From contig JABFGJ010000009.1 in NCBI GenBank assembly GCA_013112545.1, positions 62,001 through 126,000 on the forward strand: a stretch of DNA of 64,000 nucleotides. The letters run 5' to 3'. A model generated the notes under the pieces. The model did not search any database, was not told the origin of the DNA, and saw only the letters and a list, made by a program, of their open reading frames with translations. Made by a program: the position numbers and the translations under genes. Shown here in pieces: positions 1-64,000 of this stretch (positions are counted from its first letter, which is position 1; each line of letters begins with the position of its first letter). The stretch is from Bacteroidota bacterium. Lineage in GTDB: Bacteria; Bacteroidota; Bacteroidia; Flavobacteriales_E; Vicingaceae.

Positions 1-439
1 CATTTGCAACATCAGGTGTAGCTGTTTCAGGAAAGTAACCTTTTTTAATGATGATATTGTTAGAATCTCCTATACGTTGAATTACTTTTTCTTCATGAGT
101 ATCATGAAATCTAGAGTCATTTTTAGTATCTGAGTCTCTAGGGTCAAAGCCACTAAAAGTATCAAACAGATATAATTTTCTATTAGGCAAAAGTCCGTGA
201 ATGAATTTACTTAAACGCCCCATATAAACGCCACACTCGGCTAGTTCACCTGCAATGTTCTCTTTTTCTAGTTGTTCAATTGCCAACAAAAAGCAAGCAT
301 ATCGGATAGGATCATTATTTCGGTGTAAAGCCTTTCTTTGTTTTTTGTTTTTAAATGGCCTGAGTATCCATTCATTAGAAAATTCAATTGTTAAAGGACT
401 AAGGGCTACTCTTTTAATTTTACGTAAAATTCGACTCAC
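1..439 (-). CDS. TylF/MycF-type O-methyltransferase, partial (C-terminus beyond window)
   Basis: The reverse strand reads as an open frame from a GTG at 439 through the window edge, about 146 codons. An in-frame TAA lies 12 bases upstream of the GTG and no ATG falls between, so GTG is the best start. The region around GELAECGVYMGRLSKF followed by LYLFDTFSGF is the SAM-binding motif and following strand of the TylF/MycF/NovP macrocin O-methyltransferase family. Members methylate sugar hydroxyls, and in Bacteroidota they often sit in surface-polysaccharide loci. The substrate cannot be told because the C-terminal half and upstream-strand neighbours are outside the window. Family call good, function inferred. 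Confidence 0.75.
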   Translation of the reverse strand, partial: MSRILRKIKRVALSPLTIEFSNEWILRPFKNKKQRKALHRNNDPIRYACFLLAIEQLEKENIAGELAECGVYMGRLSKFIHGLLPNRKLYLFDTFSGFDPRDSDTKNDSRFHDTHEEKVIQRIGDSNNIIIKKGYFPETATPDVAN

Positions 440-705
440 AGTGATTTTTTGTTAAATGGGTAATACTTTTTAGGGTATTATTTGTCAGTTGTTTAAACTG
501 TTGATTAGGTAATCTAAATTAATTATTATAAGCAAATTTAATATTTGCATTTAACTAATTAACTATAAAACTATAAGTTTTGTGTTTTTCTTCAATATAT
601 TTTAATCAGATGAAAATACAATTTATGTTGTTGGTCTATATTTATAACCTTAAATGTTCTATTTTAAGATTATATAAAAATAAATTTAACAAAATAGAGA
701 GTTAA

Positions 706-1716
706 TTAAGGTATCTCACTCATGAGGTAATCCATTTCGGCTTCTCCAATTCCCAAATGGCTTACCATACGAATTTGTTGATTCCCCATAGCCGCAACCC
801 AGATTCCTTTAGCTTTTATATCTGCTATGTATTGATCTAATGGAAATTCGTCTTTTAATTTAAAAATAACAATGTTTGTTTCTACAGGAGTAACAGATTC
901 AACATAAGGTTTTGTTTCTAAAGTTTTTGCAATTTTTATTGCATTTTGATGGTCTATTTCTAATCGTTGAATGTTATGGTCTAAAGCATAAATTCCAGCA
1001 GCAGCTAAATAGCCTGCTTGTCGCATTCCTCCTCCTAAAATTTTACGAATCCGTTTTGCTTGTTTGATAAATTTTTTCGAACCAATTAAAAGGGATCCAA
1101 CAGGGGCACCTAAACCTTTAGAGAGACAAAGGGATATTGAGTCAAAATATTTCCCCATTTCTTGAGTGCTAATTCCTGAGGCAACTAGAGCATTATAAAT
1201 TCTTGCACCGTCCAAGTGTAAGGGCAGGTTTTGCTCTTTACAATACTCAGAAATTCGTTTAATCTCTCGAATATCCCAATAGCAACCGCCGCCTTTATTA
1301 CACGTATTTTCAAGTGCAACAAGCTGACTTGGAGGAAAGTGTATGTCATCTACGTTTATGGAATCTTTTAATTGTTCTAAAGTGAATCTACCTCGATTAG
1401 AATTAATTAATCGAGTTGATAAACCAGAATTAAAAGCTATTCCTCCTCCTTCGTAAAGGTAAATGTGAGCCAAATCACTACAAATGACTTCACCTGGGGC
1501 TTTTGTATGAACTTTTATGGCAATTTGATTTGTCATGGTGCCAGACGGGCAGAATAATGCCGCTTCTTGAGCAAATAATTTTGCAGCCTTCTTTTCTAAT
1601 TTAATTACTGTTGGGTCGTCTCCCAAAACATCATCGCCAACTTCAGCTAATAACATAGCATTTAACATTTCTTTACTTGGTTTGGTGACTGTATCACTTC
1701 TTAAATCAACTATCAT
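706..1716 (-). CDS. ltaE: Low-specificity L-threonine aldolase
   Basis: This is a fold-type I PLP enzyme of 336 residues, the usual length. It should cleave L-threonine and L-allo-threonine to glycine and acetaldehyde in the cytoplasm. The start DLRSDTVT (residues 4-11) is the family signature. HLDGAR (168-172) carries the Asp that holds the pyridine nitrogen, and Lys200 in CLSKGLGAPVGS is the expected Schiff-base lysine. His84 in the DLAHIYLYEGGG region matches the ring-stacking histidine. It is monocistronic, with a 266-base gap after it and a divergent gene 68 bases upstream. ATG start. Confidence 0.93.
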   Translation of the reverse strand: MIVDLRSDTVTKPSKEMLNAMLLAEVGDDVLGDDPTVIKLEKKAAKLFAQEAALFCPSGTMTNQIAIKVHTKAPGEVICSDLAHIYLYEGGGIAFNSGLSTRLINSNRGRFTLEQLKDSINVDDIHFPPSQLVALENTCNKGGGCYWDIREIKRISEYCKEQNLPLHLDGARIYNALVASGISTQEMGKYFDSISLCLSKGLGAPVGSLLIGSKKFIKQAKRIRKILGGGMRQAGYLAAAGIYALDHNIQRLEIDHQNAIKIAKTLETKPYVESVTPVETNIVIFKLKDEFPLDQYIADIKAKGIWVAAMGNQQIRMVSHLGIGEAEMDYLMSEIP

Positions 1717-1784
1717 GCTTTTATCTGAATTCGTAATTTAGCACTCTTTAAAATATTTTTAATGACTATAAAAATAAGATTCTC

Positions 1785-2501
1785 ATGAGTCTAAGAGTTA
1801 AGTTTCTTTTACTTTTTTTAAGTTGCTCTACATTGCTCTTATCTCAAAATGAGATTGTAAGACAAGATCAAGAAAAATATGAGGATTTAATCCTAAAAAA
1901 ACGTGGTCCAAATTTAGATTATTATGGTCATCTATACTTTGGTTATGGTTTTCTTATTGGAGATTCAGAGAACGATAGTGCTCAAATAAAATCAGGTAAA
2001 TCCTCTTCATTTTCTTTGGGGTGGCTTTCTAAAAAACGAATTAATAAATGGTATGAAATCGGCTTTGATGTAAGTTATTATTATTCTTCATTTCACATTC
2101 AGCAAGATAGTTTTAAAATAGTACCTAATAAACAACTGCATAAAAAGGAAAAAATGGTGTTTAACAACATACAATTAATCCCTTTTCAGCGATTCAAATT
2201 GAGAAATAAATACCATTCTACCGGAATTTTTATAGACTTAGGTGGTTTTGCAGGCTATAATTATAGAATAAAACACCAAACAGTTGAACGCAATCAAGCA
2301 CCTGGTGCTGGAAGGACAAAGACCGTAAACCAAAAATTAAGCTATACCGAAGACTTTTCATATGGTGCAATTGCCCGTTTAGGATTCAATCGCTTTGTAT
2401 TTTATGGGCGTTACCGGTTTTCAAATTTATTCCACTCGAGTAGCAATTTACCCGAACTTCCGCGTTTTGATGTTGGCTTAACGATTGGAATTCATCAATA
2501 A
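1785..2501 (+). CDS. Predicted outer-membrane beta-barrel protein, unknown function
   Basis: The 238-residue product starts with a signal peptide (hydrophobic LLLFLSCSTLLLSQ, likely cleaved near residue 21). The rest alternates aromatic and polar residues in strands such as YYGHLYFGYGF, WYEIGFDVSYYYSSF and FVFYGRYRFS, and ends with DVGLTIGIHQ. This pattern suggests a small outer-membrane barrel. I recognise no named family. It converges on mqnA with an 11-base gap, and its promoter must lie in the 68-base divergent spacer shared with ltaE. Role unknown. Confidence 0.7.
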   Translation: MSLRVKFLLLFLSCSTLLLSQNEIVRQDQEKYEDLILKKRGPNLDYYGHLYFGYGFLIGDSENDSAQIKSGKSSSFSLGWLSKKRINKWYEIGFDVSYYYSSFHIQQDSFKIVPNKQLHKKEKMVFNNIQLIPFQRFKLRNKYHSTGIFIDLGGFAGYNYRIKHQTVERNQAPGAGRTKTVNQKLSYTEDFSYGAIARLGFNRFVFYGRYRFSNLFHSSSNLPELPRFDVGLTIGIHQ

Positions 2502-2512
2502 AAAAGGGAGTA

Positions 2513-3256
2513 CTACAGCTTACTTAAAAACAATTTCATGGCTTTTCTTTTTTCAGCATCTAAATCAAACTGGATGTCTTGTGTAAGGTATTCCTTTAAT
2601 TGTGAAGCGGAAATCGATTGTTGATTGCTACTTGCAATCGCATCGTCGATGTGAGAAAGTCCATATGCTAAACTGGAATTAAAAAGTTCAATAAAACCAC
2701 TGTCTAGTTTTTTGTTGGCTACCCATGCTGCAAAGACAAATGGCAAGCCTGTTAATTTTTTCCACTCAGCTGATAAATCAAAACGAAAAGCGTATTCTTT
2801 TCCTAAGTGAAAAGTTCGATCTCCAATAATGACACCTGCAGATGTTCTGTTTAGTTGATTTTCAAATCCTGGTTTTGCCGGCTTAAATTCTGGTTCTATT
2901 TTCCATAATTCTCTACACAATACTTGGCATAAAGCCACTGAGGTTCTCGATTGATAATCAAGATAAATCGTTTCAATTTTGTTTAATTCAACATCACTCA
3001 ACAATAGAACAGTATTCACTTCTCCATTAGCGCCAATGCAATAATCAGAAACGATGTGAGATTCTTTTAATAAAGGAATTATGGCTACAGGAACTAATCC
3101 TAAATCAACTTCTCCATGCAATAATTTACGAGCACATTCAGCAGGCATGTCTTTCGATAAATCCACAGCTTGCAATAAGCGTGTGCTGTTTTCTATTCCA
3201 TATATAAACGGAGTTGTATTTAAGTATGAAACGGCTGAAATTTTAACTTTTTCCAT
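2513..3256 (-). CDS. mqnA: Chorismate dehydratase (futalosine menaquinone pathway)
   Basis: The protein opens with KISAVSYLNTTPFIYG, the characteristic MqnA start, and has the periplasmic-binding-protein-like fold expected of the MqnA/MqnD family (DLGLVPVAIIP, GVIIGDRTF). MqnA dehydrates chorismate to 3-[(1-carboxyvinyl)oxy]benzoate, the first step of the futalosine route to menaquinone. The length of 247 aa is slightly short for the family but complete. No other mqn gene is in the window. MqnD is the related alternative, but the SYLNT-P-xxYG start favours MqnA. Confidence 0.88.
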   Translation of the reverse strand: MEKVKISAVSYLNTTPFIYGIENSTRLLQAVDLSKDMPAECARKLLHGEVDLGLVPVAIIPLLKESHIVSDYCIGANGEVNTVLLLSDVELNKIETIYLDYQSRTSVALCQVLCRELWKIEPEFKPAKPGFENQLNRTSAGVIIGDRTFHLGKEYAFRFDLSAEWKKLTGLPFVFAAWVANKKLDSGFIELFNSSLAYGLSHIDDAIASSNQQSISASQLKEYLTQDIQFDLDAEKRKAMKLFLSKL

Positions 3257-3305
3257 AAGTATTAGAAGCCAACGAAATTAAGCAGCTTATTAAATTTAAG
3301 AACCA

Positions 3306-4100
3306 TTAATATGGTTTAATTGTTCGCTCATTTCTTTCCTTCTCTAATATAGAGATAGTTGCGGCTACTGTGCTAATTATGGCCATAAAACCAGAGATGC
3401 TTAAACCAATTATTGGAATAAGTAAAGCACCTGCAAAGAGTGAACCGTTAGCAATAGCTAAACCTTTATTTCGATTGATAAAAAAGATGCTGTCTTTTAA
3501 TTTTAATCTTCTTCGCTCAGCAGTATAATCTAAAAATGAAAAGCCATAAAAATAAGCGGATACAATAAATAGAAGCGGAGCACTGAGTAAGCCGACAAGC
3601 GGGATGAAACTCAAAAAGAAAAGTAATATGATAGCCACTATTTCAATGAAAAAATTTCGAACTGCTATGATCATTCCTCGAACCATGTCTTTAAATAATT
3701 GTATCCAAGAAAACGGAAATTCGGTTTCATTTAAAATTTGTTCTGTTCGCTCTGAAAGATAAGCCAATAGGGGAGAAAGTAGAATTAAAACAATATAACC
3801 ACCGATAAATGCAAATAGCAAGAAAAAGAATATTTTTAGTATGAGCCAAATAAAGACACCAATGGTATCTGCCAAAAAAGCTGCACCCCAAAAATCCCAA
3901 GACTCTGGGTCTGCCCATGATTGAAAACTATTTAACGTACTTTCTGTTAATTCGTTGGTCATTGAAATCCCAAAAACAAGCATAAGAATATTCATAATAA
4001 TGGGTACTAAAAAGTACCTTTTCATCTTATTCTTTCGAATAAAAGTTATCGCTTTACTATAGCCATAAATTCCGTATTGTATGTCTTTTATTAAGCTCAT
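3306..4100 (-). CDS. EI24/CysZ-like integral membrane protein
   Basis: The 264-residue protein has several hydrophobic segments (about residues 28-46, 70-115, 140-190 and 215-250). Its layout matches the EI24 domain (formerly DUF540), which includes the sulfate permease CysZ. The start MSLIKDIQYGIYGYSKAITF is typical of Bacteroidota members. The family is inner-membrane. Sulfate uptake is shown for Enterobacterial CysZ but cannot be assumed here. It follows the YdeI-like gene on the same strand by 12 bases, so the two may be co-transcribed. Confidence 0.75.
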   Translation of the reverse strand: MSLIKDIQYGIYGYSKAITFIRKNKMKRYFLVPIIMNILMLVFGISMTNELTESTLNSFQSWADPESWDFWGAAFLADTIGVFIWLILKIFFFLLFAFIGGYIVLILLSPLLAYLSERTEQILNETEFPFSWIQLFKDMVRGMIIAVRNFFIEIVAIILLFFLSFIPLVGLLSAPLLFIVSAYFYGFSFLDYTAERRRLKLKDSIFFINRNKGLAIANGSLFAGALLIPIIGLSISGFMAIISTVAATISILEKERNERTIKPY

Positions 4101-4112
4101 AATGGCAATAGA

Positions 4113-4697
4113 CTAGCAATTTTTGTATTTATCATGAAGCCCAGCCCCAGAAAGAACTAAGGGTTTTATTTTTTCTATTCTACTCAATTTTGTAGCATTT
4201 CTTTTTGCTTCACTTATATGGTTAGCATATTCGTTTTGCTTACTCATGCTCAGTTTTTGAAATGCTTCGTTAAAGGATTGGTCTTCTTTTAAGGCAAGTT
4301 TTAGTTCTTCTGAAAAAACAACTTTTTTTACCTTGCTAGGCTTAATTTCACGACCTTGTCTTTGATTCTCAATGGCTTCTAATACATAGTTCTTAATTGC
4401 ATTTGTGTTTATTACTTCCAGACTAGTAAATCGCATTTGTCTTAATGCTTTGGTTTTTTCATTCGAGTTTTGCAATAAGTTCAATTCGTCTTTTAAAAAT
4501 ACACCTTGAAAAAACCAGATGCCAAAGTGATTTTTAAATGCAGCCAATCCCAATACATTTTTTCCATTTAAAGCATAAACAGGAGCTCCCCATTTAATTT
4601 GCTCTTCGAGTTCTGTTTCTAAAATTACGTTTCGAATGATAGAAAGTGCTTCTGACCATTTTTGATGTTTTTCGATATATTCTTCTACTTTACTCAT
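4113..4697 (-). CDS. YdeI/OmdA family protein (DUF1801-type)
   Basis: I place the start at the ATG at 4697, giving MSKVEEYIEKHQKW and 194 residues. The longer open frame to 4784 adds 29 residues unlike the family. The N-terminal part (KWGAPVYALNGKNVLGLAAFKNHFGIWFF) is a DUF1801-like domain. The C-terminal part (FQKLSMSKQNEYANHISEAKRNATKLSRIEKI) is the OmdA/YdeI region, with the conserved pattern ending in TKLSRIEKI. Biochemical function is unknown. A second copy of the family lies at 12480-13058, same length and layout but clearly diverged. Confidence 0.8.
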   Translation of the reverse strand: MSKVEEYIEKHQKWSEALSIIRNVILETELEEQIKWGAPVYALNGKNVLGLAAFKNHFGIWFFQGVFLKDELNLLQNSNEKTKALRQMRFTSLEVINTNAIKNYVLEAIENQRQGREIKPSKVKKVVFSEELKLALKEDQSFNEAFQKLSMSKQNEYANHISEAKRNATKLSRIEKIKPLVLSGAGLHDKYKNC

Positions 4698-4851
4698 ACT
4701 TATAAAATTGAAATGTGAAGATAAAAGAAATAAAAGAGAACCTAATATGTCCTCAAATATTTTATTCCAAAAACTTATTCTCACTTATCAACATCGAGCA
4801 TTTTAAACAAGCCTTTTCACTACTTTTAAAGTCCAATTTTTATAAGATAAA

Positions 4852-7800
4852 ATGCCCGATTTTTCACACCTACATTGCCATTCTCAATACTCTTTATTAG
4901 ACGGAGCCGCTCCCATAGCTTCCATGATGAAAAAAGCCAAAGAGGATGGAATGCGAGCAGTTGCCTTAACTGACCACGGGAACATGTTTGGTGCGTTTCA
5001 GTTTGTAGCAGAAGCGCAAAAGTTTGGCGTGACGCCAGTAGTTGGTTGCGAATTTTATTTAGTAGAAGATCGTCATAAACAAGAATTTACAGGAGGTTCA
5101 AAAGATAAACGATACCATCAATTGCTTTTAGCAAAAAACCAAACTGGATATCATAACCTTTCTAAGCTATGTTCTTTGGGCTATATAGAGGGATTGTATT
5201 CTAAATATCCGAGAATAGATTTAGAGCTTTTAAAGCAATATAAAGAAGGTCTAATCGCAACTACTTGTTGCATTGCATCTGTTATACAACAGGCTATTTT
5301 GTTTAAATCTGAAGAAGACGCAGAAAAAACATTTGTCGAATGGTTTGAACTATTTGGTGATGATTATTACATCGAAATACAAAGACATGGCCTAGGTGAA
5401 ATTGATGGTTCGGGTAAAACCCAAGAAGATGTAAACCAGATTTTGATAAAATGGTCTAAGAAGTATGGTGTCCCTATGATTGCTACGAATGATTCTCACT
5501 ATATAGACGAGGATGATTGGACAGCACATGACATCTTATTGTGTATTAATACCGGAGATAAGTTAAGTACTCCAAAAGGCCAAGGTAAAGGTTTTCGTTT
5601 TGGTTTTCCAAACAGCAATTTTTACTTCAAAACACAAGCCGAAATGAATGCGCTTTTTAAAGATATTCCTATCGCAATTGATAATACCAATCTCATTGTC
5701 GATAAAATAACTCCCCCAGAATTGAAGCGAGATATTTTATTACCGAATTATACTTTACCTTCAGAATTTAAGAACCAAAATGATTATTTGCGATTTTTAA
5801 CCTATGAGGGTGCGAAAAAGCGCTATGGTGAAATAACAGCCGAAATTGTTGAGCGTTTAGATTTTGAGTTGAAAATAATTGCCGACATGGGTTTTCCAGG
5901 CTATTTCCTAATTGTTCAAGACTTCACAACAGTAGCCCGCCAAATTGGCGTTGCAGTTGGTCCAGGTCGTGGTTCTGCTGCTGGTTCTGCAGTTGCTTAT
6001 TGCGTAGGAATTACCAACATTGACCCTATAAAATACAGCTTGCTTTTTGAACGATTTTTAAATCCTGAACGAGTTTCTATGCCTGATATTGACATTGATT
6101 TTGATGATGAGGGTAGAGGAAAAATTATTGATTATGTGGTTGATAAATACGGTAAAAATCAAGTTGCTCAGATTATTACCTATGGCTCTATGGCCGCCAA
6201 ATCATCTATCCGAGATGTAGGTAGAGTGTTGGATGTTCCTTTGCCTGAAGTAGATAAGGTTTCTAAAATGGTTCCTGGTATTTCATTGGGAAATGTCTTT
6301 GGAATGGAAGAAAAGGAGTTAAAGAAACGACTAAATGCAGATGAGTTTGTCCAAGCACAGGAACTGAGAAGTTTAATTGTCAAGGATGATAATATGGGTA
6401 AAACCTTGACACAAGCACGAACTTTGGAAGGTTCGGTTAGAAATACTGGAGTTCATGCATGTGGTATTATTATTTCACCAGATGATATTACTAATTATGT
6501 ACCTGTTTGCACTTCTAGAGATTCTGACTTATTATTAACTCAATTCGATAATAAAGTAGTTGAAGACGCAGGTCTTTTAAAAATGGACTTCTTAGGATTA
6601 AAAACCCTGACTATTATAAAAGATGCAATTGCATTAATTAAAGAGAATTATGGTATTGAAATAGATCCTGATGAAATTCCTTTGGACGATACAAAGACTT
6701 ATGAATTATATCAACGTGGAGAAACCAATGGAACATTTCAATTTGAATCTGCAGGAATGCAGAAGCATCTTAAAAACCTAAAACCAACTAATATAGAAGA
6801 TTTGATTGCAATGAATGCCTTATATCGTCCAGGCCCAATGCAGTTCATAGACTTGTTTGTTTCTCGAAAAAGAGGAGATGTACCAGTAGAATATCCACAT
6901 GATTTGCTTAAGGGAATTTTAGAAAACACTTACGGTATCATGGTATATCAAGAGCAAATTATGCAGGCTGCACAAATTATGGCGGGTTACAGCTTAGGAG
7001 AAGCTGATATTCTTCGGCGAGCAATGGGTAAAAAGAAAATGGATGTGATGCAGCAGCAAAAAGTTAAATTTGTTGAAGGTGCTGAAAAATTACATGGAGT
7101 TGACAAAAAACACGCTGCTGACGTATTTGACATTATGTTGAAGTTTGCGGAATACGGATTCAACCGTTCTCACTCAGCAGCTTACTCTGTAGTTGCATTT
7201 CAAACAGGGTATCTCAAGGCAAATTATCCTGAAGAATACATGGCTGCTGTTTTGACAAATAACATGAATGACATTAAAAAAGTTACATTTTTTATGGAAG
7301 AATGTCGTAGAATGGGTGTAAAGGTTAAAGGTCCAGATGTTAATGAGAGTGCATATAAATTTACCGTAAATAAAGAAAAAGTCATTCGTTTTGGAATGGG
7401 GGCTCTTAAAGGAGTTGGAGAAGGAGCGGTAGAAGCAGTAGTAAATGAGCGAAAAAGAAATGGGAAATACACTTCTATTTTTGATTTAACCAAACGAATT
7501 GACTTAAGAGCAGCAAACAAAAGAACTTTTGAAAGTTTAGCATTAGCAGGTGGTTTTGATTCATTTGAAACGGTACATAGAGCTCAATACTTTCACGGCG
7601 AGCAAGGTGAACCATACTTTTTAGAAAAGGCAATTAAATACGGAGCGAATTATCAAGAACAAGAAAATTCAGCTCAAGCGTCTTTGTTTGGAGGTGAATC
7701 GGATATTCAAATACCTGAGCCAACAGTTCCACAATGTGAGGAGTGGGGAAGAATGGAAAAGCTAGCTAAAGAAAAAGAAGTTGTCGGTATATATCTTTCT

Positions 7801-8394
7801 GGTCATCCTTTGGACGAATATAAATTTGAAATTCAGAATTTTTGCACGGCAAAAATTAGAGATTTAAATGATTTAGAAAAAGCAAAAAAACGTGGAGAAA
7901 TGCGCATGGCAGGTATAGTTGTAGAAGCCCAACATCGCATGACTAAGGGAGGTAAACCTTTTGGAATTCTATCAATAGAAGGTTACGAAGAGAATTATAA
8001 GTTTTTTCTTTTTTCTGATGATTATATAAAATATAAGAGTTATTTGACTTTAGGTTGGTTTCTTTTTGTGAAAGGAAAAGTTGAAACTAAACGCTACAAC
8101 GATGAATTAGAATTTAAAATATCAGGGATAGAACTATTATCTGATTTGCGCGAAAAAATGGCAAAAGAAATTGTTGTAGAAGTAAAGGTTGATGATGTAG
8201 ATGACAACATGATAGATTGGTTAAAAGAATTGAACGCAGAAAATCTAGGAACTTGTCACTTGCAGTTTAAAATTATAGATCAAAAGAATAAGAATGTAAT
8301 ACAATTAAAATCAAGAAGTATAAAAATAAACTTGACAAATGAAGTTATTAAAAGATTGGAGTCTAACCCTAAGTTGGAATTTTCGGTTAATTAA
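4852..8394 (+). CDS. dnaE: DNA polymerase III alpha subunit
   Basis: This is the catalytic subunit of the replicative polymerase, 1180 residues. The N-terminal PHP domain begins with HLHCHSQYSLLDG (residues 6-18). The family C palm carries MPDIDIDFDDEGRG from residue 410, where Asp412 and Asp414 correspond to the first two catalytic aspartates. The third is Asp579 in KMDFLGLKTL. A helix-hairpin-helix and tau-binding region follow, and an OB-fold lies near residues 1010-1090. ATG at 4852 is chosen because HLHCHSQYS must be near the N-terminus. It is probably transcribed alone; trxA has its own promoter downstream. Confidence 0.97.
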   Translation: MPDFSHLHCHSQYSLLDGAAPIASMMKKAKEDGMRAVALTDHGNMFGAFQFVAEAQKFGVTPVVGCEFYLVEDRHKQEFTGGSKDKRYHQLLLAKNQTGYHNLSKLCSLGYIEGLYSKYPRIDLELLKQYKEGLIATTCCIASVIQQAILFKSEEDAEKTFVEWFELFGDDYYIEIQRHGLGEIDGSGKTQEDVNQILIKWSKKYGVPMIATNDSHYIDEDDWTAHDILLCINTGDKLSTPKGQGKGFRFGFPNSNFYFKTQAEMNALFKDIPIAIDNTNLIVDKITPPELKRDILLPNYTLPSEFKNQNDYLRFLTYEGAKKRYGEITAEIVERLDFELKIIADMGFPGYFLIVQDFTTVARQIGVAVGPGRGSAAGSAVAYCVGITNIDPIKYSLLFERFLNPERVSMPDIDIDFDDEGRGKIIDYVVDKYGKNQVAQIITYGSMAAKSSIRDVGRVLDVPLPEVDKVSKMVPGISLGNVFGMEEKELKKRLNADEFVQAQELRSLIVKDDNMGKTLTQARTLEGSVRNTGVHACGIIISPDDITNYVPVCTSRDSDLLLTQFDNKVVEDAGLLKMDFLGLKTLTIIKDAIALIKENYGIEIDPDEIPLDDTKTYELYQRGETNGTFQFESAGMQKHLKNLKPTNIEDLIAMNALYRPGPMQFIDLFVSRKRGDVPVEYPHDLLKGILENTYGIMVYQEQIMQAAQIMAGYSLGEADILRRAMGKKKMDVMQQQKVKFVEGAEKLHGVDKKHAADVFDIMLKFAEYGFNRSHSAAYSVVAFQTGYLKANYPEEYMAAVLTNNMNDIKKVTFFMEECRRMGVKVKGPDVNESAYKFTVNKEKVIRFGMGALKGVGEGAVEAVVNERKRNGKYTSIFDLTKRIDLRAANKRTFESLALAGGFDSFETVHRAQYFHGEQGEPYFLEKAIKYGANYQEQENSAQASLFGGESDIQIPEPTVPQCEEWGRMEKLAKEKEVVGIYLSGHPLDEYKFEIQNFCTAKIRDLNDLEKAKKRGEMRMAGIVVEAQHRMTKGGKPFGILSIEGYEENYKFFLFSDDYIKYKSYLTLGWFLFVKGKVETKRYNDELEFKISGIELLSDLREKMAKEIVVEVKVDDVDDNMIDWLKELNAENLGTCHLQFKIIDQKNKNVIQLKSRSIKINLTNEVIKRLESNPKLEFSVN

Positions 8395-8417
8395 TGCCAA
8401 TTTGTCCGAAAAAATAG

Positions 8418-8446
8418 TTGGTAAGCAAATTGAGTTGCTAACTTTG
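8418..8446 (+). promoter_or_regulatory. trxA promoter, Bacteroidota type
   Basis: TTG at 8418-8420 and TAACTTTG at 8439-8446 are separated by 18 bases. This matches the Bacteroidota primary sigma consensus (-33 TTTG or TTG, -7 TAnnTTTG). Transcription should start near 8451-8453, giving a leader of about 30 bases before the trxA ATG at 8484. Confidence 0.7.
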
Positions 8447-8483
8447 TAACAGAAAAAAATAGATTAATTAAAATAATAGAAAA

Positions 8484-8804
8484 ATGGCAGTAGAATTAAC
8501 AGACGCAAATTTTGACGAATTAGTATTAAAATCAGATAAGCCAGTATTGGTAGATTTCTGGGCAGAGTGGTGTGGACCGTGTAGAATGGTTGGGCCAATC
8601 GTTGATGAATTACACACAGATTATGATGGTAAAGCCTTAATCGGAAAAGTAAATGTGGACGAAAACCCAGGAGTGTCAGCAAAGTTTGGCATTAGAAACA
8701 TTCCAACAGTATTGTTTTTTAAAGGAGGTGAAATTGTTGATAAACAAGTAGGTGCAGCTCCTAAATCAGCATATGCTGGTAAATTAGATGCTCAAATAGC
8801 TTAA
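8484..8804 (+). CDS. trxA: Thioredoxin
   Basis: The 106-residue protein is a single-domain cytoplasmic thioredoxin. WAEWCGPC holds the redox pair Cys30 and Cys33, and RNIPTVLFF supplies the cis-proline facing it. It reduces protein disulfides using electrons from thioredoxin reductase. It has its own promoter at 8418-8446 and a strong hairpin terminator right after the stop, so it looks monocistronic. Length and motif order are normal. Confidence 0.96.
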   Translation: MAVELTDANFDELVLKSDKPVLVDFWAEWCGPCRMVGPIVDELHTDYDGKALIGKVNVDENPGVSAKFGIRNIPTVLFFKGGEIVDKQVGAAPKSAYAGKLDAQIA

Positions 8805-8821
8805 TTCGCTATTCAAATTAT

Positions 8822-8873
8822 AAAAAACCTTTCACTAGACTTGATTTGATTCAATGACAGAGAAAGGTTTTTT
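8822..8873 (+). terminator. Terminator after trxA
   Basis: A 12-bp perfect inverted repeat pairs AAAAAACCTTTC (8822-8833) with GAAAGGTTTTTT (8862-8873) across a 28-base loop. The 3' arm ends in a T-run. It lies 17 bases after the trxA stop. Confidence 0.7.
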
Positions 8874-8897
8874 ATTTCATATTCTTACATTTACTTT

Positions 8898-9818
8898 ATG
8901 CCAATAATTAATCGTAAAGAACTTCAAGCATACAGTCATCTAGAATTACTTGCAAAACAAGTTGTTGAAGGGTTTATTACTGGATTGCACAAAAGTCCAT
9001 TTCATGGATTCTCAGTTGAGTTTGCAGAACATCGTTTGTATAATACCGGAGAATCAACAAGGCATTTGGATTGGAAATTATTCGCTAAAACAGATAAATT
9101 ATTTGTCAAAAGATATGAGGAAGAGACTAATTTAAGATGTCGAGTCATATTAGACATTTCATCTTCGATGTATTTCCCAGAAGAATTAGAGAAAGGGCAG
9201 CATAATAAAATGTTTTTTTCTGTTTATGCCGCCGCCGCTTTAGTTGAATTATTAAAAAAACAACGAGACGCATATGGCTTGAGTTTATTTAGTCAAGAGG
9301 TAGAATTGCATACGGAAGCGAAATCCAATTCAGCACATCAACGATTAATCTTTGCAGAATTAGAAAAGTTGTTGGAAAAAGAAATTCCCAATAAAAGAAC
9401 TTCAGCTGTAGAAGCCCTACATAGTATTTCTGATCGAATTCACAAACGATCTTTGGTCGTTATATTTAGTGATATGCTAGATAATTCGGAAAGAGAAGAT
9501 GATTTGATATCAGCTTTACAGCACCTAAAACACAATAAACATGAAGTTATTTTATTTCATGTTGTAGATAATTCTAAAGAATTGAATTTTGAATTTGAGA
9601 ATAGGCCGTACAAGTTTGTTGATATGGAAAGTGGTGAAGAAGTAAAATTAAACCCTAACGAAGTAAAAGAGTATTATGTACAACAAATGCAGGATAAGAA
9701 AGCTGAGTTAAAATTAAAATGTGGACAGTATGGAATTGAATTTATAGAAGCAGACATTTCTAAAGGATTTAATCAAATTTTATTGCCTTTTTTAGTGAAA
9801 CGAAAAAAAATGTTTTAG
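8898..9818 (+). CDS. DUF58 domain protein with VWA-like fold
   Basis: The 306-residue protein carries the DUF58 core GESTRHLDWKLFAKTDKLFVKRYEEET (about residues 51-77), followed by a von Willebrand A-like strand LDISSSM (Asp86, Ser88, Ser90) resembling a metal-ion-dependent adhesion site. DUF58 proteins usually work with a MoxR AAA+ ATPase, and in Bacteroidota are often next to BatA/BatB-like proteins. None of these is nearby here. No signal peptide is visible, so the protein is probably cytoplasmic or membrane-associated. A promoter-like TACATTTA lies at 8886-8893, four bases before the ATG. Confidence 0.85.
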   Translation: MPIINRKELQAYSHLELLAKQVVEGFITGLHKSPFHGFSVEFAEHRLYNTGESTRHLDWKLFAKTDKLFVKRYEEETNLRCRVILDISSSMYFPEELEKGQHNKMFFSVYAAAALVELLKKQRDAYGLSLFSQEVELHTEAKSNSAHQRLIFAELEKLLEKEIPNKRTSAVEALHSISDRIHKRSLVVIFSDMLDNSEREDDLISALQHLKHNKHEVILFHVVDNSKELNFEFENRPYKFVDMESGEEVKLNPNEVKEYYVQQMQDKKAELKLKCGQYGIEFIEADISKGFNQILLPFLVKRKKMF

Positions 9819-9917
9819 GCTAAAAGCCTTATGAGTTCAGTATCAAAGAGATTTAAAAAAAGTAAAATTTGAGCTTATATTTTTATAAAAAAAATAACAG
9901 AAACTAAAAAAAAGTTT

Positions 9918-9925
9918 TACATTTG
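9918..9925 (+). promoter_or_regulatory. Probable -7 element for tRNA-Asp
   Basis: TACATTTG is a perfect TAnnTTTG -7 box, 39 bases upstream of the tRNA-Asp 5' end. No convincing TTG is found 17-20 bases upstream, so only the -7 half is supported. Confidence 0.5.
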
Positions 9926-9964
9926 CCGTCCGCTTCTGAGAAGTGGAAAGTTCTATAACTTTTT

Positions 9965-10038
9965 GGTCCGGTAGTTCAGTTGGTTAGAATACCTGCCTGT
10001 CACGCAGGGGGTCGCGAGTTCGAGTCTCGTCCGGACCG
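9965..10038 (+). tRNA. tRNA-Asp (anticodon GTC)
   Basis: The cloverleaf folds fully. The acceptor stem pairs GGTCCGG (9965-9971) with CCGGACC (10031-10037), with discriminator G at 10038. The anticodon stem is CCTGC/GCAGG around loop CTGTCAC, giving anticodon GTC. The T loop is TTCGAGT. The 3' CCA is not encoded. A terminator follows immediately. Confidence 0.96.
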
Positions 10039-10039
10039 C

Positions 10040-10076
10040 AAAGCCTTCCTCCATTTGGCGGAGGGCTTTTGCTTTT
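10040..10076 (+). terminator. Terminator after tRNA-Asp
   Basis: The stem AAAGC...CCTCC (10040-10052, with a CTT bulge) pairs with GGAGG-GCTTT (10060-10069) and is followed by a T-rich tract. It directly follows the tRNA 3' end. Confidence 0.75.
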
Positions 10077-10145
10077 TTGAACATATGATGATTATATCGT
10101 TTAAAGATAATGTAATGTAGTTAACATTTTGATACAATACTATAC

Positions 10146-10194
10146 TAGCTCAGCTGGATAGAGCATTCCGATTTTTGAATCGGAAAGGTCACAG
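10146..10194 (+). pseudogene. tRNA-Arg-like fragment A (D arm and anticodon arm only)
   Basis: Twenty-one bases from TAGCTCAGCTGGATAGAGCA onward are identical to the D-arm region of the intact tRNA-Arg at 10234-10307, and GGTCACAG at the end matches its variable/T-arm start. Between them is a different anticodon arm: TTCCGATT pairs perfectly with AATCGGAA around a 4-base loop. The 5' acceptor strand, T loop and 3' acceptor strand are absent, so it cannot be a working tRNA. It may be a decayed duplicate of tRNA-Arg or a leftover of element insertion. Confidence 0.7.
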
Positions 10195-10233
10195 CAAAAC
10201 TTGAAAGAGTTAAGAGTAATGAATTGAAATAAT

Positions 10234-10307
10234 GGTCGAGTAGCTCAGCTGGATAGAGCATCTGCCTTCTAAGCAGACGGTCACAGGTTCGAATCCTGTC
10301 TCGATCA
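10234..10307 (+). tRNA. tRNA-Arg (anticodon TCT)
   Basis: The acceptor stem pairs GGTCGAG (10234-10240) with CTCGATC (10300-10306), allowing one G-T pair; the discriminator is A at 10307. The anticodon stem TCTGC/GCAGA encloses CTTCTAA, giving TCT, which reads AGA/AGG. The T arm ACAGGTTCGAATCCTGT is canonical. CCA is not encoded. A strong terminator starts one base later. Related fragments lie on both sides. Confidence 0.95.
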
Positions 10308-10346
10308 CAAAGCCCCGAATATCGGGGCTTTGTTGTTTTATAAAAA
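10277..10346 (+). repeat. 70-bp direct repeat, copy 1 (tRNA-Arg 3' end plus terminator)
   Basis: The bases from ACGGTCACAGG through the terminator and TATAAAAA are identical to 10627-10696. The repeat covers the T arm, the 3' acceptor strand and the terminator of tRNA-Arg. The two copies flank the GIY-YIG gene. Confidence 0.95.
10308..10338 (+). terminator. Terminator after tRNA-Arg
   Basis: CAAAGCCCCGA and TCGGGGCTTTG form an 11-bp perfect stem with a 3-base loop, followed by TTGTTTTA. An identical copy lies at 10658-10688 after tRNA fragment B. Confidence 0.85.
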
Positions 10347-10359
10347 GTGAAAAATAAAA

Positions 10360-10602
10360 ATGTACACGGTTTATATATTATACTCAAATTCAAAAGACAA
10401 GTATTATGTAGGGCACACATCAGGTATTGAGGATAGATTGACTAGGCATAATACAGGGAGAAACAAATCAACAAAGTATGGTGTTTCTTGGGAATTAGTT
10501 TATAAGGAAGCTTTTAGCACCAAATCTGAAGCCTATCAGCGAGAATTGGAAATCAAAAAGAAGAAATCGAGAGTATATATTGAAAAGCTAATTAAAGGAT
10601 AG
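10360..10602 (+). CDS. Small GIY-YIG nuclease family protein
   Basis: The 80-residue protein is a stand-alone GIY-YIG domain of the UPF0213/YhbQ type. VYILYSNSKDKYYVGHT contains the two signature strands (VYI and YVG), RLTRHNTGRNKSTKYG carries the conserved Arg and the loop that follows, and Glu51 in VYKEAFSTKSEA fits the metal-binding position. Short GIY-YIG proteins are predicted to cut DNA, but most in this subfamily lack tested roles. The gene lies between tRNA-Arg and a tRNA-Arg fragment. Its last codon and TAG stop (GGATAG) are the first bases of that fragment, so the gene abuts or invades the tRNA sequence. Confidence 0.88.
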   Translation: MYTVYILYSNSKDKYYVGHTSGIEDRLTRHNTGRNKSTKYGVSWELVYKEAFSTKSEAYQRELEIKKKKSRVYIEKLIKG

Positions 10603-10658
10603 AGCATTCCGACTTATAAAGTCGGAACGGTCACAGGTTCGAATCCTGTCTCGATCAC
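10597..10658 (+). pseudogene. tRNA-Arg-like fragment B (5' truncated)
   Basis: GGATAGAGCAT (10597-10607) matches the D-arm 3' side of tRNA-Arg, and the bases from 10627 on match its T arm and 3' acceptor strand exactly. The anticodon arm differs and is longer by four bases: TTCCGAC pairs with GTCGGAA around TTATAAA. The 5' acceptor strand and 5' half of the D arm are replaced by the end of the GIY-YIG gene. It is therefore most likely non-functional, although AATCGAG inside the GIY-YIG gene could pair with the 3' acceptor strand at six of seven positions. Confidence 0.75.
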
Positions 10659-10696
10659 AAAGCCCCGAATATCGGGGCTTTGTTGTTTTATAAAAA
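10627..10696 (+). repeat. 70-bp direct repeat, copy 2
   Basis: This is identical to 10277-10346 and carries the tRNA-Arg 3' end and its terminator. The offset is 350 bases, and the GIY-YIG gene occupies most of the interval. Confidence 0.95.
10658..10688 (+). terminator. Terminator, second copy, after fragment B
   Basis: This is the same 11-bp GC-rich stem with 3-base loop and T-rich tail as at 10308-10338. Here it would end transcripts of the GIY-YIG gene. Confidence 0.8.
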
Positions 10697-10801
10697 CTCT
10701 AGAAAGCAGGTGATTAATTTACCATTTCACACGCTATAATATATTGTATTTCTAAGTGAAATGATATTGCAAGTAAATGTTCAAAATCAGATTTACCTAA
10801 T

Positions 10802-10809
10802 TATATTTG
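10802..10809 (+). promoter_or_regulatory. -7 element four bases before the M61 peptidase ATG
   Basis: TATATTTG is a perfect TAnnTTTG box, and the ATG of the next gene starts at 10814 after four bases. With the usual start point 4-7 bases downstream of the box, the mRNA would begin at or just inside the start codon. No clear -33 TTG is seen at the expected distance. Confidence 0.55.
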
Positions 10810-10813
10810 ACAT

Positions 10814-12475
10814 ATGAAGTATCAATTATCTTTTCAAAATCCCTCAAGACATTATCTTGATATCGAATTAATTGCTAAAACAGAAGGGGAGAAAACCTTA
10901 CAATTCCAGCTGCCGGCATGGAGACCTGGACGTTACGAATTGGGCAACTTTGCAAAAAACATTCAGCAATGGAAGGCTTTTGATGAAAATGGCCAAGTTT
11001 TGAATTCCAAGAAATTAACCAAAGATTTATGGGAAGTAAATTGTGAAAAGGCTGATTCTGTTCACATTAAATACAATTATTATTCGATTGACTTAAATGC
11101 AGGTTCTACCTATCTAGATGAATTTCAATTGTATGTAAATCCAGTTAACTGCCTGATGTATATTCCTAATAGGCAAGAAGAAAAATGCAGCATAGTATTG
11201 GAACTGCCCGAAGACTATAAAGTAGCTACTGGACTAAATAGTTTAGGAAACAATGTTTTTGAAACAGCTAATTTTGATGAACTAGCCGATTGTCCATTTA
11301 TTGCATCTAATTCACTAAAAAAAATAACTTATCAAGTTGCCAATACTACATTTTATATGTGGTTTCAAGGAGAATGTAAATTGGATGAAGCTAAATTAGT
11401 TCGAGATTTTACAGCTTTTACTAAAGCGCAAATGGATTTATTTGGCGATTTTCCAACGAAAGAATACCACTTTCTGTTCCAAATTTTACCCCATCAAGCT
11501 TATCATGGGGTAGAGCATAGCAACTCCACTGTAATTGCTTTAGGACCAAGCTACAGCATTATGGACGAAAAAGGAAGATATGAAGATTTGTTGGGTGTTA
11601 GCTCACATGAGCTATTTCACACATGGAATGTGAAGCGCATTCGACCTATAGAAATGCAGCCTTATGAATTTTCTAAAGAAAACTACAGCCGTTTGGGTTA
11701 TTTGTGCGAAGGCGCAACCACTTGGTATGGCGATGAAATGTTGATGCGCTCTAAGGTTTTTGGAGATGAAGCATATTTCAAAACATTGAACCAATTATTA
11801 GATCGTCATTTTAATAATCCTGGAGTTGAAAACCTATCGGTTGCTGAATCTTCTTTTGATACTTGGTTAGATGGTTATGTGCCAGGTGTTCCTAATCGTA
11901 AATCTTCCATATACGTAGAAGGGGCATTGATTACTTTTATGCTGGACTCGATTATTAAAAGAAATTCGAATCAAAAGTATTCTTTTGATGATGTGATGTT
12001 GTGTTTTTACGAGGAATATTATAAAAAGAATAAAGGAGTTTCAGAAGCAGATTACAAACAAGTGGTTGAGCGGTTTGCCAATGATAATTTAGATGATTTT
12101 TTTGCTAAATACATTAATGGTGCTGAAAATATTGAAGAGCAATTAAAGCTTAGTTTTCAGGACATAGGATTGAATTATGAACGTAATCCAGCTGATTTAT
12201 TCCATGAAGCCTATTTAGGTTTTAAATACATCGAAGACAAGGTGTTTAGCATTTATCCTGATTCTACTTCAGAATTAAATGGCTTGTCGGTTGGCGATAC
12301 GATTCATACGGTAAACGGTTATAAAGTAAACGACGATTTAGCGGCTTGGTGCAAGTATTTTAAAGACGTAGATATTTATTTTGGAGTTACTGATTCGCAT
12401 GGCATCGCAAAAGTGGTTTGTGTAGAAGTGACCGATGAAGTTTATTACGCTAGTTATAGGGTGAGTAGAGTGTAG
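10814..12475 (+). CDS. M61 family metallopeptidase with PDZ domain (glycyl aminopeptidase-like)
   Basis: The 553-residue protein has the M61 N-terminal beta domain (about residues 1-160), then a gluzincin catalytic domain. SSHELFHTWNVKRIRP gives the HExxH zinc motif (His265, Glu266, His269), and the downstream Glu in YLCEGATTWYGDEML is the likely third zinc ligand. GVEHSNSTV just before is family-typical. A PDZ domain spans about 460-540. The family removes N-terminal glycine or alanine. No signal peptide is visible, so it is predicted cytoplasmic. It converges with the YdeI-like gene downstream, with a 4-base gap between stops. Confidence 0.9.
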   Translation: MKYQLSFQNPSRHYLDIELIAKTEGEKTLQFQLPAWRPGRYELGNFAKNIQQWKAFDENGQVLNSKKLTKDLWEVNCEKADSVHIKYNYYSIDLNAGSTYLDEFQLYVNPVNCLMYIPNRQEEKCSIVLELPEDYKVATGLNSLGNNVFETANFDELADCPFIASNSLKKITYQVANTTFYMWFQGECKLDEAKLVRDFTAFTKAQMDLFGDFPTKEYHFLFQILPHQAYHGVEHSNSTVIALGPSYSIMDEKGRYEDLLGVSSHELFHTWNVKRIRPIEMQPYEFSKENYSRLGYLCEGATTWYGDEMLMRSKVFGDEAYFKTLNQLLDRHFNNPGVENLSVAESSFDTWLDGYVPGVPNRKSSIYVEGALITFMLDSIIKRNSNQKYSFDDVMLCFYEEYYKKNKGVSEADYKQVVERFANDNLDDFFAKYINGAENIEEQLKLSFQDIGLNYERNPADLFHEAYLGFKYIEDKVFSIYPDSTSELNGLSVGDTIHTVNGYKVNDDLAAWCKYFKDVDIYFGVTDSHGIAKVVCVEVTDEVYYASYRVSRV

Positions 12476-12479
12476 GTTG

Positions 12480-13058
12480 TCAATCTTTAAGCCCTTTTCC
12501 ATCTAGTATTTTAGCGGCGTATTTTTCAATTCTGTCCTTTCTTGTTTTGGATTGTTTAGCTTGAGAAAAATACAACAAGTACCCACGTTGTCTCCCTGGG
12601 CTTAATGCATAAAAAGCCTTTTGAAATTGCTTGCTATTGTCAAATTCTTGTTGAAGTTCAATAGGAGTCTCATATGCTTTCGTTGGTTTAAGTTCAACTT
12701 TTAATCCAGCTTTTTCAACTTCAATGGCTTGAAAAATATATTGCTTAATTAATTCTTGCTGATCAATTATTTCTTCTAAGCTTTTAAAACGAATTTGCCT
12801 TGCTGCTTGCACATTTTTTGTTTGCTGAATTAAGAGGTTTTTTTGATCTTTAAGCAAAACTCCTTTATGAAATAAAATGGCGCAATAGTCTTTAAATCCG
12901 TGAATTAACAAAACATTCTTTTCTTGGAGAGTATAACAAGGCACACCCCATTTTAATTCTTCTTTTAATCCCATTTCGAGGATAATTGCTCTCAATTGTA
13001 TGTATTCTTCTTTCCAAGATTTAGCTCGGTCAATAAATCGGTCAACTGCTGGATTCAT
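12480..13058 (-). CDS. YdeI/OmdA family protein, second copy
   Basis: The 192-residue protein has the same layout as the one at 4113-4697: an N-terminal DUF1801-like part (KWGVPCYTLQEKNVLLIHGFKDYCAILFHKG) and a C-terminal OmdA part (FQKAFYALSPGRQRGYLLYFSQAKQSKTRKDRIEKY). Overall similarity by eye is moderate, so the split is old. Function is unknown. It follows the secreted-protein gene at 13067-13975 by only eight bases and may share its transcript. Confidence 0.82.
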   Translation of the reverse strand: MNPAVDRFIDRAKSWKEEYIQLRAIILEMGLKEELKWGVPCYTLQEKNVLLIHGFKDYCAILFHKGVLLKDQKNLLIQQTKNVQAARQIRFKSLEEIIDQQELIKQYIFQAIEVEKAGLKVELKPTKAYETPIELQQEFDNSKQFQKAFYALSPGRQRGYLLYFSQAKQSKTRKDRIEKYAAKILDGKGLKD

Positions 13059-13066
13059 GTAGAAAT

Positions 13067-13975
13067 TTATTTTATTTCAATGATGCGATTTTCTATATTT
13101 TTTACACTTTCGGCTTGAACAAATTTAGTTTGAATACTGTACATCATCCAACCGGTTATGTGTATTCTTGAAGAGTTGCTTATAACATTACTTAAATCTT
13201 TAAAGCTTTCCTTGTTAGGTTCTTCTGTTCCATTGCTTTTGGCTAGATTAGATAAATATTCGTAAGTCGTATTTACCAATTGCTCTTTATTTACTTCTTG
13301 AGTAAATCGAAGTATAAAGTTATCATTATCTGGATTTAATTCATCTAAGGTTAAAGTGATTTTAGAATCAAACGGTTTTTCTGGATAATACAAATTGGGC
13401 GTTTTCATATTGAATTCTAATATTTTGTTTAGCGTATATTTTGCTCCATGAAAGGTATAAAACTGTTGAATATCTTGAATAGCAGAAGATTCAATGGCTT
13501 CTTTACTAGAGTATAAGTATTCGAATTGCTTCATAATATCAATTGTATTAGGTGCTTCGTTTTGGATGCTCAATAAGGTTTCTTTCATATAATTACTTAC
13601 TTCTTCCCAATTTTCAACACTTAAAAATGCACCTAATTCATCAGTTTTTATAATCACTTTAAGATTTTCCCCTGAAGATATTATTTTTTGAATTAACTCA
13701 TTATCGGAGTTATTTCTAAAATTTCGATACAGCCAAGATACAGTGTAAGAATTTGCACTTGAATCGAGTACTGTAATATCAACATCATACTGTGTTGTTT
13801 CATTTTTAGTGGTATCCTCACCATTAATAACCAAGTTTTGCAAGCTCACAGAATAAGACTGCTTATCTCCAATACTCCAATATGCAATAACTTGAGCTGT
13901 AGAATCCTCCATGTTTATCTGTCCAAAAGAGTAAGAGCAAAAGAGGCAAAGTATGATGGTAATTAATTTATTCAT
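13067..13975 (-). CDS. Secreted protein of unknown function
   Basis: The 302-residue product starts with a signal peptide (MNKLITIILCLFCSYSFGQ, likely cut after Gly18). The mature part is hydrophilic, with a pattern of beta strands (KQSYSVSLQNLVING, YDVDITVLDSSANSYTVSWLYRNF), and no motif I recognise. It is probably periplasmic or surface-exposed. It lies between the DUF6155-like gene (10 bases upstream on its strand) and the YdeI-like gene, in a probable minus-strand unit. Confidence 0.65.
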   Translation of the reverse strand: MNKLITIILCLFCSYSFGQINMEDSTAQVIAYWSIGDKQSYSVSLQNLVINGEDTTKNETTQYDVDITVLDSSANSYTVSWLYRNFRNNSDNELIQKIISSGENLKVIIKTDELGAFLSVENWEEVSNYMKETLLSIQNEAPNTIDIMKQFEYLYSSKEAIESSAIQDIQQFYTFHGAKYTLNKILEFNMKTPNLYYPEKPFDSKITLTLDELNPDNDNFILRFTQEVNKEQLVNTTYEYLSNLAKSNGTEEPNKESFKDLSNVISNSSRIHITGWMMYSIQTKFVQAESVKNIENRIIEIK

Positions 13976-13985
13976 GTTATTATTC

Positions 13986-14462
13986 TTATAAATTTAAATT
14001 TTCGAGGGTTTCGTTAAAGTCGTATTGTAAATCTTCATGCAAAGTTCCAATTGCTTTCTCGGCTAATTGCTTCTGGCGGATAAAAAGGTTGCTTAAAACA
14101 GTGTTTTCATTGATTGGTGGATTTAATGCTTTTAATTTCGTGCAGAAATAGAGGAGTAGTTCGGCTTCTGTTGCTTTGTTTTGAGAATAACGGATGTATT
14201 TTTTTAATTGACGAAGAATTTTTCGAACTGTTTTTTTCATGAAATAATAATTCGACAAATTGATTTCTGTAAAGAGCGAATCAACTTCTACCTTTATGTT
14301 TTGGATATACAAGGCTTCATCTGCAGCTTCATATAGCAAATAGCTGAGTAACTCTTTATTGTCTTTTTTAAACTTAGAAAGTGTAAGTAATAATTCAATC
14401 AATTCAGTTTGGCCTAAATTGGCTAATTCTAGTTTGATTTCTCGAATACTCGCTGCTTTCAT
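13986..14462 (-). CDS. Small helical protein, possibly DUF6155-like
   Basis: The 158-residue protein is all-helical by composition and rich in Leu, Lys and Glu (LELANLGQTELIELLLTLSKFKKDNKELLSYLLY). It has no signal peptide or membrane segment. The overall pattern resembles DUF6155 proteins of Bacteroidota, but I cannot confirm that by eye. It sits between the NA37 gene and a secreted-protein gene on the same strand, ten bases from the latter. Confidence 0.55.
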   Translation of the reverse strand: MKAASIREIKLELANLGQTELIELLLTLSKFKKDNKELLSYLLYEAADEALYIQNIKVEVDSLFTEINLSNYYFMKKTVRKILRQLKKYIRYSQNKATEAELLLYFCTKLKALNPPINENTVLSNLFIRQKQLAEKAIGTLHEDLQYDFNETLENLNL

Positions 14463-14513
14463 GATTCAAGTTTAAGCAGAAAAAACAAATTAGCTAAGAA
14501 TATACAATTTTGA

Positions 14514-15557
14514 CTAATCTTCTTTTTCGTAATAAATCTTATAGAATTTTCTGCCATCAGCTTCTACACCTTTTTCAATCAAACTCTTATCTCCATGTAT
14601 ATAAACGTGAAAGTTTTTATCCAACTTTAAGATGCTTTTAAATAATCGCTGTTGTTTTTTTACTGCTTGAGTAGAAATGTCAAAATCATCTTGAATTTGT
14701 ATTTCATGTTCAGATCGATAGTTATGATCAAAAGCGCGAAAGGATTCTATGACTTGTTCATCTTGAAAAACCTGAGTTTCAAATTCTTCTTTATTAAAGG
14801 ATTCTTTCGTTTTAAAATACTCTACAGAGCGATTTAATAGATCGATTTTGTCGGTTTTTTCAAGCACAAAATCATCTGGCATTTGCTTGGTGACGTATGT
14901 TTTAGCAATGTTTAGAAAAGCTTTGGTATTATGAAACCCATCGTTACAAGGTTTGAGGTTTAAAAAATTATCTTTCCAATATTGTGCTTCAGTTGATTTA
15001 TTCGATTTATCAATTATAGCCACTTGAAAACCATCTTTTCTTTTTTTATTAAAAATCAAGCAGCCTTTATCAAGCTTATCTACATTAATTCCTTTGGTAT
15101 GTTGTATAGATAGATCTCCTGTTTCATTACTCACTGTTAAAAATGGATGCCTGTTTTCCGACTTAAATATTCCCAAACATTCTACAGGTTCACCATGCAG
15201 TTTTATATTCGTGAAGCGAGCAATAAACAAATCTCCAGGTTTAATATTCGGATGATTGGAAACATCAAATAAATATTGCGCTATTTTAATGCTATTTTCA
15301 TGAAAAGGGATTGCATCTTTAAAAACAGATTCGGAGTAGTTAAACAAAGGGTTTAGCTTAAATTCATTGTTCGAAAAAGTGAAGTTGTATAATTCTTCTC
15401 CATCAAAGGGTTTTAAAAAATAATGGATTAATACGTTTGACAATTCAGTGTTGTCAACTGCTAAAGTGTTTTTAGACAAGTGAAGTTCTTCATCTTCTTT
15501 ATTGCCCACATGATGGGCGGAAAGCGCTTCTAATTCGCAATAATTTGAATCAATCAT
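14514..15557 (-). CDS. Nucleoid-associated protein, NA37/YejK family
   Basis: The 347-residue protein begins with the LSAHHVGNKEDEELHLSK segment, typical of Bacteroidota NA37 proteins, and continues with a mixed alpha/beta domain including LFIARFTNIKLHGEPVECLGIFKSE. NA37 includes E. coli YejK (Ndp), which co-purifies with the nucleoid. Direct DNA activity is poorly defined, and some members occur near defence genes. No signal peptide. It is separated from the SulP gene by 20 bases on the same strand. Confidence 0.78.
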   Translation of the reverse strand: MIDSNYCELEALSAHHVGNKEDEELHLSKNTLAVDNTELSNVLIHYFLKPFDGEELYNFTFSNNEFKLNPLFNYSESVFKDAIPFHENSIKIAQYLFDVSNHPNIKPGDLFIARFTNIKLHGEPVECLGIFKSENRHPFLTVSNETGDLSIQHTKGINVDKLDKGCLIFNKKRKDGFQVAIIDKSNKSTEAQYWKDNFLNLKPCNDGFHNTKAFLNIAKTYVTKQMPDDFVLEKTDKIDLLNRSVEYFKTKESFNKEEFETQVFQDEQVIESFRAFDHNYRSEHEIQIQDDFDISTQAVKKQQRLFKSILKLDKNFHVYIHGDKSLIEKGVEADGRKFYKIYYEKED

Positions 15558-15577
15558 TTGTGTTTTGCATTAAATAA

Positions 15578-17101
15578 TTAATCTATAACAACTTTATAAG
15601 TTGGGTCTTCCATCACATTTACATCAATGATGTCTTCAGCATTTTTGAGTAAAGTTCTACAATCGGCACTCAGGTGCTTCAAGTGTACTTTTTTATTGAC
15701 TTTCAAATATCGTTCGGTGATTTTGTTTAAAGCTTCAATTGCCGACATGTCAACAACTCGGCTTTCTTCAAAGTCAATGATAATTTCATCGGGGTCATTT
15801 AAAACATCGAATTTCTCGTTGAAAGCAGCTATAGAGCCAAAAAACAAAGGCCCATAAATCTCATAATGTTTTATGCCATTGTCATCCGTGTATTTTCTTG
15901 CACGAATTCGTTTGGCATTGTCCCATGCAAACACAAGCGCAGCGATAATCACACCAACCAAAACCGCAAGGGCTAAATTGTGCAATACTGCTGTAACTAG
16001 TGTTACCACAACCATGACAAAAATATCTGATTTTGGCATTCGTTTAACTGTTTTAAAACTCGCCCATTCAAAAGTTCCAATAGAAACCATAATCATCAGC
16101 CCTGTTAATGCTGCCATTGGCAATTTTTCTATTAAACTAGAACCAAACATGATAAAAACCAAGAGCATAACAGCTGCAACAATACCTGATAAACGAGCTC
16201 TAGCGCCAGAAGAAATGTTGATTAAACTCTGACCAATCATCGCGCAGCCACCCATGCCTGAGAATAAACCCGAAAGTATATTCGCAGTTCCTTGGGCTAC
16301 AGCTTCTTTATTGCCTCTTCCACGAGTCTCTGTTATTTCATCAATGATGTTTAAAGTCAGCAGGCTTTCAATTAATCCAACTCCAGCAATGATTGCCGAA
16401 TAGGGTAAAATAACTTTTAGAGTTTCTAATTGAAAAGGTACTTGGGGAATGTGAAAAGGAGGGAAGCCACCTTTAATAGAAGCAATATCGCCAACAGTTT
16501 TAGTATCTATTCCAAAAAGAACGACTACACCAAAAATGACCAATATGGCAACAAGTGAAGCGGGAATAGCCTTACTTATTTTGGGTAATCCCCAAATAAT
16601 CAACATGGTTGTTAACACTAAAGCCAATAAGATATAAAGTGGTGAGCCAGTAAGCCAATTACCACTAAGGTCTTTAAATTGATCTAGTTGTGACATAAAA
16701 ATAATGATTGCCAATCCGTTTACAAACCCAAAAATTACCGGATGCGGAACAAGTCGCATGAGTTTTCCAAGTTTGAGAAATCCAGCCGATAATTGAAAAA
16801 TTCCTGCTAATACAACCGCTGCAAAAATATATTCTATGCCATGAGATTTTGCTAAGGATACTAAAATCACAGCTACAGCACCCGTAGCACCAGAAATCAT
16901 ACCTGGGCGGCCACCTAAAATGGAAGTAACTAATCCCATCATAAAAGCTGCATACAAACCAGTTAAAGGAGGTAAGCCGGCGATTAATGCAAAAGCAACT
17001 GCTTCAGGAATCAGAGCCAATGCTACAGTTAAGCCCGATAAAACCTCGTTTTTGTAGTTCACTTTTTGTGTTAAATCAAATAAATTAAAATACTTTTTCA
17101 T
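15578..17101 (-). CDS. SulP family anion transporter with STAS domain
   Basis: With the start at the ATG at 17101 the protein has 507 residues and begins MKKYFNLFDLTQKVNYKNEVLSGL, as normal for this family. A longer frame to 17188 adds 29 unrelated residues. The membrane domain opens with LALIPEAVAFALIAGLPPLTGLYAAF, the SulP signature, and has about 12-14 hydrophobic segments. The cytoplasmic STAS domain occupies roughly residues 410-507 (IIIDFEESRVVDMSAIEALNKI). Members carry sulfate, bicarbonate or other anions; the ion cannot be assigned here. Confidence 0.92.
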   Translation of the reverse strand: MKKYFNLFDLTQKVNYKNEVLSGLTVALALIPEAVAFALIAGLPPLTGLYAAFMMGLVTSILGGRPGMISGATGAVAVILVSLAKSHGIEYIFAAVVLAGIFQLSAGFLKLGKLMRLVPHPVIFGFVNGLAIIIFMSQLDQFKDLSGNWLTGSPLYILLALVLTTMLIIWGLPKISKAIPASLVAILVIFGVVVLFGIDTKTVGDIASIKGGFPPFHIPQVPFQLETLKVILPYSAIIAGVGLIESLLTLNIIDEITETRGRGNKEAVAQGTANILSGLFSGMGGCAMIGQSLINISSGARARLSGIVAAVMLLVFIMFGSSLIEKLPMAALTGLMIMVSIGTFEWASFKTVKRMPKSDIFVMVVVTLVTAVLHNLALAVLVGVIIAALVFAWDNAKRIRARKYTDDNGIKHYEIYGPLFFGSIAAFNEKFDVLNDPDEIIIDFEESRVVDMSAIEALNKITERYLKVNKKVHLKHLSADCRTLLKNAEDIIDVNVMEDPTYKVVID

Positions 17102-17240
17102 GCCATTTTTTTGAGGCCACGAAATTACTAGTTTTAAATGCTTTATTTGGAATAGCTTGGCTAAGCATGAAAAGATTTTTATATTCAATCCTAGTTTGTT
17201 TACTTTAAAATTTTATTCATTTTCCTCAAACTACTATTCT

Positions 17241-17248
17241 TAATTTCG
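17241..17248 (+). promoter_or_regulatory. Near-consensus -7 element
   Basis: TAATTTCG matches TAnnTTTG at all fixed positions but one, and lies 17 bases upstream of the ATG at 17266. No strong -33 TTG is at the preferred distance. Confidence 0.35.
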
Positions 17249-17265
17249 CTGCTTAAATATTATTT

Positions 17266-18108
17266 ATGAAATATAAAGCGTTATTTATCGCATTTTTTAT
17301 GCTCATTGCTGTTTTTACAAAAGCCCAAGAAAACAGTGAAAATGTACAAACAAACCAATACAGCAATAAAGGAAAGCTTTATATTTATTGGGGTTGGAAT
17401 AAAAGTGCTTATTCTAATTCAGATATATACTTCAAAGGAAATAATTATGATTTTACTATTCATAATGTAGTTGGTGTAGATCGACAATCTCCTATTTCTT
17501 CCGATTATATCAACCCTAAGAGCATTACAATTCCACAATATAATTTTAGAATTGGTTATTATTTCAATGACAAATACAGCATTTCGATTGGGAATGACCA
17601 CATGAAATACGTCATGAAAAACGGACAAAGGAAGCAAATTGATGGATACATCAAAAATTCAGGAGGGAAATATGATAAGGTATATGAATATGAAGAAATT
17701 GAATTGAGCCAAGATTTTTTAATGTTTGAACACACCGATGGCTTGAATTACGAAAACATTGATATTAGAATGCATGAACGAATTAAACAATTCAGCAATT
17801 TTACAGTTGATGCTTTTGTTGGTTTGGGTGCAGGCATTAGCTTTCCTAGAACCAATGTGACTTTTTTAGAAGGAAAACGCTACGATGAGTTTAATGTGGC
17901 CGGATATGGTGTTAATGCTTTGTTGGGAGGGAATTTAACTTATAAAGGATGGCTGTTTGTTCAGGTTGAAACAAAAGGTGGATATATCGATATGCCAAAC
18001 ATTCGCGTTTCTTACGATAAGTCGGAATATGCTCAGCAGCATTTTAGTTTCTTCCAATATAACATTGTGTTTGGTGCAAACATTAAGTTAACTAAAATGG
18101 CGAATTAG
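17266..18108 (+). CDS. Predicted outer-membrane beta-barrel protein
   Basis: The 280-residue product has a clear signal peptide (MKYKALFIAFFMLIAVFTKAQ). The mature chain is rich in aromatic strands (GKLYIYWGWNKSAYSNSDIYF, FRIGYYFNDKYSISIGNDHMKYVM, GWLFVQVETKGGYI) and ends FFQYNIVFGANIKLTKMAN, consistent with an outer-membrane barrel. No named family is recognised and the cargo is unknown. It converges with the membrane-protein gene at 18111 with only a 2-base gap. Confidence 0.7.
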   Translation: MKYKALFIAFFMLIAVFTKAQENSENVQTNQYSNKGKLYIYWGWNKSAYSNSDIYFKGNNYDFTIHNVVGVDRQSPISSDYINPKSITIPQYNFRIGYYFNDKYSISIGNDHMKYVMKNGQRKQIDGYIKNSGGKYDKVYEYEEIELSQDFLMFEHTDGLNYENIDIRMHERIKQFSNFTVDAFVGLGAGISFPRTNVTFLEGKRYDEFNVAGYGVNALLGGNLTYKGWLFVQVETKGGYIDMPNIRVSYDKSEYAQQHFSFFQYNIVFGANIKLTKMAN

Positions 18109-18110
18109 AA

Positions 18111-19280
18111 TTAAAACTGTCCACCAGCTCCGCCGCCGCCAAATTGCCCACCTTGGAAGAGGTCTTTTTCTGATTGAGGAACACCACCAGCTGTTTGAGA
18201 AATGATAATTGCTGAAAAATCTTCTGTATCCCAATCTTTGTGTAGTAGTTTTTCACGAGTAAAACCCTTTCTGATGCGCTTTAAATAGTTGAGTATGCCA
18301 AGCGCTAAACCTATAAGAAATGCGCCAGTTAAAGTGATCGTTAATACTGGCATTCCAAAACTGTAATAATATTTAAGTGTAATAAAACTCAATATCAAAC
18401 ATATAATACCGAATCGTATGAATAAAATGGATTTGTTTTTAATACCCAATAGGAGGTAAGCCAAAGGAATGAAGGTACTTGTGACATAAAATAAAAGGTA
18501 AAATGGAATATTCTCTCCTGCTTCTAGTGATAATCCCATTAATGAAATGCTCAACTCTCTAACCACATAATAATTGCCAGAAGCATATAGCAAAATCAGA
18601 AAAATGGATTTGCCGATCGTAAATGAACTGCTGTATATCTCGCTGGTGTTTTTTGTTTCGATTCTACGTATTAATACATAGAAAATCCAAGACATTAACA
18701 TAAATACAATTGGAATAAGGTTTTGAAAAAGGCCACCTAAATCGTAGAACACAGAAAAAAGAGTGTAGTAAAAAAGTAAAATACTCGCAGCTAAAGCCAA
18801 CAAATCGATATATCGAATATAAATTATGCTAGTAAAGCCAAGCGCCAATAATAGATAGGCGTATTTACTTTCTAGGTTATAACCTAATAAAGCAAAATAA
18901 ATAAAAGTTGAACCTGAATAGCTCAAAGCCCGGGTTAAACCTGATTTATAGTGGTATTTGTCGCGGATTAAAATTCGGTCGTTCAATAAGATAACTCCAA
19001 AGCCTACTATGAAAGTCATAATTCTTAATCCTATGTCTCCACCACCGGAAAATAATAAGGTTAAAGGTCCTGAAATAGTTGATACACCGAGTATTCCTGC
19101 CAAGAACAACAAGGCTTTAATGGCTATTGTAGGTGTGTAAAAAGGCGTTTTATACTGTCTCCTAATTTCTAATTCTTGAGTTTTATCAATTAAGCCACTT
19201 TTGAAAAGCATGTTGGCCTTCTCTCTCAAATTGAAGCGTTCTAATAATTCTTCATTATAAACCATCCATTTTTTAATCAT
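18111..19280 (-). CDS. Multi-pass membrane protein with glycine-rich tail
   Basis: The 389-residue protein has about 9-10 hydrophobic segments between residues 55 and 330, after a soluble N-terminal helix region. The last 15 residues, FQGGQFGGGGAGGQF, form a glycine-phenylalanine tail like those at the ends of TPM-domain proteins, but no TPM domain is seen. Its start codon lies inside the end of the preceding DUF2157-like gene (8-base overlap), so the two are almost certainly co-translated. Function unknown; a two-protein membrane complex is a reasonable guess. Confidence 0.65.
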   Translation of the reverse strand: MIKKWMVYNEELLERFNLREKANMLFKSGLIDKTQELEIRRQYKTPFYTPTIAIKALLFLAGILGVSTISGPLTLLFSGGGDIGLRIMTFIVGFGVILLNDRILIRDKYHYKSGLTRALSYSGSTFIYFALLGYNLESKYAYLLLALGFTSIIYIRYIDLLALAASILLFYYTLFSVFYDLGGLFQNLIPIVFMLMSWIFYVLIRRIETKNTSEIYSSSFTIGKSIFLILLYASGNYYVVRELSISLMGLSLEAGENIPFYLLFYVTSTFIPLAYLLLGIKNKSILFIRFGIICLILSFITLKYYYSFGMPVLTITLTGAFLIGLALGILNYLKRIRKGFTREKLLHKDWDTEDFSAIIISQTAGGVPQSEKDLFQGGQFGGGGAGGQF

Positions 19281-20238
19281 GCTTGAAATGGGATTTTTTG
19301 TTAACTAAAAACAGAATAAAGACTATTATACTACCAGGAACATAATAAAAATAGAGCATCCACAAATCATTATTAAAGAGGTCGATTAACTTGAAAAGTG
19401 CATAAGAGAAACAAATGTAAAAAGTAATGCAAGAAAACATAAAGAACAAAAAGTCCTTTTTATACCAATTGAAATATCCAAAGATTGAAGTACAAAGAAT
19501 ACCCGAAAGAGCAAAATAAATGTCGTAATCGGACTCTATAATTGAAGTAATTAAAGAGATGTAAAGTATTAAATATCCGTAGTTTTGATAGGTAAATTTA
19601 AAGTGTGACTTAAAGTTGTATTTGTCTGACACTTTTCCAATCGTAAGCAAAACAAAACCAATGCAAATACCGACATTGTAAAGTTCAAGTGTAGAGTTCC
19701 ATTCGCCTTGTATCCAATTAACTGGCGAGATTGAAATCCCCAAAGCTGCCACTAAAACGGTAATGGCTATGCTTAAAACTGCTTTATTATCGTAGCGATA
19801 TGCAAATGCGAAAAAGAGTATAGCACTGATAAAAGATGTTGACTTTAATGCTTGTTCGTACCAATTGAAATAGACTAAAACATAGGTAAACAGTGAGATA
19901 CACAATAAAGAAACCAAGAGTAAAATATAATCGAAATAGCTATGTTCCACTATGGATTTAGCTCTAGTAAAAGGCTGTGCGTGTTTTTGAAGAAAAACCA
20001 ATCCAAGAATGATAGCTATAAATAAAACTAGTTGAAGAAGAATATGTCCTGCATCTCCAATATTTTGATATGCAAAATAACCTACACCACCTGTAAAAAG
20101 AAGAATTCCCACATAAAGCAAGAGTCGAAGTTCTGTATAAACCGAAACAATGCTATTGGATTCAATTGCATCTAGGTATTGATGTAATTTACTGTCAATT
20201 AACTTGTTGTCGTGTAATTCATGATGGTATTTCTTCAC
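19273..20238 (-). CDS. DUF2157-like multi-pass membrane protein
   Basis: The 321-residue protein starts with a short hydrophilic helix (about residues 1-35), then YTELRLLLYVGILLFTGGVGYF, the usual opening of DUF2157 membrane proteins, and has about 9-10 hydrophobic segments. The start is GTG at 20238: an in-frame stop lies upstream, no ATG falls between, and the first internal Met is far downstream. It overlaps the next gene by eight bases. Inner-membrane location is clear; function is unknown. Confidence 0.68.
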   Translation of the reverse strand: MKKYHHELHDNKLIDSKLHQYLDAIESNSIVSVYTELRLLLYVGILLFTGGVGYFAYQNIGDAGHILLQLVLFIAIILGLVFLQKHAQPFTRAKSIVEHSYFDYILLLVSLLCISLFTYVLVYFNWYEQALKSTSFISAILFFAFAYRYDNKAVLSIAITVLVAALGISISPVNWIQGEWNSTLELYNVGICIGFVLLTIGKVSDKYNFKSHFKFTYQNYGYLILYISLITSIIESDYDIYFALSGILCTSIFGYFNWYKKDFLFFMFSCITFYICFSYALFKLIDLFNNDLWMLYFYYVPGSIIVFILFLVNKKSHFKHD

Positions 20239-20433
20239 GCTTTGTATATGGTTTAATAGTGTTCTAAATTAAACAATTCTATTATTGCGCTATTCGTTTT
20301 TAATTGCGATCGATTTTTTTAACAGGCTGAACAACTTATTTTCATTAAAGTAAAACCAAGTATCACCATATTAAGAATCTAGAATTGATCTGGATTATAG
20401 TTTTAGGCAAACGAATATAAGTTTTCAAATTCG

Positions 20434-20441
20434 TACTTTAG
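20434..20441 (+). promoter_or_regulatory. Near-consensus -7 element four bases before ATG
   Basis: TACTTTAG matches TAnnTTTG except for one base and ends four bases before the ATG at 20446, the same spacing as at 10802-10809 and 37504-37511. A leaderless transcript is predicted. Confidence 0.4.
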
Positions 20442-20445
20442 TTGC

Positions 20446-21309
20446 ATGTCATATTGGCTTTACATATTATTTGTTTTGCTTATTATATACTTAGTAATAA
20501 GTGTATTACTTTATTATTTACAAGATTTACTTCTTTTCAAACCCGAAAAACTTCCAGAAGAATTCCAATATTTTTATGAAAATCAGAATATAGAAGAATA
20601 CAATATTAAAACCAGAGACGGAGCCAACATCAATGGATTGCATTTTAAAGTCGAAAATCCCAAGGGAGTCGTATTGTATTTAAAAGGCAATTCAAAAAGC
20701 ATGAAAGGCTGGGGCAAATTCGCTGTTGACTTTACGCGCCACAACTACGACGTCATCATGGTTGATTATCGAGGATTTGGAAAAAGCACTGGCCGAAGAT
20801 CTCAGAAAGCAATAAAAAATGATTTGCAGTTTATTTATGATAAAATCCGTGAAAAAGTGAACGAGAAATACATCATTTTATATGGTCGTTCTTTAGGTTC
20901 GGGTTTTGCCACCAAATTGGCTTCTACTAACAATCCTAAAATGTTGATTTTAGATGCACCTTATTACAGTTTGCGAAAAGTAACCGCCAGATATGCGCCC
21001 TTTATGCCGCTTTCTTTGATTTTAAAATATCCGATGCCAACCTACAAGTGGATAAAATACGTGCAATGTCCCATTCACATTATACATGGAACACAAGACA
21101 AATTAATTCCTTTTAAAACAAGCATTAAACTTTCACAAATTCGACCAGAAAACACAAGATTATGGTCTGTTGTAGGAGGTGGACACAAGAATTTAAATAC
21201 ATTTAAAAGTTATCATGAAATGCTAAGTGAAATAATTACAAGCAAACCTAAAAGGATTGATTTAAGTACGACAAGCCACAGAGTTAACCACCATAGCAAA
21301 AGCAAATGA
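20446..21309 (+). CDS. Alpha/beta hydrolase, BEM46/ABHD13-like (first of tandem pair)
   Basis: The 287-residue protein has an N-terminal membrane anchor (residues 1-28) and an alpha/beta-hydrolase domain. GRSLG holds the nucleophile Ser, HGTQDKLIP the acid Asp, and GGGHKN the catalytic His. The oxyanion-loop motif, usually HGN, reads KGN here (YLKGNSKSMKGWG), so one conserved His is missing. It overlaps its paralogue at 21306 by four bases (ATGA), so both are translated together. It is likely a membrane-anchored esterase or lipase-like enzyme facing the cytoplasm or periplasm; substrate unknown. Confidence 0.82.
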   Translation: MSYWLYILFVLLIIYLVISVLLYYLQDLLLFKPEKLPEEFQYFYENQNIEEYNIKTRDGANINGLHFKVENPKGVVLYLKGNSKSMKGWGKFAVDFTRHNYDVIMVDYRGFGKSTGRRSQKAIKNDLQFIYDKIREKVNEKYIILYGRSLGSGFATKLASTNNPKMLILDAPYYSLRKVTARYAPFMPLSLILKYPMPTYKWIKYVQCPIHIIHGTQDKLIPFKTSIKLSQIRPENTRLWSVVGGGHKNLNTFKSYHEMLSEIITSKPKRIDLSTTSHRVNHHSKSK

Positions 21310-22097
21310 AATACTTATTGTTAACTTTAGCAATTGGGTTTGGTTTTTACCTAATTCTGGTTGTCGGACTTTTTTTTGGTCAAGAATCCCTGATTTTTAT
21401 AGACACTAAATTAGAATCGGATTATAAATACCATTTTGATGCAGATTTTGAGGAAGTAACGATACAGACTGAAGAAAACGCGAAACTAAATGCGATCCAT
21501 TTTAAAGTAAAAAACCCCAAAGGAATAATCGTTTATTTTCATGGAAATGCAGGAGATATTTCCCGTTGGGGAGAAATTGCCGAACGTTTTTTATCATACG
21601 GCTATGATGTATTAATTTCAGATTATCGTGGCTATGGAAAAAGCACAGGAAGAAGGACTTCAGAAAAAATGTATTTTGATGCAAATCAGGTCTATAAGTA
21701 TGCTAATAATTTATATCCCGAAGAAAAAATTATTTCCTTTGGACGATCTTTGGGTTGCACTTTTGCGACTTATGTAGCAACTAAAAATACACCTAAACAC
21801 CTTATCTTAGAAACGCCTTTTTACAGTTTAAAAAGCATCGTTCAATCTAAGTTTCCAATCTTACCAAGTAGGCTGCTACTGCGCTTTAAGTTTCCAACAC
21901 ATCAATTTATACATGAGGTGAATAGTCCCATTCATTTTTTTCATGGAACAGATGATTTTGTAGTGCCTTATGAAAATGGAAAAGCTCTATTTGATTTAGC
22001 TCCAAATGCTACATTAACAACAATATTTAACGGAGGACATAACGACTTAGCAGACTTTGAATTGTATTGGGATGAAATGGGAAAGCTATTGCGATAA
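21306..22097 (+). CDS. Alpha/beta hydrolase, BEM46/ABHD13-like (second of tandem pair)
   Basis: The 263-residue protein is a paralogue of the upstream gene, with the same order: N-terminal hydrophobic anchor, YFHGNAGDISRWGE (intact HGN oxyanion loop), SDYRGYGKSTG, FGRSLGCTFATYVA (nucleophile Ser), HGTDDFVVP (Asp) and GGHNDL (His). All catalytic parts are present, so this copy should be active. Its ATG overlaps the stop of the upstream gene. A weak hairpin at 22134-22157 lies after the stop. Confidence 0.85.
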   Translation: MKYLLLTLAIGFGFYLILVVGLFFGQESLIFIDTKLESDYKYHFDADFEEVTIQTEENAKLNAIHFKVKNPKGIIVYFHGNAGDISRWGEIAERFLSYGYDVLISDYRGYGKSTGRRTSEKMYFDANQVYKYANNLYPEEKIISFGRSLGCTFATYVATKNTPKHLILETPFYSLKSIVQSKFPILPSRLLLRFKFPTHQFIHEVNSPIHFFHGTDDFVVPYENGKALFDLAPNATLTTIFNGGHNDLADFELYWDEMGKLLR

Positions 22098-22133
22098 GGC
22101 TTGTTTGCATTTAAATAGCTATTTTTAAGTATG

Positions 22134-22157
22134 CAATGCTAAAACATTAAAGCATTG
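22134..22157 (+). terminator. Weak hairpin after tandem hydrolases
   Basis: CAATGCT and AGCATTG form a 7-bp stem with a 10-base loop, 36 bases after the stop. There is no clean T-run, so terminator function is uncertain. Confidence 0.3.
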
Positions 22158-22198
22158 TATTATAACTAATTATAATTATATAAACGAATAAAAAAGAG

Positions 22199-22648
22199 AT
22201 GGAGCTATCAGTATTTGTAATAATCGATAAACCAAAAGAAGAAGTTTGGAAAGCCATAATAGATTTTAAAAACTGCTCCAACTATATTGAAAGTATTGTA
22301 AAACTTGAAATTATAGATGAGCCTAAGGATACTTTAATTGGTTTTAAATGGAAAGAAACAAGAGTGATGTTTGGTAAAGAAGCCACAGAAATTATGTGGA
22401 TTACCGACTATGCAGATAATGAATATTATCAAACTAGGGCAGAAAGTCACGGTTCTGTATATAAATCTCGGTTAGCAGTAGAATCGGAGGGTGAAAAGAC
22501 CAAATTGACCATGTCGTTTTCTGGTGAAGCACAGACAACCTTTGTTAAATTAATTTCTTGGTGTATGGGATTCCTAATTAAAGGATCTATGAAAAAGGCA
22601 TTAATTAAAGATTTGAATGACATTAAAACTTACGTAGAATCGAAATAA
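22199..22648 (+). CDS. SRPBCC (START-like) family protein
   Basis: The 149-residue protein opens with a typical SRPBCC strand and helix (MELSVFVIIDKPKEEVWKAIIDFKNCSNYIESI) and ends with the long C-terminal helix (GSMKKALIKDLNDIKTYVES) that closes the ligand cavity of this fold. GFKWKETRVMFGKEATEIMWI fits the central sheet. Members bind hydrophobic ligands or modulate partners; nothing here gives the ligand. It is followed after five bases by the DUF2200 gene, suggesting one transcript. Confidence 0.78.
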   Translation: MELSVFVIIDKPKEEVWKAIIDFKNCSNYIESIVKLEIIDEPKDTLIGFKWKETRVMFGKEATEIMWITDYADNEYYQTRAESHGSVYKSRLAVESEGEKTKLTMSFSGEAQTTFVKLISWCMGFLIKGSMKKALIKDLNDIKTYVESK

Positions 22649-22653
22649 ACGGT

Positions 22654-23028
22654 ATGAAAACTACACCCGAACATAATGAACGCATAGCAAAAATGACATT
22701 TTCTTCTGTTTATCCTCATTATATTACAAAAGTTGAGCGTAAGGGCAGAACAAAAGAAGAATTACTTCAAGTTATAGAATGGTTGACAAGTTTTGATGAA
22801 AAAAAACTTCAAAAATTGATTGATGAAGAATCCACTTTTGAAACCTTCTTCAAGAAAGCAAAACTGAACCCCAATGCACAATTTATATCAGGAGTAATTT
22901 GTGGTTATCGAATAGAAGAAATTGAAAACACTTTAACAAGACAAGTTAGGTATTTAGATAAATTAGTTGATGAATTAGCTAAGGGTAAAAAGTTGGAAAA
23001 AATATTAAGAAAATCGCCGAGCAGTTAG
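22654..23028 (+). CDS. DUF2200 family protein
   Basis: The 124-residue protein matches DUF2200 across its length: MTFSSVYPHYITKVERKGRTKEELLQVIEWLTSF is the family hallmark, and ISGVICGYRIEEIENTLTRQVRYLDKLVDEL forms the C-terminal helices. It is soluble. The biochemical role is unknown. It lies five bases after the SRPBCC gene. Confidence 0.88.
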   Translation: MKTTPEHNERIAKMTFSSVYPHYITKVERKGRTKEELLQVIEWLTSFDEKKLQKLIDEESTFETFFKKAKLNPNAQFISGVICGYRIEEIENTLTRQVRYLDKLVDELAKGKKLEKILRKSPSS

Positions 23029-23080
23029 TTAATAAAATTTCACATATTACCCATAATTAGATAACTCACGCAAATCAACT

Positions 23081-25273
23081 ATGAATAATTTACTAATAGA
23101 AATTGGAGAAAACCTGAACACTCAAGAAACTCAAAGGATTGAGCAAACATTGAGAAAAAAAACAGGCATTAGCTTAGTTTCTATTTCTGATTCTGGTGAA
23201 TTGCAGGTAGAGTGGGACGCTAATAAAATCACCAAGTCCGAGATTATTAAATCCATAAGTTTATTGGGATTAAACATTGCAGGTGTAAAAAGTGCCCAAG
23301 CGCACACTCATCAAGCAGATCATGAGCATGGCCATTCTTTTCTTCATATTTTAGGGGAGAACACTGAGCTCTATTATGCCATTATTAGCGGAGCTTTTTG
23401 GATTTCTGGACTTGTTTTTTCTTTTACAGCAGCTCCAGATTATATTGCTACTTCACTTTTTGTTATTGGGGCTATTTTTGGAGGGGTTTTTACATTTTCT
23501 TCCGCAGGAATTGGTCTATTAAGAGGGAAATTTGAAATCGATTTTCTTATGCTTTTTGCAGCAATCGGAGCTGCGTTTTTAGGCAAATGGGGAGAAAGTG
23601 CACTGCTATTATTCTTGTTTAGCTTAGGTCATGCTCTAGAGGAATACGCCATGAAGCGAGCAAGGAAGTCAATATCAGCGCTTTCAGACTTAGCACCACC
23701 AATGGCTCTGATAATGCAGAATGGAGAATTAAAAGAAGTCCACATTAAAGAACTTAAAGTGGGCGATATAATTGTGGTTAGGCCAAATACTAAAATTGCT
23801 GCAGATGGTGTTGTCATAAATGGGACTAGCCCAGTAAATCAAGCAGCGATAACAGGCGAAAGCATGCCTGTTACAAAACACCCAAGTGCTACATGGCAAG
23901 AAGATTTAGAGATAAAAAAACTACGCCCAGAGCATCGAGTGTTTGCGGGAACAATTAATGGCAATGGAGCGCTAGAAATAAAAGTATTGAAAGAGGCAAA
24001 AGATAGTACTCTTGCTCGATTAATTTATTTAGTAAAAGAGGCTGAAACACAAAAGTCACCGACACAACACCTTACAGATAAATTTGAAAAATACTATGTC
24101 CCTTCTGTTTTGGTTGTTGTCATCCTATTATTATTTGCATTTGTCATTGTCGAAGAATCTTTTCAAGAAAGCTTTTATCGAGCCATGTCTGTATTGATTG
24201 CTGCTTCTCCATGTGCATTAGCCATTTCAACACCAAGTGCAGTTTTAGCTGGAATTGCAAGAGCAGCACGCCAAGGAGTATTAATTAAAGGCGGCAGACC
24301 ACTTGAAGATTTAGGAGGAATTAGTACCATTGCTTTTGATAAAACAGGGACATTAACCGAAGGCAGGCCAACCTTAACACATGCTATTCCATTTGGAGAC
24401 GTATCGAAAGTTCATTTATTAAAAGTTGCAGTAGCAGTTGAAGCATTAAGCGATCATCCTTTGGCAGCAGCAATTGTAGATGGAGGAAGAAAAGAATTAG
24501 GGGATATGGATATTCCAAATGCTGAAAATCTGAAAGCTTTAATTGCTAGAGGTATTCAAGCCGATTGGAATGGTAGTCTTGTTCATATTGGAAACCGGAG
24601 ACTTTTTGAAGAGTTAACGGGAGAACCGTTACTTGAGGAAATAGATCATAAAATGGCTGAACTAGAATCAGAAGGTCATACGGCTATGATTGTACATCAA
24701 GATGATAAATACTTGGGTATAATATCAGCAATGGATGTCGCAAGGCCTGAGGCTATTTCAACATTAGCTGCTTTGAAAAAAATAGGCATCAAGCGGATGG
24801 TTATGCTCACTGGCGACAATCAAAAAGTAGCAAATGCTATTGCTAAAAATATTGGAATAACAGATCCTATGGGTAGTTTACTTCCAGAGGATAAGGTAAG
24901 CGCAATTGAACAACTAAAGGAACAAGGTGGAAGTGTAGCCATGGTTGGTGATGGGGTGAACGATGCACCGGCAATGGCAAAAAGCACTGTTGGTATTGCT
25001 ATGGGGGCAGCAGGCTCTGATGTAGCATTAGAAACAGCCGATATTGCTCTGATGGCCGATAGGTTAGATAACCTTCCTTTCGCTATTGGTTTGAGTAGAA
25101 AGGCAAATTTGATCATAAAACAAAACTTAATCATCAGTTTGGGCATGGTAGCTGTTTTAGTTCCTTTAACCATGATGAGCACAATAGCAATAGGACCTGC
25201 TGTAGTTTTTCATGAAGGCTCAACCCTTGTTGTAGTTCTGAATGCTTTAAGGTTGTTAAAGTATAAAATGTAA
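23081..25273 (+). CDS. P1B-4-type heavy-metal P-type ATPase
   Basis: The 730-residue ATPase exports a transition metal from the cytoplasm. The N-terminus is a ferredoxin-like metal-binding domain without CxxC, followed by a His-rich stretch (HTHQADHEHGHS, about residues 76-87). The actuator loop has ITGESMPV, the phosphorylation site is Asp420 in DKTGT, and the hinge is MVGDGVNDAPA. TM6 has SPC (376-378) instead of CPC, and TM8 has HEGST from His711. These two mark subgroup P1B-4 (Co, Fe(II) or related). No regulator lies nearby. Confidence 0.9.
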   Translation: MNNLLIEIGENLNTQETQRIEQTLRKKTGISLVSISDSGELQVEWDANKITKSEIIKSISLLGLNIAGVKSAQAHTHQADHEHGHSFLHILGENTELYYAIISGAFWISGLVFSFTAAPDYIATSLFVIGAIFGGVFTFSSAGIGLLRGKFEIDFLMLFAAIGAAFLGKWGESALLLFLFSLGHALEEYAMKRARKSISALSDLAPPMALIMQNGELKEVHIKELKVGDIIVVRPNTKIAADGVVINGTSPVNQAAITGESMPVTKHPSATWQEDLEIKKLRPEHRVFAGTINGNGALEIKVLKEAKDSTLARLIYLVKEAETQKSPTQHLTDKFEKYYVPSVLVVVILLLFAFVIVEESFQESFYRAMSVLIAASPCALAISTPSAVLAGIARAARQGVLIKGGRPLEDLGGISTIAFDKTGTLTEGRPTLTHAIPFGDVSKVHLLKVAVAVEALSDHPLAAAIVDGGRKELGDMDIPNAENLKALIARGIQADWNGSLVHIGNRRLFEELTGEPLLEEIDHKMAELESEGHTAMIVHQDDKYLGIISAMDVARPEAISTLAALKKIGIKRMVMLTGDNQKVANAIAKNIGITDPMGSLLPEDKVSAIEQLKEQGGSVAMVGDGVNDAPAMAKSTVGIAMGAAGSDVALETADIALMADRLDNLPFAIGLSRKANLIIKQNLIISLGMVAVLVPLTMMSTIAIGPAVVFHEGSTLVVVLNALRLLKYKM

Positions 25274-25327
25274 TTAGAATAACCGATTGAATTAACAACA
25301 TTTCAAATTAGTAGCTTTAACCTCAAT

Positions 25328-25573
25328 ATGAACTCAGACACAAAACAACAAAGTCAACATGAGATACTCATGCAATTAGTGACTATGAAAATGCCTTTTG
25401 GCAAATATCAAGGTCGTTTGATTTGCGATTTACCTGAACACTACATCGTGTGGTACAGACAAAAAGGGTTTCCAAAAGGAAAGCTGGGTGTATTGATGGA
25501 AACAATATATGAAATCAAACTGAACGGGTTAGAAGATTTATTAATACCCTTAAAAAATAGAATCAGTAAGTAG
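25328..25573 (+). CDS. DUF3820 family protein
   Basis: The 81-residue protein contains MPFGKYQGRLICDLPEHYIVWYRQKGFPKGKLG, the DUF3820 core. Related short modules are linked to nucleases or exonuclease fusions in other bacteria, but stand-alone members are uncharacterised. A near-consensus -7 box (TAGCTTTA, 25312-25319) lies eight bases before the ATG. Its last 11 bases overlap the end of the convergent outer-membrane-protein gene. Confidence 0.85.
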   Translation: MNSDTKQQSQHEILMQLVTMKMPFGKYQGRLICDLPEHYIVWYRQKGFPKGKLGVLMETIYEIKLNGLEDLLIPLKNRISK

Positions 25574-26414
25574 TCTTTTGTTTTTTCCAAAGAATGCGAA
25601 GACCTATGCTATGATTGTAGCTATATGTGTTTAAAAATTCTGTTAAATTGGTTTGGGTATAATATAAGTTGTAATAAATATCAGCGATTATTTTTTCTGA
25701 AACACTAAATTTTAAGCCTAATCCTCCGCCAACACCATATCCTATACCACCTGGCTTTCTGTTAAAGTCATTGTCAATAGGATGTTGAATCTCATATTCT
25801 ATTTGATTGAGAATAAAGTAGTTTCTTTTCAATTTAACCCCATTTATATTGCCAAATAAAGCAAGATATGCATTTGTTTCATTTTCGTGAAAATAACTAA
25901 TTTGCGTTCCCATATTTAAGTTAAATCGAGATTCCTCTCCATAAATAGGGAATTTTTCATAACGATAAGGCTCAAGTGTGTTGCTGTTTTGAGGATCTCT
26001 AATGGCAACAGTAAAATACTGTTCATACTTCAATTGAATTGAGTTAAATTCAATAAAAGCGGCAATTAAATTTGAAAATTGGTAGCCTAGATGTATTCCC
26101 AATTCAGCTGTAGTTTTGTAACTTGATTCTATAGGGTACTCATCAATAGAGTATGGATGAACAAAGTAATAGTCAAACGTTTGTTTTAAATCTTGTCTAT
26201 TAAAAATGTAATTGATGCCATAATTAGTAACACGAGGTGAACCTGAATATAGAATAGCTGTATTATTATTAGCAAAAAAAGCACCTACATTAATACCAAT
26301 TGAGAAACGAGAAGCGGAAGTGTCCTCTATTTCATATTCGTAATCATCTTGTGCGAGTATTGATGTATTAAAAAATAAAAAACTAAGAAATATAAAAAGA
26401 AGTTTTGAGCGCAT
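25563..26414 (-). CDS. Predicted outer-membrane beta-barrel protein
   Basis: The 283-residue product has a signal peptide (LLFIFLSFLFFNTSILAQ) then an acidic linker (DDYEYEIEDTSASRF). The rest consists of barrel-like strands (FSIGINVGAFFANN, AELGIHLGYQF, FNLNMGTQISYF, GGIGYGVGGGLGLKFS) and ends SYNHSIGLRILWKKQKTTY. I cannot name a family. The 3' end overlaps the DUF3820 gene by 11 bases. A Fur-like box lies about 225 bases upstream in the divergent spacer, closer to the neighbouring CoA-transferase promoter. Confidence 0.7.
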   Translation of the reverse strand: MRSKLLFIFLSFLFFNTSILAQDDYEYEIEDTSASRFSIGINVGAFFANNNTAILYSGSPRVTNYGINYIFNRQDLKQTFDYYFVHPYSIDEYPIESSYKTTAELGIHLGYQFSNLIAAFIEFNSIQLKYEQYFTVAIRDPQNSNTLEPYRYEKFPIYGEESRFNLNMGTQISYFHENETNAYLALFGNINGVKLKRNYFILNQIEYEIQHPIDNDFNRKPGGIGYGVGGGLGLKFSVSEKIIADIYYNLYYTQTNLTEFLNTYSYNHSIGLRILWKKQKTTY

Positions 26415-26636
26415 TTCATTTTATTAATTGAACAAGGTTACTATTTTTTTAGATTACAGCTATCCTAAACAATCAGATTAACAAACTAAAACACTGATTA
26501 AATCTATTGATAATTTCTATTTTGATGATTACAGATAAGAAAAGTAGTTTTATATTTTTTGCTTCCTATTAATAGGATGACTAGCCCAAATAGTAAAATA
26601 AAATCCAATAGGGTATCATAATTAAATTTAATCGAA

Positions 26637-26651
26637 TGATAATGATTAGAA
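26637..26651. promoter_or_regulatory. Candidate Fur box (7-1-7)
   Basis: TGATAATGATTAGAA agrees with the 7-1-7 Fur box TGATAATnATTATCA at all but two fixed positions. It lies about 30 bases upstream of the -33 element of the CoA-transferase promoter and between two divergent genes. Fur regulation is an inference from this one match. Confidence 0.4.
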
Positions 26652-26683
26652 AATTTTCTTTGTTATAACTGATACTTATCATT

Positions 26684-26712
26684 TTGTTTAGACTAGCTAA
26701 ACTATAAATTTG
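26684..26712 (+). promoter_or_regulatory. Promoter for acetyl-CoA hydrolase/transferase gene
   Basis: TTG (26684-26686, preceded by TT) and TAAATTTG (26705-26712) are 18 bases apart, the same spacing as for trxA and lon. The start codon at 26737 lies 24 bases after the -7 box. Confidence 0.65.
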
Positions 26713-26736
26713 AACATCATTTTTAAACAAGTTAAG

Positions 26737-28002
26737 ATGTACAAAACAATCAGTGCTGAAGAAGCTGTAAAAGTTATTAAATCAAATGATAGGGTATATA
26801 TACAAGCTGCAGCTGCGGCTCCACAAGCATTAATGAATGCCATGACCGAAAGGCATGAGGAATTAAGAAACGTAGAAGTTTGCCATTTACATGTAGAAGG
26901 AGACACTCGATATGCAGACCCAAAATACAAAGACAGTTTTCATGTCAATTCATTTTTTATTGGCAAAAATGTAAGACACACTTTACAAGCTGGAAATGGA
27001 TCTTATACACCGGTTTTTCTAAGCGAATTGCCTTTGCTTTTTAAACGCAATATTTTACCTGTAGATGTTGCTTTAATTCAAGTTTCACCTCCCGACAAAC
27101 ACGGTTATTGTTCTTTGGGAGTGTCGGTAGAAGCGACCTTAGCAGCTATAGAAAATGCCAAACATGTAATTGCGCAAATAAACAATCAAATGCCTCGTGT
27201 TCATGGTGATGGAATTATTCATGTTTCAGAATTAAATAGCTTAGTTGAAGTGGATAGTCCATTACCAGAACACCTAATGGCTGAACCCACAGTAATTGAA
27301 AATAAAATCGGAGACTTTATTGCCGAATTAATCGAAGATAGAAGCACTTTGCAAATGGGTATTGGAAATATTCCGAATGCCGTTTTGGCACGACTTGGTA
27401 ACCATAAAGACCTTGGTTTGCATACAGAAATGTTCTCTGATGGAGTAATTGATTTGATTTTAAAAGATGTAATTAATGGGAATTATAAAAAAATAAATAG
27501 AGGTAGAGCTTTGACAACCTTCTTGTTAGGTAGTAAGCGTTTATACGATTATGTTGATGATAATCCATTTATAGAAATGAAATCTTGCGATTATGTTAAC
27601 GAGGTCAGTAATATAAAATTAAACCCCAAAATGGTAGCCATCAACTCAGCCATTCAAGTTGACTTATCGGGTCAGGTTTGTGCTGATTCTATTGGAACAA
27701 GAATGTATAGTGGAGTAGGAGGCCAAATGGATTTTATAAGAGGCGCTAGTTTAAGTAAAGGTGGCAAGGCTTTTATTGCAATGCCTTCAACAACAAAATC
27801 TGGAATTAGTAGAATCGTTCCTTTTCTTAATTTAGGTGCAGGTGTGGTAACAACTAGAGCGCATGTGCAATATATCGTAACAGAATATGGAGTTGCAGAT
27901 TTATATGGCAAAACAATAAAGCAAAGACAAAAAGCTTTGTTGCAAATTGCACATCCTGATCATCAAGAAAAATTAGAAAATGCGTATTTTGAATTGACTT
28001 AA
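26737..28002 (+). CDS. Acetyl-CoA hydrolase/CoA-transferase family protein
   Basis: I choose the ATG at 26737 (MYKTISAEEAVKVI), giving 421 residues; the longer frame begins at a TTG inside the -7 element. The protein matches the acetyl-CoA hydrolase/4-hydroxybutyrate CoA-transferase family, with N-terminal Rossmann-like domain, LQMGIGNIPNAVLARLG, MFSDGVIDLI, GVGGQMDFIRGA and the C-terminal EYGVADLYGKTIKQR. It should move CoA between acetate and another acyl group, or hydrolyse acyl-CoA. Neighbours do not define the substrate. It is monocistronic behind its own promoter. Confidence 0.88.
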   Translation: MYKTISAEEAVKVIKSNDRVYIQAAAAAPQALMNAMTERHEELRNVEVCHLHVEGDTRYADPKYKDSFHVNSFFIGKNVRHTLQAGNGSYTPVFLSELPLLFKRNILPVDVALIQVSPPDKHGYCSLGVSVEATLAAIENAKHVIAQINNQMPRVHGDGIIHVSELNSLVEVDSPLPEHLMAEPTVIENKIGDFIAELIEDRSTLQMGIGNIPNAVLARLGNHKDLGLHTEMFSDGVIDLILKDVINGNYKKINRGRALTTFLLGSKRLYDYVDDNPFIEMKSCDYVNEVSNIKLNPKMVAINSAIQVDLSGQVCADSIGTRMYSGVGGQMDFIRGASLSKGGKAFIAMPSTTKSGISRIVPFLNLGAGVVTTRAHVQYIVTEYGVADLYGKTIKQRQKALLQIAHPDHQEKLENAYFELT

Positions 28003-28029
28003 TTCAAAATAATCCTTTAATCAAGGGTC

Positions 28030-29520
28030 TTATTTTTGTTTTATTTCAATATTTAAGACTTCTATTGCTCTGTCCATTGGAATTGCAAAGCCAATTCCCT
28101 CAACATCTTTGTGAGCAATCTTTTCTTGAATTATTCCAATAATTTCTCCTTTCTCATTTAGTAGTGGCCCACCGCTATTTCCTGGACTTACAGCAACATC
28201 GGTTTGTAAAAAGATATTGTTGTCGCGCTTTCTTTTTCCACTTAATATTCCTTTTGCTACACTTTGACCTAACTCTAATTCATAAGGAGTTCCAATAGTT
28301 AAAACATTAATACCTATATTGTTACCATCGGTTGTATTAATTGGTAATGCTTGATAACCTTCGCCAGTTATATCAATGATTGCAATATCGTTTGGAAAAT
28401 CATAAGCTATCAATTTAGCTTGTAATTTCATGCCATTCGAAAATTTCACCTCTATTTTTTGGGCTCCATCTACAACATGATAAGCTGTCAATACATATCC
28501 TTTGTCGTTAATAATAACTCCACTACCATGTCCGCCATCTCCTGATATAATAGTAACACAAGACGAATTAGCATATTGAATCATTTTGCTTAAGTCTTCA
28601 AAGGCAGGATTTGTTATCTCATCTAGAACTATACTCTTTTTAGTACTATCATCCTTGTTGATTAATAAACCTGAAACATCATCACTTTTACTCACCATGT
28701 TTATGAATTCTGGGTCATGAAATAATTGAGAAATTCCTAATTCAAAAGTTGGCATTATGGTAGCAATAAAATAATACATTCCTTGTCTATATTTGTAAAT
28801 AGGCTCAGTAAGCTTTTTAAGGGCAACTTTCCCAGTTGATCGATCAAAAACTTGCCACTCTAATTTCATTTTTGTAATCCCGACCGCATTTTGACCAAAC
28901 ACCACATACTTTTTATGTATTTCATATATATTGGTTTCGATATCAATTAACCGAACTCCGATTACATACCTTGGTCTTCTCTTGAAGTTTTTATCTGGGT
29001 CAGAAAATAATTTCTTGTTTTCTGTGAATGGGTTTTGAATTCCTGCTTCTTGAAGGTAATCATAGAATTTTTTGGCAAATGTTTCTTCATCAGGTATAGA
29101 AGCCGATTTCCATATGATATCTTCATTATCTTTTTTTAGACTTTTCTTATGTCCAATAATTTTATTGTTTTCAACATCAGATATAAAACGGTCAAATACA
29201 ACCATAACACTATTACTATCAAATTCTATCTTAGGGATAGCTGGGGTTAATGTTGCTTTTATAATTTTAGGAATTCTTTTTGGCCTTTCGATTAATGAAT
29301 CTTTTAATACTTCATATCCATCTACTTTAAGCTCTATTAAAATTTTATCGTCAATTGCTTCTTTCCAATTGAATTTAACCTTACAAGGTGCTTGACACTT
29401 AAAAACTCCATTCATGTATATATTAGCGGAATCTGGGGTAGAAGAATAAGTGTAATAGTACTGTGAATACACATTCTGGCAAAAGAAAATGATAATTAAT
29501 AGTAAAAAGGTATTTTTCAT
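28030..29520 (-). CDS. Secreted PEGA-like/HtrA-type serine protease
   Basis: The 496-residue protein has a signal peptide (1-19), then a PEGA-like sheet (STPDSANIYMNGVFKCQAPCKVKF to about residue 92) and a long middle region of unknown type. The C-terminal trypsin-like domain has His348 (TAYHVV), Asp378 (FPNDIAII) and Ser449 (GNSGGP), the full S1C triad. No PDZ domain follows, unlike DegP. It is the last gene of the 34.4-28.0 kb unit, three bases after the GT9 gene. It probably acts in the periplasm on envelope proteins or peptides. Confidence 0.82.
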   Translation of the reverse strand: MKNTFLLLIIIFFCQNVYSQYYYTYSSTPDSANIYMNGVFKCQAPCKVKFNWKEAIDDKILIELKVDGYEVLKDSLIERPKRIPKIIKATLTPAIPKIEFDSNSVMVVFDRFISDVENNKIIGHKKSLKKDNEDIIWKSASIPDEETFAKKFYDYLQEAGIQNPFTENKKLFSDPDKNFKRRPRYVIGVRLIDIETNIYEIHKKYVVFGQNAVGITKMKLEWQVFDRSTGKVALKKLTEPIYKYRQGMYYFIATIMPTFELGISQLFHDPEFINMVSKSDDVSGLLINKDDSTKKSIVLDEITNPAFEDLSKMIQYANSSCVTIISGDGGHGSGVIINDKGYVLTAYHVVDGAQKIEVKFSNGMKLQAKLIAYDFPNDIAIIDITGEGYQALPINTTDGNNIGINVLTIGTPYELELGQSVAKGILSGKRKRDNNIFLQTDVAVSPGNSGGPLLNEKGEIIGIIQEKIAHKDVEGIGFAIPMDRAIEVLNIEIKQK

Positions 29521-29523
29521 TTA

Positions 29524-30501
29524 TTATGGTTTATCAAATTTATTAATATCAATAGAGTGGGCGCAATCGAAATGACCTAGTGGACATTCGTGTTTTCCAT
29601 GTAATCCGCATGGTCGGCAAGGTAAATCCAATTCACTCTCAATTATTTTTGAATGAATGCTAAGTGGCCCAAAACCAAAATGTGGTACTGTTGAACAATA
29701 GACTACATTAATTGGCGCATTTAGTGCTGAGGCAAGATGTAAAGGAGCAGTTTCATTAACATAATTCATTTTTGCTTTTGCCATCAATGCAGCGCTTGCT
29801 AAGATGCTCAGTTTTCCAGCTAGATTGTTTATGTTTTTTCTTTCAGTGTGTAATCTAATTTCTTCACACTCTTCATAATCATCTTTACTTCCTAGTAAAT
29901 AAATTATCCAATTATCATTAAACGAAAGAATTAGTTCAATCCATTTGACTTGAGGGAATTGTTTAGTTCCCCAATTAGAAATAGGAGCAATACACACATA
30001 AGGAAACTCTTGAAACTTAGCAATAGCAGCAATATCAGAACTTCGAGGATAAAGCTTTGGTGCTACGTATTTTTTATCAGTTAAATCATTTATTAATGCA
30101 AGATTTCTGCTTGTCTCATGTGAACCATTAATTCGATAAATAACTTTTTTATCGAAAAATATTGAAAATGGATTTTTAGAAAAGCCTCTTAATATTTTGC
30201 CTTTTGAAAGAACAGTTATAAGTCCTGAGACGAAGTTTCGTTGTGTATTTATTACAATGTCATAATTCTTTTTTCTAAAGATTAAGATTAACCGAATTAG
30301 ATTTTTGTATTTATTCGTAAATCTTTTCCATACATAAAGTTGATTTAACTTGGGGTGCCCCATTAAAATCTCTTGATTACCTTGATTGACAAGGAAATCG
30401 ATTTTAGTCTCTGGAAAATGTTGCGCTATTTTTTCTATCAGCGGTGTTGTAAGCACAACATTACTTATTGTAGAAGTTTGTATGATTAAGATTCTTTTCA
30501 T
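29524..30501 (-). CDS. Glycosyltransferase family 9 (heptosyltransferase-like)
   Basis: The 325-residue protein has the GT9 layout: KRILIIQTSTISNVVLTTPLIEKI at the N-terminus, WGTKQFPQVKWIELI and YLLGSKDDYEECEEIR in the donor-binding half, and NETAPLHLASALNAPINVVY as the conserved donor-site region. The Cys-rich end CRPCGLHGKHECPLGHFDC is typical of Bacteroidota members. It likely adds a sugar, perhaps a heptose, to LPS core at the inner-membrane face. It starts four bases after dapD in a tightly packed unit that also holds an LptF/LptG permease, which supports an LPS role. Confidence 0.87.
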   Translation of the reverse strand: MKRILIIQTSTISNVVLTTPLIEKIAQHFPETKIDFLVNQGNQEILMGHPKLNQLYVWKRFTNKYKNLIRLILIFRKKNYDIVINTQRNFVSGLITVLSKGKILRGFSKNPFSIFFDKKVIYRINGSHETSRNLALINDLTDKKYVAPKLYPRSSDIAAIAKFQEFPYVCIAPISNWGTKQFPQVKWIELILSFNDNWIIYLLGSKDDYEECEEIRLHTERKNINNLAGKLSILASAALMAKAKMNYVNETAPLHLASALNAPINVVYCSTVPHFGFGPLSIHSKIIESELDLPCRPCGLHGKHECPLGHFDCAHSIDINKFDKP

Positions 30502-30505
30502 TGGC

Positions 30506-31333
30506 TTAAACTGCTACTTCAAAATCACGCAAAACTTGATTTAAAGACGTTTTTTTGTCTGTGCTTTCTTTACGTTTTCCAATTATCAGGGCACAAGGTA
30601 CTTGAAAATCACCGGCTTTAAAAGACTTGGTATATGAACCAGGTATTACCACCGATCTTGAAGGTACAAACCCTTTGTATTCAACTGGTTTGTCACCACT
30701 TACATCTATTATTTTAGTTGACTTAGTAAGCACAACATTTGCTCCTAAAACAGCTTCTTTTTCTATGTGAACCCCTTCAACAACAACACATCTCGATCCA
30801 ATAAAGCAATTATCTTCAATAATGACAGGCGAAGCTTGAAGTGGCTCTAATACACCACCAATTCCAACGCCGCCACTTAGGTGCACATTTTTTCCTATTT
30901 GCGCACAAGAACCAACTGTAGCCCATGTGTCAACCATTGTGCCTTCATCTACATATGCTCCAATGTTTACATAAGAAGGCATTAAAATAACTCCTTTTGC
31001 TACAAAAGATCCATAACGAGCTATAGCGTGAGGTACAACACGAACTCCTTTTTTTGCATAATTAGATTTTAAGGCCATTTTATCGTGAAATTCGAATGGA
31101 CCTATTTCTATGGTCTCCATTTTCCTAATTGGAAAGTATAAAACAACAGCCTTCTTTACCCACTCGTTTACTTGCCATCCAGAATTTAAAGGCTCAGCAC
31201 ACCTTAATTTCCCTTCATCTATCAATGCTAAAACCTCTTCTATAGCGGCTTTGTGTGATGCAACTTCCAGCAGAGATCTATCATTCCATGCCAACTCGAT
31301 TTGTTCCTGAAGTTCCTTTAATTTATGTTCCAT
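30506..31333 (-). CDS. dapD: Tetrahydrodipicolinate N-succinyltransferase
   Basis: The 275-residue left-handed beta-helix enzyme succinylates tetrahydrodipicolinate in the lysine/meso-diaminopimelate pathway. The hexapeptide region runs from about residue 105 to 215 (VVPHAIARYGSFVAKGVILMPSYVNIGAYVDEGTMVDTWATVGSCAQIGKNVHLSGGVGIGG, not quoted in full order elsewhere). The motif SGGVGIGGVLEPLQ is diagnostic of DapD. It starts inside the end of the GT4 gene (11-base overlap) and is followed four bases later by the GT9 gene, so a cell-wall precursor enzyme is co-expressed with LPS-type genes. Confidence 0.96.
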   Translation of the reverse strand: MEHKLKELQEQIELAWNDRSLLEVASHKAAIEEVLALIDEGKLRCAEPLNSGWQVNEWVKKAVVLYFPIRKMETIEIGPFEFHDKMALKSNYAKKGVRVVPHAIARYGSFVAKGVILMPSYVNIGAYVDEGTMVDTWATVGSCAQIGKNVHLSGGVGIGGVLEPLQASPVIIEDNCFIGSRCVVVEGVHIEKEAVLGANVVLTKSTKIIDVSGDKPVEYKGFVPSRSVVIPGSYTKSFKAGDFQVPCALIIGKRKESTDKKTSLNQVLRDFEVAV

Positions 31334-32498
31334 GATTTAAAAAAATTGAGTTTAATGTTTTGGTGCTATTTTCCCAATTGTAATTCTTAGTGATAAATAG
31401 TTTTCCGTTTTTAGCAATTTTATTTGCAAAATTTTGATTGTCTATGAGTTTTACAATTTGTTCTTTATATTCTATTGGTTTATCACCAATTAATATGCTT
31501 TCACCGTCTATTGCTTGCAAAGCGTTGTTAGCTAATGGAGATGTAATGCAAGGAATGTTCATTGACATAGCCTCCAATAGCTTATTTTGTAGCCCAGTTC
31601 CTATTTGCATCGGAGCTATAAAAATTTTTGTTTTAGCATAGTATTCCCGCATGTCGTCAACCCAACCTGTCACCTTAATTCTGTCACTTGCCAATTTTTG
31701 AACTGATTGACTTGGATTAGCACCTGCAATTACCAATCTAACATTAGGATGTGTTTTCCAAACTAGAGGTAAAATTTTATCAACTAAAAATGAAACTCCA
31801 TCAATATTAGGAGGGTAGGACATGTTTCCAGTAAAAAGTAATTCAAATTCGGGACTTAGGTTTTGAGGTTTAAAATATTCTTCATTAACTCCGTTTCTTA
31901 CAATCTCTATTTCGTTATTTTTTGCATGAACTATTAATTCTCGATCTTGCTCAGATATGATAATTTTATGATTAAAACTTGAAAAAATAAAATGCTCATA
32001 GCGTTTCAATCTTGTTGATTCTATGCGTACAAACGGTTTTAGGTAAAAAGAAGCTTTGTCTATTCTTCTCTCCATGCCTTGGCTTAAAGCATCCATATAA
32101 TCAAGCGTTTTAGGACAGTGCTTGTAGTCTTTTACGTATTCTGCAACCCTAATTAATTGACAAAACAAATGCTCAATGTTCTTGTTCTTGAAAAAGTTAT
32201 GAATCTGCTTTTTAGCTTTTCTATTATAAAAGTATGCTACTTGCATGGGCAACTTACTTAGAAACAAACTAAAAGCTAAATTGATAAGGATTGATATTTT
32301 AGAAAGCTTAAACACCTTAATTTCTTTACAATAAGGCTCTAATTGCTTTAAGCTATATTCATCTACATTGCCCACGTTGATTGTGCACAAATAAATTTCA
32401 TGTGTTTTAGACAACTCTTGAATTTGATAAAAGGCTCTTAATTTATCTCCTTTCTCTAGAGGATATGGAAATCTAGATAATACTATTCCTAACCTCAT
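31323..32498 (-). CDS. Glycosyltransferase family 4, TIGR03087-like
   Basis: The 391-residue protein has a GT-B fold. The start MRLGIVLSRFPYPLEKGDKLRAFYQI resembles sugar transferases of the PEP-CTERM/XrtA-associated type (TIGR03087). The donor-binding half has LLFTGNMSYPPNIDGVSFLVDKILP, VRLVIAGANPS, KVTGWVDDMREYYAKTKIFIAPMQIGTGLQNKLLEAMSM and CITSPLANNAL, all classical GT4 features. It likely transfers a hexose to a lipid-linked or surface glycan. It overlaps lptF/G by four bases and dapD by 11. Confidence 0.85.
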   Translation of the reverse strand: MRLGIVLSRFPYPLEKGDKLRAFYQIQELSKTHEIYLCTINVGNVDEYSLKQLEPYCKEIKVFKLSKISILINLAFSLFLSKLPMQVAYFYNRKAKKQIHNFFKNKNIEHLFCQLIRVAEYVKDYKHCPKTLDYMDALSQGMERRIDKASFYLKPFVRIESTRLKRYEHFIFSSFNHKIIISEQDRELIVHAKNNEIEIVRNGVNEEYFKPQNLSPEFELLFTGNMSYPPNIDGVSFLVDKILPLVWKTHPNVRLVIAGANPSQSVQKLASDRIKVTGWVDDMREYYAKTKIFIAPMQIGTGLQNKLLEAMSMNIPCITSPLANNALQAIDGESILIGDKPIEYKEQIVKLIDNQNFANKIAKNGKLFITKNYNWENSTKTLNSIFLNHGT

Positions 32499-33949
32499 TT
32501 TTTATCCTTTTTAGAGAACAAACGCATTAACTTACTTTTCTGAGCATCTATATTAAATAGCGCAGAATCACTAGTTGCTTTAAGTGTGAAAAAGATACCA
32601 ACTGGTAGTAATACCATTGTTGAAAGCCACATTCCCTTAAACACTGGAATTGCACCTTCTGCAGCCATTTTTTCGCCTGTAATACTTAATATGTGAAAGA
32701 TTAGAAAAAATAAAACAGATACGACCAATGGCATACCAAGTCCTCCTTTACGAATGATAGCACCTAAAGGAGCACCTATTAAAAAAAGTAAAAAGCATGC
32801 AAATGAAAGGCTCAATTTCTTGTGCCATTCAATTTCATGGTTGCGAATATATCGGTCCCTATCTTTAATGTCATTCACCATGCTTTCAACTCTAGATTTA
32901 GAGTTTCTTGATAAATTAGCCGCAGTAATTAATGATTGTTGTTTTTGAACCATGCTCATTTTATCAAAAAAATCATCAAATGATACAGGACCAGATACTT
33001 CATTGACATGGTCTGATTGTATTTCAGTTAAAGAATACAAAAAATAGCTAAGCTTTAAACCTTCTTTGTAATTCTTAAGATGCTCGGCTTTTATAATTTC
33101 TAAAGTGTCTATGTTTCTGCTTAGCTGACTTATGTTCAGCATTTTATAGTTGTTCTTAAATAAGTCCTCATCAGTTCGATTTAAAGTGAACTCCGATCGG
33201 TCAATACGAAATAGATCTTCTTTAAACTTAGTTGTTGAAAGAGGATATTTCTTCTGATTTGAATTATCAGTGCCTTCGTCATAATTAACTCCATTAAACA
33301 ATCGCAATTCTATAAAACGCTTATCAGGAGAAAGGGTTAATATACCTTCTTCAGCTATAATTACACTTCGGTTTCCTTTCCCACCTCGATGGTCATAAAT
33401 CATGACATCATAAAGTCGCTCAACTTCATTAATTACTTTTTTATCTCTAACACGAATAGTAAAATCATCTAACTCACTTGAAAAAATCCCTGGCTTAATG
33501 TCCATTGTCGGTTTTTGCTCTTTCACATCATACAAAAGTGATTTGCTTTTTAAGTTTGCAACCGGTAGCCAATAATTAGAAAATAAAAAAGCAACTACAC
33601 TTAATAAAATAGCAACGATAGCTAAAGGTCTTAAAATTCTTTTGAGAGATACTCCTGCAGATTTAAAAGCAACTAACTCATAATTTTCTCCCAAATTACC
33701 AAATGTCATAAGTGAGGAAAGGAGTATAGCAAGCGGCAAAGCCATAGGTACAAGTGATGCAGCAACGTATAATAATAATTGGGCGATCACCGACCATTCA
33801 AGCCCTTTACCAACCATATCGTCAATATGCTTCCATACAAATTGCATAAGCAAAATGAAAACACATATAAAAAACGTTGCAACAAATGGGGAGGCAAAGG
33901 ATTTTAATAAAAATTTTGATGAAGTTTTCAAGAAAATTAGATTCTGCAA
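32495..33949 (-). CDS. LptF/LptG family LPS-export permease
   Basis: The 484-residue protein has the LptF/LptG (YjgP/YjgQ) layout: three N-terminal TM segments (about residues 15-125), a periplasmic beta-jellyroll region (130-380), and three C-terminal TM segments ending with a cytoplasmic tail. LPLAILLSSLMTFGNLGENYELVAFKSAGVSLKRILRP includes the coupling-helix region, and GGLGMPLVVSVLFFLIFH is in the C-terminal TM set. It works with LptB to lift LPS from the inner membrane. Start is TTG at 33949, since a stop lies directly upstream and no early ATG exists. Which of LptF or LptG it is cannot be told by eye. Confidence 0.87.
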   Translation of the reverse strand: MQNLIFLKTSSKFLLKSFASPFVATFFICVFILLMQFVWKHIDDMVGKGLEWSVIAQLLLYVAASLVPMALPLAILLSSLMTFGNLGENYELVAFKSAGVSLKRILRPLAIVAILLSVVAFLFSNYWLPVANLKSKSLLYDVKEQKPTMDIKPGIFSSELDDFTIRVRDKKVINEVERLYDVMIYDHRGGKGNRSVIIAEEGILTLSPDKRFIELRLFNGVNYDEGTDNSNQKKYPLSTTKFKEDLFRIDRSEFTLNRTDEDLFKNNYKMLNISQLSRNIDTLEIIKAEHLKNYKEGLKLSYFLYSLTEIQSDHVNEVSGPVSFDDFFDKMSMVQKQQSLITAANLSRNSKSRVESMVNDIKDRDRYIRNHEIEWHKKLSLSFACFLLFLIGAPLGAIIRKGGLGMPLVVSVLFFLIFHILSITGEKMAAEGAIPVFKGMWLSTMVLLPVGIFFTLKATSDSALFNIDAQKSKLMRLFSKKDKK

Positions 33950-33977
33950 TTATTATTCCATCAAGCAAATTGCTTGT

Positions 33978-34361
33978 TTAGGACCCTATAGCATGCAATA
34001 ATGTATTTACTTGGCTTTCCCAAAGCATTTGAGCTTCCTCAATTTCATCTTCTTCAGCAAAGTCAGTAACAATTAATGAGACATCATTTGTTAATTCGTC
34101 AATTTCAATCTTAAATTCAAAAAATGAATTTGGATCTTCGTCTTCAACCCACTTAAATCGTATGTGTTTGTCGGCTTTTTTGTTGATTAGCTCAGCAACT
34201 TCTTCCGAGTCTTCCCAAATAAATGTAAACTTCTTGCCTCTTGAGTTTACATTATCTGAAAACCATTCTGAAAGACCTGAAGGAGTGGAAAGAAACTTAT
34301 ATAGCATTTTAGGTGATGCTTTAACCACAAACTCCATTGTAAACTCAACTTTATCCGTCAT
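33978..34361 (-). CDS. START-like/AHSA1 domain protein
   Basis: The 127-residue protein begins MTDKVEFTMEFVVKASPKMLYKFLSTPSGLSEWFSD, a START-like domain common in Bacteroidota, and is strongly acidic (DFAEEDEIEEAQ near the C-terminus). It is cytoplasmic. The role is unknown. It lies 28 bases upstream of the LptF/LptG gene on the same strand, so it may be the first gene of that envelope operon. Confidence 0.82.
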   Translation of the reverse strand: MTDKVEFTMEFVVKASPKMLYKFLSTPSGLSEWFSDNVNSRGKKFTFIWEDSEEVAELINKKADKHIRFKWVEDEDPNSFFEFKIEIDELTNDVSLIVTDFAEEDEIEEAQMLWESQVNTLLHAIGS

Positions 34362-34498
34362 CTCTATAGTTATTTAATCTGCTGCAATATAATAAATTAA
34401 TCTCATTATTCTCAATTGCAAAATTAATAGAATTTATCCAATGATGTGTAGTTTTTTAACACCTGCTCGAGTTAGTCGAATTAGTGCTTATTAATCAA

Positions 34499-35815
34499 TT
34501 AGCTAGCTTCAAAAACCTTATTGGTATCGTTTAAAATCTTTGAAATTGCTTTTTGCTTCTCTTTTTCCACGGCTAGTTCTACGGCAAACTTATTCCAGTC
34601 TGAAACAGCTTTTCTAACTTCTTCTATTATTGATTTTGCCACATTGCTCTTGATATTTATTTTGTTGGCTAGAGCCATCATGTCAGATTCATAAAAGTGT
34701 TCTCTTTTTCCATTAATGCTTAGCGCATGTTGACTTACCCAATTGCTACCTGGGCGATAGGAAAAGCAAACATCATAAGCAGGGGCGAGCTCCCAAGCTT
34801 GATTTGGTTTTAATCGAAATGCAAAGTTTTTAGTATGATCATCGCAATTTTTAGCTAATACATTAAAAACCATTCGCCTGAATTGTTCTTGTGCTTCAGG
34901 ATAGCTAAGTTTTAATAAACGCATAGTTGCAAATAATTGCTCATAACTATATCGAGTAACCTCATTAAAATCAAAATGCTGCATGCCGCAAAAAGTCTGA
35001 ATGTGCCATTTTTCTCCCTTTTCACTGCGGTCAAAACGCTTAGTCATAAAATGTGCTCTTCCATTTTCTTCAAGCAATCTACTTTCCATGATGTTTATGC
35101 CCGCAGCTTTTGCCATTAAATAATAAGCCATTTCTATTCGGCCATAACCTTCACTGCTGCCGAATTGAACATCACTTACCCCATCTAGTTTTAATATCCA
35201 ATGTTCATAGCCTTCTTCTGTACTTGCTTGCCCAGATTTTATTTGATTGGTTTTTTTATTCCAGCTTATAATTGCCTTTGGTCTAGCCCCTCCAGCAGAA
35301 GTACCTACTTTCAACAAGTCGATTAATGCTTCTTCTTCCTCGTTTTTCCAGTTTCGTTGAAAATTATTTTTTTGATTCAATACCTTTTGGGCAACTTTTA
35401 CTAGACTGTCAAGTTCTATTTCAAAATTTTGATTCTCTTGATTGAGCTTGTCGGGTTCAAATTCTAATGCTCCCATGCCTCTTTTTCCAATAAAGCACAG
35501 TTGTTCTATTGGATTTAAGCTGTTTTCGCTTCTTCCATTTTTAGCTAACCATTCATTGATTAATTGGTTTCCGTATTTGTCGGGAAGGGAATCAGCTATT
35601 AGACCTGGTAAACCTTTAAATGTGCTATTGTTTCTCAGTTCTTGAAAACGATAAACTTTCTGACCTTGGCTTAATGGTAAATGTATGGGTGACAACGGAA
35701 TGTTTAGCTTTAAAAATGATGGGTAATACTGAAAACTACTAAGCCCCAGAGTTTTGTCCCACATAAGCACACCAACATCTTTGCCCCATATTTTAACTTT
35801 CGCTGCATTTACCAT
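34499..35815 (-). CDS. hipA: HipA-type serine/threonine kinase toxin
   Basis: Start is taken as ATG at 35815, which overlaps the hipB stop by seven bases; the open frame reaches a TTG at 35821. The 438-residue protein matches full-length HipA: N-terminal HipA domain (VKIWGKDVGVLMWD), RGMGALEF, the gated Gly-rich loop SAGGARPK with Ser173, KRFDR and the kinase core NCDDHTKNF with catalytic Asp325 and metal-binding Asp348 in APAYD. The family phosphorylates glutamyl-tRNA synthetase or other targets to halt growth. HipB, just upstream, should bind and silence it. Confidence 0.92.
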   Translation of the reverse strand: MVNAAKVKIWGKDVGVLMWDKTLGLSSFQYYPSFLKLNIPLSPIHLPLSQGQKVYRFQELRNNSTFKGLPGLIADSLPDKYGNQLINEWLAKNGRSENSLNPIEQLCFIGKRGMGALEFEPDKLNQENQNFEIELDSLVKVAQKVLNQKNNFQRNWKNEEEEALIDLLKVGTSAGGARPKAIISWNKKTNQIKSGQASTEEGYEHWILKLDGVSDVQFGSSEGYGRIEMAYYLMAKAAGINIMESRLLEENGRAHFMTKRFDRSEKGEKWHIQTFCGMQHFDFNEVTRYSYEQLFATMRLLKLSYPEAQEQFRRMVFNVLAKNCDDHTKNFAFRLKPNQAWELAPAYDVCFSYRPGSNWVSQHALSINGKREHFYESDMMALANKINIKSNVAKSIIEEVRKAVSDWNKFAVELAVEKEKQKAISKILNDTNKVFEAS

Positions 35816-36186
35816 TTCCAATCATCATCATTATCTGGATTATCTAAGGATTTAAATTCTTCTCCAACCATATTGTTACTTGCTCTTTGGCGTTGTTTTT
35901 CTTGAATTTTATAATAATCAACTGGGCTAATCTCTTGCTGAAATTCAAAAACACTCAACAGGTGAAGTAAATCCAAAACACGTAATACTTGCAAGAGGGT
36001 GAGTGTTGTAACGGTTTCTCCACGTTCTAATAAGCTAAGTGTCGAACGACTTATTCCAGCAGCTTTTGAGATGCTTGCTTGGGTTTTGTTCTGTTTCAAA
36101 CGTTCTTGTTTTATATAAAACCCAATTTCTTGTAGTATTTCACTATCGCTTTTGATTTCAAAACTTTGATTTTTGTAAGTGTTCAT
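35809..36186 (-). CDS. hipB: HipB-type antitoxin, HTH Xre family
   Basis: The 125-residue protein has an Xre-type HTH at about residues 24-70 (IKQERLKQNKTQASISKAAGISRSTLSLLERGETVTTLTLLQVL). It is longer than E. coli HipB (88 aa), with a C-terminal acidic tail (SLDNPDNDDDWKW) whose last bases overlap hipA. It should repress its own operon and neutralise HipA. Its promoter region carries repeated ATGTAT/ATACAT words and a 14-bp palindrome. Confidence 0.9.
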   Translation of the reverse strand: MNTYKNQSFEIKSDSEILQEIGFYIKQERLKQNKTQASISKAAGISRSTLSLLERGETVTTLTLLQVLRVLDLLHLLSVFEFQQEISPVDYYKIQEKQRQRASNNMVGEEFKSLDNPDNDDDWKW

Positions 36187-36284
36187 GACTTATGTATTCT
36201 TTACACCACAAATATACAAATTTGTATCTGAAATCATACATTAACCCTTATTTTAGTCATTAATGTATTATAAGTCATACATTT
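36185..36284. promoter_or_regulatory. hipBA operator array
   Basis: The 100-base spacer holds a perfect 14-bp palindrome ATACAAATTTGTAT (36214-36227), a 9-bp inverted repeat ATGACTTAT (36185-36193) with ATAAGTCAT (36270-36278), and words ATGTAT at 36192 and 36263 with ATACAT at 36236 and 36277. TCATACAT occurs twice (36234 and 36275). These look like several HipB half-sites around the promoter. Confidence 0.55.
36209..36216 (-). promoter_or_regulatory. -7 element of hipBA promoter
   Basis: On the minus strand these bases read TATATTTG, a perfect TAnnTTTG box, 22 bases before the hipB ATG (36186). It overlaps the start of the palindrome at 36214-36227, so HipB bound there would block RNA polymerase. 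Confidence 0.55.
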
Positions 36285-37448
36285 TTAATTTACTTTGATG
36301 CAAGCTGCAACGGATTTTGCTTTATCTCTGATGTTTGCCATCTTTTCGTTTAACGAGCCATATGCTAATCCTATTCCCATCCGGCGATAGAGGCGGGTAG
36401 AGGGTTTCCCAAAAATTCTAAAATCTGCTTGATTAAATTTAGAAGCTTTCTCTAATCCACTATACTGGGGCTTGGTTGTGCATGAGTCGGTTGCTAAAAT
36501 AACAGCATTGGCTCCCTTTCGATGTAGTTCGATAGAGGGAATATCTAAACCTAAAATTGCTCTCAGATGTAGTTCAAATTCAGTAAAATTCTGAGTTCCA
36601 GCAATAGTAACCATCCCTGTATCGTGAGGCCTTGGAGATAATTCAGAGAAAAACACTTCATCTTTTGTAAGAAAAAACTCCACACCCCAAATACCATAAC
36701 CCGTTAGTGCTGCTGTTACTTTTCGAGCCATATCTTGTGCCTCAAAAAGCAAATTAGCCTGTACTTCTGCAGGTTGCCAGCTTTCTTGATAATCTCCTCG
36801 TTCTTGCAGGTGACCTATTGGTGGGCAAAATAAAGTCTTTCCGTTTCGCTGAGTGACTGTTAATACAGTAATTTCAGATTCAAAACGGATAAACTCTTCC
36901 ACAATTACCTCTAGCTTATCACCGCGCCCACCTTCTTGTGCATAATTCCAAGCATCCACAACATCTTCTTTTGCTTTAATGGTTGATTGGCCTTTTCCTG
37001 AAGAAGACATAAGGGGCTTTACAATACAGGGATATCCAATATTTTCAACTGCTATTACCATATCTTCTAAGCTTGTTGCATACTCGTATTTTGCTGTTTT
37101 TAATCCCAGTTCTTTATATGCCAAATCTCGTATTGCTTTCCGATCCATAGTGTAATTTGCCGCTTTTGCAGAAGGGACAACTTGAATTCCTTGATTTTCA
37201 TAATCATACAAACGCTCTGTGCGGATTGCCTCTATCTCTGGAACAATAAAATCAGGCTTATGCTTAGCAACAATTGAGTCTAATGCCTCGCCATTAAGCA
37301 TGTCTATGACTTCATATTCGTCTGCAACTTGCATGGCAGGCGCATTGGCGTAACTGTCAACTGCAACAACTTGATAACCATATCGTTTTGCGCTAATGGT
37401 AAATTCCTTTCCCAATTCTCCTGACCCTAGTAATAAAAAAGTTTTCAT
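36285..37448 (-). CDS. purT: Formate-dependent GAR transformylase
   Basis: The 387-residue ATP-grasp enzyme converts glycinamide ribonucleotide to its N-formyl form using formate and ATP in purine synthesis. Evidence is the start [27 protein letters not shown], the ATP-grasp region from [16 protein letters not shown], and the metal-binding end [29 protein letters not shown], all diagnostic of PurT. Length is normal. It is divergent from the CoA-binding protein gene and upstream of hipBA, which has its own promoter. Confidence 0.95.
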
Positions 37449-37503
37449 AAATATTTTTTTGCTTTTGTGCTACATCGATTACATTCATTAAAAATAAGCA
37501 ACC

Positions 37504-37511
37504 TAACTTTG
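37504..37511 (+). promoter_or_regulatory. -7 element four bases before ATG
   Basis: TAACTTTG is a perfect TAnnTTTG and ends four bases before the ATG at 37516, as at 10802-10809. A leaderless mRNA is predicted. No good -33 TTG at 17-20 bases. Confidence 0.5.
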
Positions 37512-37515
37512 TTAA

Positions 37516-37881
37516 ATGAATTCAAAACGAACTTTAATTTTAGGTGCAACTACTAATTCAAGTAGATACGCATATATGGCTGCTAATAAATTAGTTGACC
37601 ATGGACACGAAATTGTATTAATTGGAATTAAAAAGGGCGAAGTTGCCGGTGTACCCATCCAAAATAAGTTGGAAAAACAAAATAATATCGACACCATAAC
37701 CATGTATTTAGGGCCAAAAAATCAAGTGGAATACTATGATTTTATTCTTGTAACGAAACCTAAACGTGTGATTTTTAATCCAGGTACGTGGAATCCAGAA
37801 TTAATAGAAAAGCTAGAAGCGAAAAACATTGAAGCAATTGATGCTTGCACTCTGGTTATGCTCGCTGCAAACACCTATTAA
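37516..37881 (+). CDS. CoA-binding protein (CoA_binding_2 family)
   Basis: The 121-residue protein has a Rossmann-like CoA-binding domain: RTLILGATTNSSRYAYMAANKLVDHGHEIVLIG forms the first beta-alpha-beta unit, followed by VTKPKRVIFNPGTWNPELIEKLEAKNIEAIDACTLVML, typical of the YccU-like family. Members bind CoA and may act in metabolism or regulation, but roles are mostly unknown. It is divergent from purT with a 67-base spacer. Confidence 0.87.
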   Translation: MNSKRTLILGATTNSSRYAYMAANKLVDHGHEIVLIGIKKGEVAGVPIQNKLEKQNNIDTITMYLGPKNQVEYYDFILVTKPKRVIFNPGTWNPELIEKLEAKNIEAIDACTLVMLAANTY

Positions 37882-37942
37882 AATATGCTAAAATCAACTA
37901 GATTTTGCGAAGTTTAAATAGATGAAACAAGGGGATAAATCA

Positions 37943-37950
37943 TAACTTTG
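37943..37950 (+). promoter_or_regulatory. Candidate -7 element for umuC-umuD-SRAP operon
   Basis: TAACTTTG lies 45 bases before the umuC ATG. No clear -33 partner is found at 17-20 bases. I do not see a recognisable LexA box, but the LexA site of this group is not known to me. Confidence 0.4.
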
Positions 37951-37995
37951 ATTTTAACTAAATTAAATTTTTTGATATAGTTTTTTCTAAGAAAA

Positions 37996-39249
37996 ATGTA
38001 CGCCCTTATAGATTGTAATAACTTTTATGCTTCTTGCGAGAGAGCATTTAGGCCTCCATTAATAGGTAAGCCCATTGTGGTTTTATCGAACAATGATGGT
38101 TGTGTGATTGCGCGCAGCAATGAAGCTAAAGCGCATGTACCAATGGGGGCAGTTTATTATCAATACAAGCAGGTTTTTAAAGAGCAAAATATCCATGTAT
38201 TTTCGTCAAACTATCCGCTGTATGGCGATTTAAGCAATCGAGTTATGAATGTATTAAGCTCTTTCTCACCTGAGATTGAGATTTATTCCATAGACGAAGC
38301 ATTCATGTCCTTGTCGGGATTTGAAAGGTTAGATTTAACATGTTATGGGAAAGCAATTAAGGAGAAAGTAAAGCAGTTAACTCATATTCCAGTAAGTATA
38401 GGCATTGCACCAACAAAGGCATTGTCGAAAATTGCCAATAAAATTGCAAAAAAATACGACTCAAGAACTGGTGGGGTTTATGTGCTGGATACAGCAGAAA
38501 AGAGAGCAAAAGCGTTAAAATGGACTAAAATTGAAGACGTTTGGGGCATAGGCAGAAAATTTAGCCAGAAGCTAATAAAAACTGGAGTCTCCACAGCATT
38601 TGATTTTACTCAATTACCCGAAGAGTATGTAAAAAAAGAATTTTCTGTCGTTGGCTTGCGCTTACAGAAAGAGCTTCAAGGGATTTCTATTTTAAAATTA
38701 GAGCAAGTTAAAACCAAAAAAGCAATTGCAACTACACGAAGTTTTAAGAGCAATATCAGTGATATAGAAAGCCTAAACGAAAGACTGACGACCTTTGCTT
38801 GCTCATGTGCTGAAAAATTAAGGCGGCAAAATTCTTTTTGCAATATGCTTATGATTTTTATCCACACCAATGGTCACCGAAAAGATCAGGCGCAATACAG
38901 TAAAAATATTGTGATGCACTTGCCTTATCCTACACATTCAGATATTACTTTGTCAAGATATGTGACCAAAGGATTAAATGCCATTTACAAAAAAGGTTAT
39001 GCTTATAAAAAAGCAGGTGTTATTGCCATGGGTATATCTCCAAACACTGAGAAACAAATAAATTTATTTGAAAATGAAAATCCAAAACATGAGGTATTGA
39101 TGAAGGTTATGGATCGAATCAATAGTCGGCTTGGGATGAAAAAAATAAAGTTGGCAAATCAAAATCTTCAAAAAACATGGATTATGCGACAAGATAGTCT
39201 ATCTTGTAGATACACAACTGATTGGAATGAATTACTAAAAGTACAATGA
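37996..39249 (+). CDS. umuC: Y-family DNA polymerase V subunit UmuC
   Basis: The 417-residue translesion polymerase starts [17 protein letters not shown] with the first catalytic Asp at position 6, and [10 protein letters not shown] carries the Asp-Glu pair near 101-102. Helix-hairpin-helix ([20 protein letters not shown]) and little-finger domains follow, and the C-terminal region matches UmuC rather than DinB. It copies past lesions with UmuD'2. The order umuC then umuD is reversed compared with E. coli, and the genes overlap by four bases (ATGA). Confidence 0.95.
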
Positions 39250-39695
39250 AAGTTATAAAGCTGCCAAAATTTGGGAATGAAATTATAAACTTACCCTATA
39301 AACTAAGCGAGAACAAACAATCAATAACCTACTACGAAGGAAGTGTGCAAGCCGGATTTCCCTCGCCAGCGGAAGATTTTAAGGAACAAAAGCTCAGTTT
39401 AGACGAAAAGTATATCTCTAAACCAGATGCTACATATTTAATAAAAGTAGCTGGAGATTCCATGTATCCAACCTTACAACAAGAAGACATCTTAATTGTT
39501 AAGTCAGATGAGAGTTTAGACGATGATTCGATAGCCATTGTGTCGATCAACAATACAGAGTTTACCGTTAAACGATATGATAAAAAAAACAACATGATGA
39601 AAGCAGATAACCCCAATTATAAAAATGTTGTGCTTGAAGAGGAAGATACTTTGTTGTGTTTAGGGGTGGTAAAGCATTTAATAAGGGATTTATAA
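39246..39695 (+). CDS. umuD: UmuD-type S24 self-cleaving protein
   Basis: The 149-residue protein is a LexA/UmuD peptidase. The cleavage site is AGF at residues 36-38 (Ala36-Gly37), the nucleophile is Ser72 in GDSMYP, and the general base is Lys109 in TVKRYD. After RecA-aided self-cleavage, UmuD' joins UmuC. Its stop (TAA at 39693-39695) shares one base with the ATG of the SRAP gene, so all three genes of this operon are physically coupled. Confidence 0.95.
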
Positions 39696-40300
39696 TGTGT
39701 TTTCATAGTAAACAGACAGTTAAAGCTCAGAAAATAGAAAATACTTTCAGGGCTAAATTTGAAGAAATTAACTCGTATAAACCTACTAGGCATTACAATG
39801 GATTTGAATTTCCCAAAACTCCAGTAATTACGAATGAGCAAAATAACCTAATTCAAATGTTAAACTGGGGCTTACTTCCAAATTGGGCCAATGAGGATTG
39901 GAATAAAACATATACTTTAAACGCTAGAATAGAGACAATACATGAGAAAGCATCTTTTAAAGGAATACAAAACAATAGGTGTATTGTGTTGGTTAATGGC
40001 TTCTACGAATGGAAAAAAGTGGGAGCAAGTAAGCACAAATATGAAATTAATGTAAAGGATGAACCCTTCGCCTTTGCAGGACTTTATGATGAGTATAAAG
40101 GACTTAAAACTTATACGATAATAACTACTGAAGCCCAAGGTATAATGAGAGAGATTCACAACACAAAACATAGAATGCCCTTAACACTAACTAAAGAAGA
40201 AGATTACCACAATTGGCTAAATGGAAAAGAAGTGAGGCCTTTCTACGACTTTAATACCATCGCTTTAGAAAAGAATATTCAAACAAATTTGTTTGAATAA
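39695..40300 (+). CDS. SRAP family abasic-site crosslinking protein (YedK/HMCES-like)
   Basis: The start ATG at 39695 puts the catalytic Cys at residue 2 (MCFHSK), as required for this family after Met removal. Other active-site elements are present: NARIETI, RCIVLVNGFYEWKK with the conserved Glu, and KHRMPL with the conserved His. The 201-residue enzyme forms a covalent thiazolidine with abasic sites in single-stranded DNA and protects them. Its stop/start overlap with umuD makes it part of a DNA-damage operon. Confidence 0.93.
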   Translation: MCFHSKQTVKAQKIENTFRAKFEEINSYKPTRHYNGFEFPKTPVITNEQNNLIQMLNWGLLPNWANEDWNKTYTLNARIETIHEKASFKGIQNNRCIVLVNGFYEWKKVGASKHKYEINVKDEPFAFAGLYDEYKGLKTYTIITTEAQGIMREIHNTKHRMPLTLTKEEDYHNWLNGKEVRPFYDFNTIALEKNIQTNLFE

Positions 40301-40423
40301 AAAATCAAAGTTCTATGTGCTTTATTATGAGGTGGCTAGCAGCTAAAAAACTAAAAATAATAAAAGTTAAATAATCTAATCATTCAATTATAAACCAATT
40401 ATTCGTGGGTAATTTCGCATTTT

Positions 40424-41053
40424 ATGAGTAAAGCAGTGGATTTAAGGCGCAAGAAAAACCTAAAAGAAAAGGTAAATCTATATCATTTCTATTACAAGAA
40501 AAAAGGAGTGTATTCTTTCCTTATTAAAAACAGTATTAAAATTATTCTAGGCTTAGGTATTTTAGTAGGGCTGTTGTATTACATCAAAAGTTTAATCCCC
40601 AATTTTGATAACTCGATTGACGTATTCATAGAGCAATTTGAAACTCTGCCAGTTTTATTAATTTTTGTTGCTTCAGAAACATTTTTTGGTTTAGTACCAC
40701 CTGACATCTTTATTGTTTGGGCACAAAAATTTGATTTACCATACCTAATGGTTTTCTTTTTAGGATGCCTATCTTACTTAGGTGGAGTGTTTTCTTACTT
40801 TATTGGAAATGGAATAGGCAAATTGCCAAAAGTAGATAAATGGCTAAAAAAGAAGTTTGTTGAGCATTTTGATAAAATTAGAAAGTGGGGTGGGGTGCTA
40901 ATTATTTTTGCCGCATTGTTTCCATTGCCCTTTTCACCAATATGCATGGTTGCAGGCATGGTTCGTTTTCCTTTACCCGCTTTTTTTACCTTAGCATTGT
41001 TTAGGTTTGCACGCTTTTTTGGCTACGCTCTCGTGTTATTTCATGTTTTTTGA
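40424..41053 (+). CDS. VTT/DedA-like membrane protein (YqaA type)
   Basis: The 209-residue protein has a basic N-terminus (about 45 residues), a TM segment at 35-55, and a SNARE-associated (VTT) core: SETFFGLVPPDIFIVWA, FFLGCLSYLGGVFSYFIGNGIGKLP, and FAALFPLPFSPICMVAGMVRFP. VTT proteins are inner-membrane and some flip lipid carriers. The substrate cannot be told. A near-consensus -7 box TAATTTCG (40410-40417) lies six bases before the ATG. Confidence 0.83.
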   Translation: MSKAVDLRRKKNLKEKVNLYHFYYKKKGVYSFLIKNSIKIILGLGILVGLLYYIKSLIPNFDNSIDVFIEQFETLPVLLIFVASETFFGLVPPDIFIVWAQKFDLPYLMVFFLGCLSYLGGVFSYFIGNGIGKLPKVDKWLKKKFVEHFDKIRKWGGVLIIFAALFPLPFSPICMVAGMVRFPLPAFFTLALFRFARFFGYALVLFHVF

Positions 41054-41107
41054 TGTTGTTTTAATCCTTTTATTTTTTTACTTTTAGCAAGGCTGAAATG
41101 TAAAAAA

Positions 41108-41698
41108 ATGAATTCTATGGCAGAACAACCAGAAACGTACACCTTTGGTGAATTAATGCAAAATGCAGGGAAATGCCAATTGGAATTATTTGAAGTCTAT
41201 AAAAGCTCAATTGGATTAATAAATGAACTGAAAAACCGCTCAAAAGTATATATGAATATGCTTTCAGACATTGAGGATGGTTTGCTCAGTTCAAACAATG
41301 GAGAAAACTCGATAGAATCTAATTTAGCAAGGCTGACTAAAAATATTCAAACCTTTAACGAGATAATAGGAGACAAAAGCGAGGCTTTTACCGAGATATT
41401 TGATAAAATGCATCAGCTGTATGACCAAGCGATAAGCATATTTCAAGGGGCTGAAGGTGAGCTAACGAAACTGATTGAAGCTAGAAAACAATTACTCTTT
41501 TTAGTAGCGTTAATTCGAAAATATAAATACAAGATTAATAGCTTACAGCTAATGAATAATGCTTTAATGTCGCTGTCCAGTGATTTGGATAAAGCTAAAG
41601 ATGCTTATAAGAGCAACTTAATTCAGTTAAGCACTGCAATGACCTCTGCGATTGAAGATGTAGATGATTTGGTTGATAAAATTGAAAACGTTAATTAA
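41108..41698 (+). CDS. Helical coiled-coil protein, unknown
   Basis: The 196-residue protein is almost wholly helical, with long amphipathic stretches (SIESNLARLTKNIQTFNEIIGDKSEAFTEIFDKMHQLYDQ and NALMSLSSDLDKAKDAYKSNLIQLSTAMTSAIEDVDDLVDKIENV) suited to coiled coils. No signal peptide, membrane segment or enzyme motif is present. A second ATG at codon 4 could also be the start. It is followed by a bidirectional terminator shared with mscL. I do not recognise the family. Confidence 0.55.
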   Translation: MNSMAEQPETYTFGELMQNAGKCQLELFEVYKSSIGLINELKNRSKVYMNMLSDIEDGLLSSNNGENSIESNLARLTKNIQTFNEIIGDKSEAFTEIFDKMHQLYDQAISIFQGAEGELTKLIEARKQLLFLVALIRKYKYKINSLQLMNNALMSLSSDLDKAKDAYKSNLIQLSTAMTSAIEDVDDLVDKIENVN

Positions 41699-41797
41699 AT
41701 ACCTGAAAATGGGAATTTGCTGAATATTTTATATCTAATTCATTTAACTTTTATAAGGGTTTAAAATTATCTGTACTTAAAGAAGATAAGCCTATAA

Positions 41798-41832
41798 AAA
41801 AATACCCCCAATTAAATATCGGAGGTATTTTT
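41798..41832. terminator. Bidirectional terminator between coiled-coil gene and mscL
   Basis: AAAAATACC...CC (41798-41809) pairs with GGAGGTATTTTT (41821-41832), with one mismatch, and has A/T-runs on both sides. It lies between two convergent genes. Confidence 0.65.
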
Positions 41833-41837
41833 CTTTG

Positions 41838-42266
41838 TTATTGTTTCTTTAAAAGATCTCGGATTTCAGATAGTAAAACCTCCTCTTTTGATGGAGCAGG
41901 TGGAGCTGCAGGTGCTGCTGCTTCTTTTTTCTCCAATTTTTCCTTCATGCCGTTATACACTTTTACGACCATGAAAATAGCAAAGGCTACAATTAAAAAG
42001 GTAATAATTGTATTTAAAAACATTCCATAATTAATAGCTACTTCTGCTACTGCGTCGCCCATTCCTTCAGCCGACTCAGGAGCCGCTTCTTGAATAACTA
42101 GCTTTAAGGCTGCAAAATCAACTCCACCTAAAACTTTTCCAATAGGCGGCATTAGAATATCATTGACTAATGATTTTACAATTGCTCCAAAATAAGTGGC
42201 CATAATAAGACCTACTGCCATTTCCATGACATTTCCTTTGCTTATAAATTTCTTAAATTCATTCAT
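41838..42266 (-). CDS. mscL: Large-conductance mechanosensitive channel
   Basis: The 142-residue channel has the MscL layout: N-terminal amphipathic helix (NEFKKFISKGNVMEMAVGLIMATYFGAIVKSLVNDILMPPIG, with the pore-lining part at about 14-40), a periplasmic loop, TM2 (TIITFLIVAFAIFMVVKVYN), and a C-terminal helix bundle with an Ala/Pro linker. It opens under membrane tension to release solutes on osmotic downshock. It is alone on its transcript; a 10-bp inverted repeat at 42333-42380 lies upstream. Confidence 0.95.
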   Translation of the reverse strand: MNEFKKFISKGNVMEMAVGLIMATYFGAIVKSLVNDILMPPIGKVLGGVDFAALKLVIQEAAPESAEGMGDAVAEVAINYGMFLNTIITFLIVAFAIFMVVKVYNGMKEKLEKKEAAAPAAPPAPSKEEVLLSEIRDLLKKQ

Positions 42267-42332
42267 GTTTATTGTTTTATGTTAATTAATAAAAGTGAAA
42301 TTAATTTTTTTTCTAAAAACATGGCTAAGAAT

Positions 42333-42380
42333 CCTTTTATAATTGTTAAATCAGACTTTTTTAAAATTTTTTATAAAAGG
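42333..42380. repeat. 10-bp perfect inverted repeat upstream of mscL
   Basis: CCTTTTATAA (42333-42342) and TTATAAAAGG (42371-42380) are exact inverted copies separated by 28 bases. It could be an operator or a leader hairpin for mscL. Confidence 0.5.
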
Positions 42381-42554
42381 GAATGAGTGAATTTAATATC
42401 AGAGACCAATAGCAAAGACACTTATATTTGCAATATTGGGACATCTATAGATTTGATTCGTTTTAAAGCTTACTTTTTTAGGTGTTTTAATAAATAAAAG
42501 CATAAAACTACTACATCTTCTGTCAAATAAGCAGTAGTAATATTTGGCATAAGC

Positions 42555-42583
42555 ATTGAATAGAGCTTAGGACAATTATATTT
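42555..42583 (+). promoter_or_regulatory. lon promoter
   Basis: TTG (42555-42557) and TATATTTG (42576-42583) are 18 bases apart. The predicted start is near 42588-42590, giving a leader of about 40 bases before the ATG at 42628. Confidence 0.65.
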
Positions 42584-42627
42584 GAGATAATTGTATTTTT
42601 TTAACTGACAAATTGACCTTAATATAT

Positions 42628-45072
42628 ATGAGTACTTTCCATTTTGATAAATTTTCTTTAGTAAACATTCTAGACGACGAAGCAGAATTTATTCCCCTAA
42701 TGACATCAGAAGATGAAGAGGAAATGAATAAAGAGGAGACTCCTGAAATCTTATCCATCTTACCGCTTAGAAATACAGTGCTTTTTCCAGGAGTTGTCAT
42801 ACCTATAACAGTTGGAAGGGATAAATCCATTAAATTAATTCAAGATGCAAACAAAGGCGACAAAGTCATAGGAGTTGTTTCGCAAAAAGACGATCAGATT
42901 GAAGAACCAAATGCAGAGCACTTACATGAAGTAGGGACGATAGCTAGAATCTTGAAAGTATTTAGAATGCCGGATGGCAACACTACAGTTATTATTCAAG
43001 GTAAAAAAAGGTTTAAAATATTAGAGATTTTGTCAACGGAACCTTATATAAAAGCTAAAATTGCACCTTATGATGTTAGTAAAACACCAAAAGACCCTCA
43101 ATTTGACGCCCTCGTATCTTCTATAAAAGATATGGCTTTAAGGATAATCGAACAATCACCAAACATCCCAACTGAAGCTTCTTTTGCTATTAAAAATATT
43201 GAAAGTAGTTCATATATGATCAATTTCATTTCATCAAATATGAACGCAGAGGTATCTGAGAAGCAAAAATTGCTCAAAGAGCCTGAAATAAGAAAAAGGG
43301 CTGAATTGCTTCTTCAGTATATCACCAAGGAAATGAAACTTTTAGAGTTGAAAAATGACATTCAATCTAAAGTTAAAACTGATATAGACAAGCAACAAAA
43401 AGAATACTTCTTGAATCAACAAATGAAGCTAATTCAAGAAGAGCTCGGCGGAAACCCTCAAGATCAAGAAATTAAAGAATTTTCAAAAAGAGCTTTAAAA
43501 AAGAAGTGGAATAAGGAAGTTAAAACAAGGTTTGAAAAAGAATTGAGTAAACTTCAACGCATGCATTCAGCGTCAGCTGAATATTCAGTGCAAGTTAACT
43601 ACATTGAAACCTTATTGGATTTACCTTGGAATGAATGCTCAAAGGACAAATTTGATTTAAAGAAAGCTAAAGCTATTTTAGATCGAGATCATTACGGTTT
43701 AAAAGAAGTGAAAGACAGAATCATAGAGCACTTGGCTGTATTAAAACTGAAAGGCAATATGAAGTCGCCAATTCTATGTTTATATGGCCCTCCAGGTGTT
43801 GGTAAAACATCACTTGGAAAATCAATTGCTGAAGCAATAGGAAGAAAATACGTTCGAATGTCTTTAGGTGGCTTAAGAGATGAAGCCGAGGTAAGAGGGC
43901 ATCGAAAAACGTATATTGGAGCAATGCCAGGTCGAATTTTGCAAAGCTTAAAGAAAGTCAACACTTCAAATCCAGTTTTTGTATTGGATGAAATTGATAA
44001 AATTGGTACTGGAAATCATAACGGAGACCCTTCATCAGCAATGCTTGAAGTATTAGATCCTGAGCAAAATGAAAATTTCTACGATAATTTTGTGGAATTA
44101 GATTATGATTTATCTAAAATTCTATTTATTGCAACGGCTAACTCTCTAACTACTATTCAACCTGCTTTACGCGATAGAATGGAAATTATTGAAATCAATG
44201 GTTATACCTTAGAAGAAAAAGTGCAAATAGCCAAGAAACATTTGATTCCTAAATTAATTTCAGAAAACGGACTAAAAACAAAGCAAATATCTATTCCTGA
44301 AGATGTAGTCGCTCTTGTTTGTGAAGAATACACTAGAGAATCTGGGGTGAGAAACTTAGAAAAAAGACTTGCAAAAATTGCTCGATTTGCTGCAAAATCT
44401 ATTGCAATGGAAGAGAAATACGATACATTAATTAGTAAAGAAAAAGTATTTGAAATATTAGGTCCTGGCCATTCAAAAGACAAGTATCAGGGTAATGATG
44501 TGGCTGGTGTTGTTACTGGTTTAGCGTGGACACAAGTTGGCGGTGATATTTTGTACATCGAAGTAAGTTTAAGTAAAGGCAAAGGAAGATTAACACTTAC
44601 AGGAAATTTAGGTGATGTAATGAAAGAGTCGGCTATGATAGCTTTGGAGTATATTAAAGCCCATGCCGAGGAATTTGGAATTGTAAACACTGCATTTGAA
44701 AATTGGAATGTCCACATTCATGTGCCTGAAGGTGCGACACCAAAAGATGGCCCTTCTGCAGGAATTACGATGTTAACCGCCATAGTATCTGCCTTTACAC
44801 AGCGAAAAGTTAAAAGTAAATTAGCAATGACAGGCGAAATCACTTTAAGAGGAAGGGTGCTACCTGTTGGTGGAATTAAAGAGAAAATATTAGCTGCTAA
44901 AAGAGCTAATATAAACCACATTATACTTTCAATTGACAATAAAAAGGACATCGATCAAATCGATAAAGTTTATCTCAAAGGACTTAATTTTTCTTATGTT
45001 GTTGAGATGAAAGAAGTTATTGGTTTAGCACTTTTAAGCTCAAAAGTTAAGAATGCAGTAAAAATAGGGTAG
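42628..45072 (+). CDS. lon: ATP-dependent protease Lon
   Basis: I set the start at the ATG at 42628 ([12 protein letters not shown]) rather than a TTG five codons upstream; this gives 814 residues. The LAN substrate-binding domain begins near residue 35 ([23 protein letters not shown]). The AAA+ module has Walker [10 protein letters not shown] and Walker [12 protein letters not shown], and the protease domain has Ser710 (DGPSAGI) and Lys753 as the catalytic dyad. Lon degrades damaged and regulatory proteins. It converges with the acid-phosphatase gene two bases after its stop. Confidence 0.97.
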
Positions 45073-45074
45073 TA

Positions 45075-45896
45075 TTAATAGGCTCTTAAAAATTGTAAAT
45101 TACCTTTTACGTCAAATTGCAAGGGTTCATTTCGCTTACTTTTTAAGGCTTTTTGCCAATTTCCGTACATTACGTTAGGTAATATTATAAACTTATTTCC
45201 AAAATCATTTCGATAGACACTTGCGTTTTCTTTACGATCAACAATACTTTCTGATTCTTCTAAAACAGTGTTAAAATCAGCTAAGTTATCACCAATTAAC
45301 ATGACAATTTTTTTAGAGTCTATCAAACCATTTCTGCGGTTTGTTTTTTCAGAACTATTATCAGCATCTTTTAATAAAAATTGATTCGATTCATAGTGTA
45401 GATCAAACTTTGCTAAGTTCTTAATAGTATTTTCTAACTCTTCATTATTTCTATTGCTGATAAAAAATACCTCTACACCATATTGGGTTATATCTAACAA
45501 AAACTCTTTTGCACCAGGTACAAGCTGCGCATCCGCAAGGTTCGACCATTCCATCCATGATTCAGGACTATAGTTTGAACCTTCAAGGATTAATCTAGCA
45601 TTATATGGAGAATTATCTAACACTGTTTCATCAAGGTCTAGCACTACAACTTCATTCCCATCTAACTTTTCTAATGACAACTTTTCTAAATAATGCCGAG
45701 CTGCATTAAAAGCTTGGTAACATAAAGCGTCATATTCAGCTGCTGTTTGTTGCCACAAAACTGCATTTTCGCTTGGGTCTGATTTTTGACTTGCTTGGTC
45801 AGTAATTACATTGTTGTTCGTGGTTGAACTAGTGGTGCTACCACAAGAAACAAGTGCAAAAAACAAAGGAATATAGATTAGTCTATTGATTTTCAT
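45075..45896 (-). CDS. Lipoprotein e(P4)-type acid phosphatase
   Basis: The start is ATG at 45896, which gives a lipoprotein signal with lipobox LVSC (Cys about residue 18). A longer frame to 46031 overlaps the DUF4249 gene and lacks a signal. The 273-residue protein has DLDETVLDN, the HAD/DDDD phosphatase motif, EVFFISNRNNEE, and MLIGDNLADF as the later acidic motif. e(P4) enzymes are outer-membrane lipoproteins that release phosphate from nucleotides such as NMN or 5'-AMP. It starts one base after the DUF4249 stop and may be in that unit. Confidence 0.9.
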   Translation of the reverse strand: MKINRLIYIPLFFALVSCGSTTSSTTNNNVITDQASQKSDPSENAVLWQQTAAEYDALCYQAFNAARHYLEKLSLEKLDGNEVVVLDLDETVLDNSPYNARLILEGSNYSPESWMEWSNLADAQLVPGAKEFLLDITQYGVEVFFISNRNNEELENTIKNLAKFDLHYESNQFLLKDADNSSEKTNRRNGLIDSKKIVMLIGDNLADFNTVLEESESIVDRKENASVYRNDFGNKFIILPNVMYGNWQKALKSKRNEPLQFDVKGNLQFLRAY

Positions 45897-45897
45897 A

Positions 45898-46773
45898 CTA
45901 TTGTATAATTTTATAATTTCTACTGATGGAAGATATAGAGAAAACGCCAAGTACATCATTTTGTAAATTTCCTGCAAGATCTGTAATGGTCGATCTAACA
46001 TTAGCTGTTGGCGTTGCAAACAATCCTCCATTATTTGCCTGCGAAGATACCTGAATTAAATAATTCCATGCGTCTTCATTCATACTTAACAATTCCACTG
46101 AACAAGAATCTCCTATAATGAAAGGCTCATCTCGATTTGTGATAGAAGCTCTAATGGGCAGAATAAACGTTAAGCCATCAGCCGCAGGGCCATCAAATGC
46201 TGCATCTTGTGAAAGGATAAATTGCGCATATTGTAGCGTATCTATAGGATTTGAATTTTTATAAGCTTTAATCCAATAAAAATCTCTACTTCCGTAAAAA
46301 TCTTTAGCCCAAAACTGTGCGTAATACCCTTCTTCTGATCCTAAATCAGCTTCTTCAAATTCATAAGTAATCGAGTCTATAACAGGAACAGGTTTTAGTG
46401 TTGACTTGCCTAAATATGTATTGTTTTCATATTCTACTATTAAGCGATATTCAAACCCTATACTGTCTAATTTACCCATGCTTGTTGGATTGTAATTGTA
46501 ATTTCCGTTTCCATCGTTTACAAAAGGATAAACAAGGTTATTGGGCCCTTCAATTTTAACTACTGCATTGTTAACAGATGGAGTGGGGGCATTTAAAAAA
46601 TATGCTGCTGACTTTGTAAGCCTAATGCTTTGTATAGTACTATCTGAATTGATAAAGCCATCAATAACTAATTGGCTTCTACCATTTTTCAAATCTAAAT
46701 CAATTACATCTTCACATGAAGAAAAACTAAATGCAATTAAAATAACTGAAATGGTGTATATAATTGTTCTCAT
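45898..46773 (-). CDS. DUF4249 lipoprotein
   Basis: The 291-residue protein has a lipoprotein signal (ILIAFSFSSCEDVIDLDL, lipid-modified Cys at 20) and DUF4249 features (LVIDGFINSDSTIQSIRLTKSAAYFL). DUF4249 genes nearly always follow a TonB receptor in Bacteroidota, as here: the TonB gene ends four bases upstream. It likely sits on the outer membrane and helps that receptor. The ligand is unknown. Confidence 0.9.
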   Translation of the reverse strand: MRTIIYTISVILIAFSFSSCEDVIDLDLKNGRSQLVIDGFINSDSTIQSIRLTKSAAYFLNAPTPSVNNAVVKIEGPNNLVYPFVNDGNGNYNYNPTSMGKLDSIGFEYRLIVEYENNTYLGKSTLKPVPVIDSITYEFEEADLGSEEGYYAQFWAKDFYGSRDFYWIKAYKNSNPIDTLQYAQFILSQDAAFDGPAADGLTFILPIRASITNRDEPFIIGDSCSVELLSMNEDAWNYLIQVSSQANNGGLFATPTANVRSTITDLAGNLQNDVLGVFSISSISRNYKIIQ

Positions 46774-46777
46774 GTTT

Positions 46778-49126
46778 TTAAAAATTAAAATTGTATGAAA
46801 CTGCAGGAACTAAAGTTCCAATAACTGCATATCGGATTGCATCGGTTTTTCTTGGATTATCTTGGTTTTGTTCAAAATAGATTGAAAATGGGTTTTTACG
46901 ACTATACACATTGTAAATAGAGAACACCCATTCGCCTTTCCACTTTCTATCTTCGTTTTTCTTTGGAGTTAAAGTGGCAGAAATATCCAATCGATGATAG
47001 GCTGGTATTCTAAAATTATTTCTCTTATTATCTACATTGTGAGCAACCACAACTCCTTGTATTTCATATCGATTAGTTGGGAAAGTACCTGGAGTACCGG
47101 TAGAATAAACAAAGTTTGCTGAAAATGACCATTTCTTATTTAATTCATATGAATTGACTACACTGAGGTTATGCAAGCGATCAAAACGATTTGGATACCA
47201 ATCTCCGTTACTAATGCCATTAACTTTACGTTCCGATCTTGATAAAGTATAACTAACCCATCCGGTAAGTTTTCCTGTATTCTTTTTAACATATAATTCT
47301 AATCCAAAAGCTCTACCATCGCCTGAAAGCAAATCACCCTCAAGTTGTTCATTAAAAAATATTCGAGCATTGTCAATGTAATCTACTTGGTTTTGAAAGT
47401 CTTTTGCAAAAACTTCAACTGAGGTTTCGTATTTATTATTTTTAAAATTTCTAAAATATCCAACAGCAACTTGGTCAGCTACCTGAGGTTTTACATTGTT
47501 CGTGGTTGGCAACCAAATATCAACTGGTGTTGAAGCTATCGTATTAGAAATTAGATGTAAATATTGGGTCATTCTATTATAACTAGCTTTAACTGAACTG
47601 AATTCGGTTAAATCATATTTCACAGAAAGTCTTGGTTCAAAGAAATTATAATTGGCAATTGATTTGTTTTTAGCAAAGGATATTTCTTCATCTAGGGGTT
47701 TTGTTATTCCGGGAATTGTGTCTCTGTATGTTTGTTTTATTCCTTTACCTAAATATGCAAAATGAGACCATCTTAAACCGTAAAGTACACTTGTACGAGC
47801 TCCAATTTTCTGTTCATTTAAAATGTAAATACCATTTTCGATACCGTATTTCTCTCGTAAACTAATGTTACTAGTTTGCCCATCACTTGCAAAGGTTGCT
47901 TGAGCTGGTTTAAAGTCATAATAGATAGATTGTGCACCAAATTTCAAGGTGTTTTTATTGTTCAGGTAATAAGAAAAATCAGGTTTGATGCTAGTACTGA
48001 CTATGCTTGAATTCCAATCGAAATCATCTGCTGGGTCTTCTTCGTCAACTCCAAAAGCATAATCATAATCGCTATAAAAAGCCGTTAAATTCATGAATAA
48101 TTTTTCATTGAAAATATGATTCCAACGAGCCGTAGCAGTTGCATTACCCCAGTTAAAGATAAATCCAGATCCAAAAACATCTCGGCCAAAATATCCTGAT
48201 AAAAACAATTTGTTTTTTGCATTTAATTCATAATTCACTTTTGCAGTTAAATCGTAGAAGTAAAATTTTGTGTTTTTTAAATTCTCATTTAAAAATGGCT
48301 TAGCTAAAACGTCAGCATAGGATCTTCTTCCTGCAACAAGGAATGATGCCTTGTCTTTAACAATAGGGCCTTCAACCGAAAGCCTGCTAAAAATAACTCC
48401 AACTCCTCCTGAACCAGTTAATTCTTTTTTATTTCCTTCCTTCATACGGATATCTAGTATTGAAGAAAGCCTCCCGCCATATTCTGGTGAAATACCACCT
48501 TTTATCAATTTTACATTTTTTACCGCATCTGGATTAAACACCGAGAAGAAACCAAATAAGTGAGATGAATTATAAACAGGGGCTTCATCTAATAACACAA
48601 GGTTTTGGTCAATTCCTCCACCACGCACATTAAATCCAGTACTGCCTTCACCAACAGTAGAAACTCCAGGTAGCAATAAAATGCTTTTTACAACATCGGC
48701 CTCACCCAATAAAGCAGGTATTTTTTTAATAGTCTTAGAGTCAATTTTATTGACACTCATCTCAATACTTTTAAAGTTATTATCTGCCTTTTCACCAGTT
48801 ATTTCTACTACGTCTAACTTATTTACGGTTTCGGCTAACTCAATGTTTTTTTGGATGTTTCTTGAAAGATCTACTTTAATTGTCTGTTCGTTATACCCTA
48901 TATAAGAATAACTTACATCATACACGCCTTCGCTAAGCGTTAGGGAATAAAACCCATAAACATTGGCACTAACTCCAATGGATTTTGATTTTATATAAAC
49001 GGTAGCTCCAATCAACTCTTCACCAGTTTCAGCTGATTTAACATAGCCACTTATGGTGTATTTTTCTTGTGAAAAAACTGTAAAGCTTAATAATAAAGTG
49101 ATGATTAAAATAATTGATTTATTCAT
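46778..49126 (-). CDS. TonB-dependent receptor with carboxypeptidase-like N-terminal domain
   Basis: The 782-residue receptor has a signal peptide (1-19), a carboxypeptidase-regulatory-like domain (TISGYVKSAETGEELIGATVYIKS, about 23-105), a plug (ADVVKSILLLPGVSTVGEGSTGFNVRGGGIDQNLVLLDEAPVY) and a 22-strand barrel ending FNF-like at AVSYNFNF. It imports a ligand across the outer membrane using TonB energy. The paired DUF4249 gene follows. Substrate unknown. A possible -7 box TAAATTTG lies at 49157-49150 on its strand. Confidence 0.92.
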   Translation of the reverse strand: MNKSIILIITLLLSFTVFSQEKYTISGYVKSAETGEELIGATVYIKSKSIGVSANVYGFYSLTLSEGVYDVSYSYIGYNEQTIKVDLSRNIQKNIELAETVNKLDVVEITGEKADNNFKSIEMSVNKIDSKTIKKIPALLGEADVVKSILLLPGVSTVGEGSTGFNVRGGGIDQNLVLLDEAPVYNSSHLFGFFSVFNPDAVKNVKLIKGGISPEYGGRLSSILDIRMKEGNKKELTGSGGVGVIFSRLSVEGPIVKDKASFLVAGRRSYADVLAKPFLNENLKNTKFYFYDLTAKVNYELNAKNKLFLSGYFGRDVFGSGFIFNWGNATATARWNHIFNEKLFMNLTAFYSDYDYAFGVDEEDPADDFDWNSSIVSTSIKPDFSYYLNNKNTLKFGAQSIYYDFKPAQATFASDGQTSNISLREKYGIENGIYILNEQKIGARTSVLYGLRWSHFAYLGKGIKQTYRDTIPGITKPLDEEISFAKNKSIANYNFFEPRLSVKYDLTEFSSVKASYNRMTQYLHLISNTIASTPVDIWLPTTNNVKPQVADQVAVGYFRNFKNNKYETSVEVFAKDFQNQVDYIDNARIFFNEQLEGDLLSGDGRAFGLELYVKKNTGKLTGWVSYTLSRSERKVNGISNGDWYPNRFDRLHNLSVVNSYELNKKWSFSANFVYSTGTPGTFPTNRYEIQGVVVAHNVDNKRNNFRIPAYHRLDISATLTPKKNEDRKWKGEWVFSIYNVYSRKNPFSIYFEQNQDNPRKTDAIRYAVIGTLVPAVSYNFNF

Positions 49127-49325
49127 TGAATTTTAATTGTAAAAGATGCCAAATTTAAAAAATAAGGAAATAAATAAGTTTAAAGACTAAATATAAAGTG
49201 GTGTATGATTGTAGATTAGCAACTTAAATGTGAGGTGTTTATGTGTTTTTTTATGTTGTGCAATAATAAACACATACTTTTATATAATGTTTTTCCAAAT
49301 GCATTTTTTTTATAGTATATATATA

Positions 49326-49358
49326 AAAAAAACCTTGAGGAAAGCTCAAGGTTTTTTT
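49326..49358 (-). terminator. Strong terminator after alpha-oxoamine synthase gene
   Basis: AAAAAAACCTTGAG (49326-49339) and CTCAAGGTTTTTTT (49345-49358) form a 14-bp perfect stem around a 5-base loop. It lies 20 bases after the stop of the minus-strand gene at 49379-50623. Confidence 0.85.
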
Positions 49359-49378
49359 GTTAGAATAAGGCTAAAAAA

Positions 49379-50623
49379 TTATATCGCTGCAATTTGTTCA
49401 GACTTGTATTCGCCTGCCTCTAATTTCGATTTCACTTTATTAAAAGTATCTATGGTGTATTTAACATCTTCAAGAGTATGCATTGCAGTTGGAATCAGTC
49501 TAAGTATTATTAAACCTTTTGGGATAACAGGATAAACTACAATAGAACAAAATAAATCGTGGTTTTCTCGCAAATCCAATGTTAGGTTAGTAGCTTCACC
49601 TAGACCTCCTTCTAAAATTACTGGAGTAACTTGGGTGTTAGTAGTGCCTATATTAAAACCAGAAGCAACCAATCCTTCTTGTAAAGCATTAGCTATAGTC
49701 CAAAGCTTTTCTCTGAGTTCAGGCATGTTTTTCATCATTTTTAAACGCTTTCTAGCACCTACCACTAAAGGCATTGGCAAGGATTTAGCGAATATTTGAG
49801 AACGCATATTATACCTCAGAAAACGGACTAAATCTTCGTCACCTGCAATAAAAGCACCTATGCTTGCAAATGCTTTTGCAAAAGTTCCAAAGTAAACATC
49901 TATATCATCTTGAACACCTTGAGCTTCACCAGTACCAGCTCCAGTAGGTCCCATAGTACCAATTCCATGAGCATCATCTACAAATAACCTGAAATTGTAT
50001 TTGCTTTTTAAAGCAGCGATTTCTTTCAATTTACCTTGATTTCCACTCATCCCAAAGACTCCTTCGGTAATCACTAAAATCGCTCCGTTTTGTTCTTCAG
50101 CTAACTTTGTAGCACGCTGCAATTGCTTCTCTAAGTTTTCAATGTCATTATGCTTATATACATATCTTTTTCCTTGGTGAAGTCTTACTCCATCAATTAT
50201 GCAAGCATGTGACTCGGCATCATAAACAATTACATCATTACGGTCAACTAAAGCATCAATGGCAGACATGCAACCTTGGTAGCCAAAATTCAATAAAATT
50301 GAATCTTGCTTACTTACATATTCAGCTAATTCTTTTTCTAGTTTTTCGTGAAGGAGAGTGTTGCCAGACATCATTCTTGCACCCATAGGATATCCTAATC
50401 CCCATTTTTTAGTGGCTTTAGTATCCACTTTTCTGATATCGGGATGATTTGATAAACCAAGGTAGTTGTTAAGGCTCCACTGTAATACATCTTTTCCTCG
50501 AAAAGTCATTCGATTTTTAATTTCTCCTTCTAATTTCGGAAATGTAAAGTAACCGTGACTCTCTTTTGCGTGCTTTCCTAGTGGTCCAGGGTTTGCAGAT
50601 ATTTTTTCAAATAAATCTTTCAT
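49379..50623 (-). CDS. Alpha-oxoamine synthase, SPT/CapA-like
   Basis: The start ATG at 50623 gives MKDLFEKISANPGPLGKHAKE and 414 residues, as in homologues; a further nine residues upstream are unlikely. SLNNYLGLSNHPDI, the DDAHGIGTMG Asp/His motif and Lys in FGTFAKAFASIGAF (Schiff base) fit the KBL/BioF/SPT family. It joins an acyl thioester to an amino acid. In Bacteroidota close relatives make 3-ketosphinganine from serine or the cysteate-derived base of sulfonolipids (capnine). Which of the two cannot be told from the sequence alone. It is monocistronic with a strong terminator. Confidence 0.8.
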   Translation of the reverse strand: MKDLFEKISANPGPLGKHAKESHGYFTFPKLEGEIKNRMTFRGKDVLQWSLNNYLGLSNHPDIRKVDTKATKKWGLGYPMGARMMSGNTLLHEKLEKELAEYVSKQDSILLNFGYQGCMSAIDALVDRNDVIVYDAESHACIIDGVRLHQGKRYVYKHNDIENLEKQLQRATKLAEEQNGAILVITEGVFGMSGNQGKLKEIAALKSKYNFRLFVDDAHGIGTMGPTGAGTGEAQGVQDDIDVYFGTFAKAFASIGAFIAGDEDLVRFLRYNMRSQIFAKSLPMPLVVGARKRLKMMKNMPELREKLWTIANALQEGLVASGFNIGTTNTQVTPVILEGGLGEATNLTLDLRENHDLFCSIVVYPVIPKGLIILRLIPTAMHTLEDVKYTIDTFNKVKSKLEAGEYKSEQIAAI

Positions 50624-50782
50624 TAAATAGTCTTGTTTTAAACAAGACACAAATTTAGCCTAAATTTAGATACAGCCAAATTATTCTCTAGGTCTTAGGA
50701 AATCTTTTTAATTAACATTTTTGCAAGTAGGAGAGGTGCTTCTCTTCTAAGTACTTGCATACTTTATGGTAATTTCAAATAA

Positions 50783-50810
50783 AAAAAGGCACTCTCTCAA
50801 GTGCCTTTTT
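50783..50810 (-). terminator. Terminator after ssb
   Basis: AAAAAGGCACT (50783-50793) and AGTGCCTTTTT (50800-50810) form an 11-bp stem with a 6-base loop, 20 bases beyond the ssb stop. Confidence 0.85.
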
Positions 50811-50829
50811 GTGAAGTGGATTGATGCTT

Positions 50830-51168
50830 TTAGTCTTTTCCTCCAAGCATTAGAATCTCACTGATAACAACTTCAGTGATGTATTTTTTTACACCTTCCT
50901 TGTCTTCATACGATCTGCTGGTTAATTTGCCTTCTATCGCTACTTCACTGCCTTTTTTCAAATACTTCTCAGCGATTTCTGCGGTTTTTCCCCATGCAAC
51001 TAGGTTATGCCACTGTGTATCCGATACTTTTTCTCCTTTACTATTCGTATAACGCTCGCTTGTTGCGATTGATAATTTAGCTAAGGTTTTGCCACCATCT
51101 AAATGTTTAACTTCTGGATTCATACCCAAGTGACCGATTAATTGTACTTTGTTTCTTAAATTATTCAT
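50830..51168 (-). CDS. ssb: Single-stranded DNA-binding protein, short form
   Basis: The 112-residue protein is an OB-fold SSB (NKVQLIGHLGMNPEVKHLDGGKTLAKLSIATSE, DTQWHNLVAWGKTAEIAEKYLKKGSEVAIEGKL). It ends MLGGKD right after the fold and lacks the linker and acidic DDxPF tail with which housekeeping SSB recruits partners. Another full-length SSB probably exists elsewhere; this one may be a paralogue for repair or uptake. It has its own terminator. Confidence 0.9.
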   Translation of the reverse strand: MNNLRNKVQLIGHLGMNPEVKHLDGGKTLAKLSIATSERYTNSKGEKVSDTQWHNLVAWGKTAEIAEKYLKKGSEVAIEGKLTSRSYEDKEGVKKYITEVVISEILMLGGKD

Positions 51169-51423
51169 GATAAATAAGTTTTAGTTAATAAATGTTTTTA
51201 AGATTGCCATTGTTTCCAATTGACGGTGCAAATATTCGAACACTTGAAACTACGACTCGGGATTTAAATGTTTGTAGTCGTTTAAAAGTCGTTTGTAAAC
51301 GTTTAAAAACGATTTTGTTCTTGATTATTAATAGTTTATCTACAATAGAAAAATTTCAGAAAGGATAAAAAAAACGCTTATTTCTAAACGTTTATTTTTT
51401 TTGGACTCGAATTTACCTTATAG
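51169..51423. repeat. Spacer rich in CGTTTA/AAACG words
   Basis: Between ssb and the helicase gene, the words GTCGTTT, CGTTTA, AAACG and their inverts occur about nine times between about 51275 and 51395, including CGTTTGTAAACG and AAACGTTTAAAAACG. They may form overlapping hairpins or binding sites. No ORF is credible. Confidence 0.4.
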
Positions 51424-52734
51424 TTAAGCCATACTTATCCTTACTTTTCTCTTTTTGATAAACTGGTTGTTTAACGCTTTTATTAACGGAAGCGCAACTT
51501 TACTTTCTACTGCCACAAAAGAACAATCCTCTTTTATTTCTATGACCCCTATTTGATTCTTTTCTATGTTTCCTTTCTTAAAAATCAGACCTGCTATGTC
51601 ACCTTTTGATATTTTGTCTTTTCTACCTCCAGAAATAAATAAGGTTTTCCAGTTGCTTGGCTTTAATTTTATGTTTCGAGTCAACGCTTCGTTTTCTATC
51701 TCACCTACAAATTCAGGAAGACTTTCTTTTTCCCATTGTATAATATATGCTGTGCCTTTTTCATTCATCCGAGCTGTTCTTCCATTGCGATGAGTAAATT
51801 CTTCTAGTCGGGTTGGCAGTTGATAATGAATAATAAAGTTTAGTTCGGGAATATCTATTCCTCGAGCTGCAAGATCTGTGGCTATAATAATTTGATGTGT
51901 TCCATTTCTAAATTTTAACAAAGCTCTTTCTCGATCGATTTGCTCCATACCACCATAAAATGTACCATGAGAAATTTTAGATTCATTTAGAAAATCGCTA
52001 AGCCTTTGTATGCTTTCTTTGAAATTGCAAAAAATAATACCTGGTTCATTTCCAATGTGCTGCAACAATTTTAATAAGGTGTTTAATTTGTCTTTTTCAG
52101 GTGAAGTAATGCATTTGATAATTAGCTTAGATTTTCCCTCTTTCAGAAAATTTACTTTTGTTGGATTGTCAAAGCTAATAAAATCAGGTATTTCAACTCC
52201 TTGAGTGGCAGAGGTTAAAATTCGTTTTTTTACAGAAGGTAGTAAATTGATAATTTCTTTCATTTCAACTTCAAAACCAACCTCCAAGGATTTATCAAAC
52301 TCATCCAAAACTAAAGTCTTTATGTATTTTGTAGAAAAAGTCTCTCTTCGTAAATGATCGGCAATTCTTCCGGGTGTACCCACTAAAATAGCAGGCCTGT
52401 GCTTAATTTCCATACGGTCTTTGGAACCTGATTTGCCTCCATAAACGGCATTGGTTTTAAAACCTGAGCCCATATCTCTAATCACTTGGTTGATTTGTAT
52501 TGCCAATTCTCTTGATGGAACTAAAATCAACACTTGAATTTCTTCAATATTTGAATCTAAGTGAGCAATAATAGGTAATAAGAAAGCCAATGTTTTACCA
52601 GTTCCAGTAGGTGAAAGTAAAACCACATTTGAAGAAGACTCTATGGCAGATTGAGCTTGCAATTGCATATCATTCAAGGCATCTATCTGTAGTTTATCTA
52701 AAATTTCAACTTGATTTTTTACATTTTTTGTCAT
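51424..52734 (-). CDS. DEAD-box RNA helicase, DbpA-like
   Basis: The 436-residue helicase has motif I SPTGTGKT, motif Ia PSRELAIQI, motif II DEFD (a variant of DEAD), motif III SAT, and motif VI HRNGRTAR. The C-terminal DbpA RNA-binding domain (FKKGNIEKNQIGVIEIKEDCSFVAVE) recognises hairpin 92 of 23S rRNA in E. coli DbpA. It likely helps 50S assembly. Single-gene unit. Confidence 0.88.
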   Translation of the reverse strand: MTKNVKNQVEILDKLQIDALNDMQLQAQSAIESSSNVVLLSPTGTGKTLAFLLPIIAHLDSNIEEIQVLILVPSRELAIQINQVIRDMGSGFKTNAVYGGKSGSKDRMEIKHRPAILVGTPGRIADHLRRETFSTKYIKTLVLDEFDKSLEVGFEVEMKEIINLLPSVKKRILTSATQGVEIPDFISFDNPTKVNFLKEGKSKLIIKCITSPEKDKLNTLLKLLQHIGNEPGIIFCNFKESIQRLSDFLNESKISHGTFYGGMEQIDRERALLKFRNGTHQIIIATDLAARGIDIPELNFIIHYQLPTRLEEFTHRNGRTARMNEKGTAYIIQWEKESLPEFVGEIENEALTRNIKLKPSNWKTLFISGGRKDKISKGDIAGLIFKKGNIEKNQIGVIEIKEDCSFVAVESKVALPLIKALNNQFIKKRKVRISMA

Positions 52735-52824
52735 TTTTCAAAGTTAGTTTTAAACATTGGCTATTCGCCACTTGTTAAGATTTGTAAATTGATTCGTTTT
52801 TTTAATATCATTGTCTAATTTCGT

Positions 52825-53241
52825 ATGGTGAAAATGATGAAGCAAGGTTTTACTTTTTTATTGGCTTTTAGCCTTTTTTTTAGTGTTTCGGGTATAAATG
52901 TTTACAAACATTACTGCGGTGACTTTCTTGCTAATATCAGTTTTTATATTTCTGCCGATCCTTGCTCACCAAACGATATGGAAGAATCTTGCAGCAAAGA
53001 GAAAGAAAAATCATGCTGTGATGATGAATTTGAATTTCATCATTTAGACATTACATTAAACTTTCATAAATTAAATCAGGTAGATTTTGCGCTTTCGAGT
53101 TTTAATTTAATTTCGACTGCTACTTTTGATGTTGAGCCAAAAATTATTACTCTACAATCAAATTCTATCAGACAAAAGCCACCCAATTTAAACACATTAC
53201 CTTTATATAAACGGTTTAAACAGTTTACTTTTTACGGATAA
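52825..53241 (+). CDS. HYC_CC_PP family secreted protein
   Basis: The 138-residue product has a signal peptide and the three marks that name the family: HYCG just after the signal, CC in EKEKSCCDDEFEFHH, and PP near the end (RQKPPNLN). A -7-like TAATTTCG ends at 52823, so the real start may be the ATG at 52834 or 52837. Cys and His clusters suggest metal binding. It is followed by an HMA protein and a TonB receptor on the same strand, which suggests a periplasmic role in metal uptake or handling. Confidence 0.82.
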   Translation: MVKMMKQGFTFLLAFSLFFSVSGINVYKHYCGDFLANISFYISADPCSPNDMEESCSKEKEKSCCDDEFEFHHLDITLNFHKLNQVDFALSSFNLISTATFDVEPKIITLQSNSIRQKPPNLNTLPLYKRFKQFTFYG

Positions 53242-53300
53242 GTTTTTTAGTATTTCAATTTCAAAAAATTACAAGTATTTAAAAAACTAAAAAACAGATC

Positions 53301-53660
53301 ATGAAAAATTTAATTTTAATCCTATTTGCAGTTTTCGCTTTTACTGCAGCTCAAGCACAAGAACAAAAAGCATCTAAAAATCAAGAAGCATCTTTTGAAG
53401 TAAAAGGCGTTTGTGGAGATTGCAAGGCCAGAATAGAAGGAGCGGCACTGCACACTAAAGGTGTAAAAACAGCTAATTGGAACAAAGAAACCAAGCAATT
53501 GGATGTTGTGTATAACTCTAAAAAGGTTGAATTGGCTACTATTAAAGAGGCAATAGCTGCAAAAGGCCATGATTCAGAAGATAAAAAAGCTGATTCAACA
53601 ACTTACGAAAAACTCCCAAATTGTTGTAAATACAAAGATGGCGCAAAATGCGGCCATTAA
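53301..53660 (+). CDS. Periplasmic heavy-metal-associated (HMA) protein
   Basis: The 119-residue protein has a signal peptide (LILFAVFAFTAAQA), then an HMA ferredoxin-like fold (ASFEVKGVCGDCKARIEGAAL...GVKTANWNKETKQLDVVYNSKKVELATIKEAIAAKGH). The metal site is Cys-Gly-Asp-Cys in VCGDCK. A Cys/His-rich tail (LPNCCKYKDGAKCGH) follows and could bind a second ion. It probably passes Cu or a similar metal to or from the TonB receptor 12 bases downstream. Confidence 0.88.
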   Translation: MKNLILILFAVFAFTAAQAQEQKASKNQEASFEVKGVCGDCKARIEGAALHTKGVKTANWNKETKQLDVVYNSKKVELATIKEAIAAKGHDSEDKKADSTTYEKLPNCCKYKDGAKCGH

Positions 53661-53672
53661 AAGGAGGCTCTT

Positions 53673-55934
53673 ATGAAATATTTACTAATGATTGCCTTGC
53701 TCTGTCAAGGGGTCTATACTTATGCACAAGAGAGTATAAAAGGAGTTGTAGTAACTGAAAGTAAAAAAGGAAAACTTATAGGCATTCCCTTTGCTAATGT
53801 CTATTGGCAAGGCACAAATTACGGAACTTCAACAGATTCTAATGGTGTTTTTCAGCTTGCTGTTCACGATAAGTCTAGGAAATTAATTGCAAGTTTCGTT
53901 GGCTATACTTCTGATACAATTATTGTTGGAGATTTTAATCAAGCAATTAGTTTGGTGCTAAAAAAATCCATACTCCTTGATGCGGTTACCATAGAAAGTA
54001 GATCAAAAACAACTCAAATGTCTTTTATCAATCCCATGAAAATGGAATTGATTAGCGAACGAGAACTGTTTAAAGCAGCTTGCTGTAATTTATCCGAAAG
54101 CTTTGAAACAAACCCTTCAGTAGATGTCAATTTTACAGACGCTGTAACTGGCTCTAAACAAATCAGGATGTTGGGGCTGGATGGGCCTTACACCATGATA
54201 AGTAGAGAAAACATGCCAGGTATTCGAGGTTTAGGAAATGGCTTTGGGCTTTCTTTTATACCAGGCTCATGGATTAGTTCCATACAAGTAACAAAGGGAG
54301 TTGGCTCTGTTATAAATGGTTATGAAAGCATTGCAGGTCAAATTAATACTGAATTAAAGAAACCAGAAGAAGGAGAGCAGTCTTTTTATAATGTGTTTGC
54401 AAATCAATCTGGTAGAACAGAAGTGAACTACATCAACACCATACAAATAAATGAAAAATGGGGTATGACAAATTTGCTTCACGGAAGTATAAGACCATGG
54501 GAAACAGATCATAACAATGACGGTTTTATGGATTTTCCAATACAAGAGCAGGTGAACCTGATGAACCGTTGGAAATACGACAACCAAAAAGGCTTGATGG
54601 GGCAAATCGGAATACACTATTTATTTGATGATAAAGTTGGTGGTCAATTGGGAGAGCAGCCTGATGTAGTGTCTGCAAATGACCCTTTTTTGTATAAATT
54701 GAGAATTCAATCTGAACGAGTAGAAACCTATGGTAAAATTGGCTATGTTTTTCCGAAAACGAAGTTTAAAAGCATGGGTTTACAGGTCTCTGGAGTTTAT
54801 CACGACCAAGATTCATATTTTGGTTACACTGATTACGATGCCAAAGAGCGCACCTTTTATGCCAATTACATTTACCAGTCCATCATTAAAAATTCGTTTC
54901 ACAAGTTTAAAACTGGAATGAGTTTTATGTATGATGAAATTCAGGAAAGAGTTGCTGATTCAAAATTTAATAGGGTAGAGCGAGTACCAGGTGCTTTCTT
55001 GGAATACACTTTTGAGCCAACAAATAACTTTACACTTGTAGCGGGTTTAAGAGGTGATTATCACAATTTATACGACCCATTTTTAACTCCTAGATTACAC
55101 ATTCGTTGGGCAAGTTCTGAAACCATGGTTTATCGAGTTTTAGCTGGTAGCGGATTGAAAACTGCAAATGTTTTTGCTGAACATCAATCTTTATTTGTGA
55201 GCTCAAGAGCTATTTCTATTTTAAATCAAAATGCAAGTTTGCCTTATGGTTTAAAAGCAGAAAGAGCATGGAACTTAGGTTTTAACGCCACCAAAGAGTT
55301 TAAATTAGATTACCGCGAAGGATATGTTAGTTTTGACCTATATCGGACAGATTTTCAAAATCAAGTGGTCTTAGATTTAGATCAAAGTTCAAATCAAGCA
55401 GTATTTTATAACTTAGATGGTAAGTCATATTCTAATTCGATGCAATTGGAATTAAGTTATGAGCTGATTAAATTTTTAGATATGCGCATTGCTTATCGAT
55501 GGATAGAGGTGAAAACTGATTATATTGGAGGCACTCGTTTAAAACCATTTACTCCAAGGCATCGATTGTTTGCAAACTTTGCTTATGCAACAGATAAAAC
55601 GGTAGAAGATGCCAATTGGACTTTTGATTTAACAGCTCAATGGGTAGGTGAGCAGCGAATTCCTTCAACTTCTGAAAATACTCAAGACAATATACGCAGC
55701 ACAATTTCTCCTTCCTTTATGTTGTACAATGCACAAGTTACACGTAATTTTAATAAGAAATTTGCCGTTTATGTCGGTTTAGAAAACATATTCAATTATC
55801 AACAGAAACACCCTATCATTGGAGCAAATAATCCCTTTGGGAACGAATTTGACGCTTCTATGGTTTGGGGACCAATTTTTGGAAGAATGGTTTATGGTGG
55901 TTTGCGTTATGTAATCCAAAAGAAGAAAGAATAA
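53673..55934 (+). CDS. TonB-dependent receptor, metal-module type
   Basis: The 753-residue receptor has a signal peptide, a carboxypeptidase-like domain (ESIKGVVVTESKKGKLIGIPFANVYWQGTNYGTSTDSNGVF), a plug (LDGPYTMISRENMPGIRGLGNGF) and a barrel ending VYGGLRYVIQ. The plug contains ACCNLSESFETNPSVDVNFTDAV, a Cys-Cys pair typical of receptors linked to copper-type modules. It is the third gene of the HYC_CC_PP-HMA-TonB unit, so a transition metal is the likely ligand. Confidence 0.88.
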   Translation: MKYLLMIALLCQGVYTYAQESIKGVVVTESKKGKLIGIPFANVYWQGTNYGTSTDSNGVFQLAVHDKSRKLIASFVGYTSDTIIVGDFNQAISLVLKKSILLDAVTIESRSKTTQMSFINPMKMELISERELFKAACCNLSESFETNPSVDVNFTDAVTGSKQIRMLGLDGPYTMISRENMPGIRGLGNGFGLSFIPGSWISSIQVTKGVGSVINGYESIAGQINTELKKPEEGEQSFYNVFANQSGRTEVNYINTIQINEKWGMTNLLHGSIRPWETDHNNDGFMDFPIQEQVNLMNRWKYDNQKGLMGQIGIHYLFDDKVGGQLGEQPDVVSANDPFLYKLRIQSERVETYGKIGYVFPKTKFKSMGLQVSGVYHDQDSYFGYTDYDAKERTFYANYIYQSIIKNSFHKFKTGMSFMYDEIQERVADSKFNRVERVPGAFLEYTFEPTNNFTLVAGLRGDYHNLYDPFLTPRLHIRWASSETMVYRVLAGSGLKTANVFAEHQSLFVSSRAISILNQNASLPYGLKAERAWNLGFNATKEFKLDYREGYVSFDLYRTDFQNQVVLDLDQSSNQAVFYNLDGKSYSNSMQLELSYELIKFLDMRIAYRWIEVKTDYIGGTRLKPFTPRHRLFANFAYATDKTVEDANWTFDLTAQWVGEQRIPSTSENTQDNIRSTISPSFMLYNAQVTRNFNKKFAVYVGLENIFNYQQKHPIIGANNPFGNEFDASMVWGPIFGRMVYGGLRYVIQKKKE

Positions 55935-55942
55935 TTTCAAAT

Positions 55943-55986
55943 AAAGGTCAAAGATGTATCTAGCTAATCATTTTTGACCTTTTTTT
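55943..55986 (+). terminator. Terminator after TonB receptor
   Basis: AAAGGTCAAA (55943-55952) and TTTGACCTTT (55973-55982) form a 10-bp perfect stem followed by a T-run. It lies nine bases after the stop. Confidence 0.8.
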
Positions 55987-56035
55987 ACTTCATACAATAG
56001 ATATTGAATAATTTAGTCAATTCAAAAATCTAAGC

Positions 56036-57220
56036 TTGAAAAAGAAAAAAAACCTTCAGTTTTACCTCATATACAGCCTGTTCCTCATACTTTTTATTGA
56101 AGTAGTACTTAGAGTCTGCTATCCACTTCCAGAGTTGAGTAATTTCAACCGGATTAATTATCAAATTCTAGATGTTTCTGATAACAAAGGAGAGTACTTG
56201 CGAAATGTCAAAATGCTTTGGAAATCATTTCCAGATACCAATTATGCATTTGTTCATGAATTGAACACTTATGGCTTTCGCGATAAGGAGTGGAAAGTTG
56301 AAAAAGAAACTGGAAAAAAGCGAGTTTTTATTTTAGGTGACAGTTTTGTTGAAGGAATGATGAGTACAACCGACAAAACAATTCCAAAAGCTTTTGAAAA
56401 TGAAGCTGCTGAAAAGCTCGAAAATATCGAAGTTTTTAATTGCGGTATGATGGGAATAGGTTTAAATGAATACATCAAATTTATTACCGATGCTGTACCT
56501 GTTTTTAGACCCGACGAATTGATTTTAGTCTTGTATTCCAACGATATGCCATTTCAACGAGAGTATCAACCAAGCACTAGACTTAGCCCTAAATATTATT
56601 CTTTTTTAAAACCGCGTTTACTAGAAATAATCGAACATATCAACTCCAATGATCCTATTCCTATGCAATTTATGAAAGAGGAAATTCCTTTTTATAAAGC
56701 GGTACCTGACTCTAGAAATCCATGGACTTTTCAAGAAGAAGAGTTTCGACCACATGTTAAACCTGAATTGGCCGAAGCGATGAAAGCCGGCAACTTAAAT
56801 TATTATAGAACTAACTGGTATCCTAACGAAGCAAAGTTTTTAGCTTCACCGATAGACATAGATTCCAAAATGAAATTTATTCGCAATTATTTAAATGAAT
56901 ACAAGTGTAAACTAACTGTTTATTATGTTCCTAGTCGTTTGCAAGTCAGCGACTTTTATTATCAGTTCGAAAAACAATATTGTCAAATTGCCTGCCCAGA
57001 GAGTTTTAGCTTAATGACGGATGAATATCAAATACACCGCACAATTTTAGACCAAACTTGCAAGCAATTAAACATTCCCTTCAAAGATTTAAGTCCAATA
57101 GTAAAAGCAGAGGAGGAGCGAGGAAATCACTTGTATTGGGGTTTTGACGACCACATGCGTGGAAAAGGATATATGCTTTTAGGAAAGAAAATCTATGAAG
57201 ATTGGTCTAAACCTGAATAA
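56036..57220 (+). CDS. SGNH/GDSL-type hydrolase, membrane-anchored
   Basis: The 394-residue protein has an N-terminal signal-anchor (residues 6-27) and an SGNH fold: block I FILGDSFVEG with nucleophile Ser, a Gly in block II (FNCGMMGIG), Asn in block III (VLYSNDMP), and WGFDDHMRGKGY with Asp and His near the C-terminus. It likely deacylates or transfers acyl groups on surface glycans. The start is TTG at 56036: a stop lies upstream, no ATG lies between, and the next ATG would lose the anchor. Confidence 0.85.
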   Translation: MKKKKNLQFYLIYSLFLILFIEVVLRVCYPLPELSNFNRINYQILDVSDNKGEYLRNVKMLWKSFPDTNYAFVHELNTYGFRDKEWKVEKETGKKRVFILGDSFVEGMMSTTDKTIPKAFENEAAEKLENIEVFNCGMMGIGLNEYIKFITDAVPVFRPDELILVLYSNDMPFQREYQPSTRLSPKYYSFLKPRLLEIIEHINSNDPIPMQFMKEEIPFYKAVPDSRNPWTFQEEEFRPHVKPELAEAMKAGNLNYYRTNWYPNEAKFLASPIDIDSKMKFIRNYLNEYKCKLTVYYVPSRLQVSDFYYQFEKQYCQIACPESFSLMTDEYQIHRTILDQTCKQLNIPFKDLSPIVKAEEERGNHLYWGFDDHMRGKGYMLLGKKIYEDWSKPE

Positions 57221-57229
57221 TGATAGGTT

Positions 57230-57823
57230 TTATTTTCTCCAAGTTACTTTCTCTTGTATGCTGCTCATTTGCTTTTTTGGAATTTCGGGTAAATTGGGTT
57301 TTGGAACTCCTAAAAGTAAAAAACCGAGGCATTTATCTTTTCCGCTTAAAGACAAATAGTCTTTCATTTCTTCAGTAAAAGCAATTTTTCCAGTACTCCA
57401 ATATCCGACTATGTTTAGCGCTTTCATGCTTAATAAAATATTTTGCACCGAACAGGCTACAGCATATTCCTCTTCAAACTCAGGAATGCTTTCTTTGGGG
57501 TCGCGTTTCATACAAACGGCTATAATATGTGATAGCACAACTTTGCGTTTCAAAAGCTTTTTGGCTCTTTCTGCTTCCAATGTCATTTCTGGTGTAATCT
57601 TGATAAAAATTTCAACCATCTTATCTACAAGATCCATTTTTGCTTGTTCCGAAAAAACGATATAACGCCATGGCTCTGTTCTTTTATGAGAAGGAGCATA
57701 GTTGGCGTTCTCCAATAATTTCCATATTGATTCATCAGGAATTTTTGCTCCTTCGAGCATTTGAGCTGGATAAAAGGATTGTCTACTTTTAATCCAATTA
57801 CTTACTTCTTCTATTGTTTTCAT
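57230..57823 (-). CDS. Nitroreductase family protein
   Basis: The 197-residue FMN enzyme has the nitroreductase layout: SRQSFYPAQM near the N-terminus with the phosphate-binding SR, NANYAPSHKRTEPWRYIVFS, and SVQNILLSMKALNIVGYWSTG as the dimer helix. It reduces nitro or quinone-type substrates with NAD(P)H. It converges with the SGNH gene with a nine-base gap. Confidence 0.9.
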   Translation of the reverse strand: MKTIEEVSNWIKSRQSFYPAQMLEGAKIPDESIWKLLENANYAPSHKRTEPWRYIVFSEQAKMDLVDKMVEIFIKITPEMTLEAERAKKLLKRKVVLSHIIAVCMKRDPKESIPEFEEEYAVACSVQNILLSMKALNIVGYWSTGKIAFTEEMKDYLSLSGKDKCLGFLLLGVPKPNLPEIPKKQMSSIQEKVTWRK

Positions 57824-57900
57824 GCTGCAAATTTAAGGAGTTGAAGCATGATTTTACTTGAATTTTGAAAATAACATGGTTCCGGCTGACTTAAAAAAGA

Positions 57901-57990
57901 GTTCAAGCAGATAGTGCAGATTTTGAAAGATTTCCCGCAGTTAGCGCAGATGTGCGCAGATTAGAAGAGGCTTCCCGCAGATTAGAAAAA
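57901..57990. repeat. GCAGAT repeat cluster
   Basis: GCAGAT occurs at 57907, 57916, 57946, 57956 and 57977, with a GCAGTT variant at 57937, many within CCCGCAG or GCGCAGAT contexts. It is a short, decayed, irregular tandem repeat in the spacer between two minus-strand genes. Confidence 0.65.
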
Positions 57991-58024
57991 GGTTTCTCGT
58001 GGATTTTCGCTGCTTCCCTTACTA

Positions 58025-58738
58025 TTATGCAAACAAAAGATAATCCTTTACCAAGGCTAAATATTCAGGGCTGTAGTCGTGTCGCTTAGCTTTTTCGATG
58101 ATTAATTTTTCTTCTACTAATAAAGCATTTGTTTTTGTGTATTCCAATAAAACGCGCTTGCAAGGCACATTTGGATTGCCATACACACTACACATCTTAT
58201 TTTTATATAAACCAACCTGATTGGCTATTGCAGTAAACTTTTCTTCTGCTTCTGTAGGTATTACTACACAAAATCGACCTGTTGGATTTAATAATGTAGC
58301 CGCATCTCTTAATAATTCTTCAAATGTTAATTTGCCTTGTTGACGGGCGATTTCACGGCTAGTTTCTGCTTTATCTGAATTAAAAAACGGAGGATTACTC
58401 ACAATTAAATCGTAGCGATCTTCAGTCATGTGAGCGAAAGTTTGTATGGACGTATGCCACAGTGAAATTTGCTTAGACCAAGGCGATTTTAGTATGTTCT
58501 CTTTGGCTTGATAAATTGCTTCTAAATCTACTTCAATTGCATTTACCTCTGCTTCTGTTTGTTGAGCTAACATTAATGCTATCAATCCAGTACCTGTACC
58601 TATATCGAGTATGCGTTTAGCATTTCCAACTTTAGTCCATGCACCCAATAATACGCCATCAGTACCAATTTTCATGGCTGTTCTATCCTGAAATATTTGA
58701 AATTTTTTAAACTGAAAAGGTACTCGTTTAGCTCTCAA
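58025..58738 (-). CDS. trmN6: tRNA1(Val) A37 N6-methyltransferase
   Basis: The 237-residue Rossmann methyltransferase starts QFKKFQIFQDRTAMKIGTDGVLLGAW, as YfiC-type enzymes do. DIGTGTGLIALMLA is the SAM motif and NPPFFNS the adenine-N6 catalytic motif. It methylates A37 of tRNA-Val. Start TTG at 58738 overlaps rimM by 11 bases; the next ATG would remove the family N-terminus. Found with rpsP and rimM in one operon. Confidence 0.87.
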   Translation of the reverse strand: MRAKRVPFQFKKFQIFQDRTAMKIGTDGVLLGAWTKVGNAKRILDIGTGTGLIALMLAQQTEAEVNAIEVDLEAIYQAKENILKSPWSKQISLWHTSIQTFAHMTEDRYDLIVSNPPFFNSDKAETSREIARQQGKLTFEELLRDAATLLNPTGRFCVVIPTEAEEKFTAIANQVGLYKNKMCSVYGNPNVPCKRVLLEYTKTNALLVEEKLIIEKAKRHDYSPEYLALVKDYLLFA

Positions 58739-59267
58739 GGTATAAATCGATTAAGCCTTCAGGTGCATCAATTTGCAATTCTTTTTGGTCACGATAAACT
58801 GCAACAATGGTTTCATCCGTAATCGGAACTAGAATCTCTTTATCACCTTTAATAATGGCTAACAAATTAGATAGGGGATATTCGATTACTTTATCTATAA
58901 TCCCAATTTCGCCTTTCGTTTGATCTAAAACGGTAAAACCTATGACTTCGTGAAAATAGAATTTATTGCCGCTGAGTTTGGGCAAAACTGTTAATGGAAG
59001 AAAAAGCGACTTGCCAACTAAAGATTTGGCAGCACTCTGGTTGTCTATTCCCTCAATTTTACATCGCAAATTTCCATTGTTTTGCAATGTGGCCGATTCT
59101 ACAAAAAAGGGGACAAGGGTTTTGTCCTTTTCTTGTATTTGAATCAATACACTTGGAATTCCTTCATAAGAAGAAGGGGAATCAACATCCAACTTGAATG
59201 CTAATTCCCCTTTGTGTCCTATAATTTTTTGAGAAAAACCTATATAGAAACAATCATCGATATTCAT
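58728..59267 (-). CDS. rimM: Ribosome maturation factor RimM
   Basis: The 179-residue protein has the N-terminal RimM domain (DDCFYIGFSQKIIGHKGELAFKLDVD) and a PRC-barrel-like C-terminal half (NKFYFHEVIGFTVLDQTKGEIGIIDKVIEYPLSNLLAI) ending in the PEGLIDLYL segment. It binds S19 and aids 30S head assembly. It is 13 bases after rpsP and overlaps trmN6. Confidence 0.95.
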   Translation of the reverse strand: MNIDDCFYIGFSQKIIGHKGELAFKLDVDSPSSYEGIPSVLIQIQEKDKTLVPFFVESATLQNNGNLRCKIEGIDNQSAAKSLVGKSLFLPLTVLPKLSGNKFYFHEVIGFTVLDQTKGEIGIIDKVIEYPLSNLLAIIKGDKEILVPITDETIVAVYRDQKELQIDAPEGLIDLYLES

Positions 59268-59280
59268 CGGATTGATCTAA

Positions 59281-59865
59281 TTAAGCTTCTTTGTTCTCTT
59301 CGTTTGCTTCATCAGCTTTTGGCTCTTCAGTAGCATCTGCTACTACATCAGCAACAGCATCTACAACTGCTTCAGCTGTTTCTTCTACAGCCTCAACAAC
59401 TTCTTCAACTACATTTTTAGCAGCAATTGCATCCGCTTTTTTCTTGTTAGCTTCTGCTTCTGCTTCATGTCTTTTCTTAGCTTCTGCAATTTCTGCAGCA
59501 CTTAAGCCATCTTTTTTAGCATTGATTTTGTCTTGTTTTGCAGTTAACCAGTCTTCAAACTTAGCATCTGCTTGTTCTTGAGTTAAAGCACCTTTTAAAA
59601 CACCTTTATCTAAGTGGTTTTTGTGCATTACTCCTGTGTAAGACAATAAAGCTCTAACTGTATCAGTTGGTTGAGCTCCTTTTTTTACCCAGCTTAACGC
59701 ACTGTCGAAATCGATATCGATAGTTGCTGGGTTAGTGTTCGGGTTATACGTACCTAATTTCTCAATAAATTTCCCATCTCGTGGGGCACGACTGTCCGCG
59801 ATCACAACGTGGAAATAAGCATATCTCTTTTTTCCGTGTCTTTGTAATCTAATCTTTGTAGGCAT
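59281..59865 (-). CDS. rpsP: Ribosomal protein S16 with acidic Ala/Glu/Lys-rich tail
   Basis: The first 80 residues are S16 (TKIRLQRHGKKRYAYFHVVIADSRAPRDGKFIEKLGTYNP). About 110 more residues form a Lys/Glu/Ala-rich tail (KADAIAAKNVVEEVVEAVEETAEAVVDAVADVVAD), giving 194 residues in all, over twice the E. coli length. Such tails are common in Bacteroidota S16. It heads the rpsP-rimM-trmN6 operon. Confidence 0.96.
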   Translation of the reverse strand: MPTKIRLQRHGKKRYAYFHVVIADSRAPRDGKFIEKLGTYNPNTNPATIDIDFDSALSWVKKGAQPTDTVRALLSYTGVMHKNHLDKGVLKGALTQEQADAKFEDWLTAKQDKINAKKDGLSAAEIAEAKKRHEAEAEANKKKADAIAAKNVVEEVVEAVEETAEAVVDAVADVVADATEEPKADEANEENKEA

Positions 59866-59908
59866 AAAACGTTACGTTATATAATTAATAGTTAAAATTT
59901 TAAGGATG

Positions 59909-59936
59909 CAAAAGTAATGGAATTAATTGAAAACAA
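59909..59936 (-). promoter_or_regulatory. rpsP operon promoter
   Basis: On the minus strand TTG (59936-59934) and TACTTTTG (59916-59909) are 17 bases apart, a good TTG-N17-TAnnTTTG promoter. The leader to the rpsP ATG (59865) is about 37 bases. Confidence 0.6.
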
Positions 59937-60045
59937 AAAAGAAATTTAATCTTATTTATAGTTTGATTTTCTGTGGCTTAGACTCTTAAAAACTAAAATT
60001 GATTTTGAGGGTACACTTTTATGTAAAGAATTAAGAATAAGTTAT

Positions 60046-61230
60046 TTAAAACTCTTTAAGTTTCATTGATCTGCCAAATCCACCATAACCTATCACTATG
60101 GTGTGAAGGCCACCACTAAAACGATCGGGGTAATTTGGCTTGTGATAACTGTATCTAATCTTTAATAAACTATAAGAAGATTCTTCTCTTCGAATGGATA
60201 CAAAATTGTAAATTGGCTTGAGTTTGATGTCTAAATTAATTCCCAGGCAAGGAGCACTTGTAAAATCCAAATCGATTTTATCATAATCTTCAGATTCTGA
60301 TTTGTTTAAAGTTGGCCCTAAATCCAAGGATGAGATTCCTGCAAAAGGGGCTATTTTAAATTTCTTAGAATTTAGCACTTCTAATCCCAAAGTTGCTTCT
60401 GGCAAAAACACCAAACTTGTTTCATTTTTCTTCCACACATCTTCTTCAAAGGTAATATCCTTTTTGGTTTTGCTAAAGCCAATATAATCGCGCAAGTATA
60501 AAATCAGCGATTTGTATTGTATGTCAAAAGCGACTCCAATGGGTACAACTCCACCAAAATATTCACCCAGTTTGCCATCAAAGACTCCATATCCACTAAA
60601 AAAATCAAAACCTAGACCCCAATTCGATGCTTGATATACAAAAAGGGCATTCTTTTTTACGTAATTACCATATTTTGAACTAGGATATTTTTCTATAAAG
60701 TCGATAGAAACAGTATTTAAAGAATCTTGACTCATGGTAGTGTCCGCTTTTCCAAGCCAAAGTATGTGATTGATAATTAATATTTTCTTTTCCTCTTCTT
60801 CAAGTGTAGAGTTGTTAATCGTGCTTTGAGTTACATGACTTTTAGCAAGCATTTTAGACTGCAATACTTGCCCTAAATTATCAGGCCTTGGCCTGATAAT
60901 GTTTTGAAAATTTTGTTTGGCCGTGTCTAGGTATAAAATGTAAGAAAGTATTTCATCATAGCCATTAAACAGGTACTTTAAAGCAATCTCTTCATATAAA
61001 TAAAGTGAGAGGTAATTCTTATTGTTCTTTTCTTTGAGGGCATTTTCAAGTTTGGCTATTTTTTCTATGTCTTCGTCAATTATGGCATCTATAAGTAAAG
61101 AACGCAAACGTTCAATTTGCTCCATTCTGGATTCTTCTAAAAGTAAGGAATCTGATTTAGAGCTTTTTTCCTGAGCATAAGCTTGAGTGGCGATAACAAT
61201 AAAAAAGAAGCAGGTTAAAATTCGTGTCAT
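60046..61230 (-). CDS. Secreted protein of unknown function
   Basis: The 394-residue product has a signal peptide (TRILTCFFFIVIATQAYAQ) and a helical region (about 20-200) with a likely coiled coil (RMEQIERLRSLLIDAIIDEDIEKIAKLENALKEKNNK). Then come barrel-like strands (NWGLGFDFFSGYGVFDGKLG, FKIAPFAGISSLDLG, LLKIRYSYHKP) ending TIVIGYGGFGRSMKLKEF. It could be an outer-membrane or periplasmic protein with a C-terminal barrel. No family recognised. Confidence 0.6.
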   Translation of the reverse strand: MTRILTCFFFIVIATQAYAQEKSSKSDSLLLEESRMEQIERLRSLLIDAIIDEDIEKIAKLENALKEKNNKNYLSLYLYEEIALKYLFNGYDEILSYILYLDTAKQNFQNIIRPRPDNLGQVLQSKMLAKSHVTQSTINNSTLEEEEKKILIINHILWLGKADTTMSQDSLNTVSIDFIEKYPSSKYGNYVKKNALFVYQASNWGLGFDFFSGYGVFDGKLGEYFGGVVPIGVAFDIQYKSLILYLRDYIGFSKTKKDITFEEDVWKKNETSLVFLPEATLGLEVLNSKKFKIAPFAGISSLDLGPTLNKSESEDYDKIDLDFTSAPCLGINLDIKLKPIYNFVSIRREESSYSLLKIRYSYHKPNYPDRFSGGLHTIVIGYGGFGRSMKLKEF

Positions 61231-61560
61231 AAATTGGTTTTTATGTTGTTTTATTTCGATTAAATACTTTTAAATTTCCATAAGTTCACAAAAATAGCAT
61301 TTCATTTATTGTTTTGATTTTGTTTGAAATTAATGCTAGAAGATTAATCAGATTTATAAGGTTTTGGAAAAGATATTCCTAAAAAAACACAATTTATGTT
61401 ATTAAAATTAAGGTGTTTGCACGATATTTATCAGTTCAAGCCTAAAAGGAGCGAGGTGAATTAAAAAACATCTCAAAATTCAAGATAATTTGAGTTTTAA
61501 GGTATAGCATAAAATGAATAGTATTTAAGATGTTCTCGATACCAAAAATATTAATCAATT

Positions 61561-61888
61561 ATGAGTGAACTCAGTAAAAGTTTTGTAGAAGAAATAATAG
61601 GCTATAGCCAATCAAAGCAGTGAAGAGTTAATTACAGAAAAGGACTACAGATGTAATCTAGAATTTATTTAGAATCCTTACGTACTGGAGTTTTTAGATC
61701 TTCCTACAAACCTCACTCACAAAGAAATGGATATTGAAAAATCAAAAACCGATAACCCTACTATTGGAATTTTACTTTGTACGGATACCGATAACGTCGT
61801 AGTAAAATATTCAGTACTGAATGATAAAAAAAATCTATTTGCTTCTAAGTACCAACTGTATTTACCAACCGAAGAAAAATCACAATAA
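61561..61888 (+). pseudogene. Decayed YhcG/DUF1016 PDDEXK-nuclease gene
   Basis: The first frame reads MSELSKSFVEEIIGYSQSKQ then stops. Further on, in other frames, the sequence reads PYVLEFLDLPTNLTHKEMDI and, in frame with it, SKTDNPTIGILLCTDTDN followed by KYSVLNDKKNLFASKYQLYLP. These are the N- and C-terminal signatures of YhcG_C/DUF1016 proteins. The catalytic centre between FLDLP and LTHKEMDI, about 75 codons in an intact gene, has been deleted. Such genes often travel with restriction or defence loci. Confidence 0.8.
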
Positions 61889-62194
61889 GTAATCGTACAA
61901 GATTTATAAGCTTTAAATAAACTGGAACTTTCAATACTAAAAGAAATCAACTGAAAAAGATAGGAACAGTAAAAACAAGAAGAAATAATATTTTTAAAAA
62001 ATACTCCACTCAATTAAATACGCTTTTAATAATGGGTTAATAAATCATGATGTTAGCTAGAAACGTTCAAAATCACCTTGCTTCATCTTTGCGTAACTTG
62101 CTTGAAGCTTACTTTAGGAAAAGAGTAGGGGACTTACTATTTTCGTTTTATAATTTTTAATACGATGCAGCAGGAACTAATCAAAGCTTATTAA

Positions 62195-62344
62195 ATGTTG
62201 CGTTTATTTGAAAAAAGCAAAAAAAATAATAACTTCAAATGTTTTGATTTTTATAAAATTTTATTAGAAAATGGGGATATTCCTATTTCAATTTTAAAGG
62301 GAAAGTTAGAAATGGAGTCAATGAAATACATACCAATATATTAA
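62195..62344 (+). CDS. Possible small ORF or gene fragment (49 aa)
   Basis: The ORF reads MLRLFEKSKKNNNFKCFDFYK and ends ESMKYIPIY. It starts with an ATG overlapping a preceding nine-codon frame. There is no promoter-like box or clear family. It may be a remnant of the same lost locus as the YhcG pseudogene. Confidence 0.2.
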   Translation: MLRLFEKSKKNNNFKCFDFYKILLENGDIPISILKGKLEMESMKYIPIY

Positions 62345-62376
62345 ACCTTCTACTTAACTCGATATATTGATGTAAT

Positions 62377-63231
62377 CTATTTTCTTAGCTTTTTCCTTAA
62401 ATTCTTTGCGTCTGAATAACCAATTTTATCAGCAGTTTCCTGAAAGGTATAACCGTGTGTTATCAGCTTTTTTGCCTCTACAAGCTTTAATTTTAAAAGG
62501 TATTGGTAAGGAGATTGTTGGTAAATCGATTTAAATGATCTTAAAAAATGATATTTTGAAAGGCTACTAATACGAGCCAGTTCATCCAAATCAATGTTTT
62601 CAAATTTATGATCATGAATATAATCCCTTGTTTTCGAAATTCGTCTATATAATTCCTCTTTAGTAGGCTTCTTAGCGACATTCAACCCACAAAGAACATG
62701 ATTAATTTTATATTGATCGAAGGCTATATGTTCAGCAAGATTTAAGTAAAAACTTTGCCACCAAACCTCGTCTTTTTCACTTTGGTTTAAAAGCATGGGG
62801 ATATATTGGTTTAAAAACTTTGAAGTAGCTATAGGTGATTGTAAACGATATTTACTAGTAGTTAGATGAAAGAAATCATTTTCAAATTCTTGACTCAACT
62901 GTTTTTCAAATGGCTTTCCAAACCCAATAAATACTTCTCGAGCCATTGATATTGGTGGATAGATACAAATACCTTTGGTTGGCTCTTTTGATTTTACTGT
63001 TGTTTCTATTTGTTGACCTTGACCAATAATAATAAATTCACCTTGATCGAGCTTATAATAAGAATCACTTATCTTATACCTTTCTGTTCCTTTAGTGACT
63101 AGTTTTATGGAAAGCGGTGCATTGCTCTCATTCTTCTCAAAAAGAGTTACAGAAGATTCAACACAGCTACATTCACCCCAATTTTCGAGTGCTTGATGTT
63201 GAAGAACTTTAATAAAACCTTGCTGATTCAT
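62377..63231 (-). CDS. AraC family transcriptional regulator
   Basis: The 284-residue protein has an N-terminal cupin-like sensor part (LVTKGTERYKISDSYYKLDQGEFIIIGQGQQIE) and a C-terminal AraC domain: first HTH IDLDELARISSLSKYHFLRSFKSIYQQSPYQYLLKLKLVEAKKLI, second HTH TFQETADKIGYSDAKNLRKKLRK. The second HTH ends abruptly, 10-15 residues short of the usual GxSPxxYR end, so it may be slightly truncated. It is divergent from the DUF2911 gene, a possible target. Confidence 0.85.
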   Translation of the reverse strand: MNQQGFIKVLQHQALENWGECSCVESSVTLFEKNESNAPLSIKLVTKGTERYKISDSYYKLDQGEFIIIGQGQQIETTVKSKEPTKGICIYPPISMAREVFIGFGKPFEKQLSQEFENDFFHLTTSKYRLQSPIATSKFLNQYIPMLLNQSEKDEVWWQSFYLNLAEHIAFDQYKINHVLCGLNVAKKPTKEELYRRISKTRDYIHDHKFENIDLDELARISSLSKYHFLRSFKSIYQQSPYQYLLKLKLVEAKKLITHGYTFQETADKIGYSDAKNLRKKLRK

Positions 63232-63365
63232 GAAGTGAAGTTATTCCAAATAAGTAATTGAAGTATTTAAAATTGTATAATTGGTGACTGTATTGGTTAA
63301 ATGGTTTTTAGCAACATTTACCCCCATTGCAAAAGGGAGGATTATTTATTTTGCTTAAAAAAAAG

Positions 63366-64000
63366 ATGAAGCTAATTGTTTTGATTTGTGCGACTTTGTT
63401 TTGTTTAGATATCGACGCTCAATTTCATACGTTAACCCTTCCTAAAGCTAGCCCCGAGGTAAAGATAGTTCAACAAATAGGAGTTACTTTTATAGAAGTT
63501 AATTATCATAGTCCGGCAGTTAATGGGAGAGATGTATGGAATAATCCTTATGTTATCCCTCAGAATGGAAACCCGATACCTTGGCGAGCCGGAGCGAATG
63601 AAAACACCATCATTAGTTTTGATACTGATGTGAAAATAGAAGGTCAGGAATTAAAAGCAGGTTCATATGGTTTTCATATTATTCCAAATGGACATGAACA
63701 TATCTTACTTCTAGCTAAACCTGATAATTTGTGGGGTAGTTACTATTTAAACCTTATTACAGATGTGGTACTTCGAGTAAAAGTTAAGGATACTGTTTCT
63801 GACTTTTCAGAACGTTTAAAATATGAGGTGATTAACCAAACTGAAAGCACATGCCAATTGGCTTTAAAATGGGCAAACCGCATGATTCCTTTTACCATTG
63901 AGGTTGATTTAAAACAAACAACTTTAGAAAAATTACGCTATCAGTTAAATGGAGAGAATACCTATCAATGGGAGGCTTGGAATGATGCAGCTTTATGGTG
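63366..64000 (+). CDS. DUF2911 secreted protein, partial (3' end beyond window)
   Basis: The frame opens MKLIVLICATLFCLDIDAQFHTL with a signal peptide, then SPEVKIVQQIGVTFIEVNYHSPAVNGRDVW, the DUF2911 hallmark, and RAGANENTIISFDTDVKIEGQELKAGSYGFHIIPNGHEH. DUF2911 proteins are secreted Bacteroidota proteins with unknown function. It may be controlled by the divergent AraC gene 134 bases away. Confidence 0.87.
   Translation, partial: MKLIVLICATLFCLDIDAQFHTLTLPKASPEVKIVQQIGVTFIEVNYHSPAVNGRDVWNNPYVIPQNGNPIPWRAGANENTIISFDTDVKIEGQELKAGSYGFHIIPNGHEHILLLAKPDNLWGSYYLNLITDVVLRVKVKDTVSDFSERLKYEVINQTESTCQLALKWANRMIPFTIEVDLKQTTLEKLRYQLNGENTYQWEAWNDAALW

Follow-up and report, generated by a model that had tools for sequence, protein, structure and literature searches.

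A small GIY-YIG nuclease gene set among broken tRNA genes looks like a tRNA-parasitising selfish element of Bacteroidota

Why should a very small nuclease gene lie between an intact tRNA gene and pieces of the same tRNA? We address this question for one locus in the window, by which we mean the whole stretch of 64,000 nucleotides that was analysed. All features of the locus are on the plus strand. tRNA-Asp(GTC) (9965–10039, ARAGORN) is the upstream neighbour of an intact tRNA-Arg(TCT) (10234–10308, ARAGORN; Rfam RF00005, 72.2 bits), and this pair is also present in relatives that carry no GIY-YIG gene. Between the two lies a 5' pseudo-copy of tRNA-Arg (10146–10194; repeat families D2 and D6, BLAST to tRNA-Arg, sequence), which covers approximately tRNA nucleotides 8–51, ends with the 5' strand of the T arm and has the perfect palindrome TTCCGATT-tttg-AATCGGAA (10166–10185) in place of the anticodon arm. 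The intact tRNA is followed by a terminator hairpin (10307–10340, inverted repeat I12) and by the 80-residue GIY-YIG gene (10360–10602; Pfam PF01541, alignment, AlphaFold2). Next comes a 3' pseudo-copy of tRNA-Arg (10597–10658; BLAST, sequence, Rfam) spanning approximately nucleotides 18–75, in which a second perfect palindrome, TTCCGACTT-ata-AAGTCGGAA (10607–10627), takes the place of the anticodon arm; it reaches 27.2 bits with the Rfam tRNA model, below the cut-off of 29 bits. A preliminary description of the locus had reported the intact tRNA, the gene, a tRNA fragment on either side, a 70-bp exact direct repeat flanking the gene and a stop codon inside tRNA sequence. The tRNA (by ARAGORN), the gene (by Pfam) and both fragments are where it had put them; the repeat joins the 3' part of the tRNA with its terminator (10277–10346) and the displaced 3' part with a second terminator (10627–10696), and the stop TAG (10600–10602) falls within tRNA-derived GGATAGAGC.

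Two features go beyond that description, namely a palindrome in both fragments and the presence of seven small GIY-YIG genes in the source genome, six of them beside tRNAs. The near-identical palindromes TTCCGATTtttgAATCGGAA and TTCCGACTTataAAGTCGGAA substitute for the anticodon arm in the two window fragments, and as a result both are much more stably folded than their shuffled counterparts (z -4.4 and -4.2). Between the 70-bp repeats, the nuclease is the sole ORF on the plus strand and there is no integrase gene. The M61 peptidase gene in the window flank gave no anchor for an empty site, as its synteny is not conserved in the family.

Judged from its sequence, the window gene encodes a member of the GIY-YIG nuclease superfamily with conserved catalytic residues. 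The protein scores 60.1 bits against PF01541 (cut-off 22.6; E 2.7e-16), and in an alignment of 16 relatives Y16, G18, R26 and E62 are invariant and Y5 nearly so. AlphaFold2 gives a confident model (pLDDT 91), whose nearest folds are 1zg2, SLX1 and I-TevI, in that order. The nearest solved sequences are UPF0213 1zg2 (E 1.6e-12), the best PDB match, and SLX1 7cq2 (E 1.7e-7); no NCBIfam model exceeds its cut-off. The ORF is free-standing, outside any intron or intein, and a group I intron around it was discarded because Rfam finds no group I or II intron. A defence system was rejected as well, the PADLOC matches being only weak. Relatives are absent from plasmids and viral contigs, and three phage matches are all weak.

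To what extent is the company of tRNAs a matter of chance? The source genome holds eight PF01541 matches, one UvrC-sized and seven small. The six small genes that adjoin tRNAs do so at Arg, Pro (a tandem pair), elongator Met, Asn and another CAT-anticodon tRNA. With 60 tRNAs assumed for the genome, chance would bring six of seven to 200 bp or less from one with a probability of about 4e-11. The Pro, Met and Asn loci contain pseudo-tRNAs with palindromes too, in differing arms. The motif TCCCGN6CGGGA has five copies in the 3.27 Mb source genome, three of them in tRNA-derived sequence. The exception without a tRNA (L001; G000:C13:16821-20039) is a second kind of small GIY-YIG gene, situated amid REP-like repeats (CATTGCGAGGAGGTACGACGAAGCAATCT). 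Elsewhere in the genome (L205; G000:C2 around 152535), a solo 3' fragment of tRNA-Leu(TAA) has TCCCGCTTGAGCGGGA replacing its T arm, with no nuclease gene nearby.

Relatives of the gene occur in 38 of the 46 genomes of the family, and approximately 45 family loci were found at Arg, Pro, Ala, Val, His, Met, Asn, Leu and Phe tRNAs. There, 5' fragments lie upstream and 3' fragments downstream, broken at the anticodon loop, and the recurrent order is 5' tRNA fragment with palindrome, intact tRNA, terminator, GIY-YIG gene, palindrome with 3' tRNA fragment, terminator; a mirror form has a 5' pseudo-copy on one side of the gene and the intact tRNA on the other. Wherever both fragments are present (L018, L021, L025, L047, L055 and the window), the palindrome is common to them. 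The arm replaced is mostly the anticodon arm and sometimes the D or T arm, which does not agree with the D arm as the specific target proposed earlier. Stop codons within tRNA-derived sequence, on the other hand, do recur among Bacteroidota relatives, as had been anticipated: at L029 and L061 the stop lies within the intact tRNA, and at Asn-type loci, where TCCCGNNNNNNCGGGA replaces tRNA nucleotides 26–35, the ORF often runs through tRNA nucleotides 8–25 and the palindrome to a TAA at approximately nucleotides 37–39.

Several loci are arrays. At L045, tRNA-Met is followed by 10.2 units of 457 bp with 99% identity, at L046 tRNA-Met is accompanied by 8 units, and at L044 three 5' fragments precede tRNA-Asn with 4–5 units downstream. 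The numbers of 5' and 3' pseudo-copies are frequently unequal. In addition, the two kinds share sequence around the palindrome, an overlap that would not be expected had a single tRNA simply been split. Simple nested insertion, for which 5' and 3' fragments should be equal in number, fits the window, L018 and L055 and nearly fits L044, but fails for L045 and L046. Ten loci have a further palindrome, which takes the place of the T loop in the displaced pseudo-tRNA.

The tRNA-linked arrangement at the window belongs to a phylum-wide Bacteroidota pattern. An FCB-wide scan of Bacteroidota and related phyla, with one genome per species and Asn-type proteins as queries, returned 79 loci (one record is labelled Thioalkalivibrio and may be misbinned). 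In 73 of the 79 there is an intact tRNA within 300 bp or there are tRNA fragments (49 and 69 loci, respectively), and the 6 loci with neither are mostly near a contig end. Among the best 60 small PF01541 loci of a score-ranked list for the phylum, there are 26 for which an intact tRNA lies no more than 400 bp away, in every case on the same strand and with isotypes from Asp to Ser, and 2 more have tRNA fragments, also on the same strand; the other 32 are of a second, non-tRNA kind, several amid REP-like repeats. These counts rule out chance proximity of small GIY-YIG genes to tRNAs.

We asked how faithfully gene, palindrome and tRNA keep together. On the protein tree, the tRNA label requires 18 changes (minimum 15, shuffled 39) and the palindrome class 7 (minimum 6, shuffled 17.7), so the protein lineages are each faithful to a single tRNA type and a single palindrome class. 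Where lineage and tRNA type conflict, the palindrome tracks the protein (L034 versus L023, L020 versus L037 and L050, L060 with L056): L034 and L023 have the same kind of tRNA and different palindromes, and the identical palindrome TCCGCCTAAGGCGGA occurs in two distinct tRNA-Met contexts, L034 and L053. The palindrome follows the protein but the two are physically linked, and it is therefore part of the element, which does not imply binding by the enzyme. Within the palindrome, 96% of the 6/11 pairs are Watson-Crick (34% after shuffling; 0 of 5000), with AT, CG and TA each frequent, and G.U pairs are almost absent from stem positions 1–6. A paired variable core nearly free of G.U points to symmetry at the DNA level.

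The preliminary description had suggested a search for empty sites in relatives, and these exist. We compared 92 syntenic rseP–tRNA-Asn sites in Chryseobacterium. The GIY-YIG gene is present at 9 of them, all 9 with the palindrome, which is found at only 1 of the 83 gene-less sites (Fisher p 1.2e-11); judged by pattern, about 81 sites are clean of both, and a few gene-less sites contain decayed remnants (L212, L216). Comparison of an occupied site (L215) with an empty one at the same tRNA (L216) reveals that the native terminator and flank come after the displaced pseudo-tRNA half. Thus, the unit is lodged within the tRNA gene, which it rebuilds. An empty site could alternatively stem from recombination between the two direct repeats, and insertion and excision both fit. 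Homologues far from tRNAs and empty sites devoid of a repeat pattern, which the preliminary description had taken as marks of coincidence, are the opposite of what was found.

At tRNA-Arg(TCT) itself, the source genome and G034 are the only carriers of the gene among approximately 28 genomes. These two also have the terminator hairpin of the window in common; it is absent from the other genomes, a congener of G034 included, and from the clean or GIY-less relatives examined. Solo palindromic footprints without a gene occur at five loci. At four of them (L094, L095, L097, L102), tRNA-Arg nucleotides 1–12, a palindrome and the closing strand GCTACTC stand upstream of a tRNA-Arg that has no GIY-YIG gene, and these solo elements are possible non-autonomous footprints. 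The fifth (L105, in G041) consists of two tandem units of approximately 100 bp, each with a tRNA-Arg 3' half, a palindrome and a terminator, and lacks a nuclease.

The dN/dS of the GIY-YIG gene is 0.08–0.23, and the protein is therefore under purifying selection. In the measurable Chryseobacterium pairs, dS of the GIY-YIG gene and of its neighbour rseP is 1.01/0.81, 0.81/0.77, 0.35/0.37 and 0.77/0.91. Since the two are similar, inheritance in Chryseobacterium looks vertical, with many losses, and transfer between species would thus be rare. Recent horizontal transfer within the genus is thus not supported, the gene being no less diverged than rseP. Older or within-species spread of the unit, beyond the reach of this comparison, may have occurred. 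At 16 of 22 loci (4.0 expected by chance), the displaced half and the intact tRNA beside it have identical T stems, which indicates that the two copies keep exchanging sequence or that the unit reinserts.

Based on these results, we think it probable that the locus is a selfish element of approximately 250–460 bp, comprising a small GIY-YIG gene and a palindrome inside a tRNA gene, which spreads by recombination at tRNAs and brings a replacement tRNA part with it. Because one tRNA half arrives with the unit, the host is left with an intact tRNA and can tolerate the insertion. We infer that the tRNA gene is cut, where it is cut, and that homing accounts for the spread: the nuclease would break the tRNA gene at the replaced arm, or the palindrome that marks this arm, and recombinational repair would then take the pseudo-tRNA halves and the terminator as homology arms, either installing the unit in an empty tRNA gene or adding another unit alongside. 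Repair of this kind would give rise to the tandem arrays and to the local matching of 3' halves, and arrays would also form if the element cut its own rebuilt tRNA and the break were repaired in misalignment. The earlier proposal of a mobile or duplicating nuclease that uses tRNAs stands with respect to the tRNA link, far beyond chance, and to the arrays; recent mobility is not borne out in Chryseobacterium, and cleavage of the target is putative. Several points speak against the selfish element: the rescue tRNA seems no less open to cutting than the target, the Chryseobacterium gene looks vertically inherited, with no between-species spread seen in the measurable pairs, empty sites fit excision as well as insertion, and the pseudo-copies overlap and often differ in number.

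The nuclease might instead act on the palindrome, as a cruciform or symmetric dimer site, in the manner of RAYT on REP, and never cut the intact tRNA, a duplication mechanism that we consider unlikely but worth keeping in view; its sequel, in which the broken pseudo-tRNA invades the intact one and the unit multiplies locally, seems to us unlikely as well. The rescue tRNA would then need no protection, and the structure-specific SLX1 and UPF0213 are the nearest solved relatives. The match between palindrome class and protein lineage is also in keeping with it, although physical linkage of gene and palindrome means that shared ancestry alone gives this match. The rarity of G.U at stem positions 1–6 suggests symmetric DNA over an RNA hairpin, and the other small GIY-YIG kind of the phylum is often amid REP-like repeats, but the first arrival in a clean tRNA gene still requires a break or recombination.

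It is improbable, in our estimate, that the gene is an old, non-mobile resident, a host-useful nuclease linked to tRNA genes whose fragments and arrays result from passive unequal recombination between tRNA repeats. Vertical inheritance in Chryseobacterium, purifying selection and the lack of plasmid and of strong phage matches fit such a gene, but the many tRNA types, the arm-replacing palindromes, the co-occurrence of palindrome and gene, and the same palindrome and protein lineage at different tRNAs are left unexplained. We give very little credence to an RNA-level system, in which the product would be hairpin-armed pseudo-tRNA transcripts that serve as decoy or guide, with tRNA or those RNAs as the substrate of the protein. 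The 5' pseudo-copies do retain the tRNA upstream sequence and D arm, and palindromes also replace T and D loops in some copies. However, the stem is nearly free of G.U pairs, all Rfam families other than tRNA fall below cut-off, the arrays and repeats point to DNA recombination, and to our knowledge all GIY-YIG enzymes characterised so far cut DNA.

The closest known system is SegB of phages, which was reportedly the subject of a study by Brok-Volchanskaya et al. 2008 that is cited in PMC13096335. In T4 and T6, SegB is a GIY-YIG homing endonuclease with a free-standing gene linked to tRNAs. It demonstrates that, through homologous recombination, such an enzyme can amplify units of tRNA plus nuclease gene into tandem copies, with microhomology between the tRNA 5' end and the nuclease gene 3' end at the repeat junction; it is phage-borne and reported without isotype preference (PMC13096335). 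Both systems have a GIY-YIG gene beside tRNA genes of many isotypes, tandem amplification of units and junction microhomology. In contrast to SegB, the Bacteroidota gene is chromosomal, each lineage is bound to one tRNA type, palindromes replace tRNA arms, and the arrays carry pseudo-tRNAs rather than extra working tRNAs. SegB-like free-standing homing genes in general resemble it in the stand-alone ORF and in the existence of element-lacking alleles (81 of 92 Chryseobacterium sites; L215/L216), whereas horizontal spread, which would leave the gene less diverged than its neighbours, is not seen in Chryseobacterium.

Small UPF0213/YhbQ-like proteins and the nuclease domain of SLX1, which works with SLX4 in eukaryotes, are nearest by sequence and fold, and we know of no report of tRNA linkage for solved UPF0213 proteins. 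With REP/RAYT, the element has in common short palindromes tied to one nuclease lineage and gene-less solo footprints, but its fold is GIY-YIG and not that of an HUH tyrosine (Y1) transposase, and its palindrome is nearly confined to tRNA copies, with few dispersed (the five TCCCGN6CGGGA genome-wide). The unit resembles tRNA-using integrases and genomic islands in restoring the tRNA and leaving behind a displaced repeat of its 3' part; it differs in having a single nuclease of 80–100 residues and no integrase, in the break at the anticodon, D or T arm, and in the palindrome within the repeat. Synthetic Cleave-and-Rescue drives, engineered in eukaryotes with recoded rescue copies, likewise combine a nuclease with a rescue copy of a gene otherwise destroyed, but the rescue tRNA here is not recoded and cleavage is putative.

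We advance only tentatively, as a possibility we rather doubt, that this is a new class of single-gene mobile element, with a GIY-YIG nuclease that recognises its own palindrome, tRNA genes as target and homology arms, and a replacement tRNA half carried along: a natural cleave-and-rescue system at many tRNA types in Bacteroidota and related phyla. In the full-text literature, whose coverage leaves out preprints and most subscription papers, the searches found no description of the arrangement in cellular genomes, and it looks like a selfish element, so far apparently unrecognised, that parasitises tRNA genes while its host retains a functional tRNA. If this is true, a widespread tRNA parasite is driven by the unremarkable 'GIY-YIG nuclease family' genes of many Bacteroidota genomes. 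It would be a natural counterpart to cleave-and-rescue gene drives and the cellular equivalent of SegB in phages. The tRNA fragments and odd tRNA duplications of Bacteroidota genomes would be explained, and a set of small lineage-specific nucleases with cognate palindromes would be directly testable.

Two minor observations concern individual loci. At L161 and L184, the T stem of the displaced tRNA copies differs from that of the intact tRNA, as expected if the unit imported a foreign tRNA half. In one Algoriphagus genome (L191), a GIY-YIG gene flanked by copies of tRNA-Lys has a duplicated tRNA Lys-Pro-Arg cluster upstream of it.
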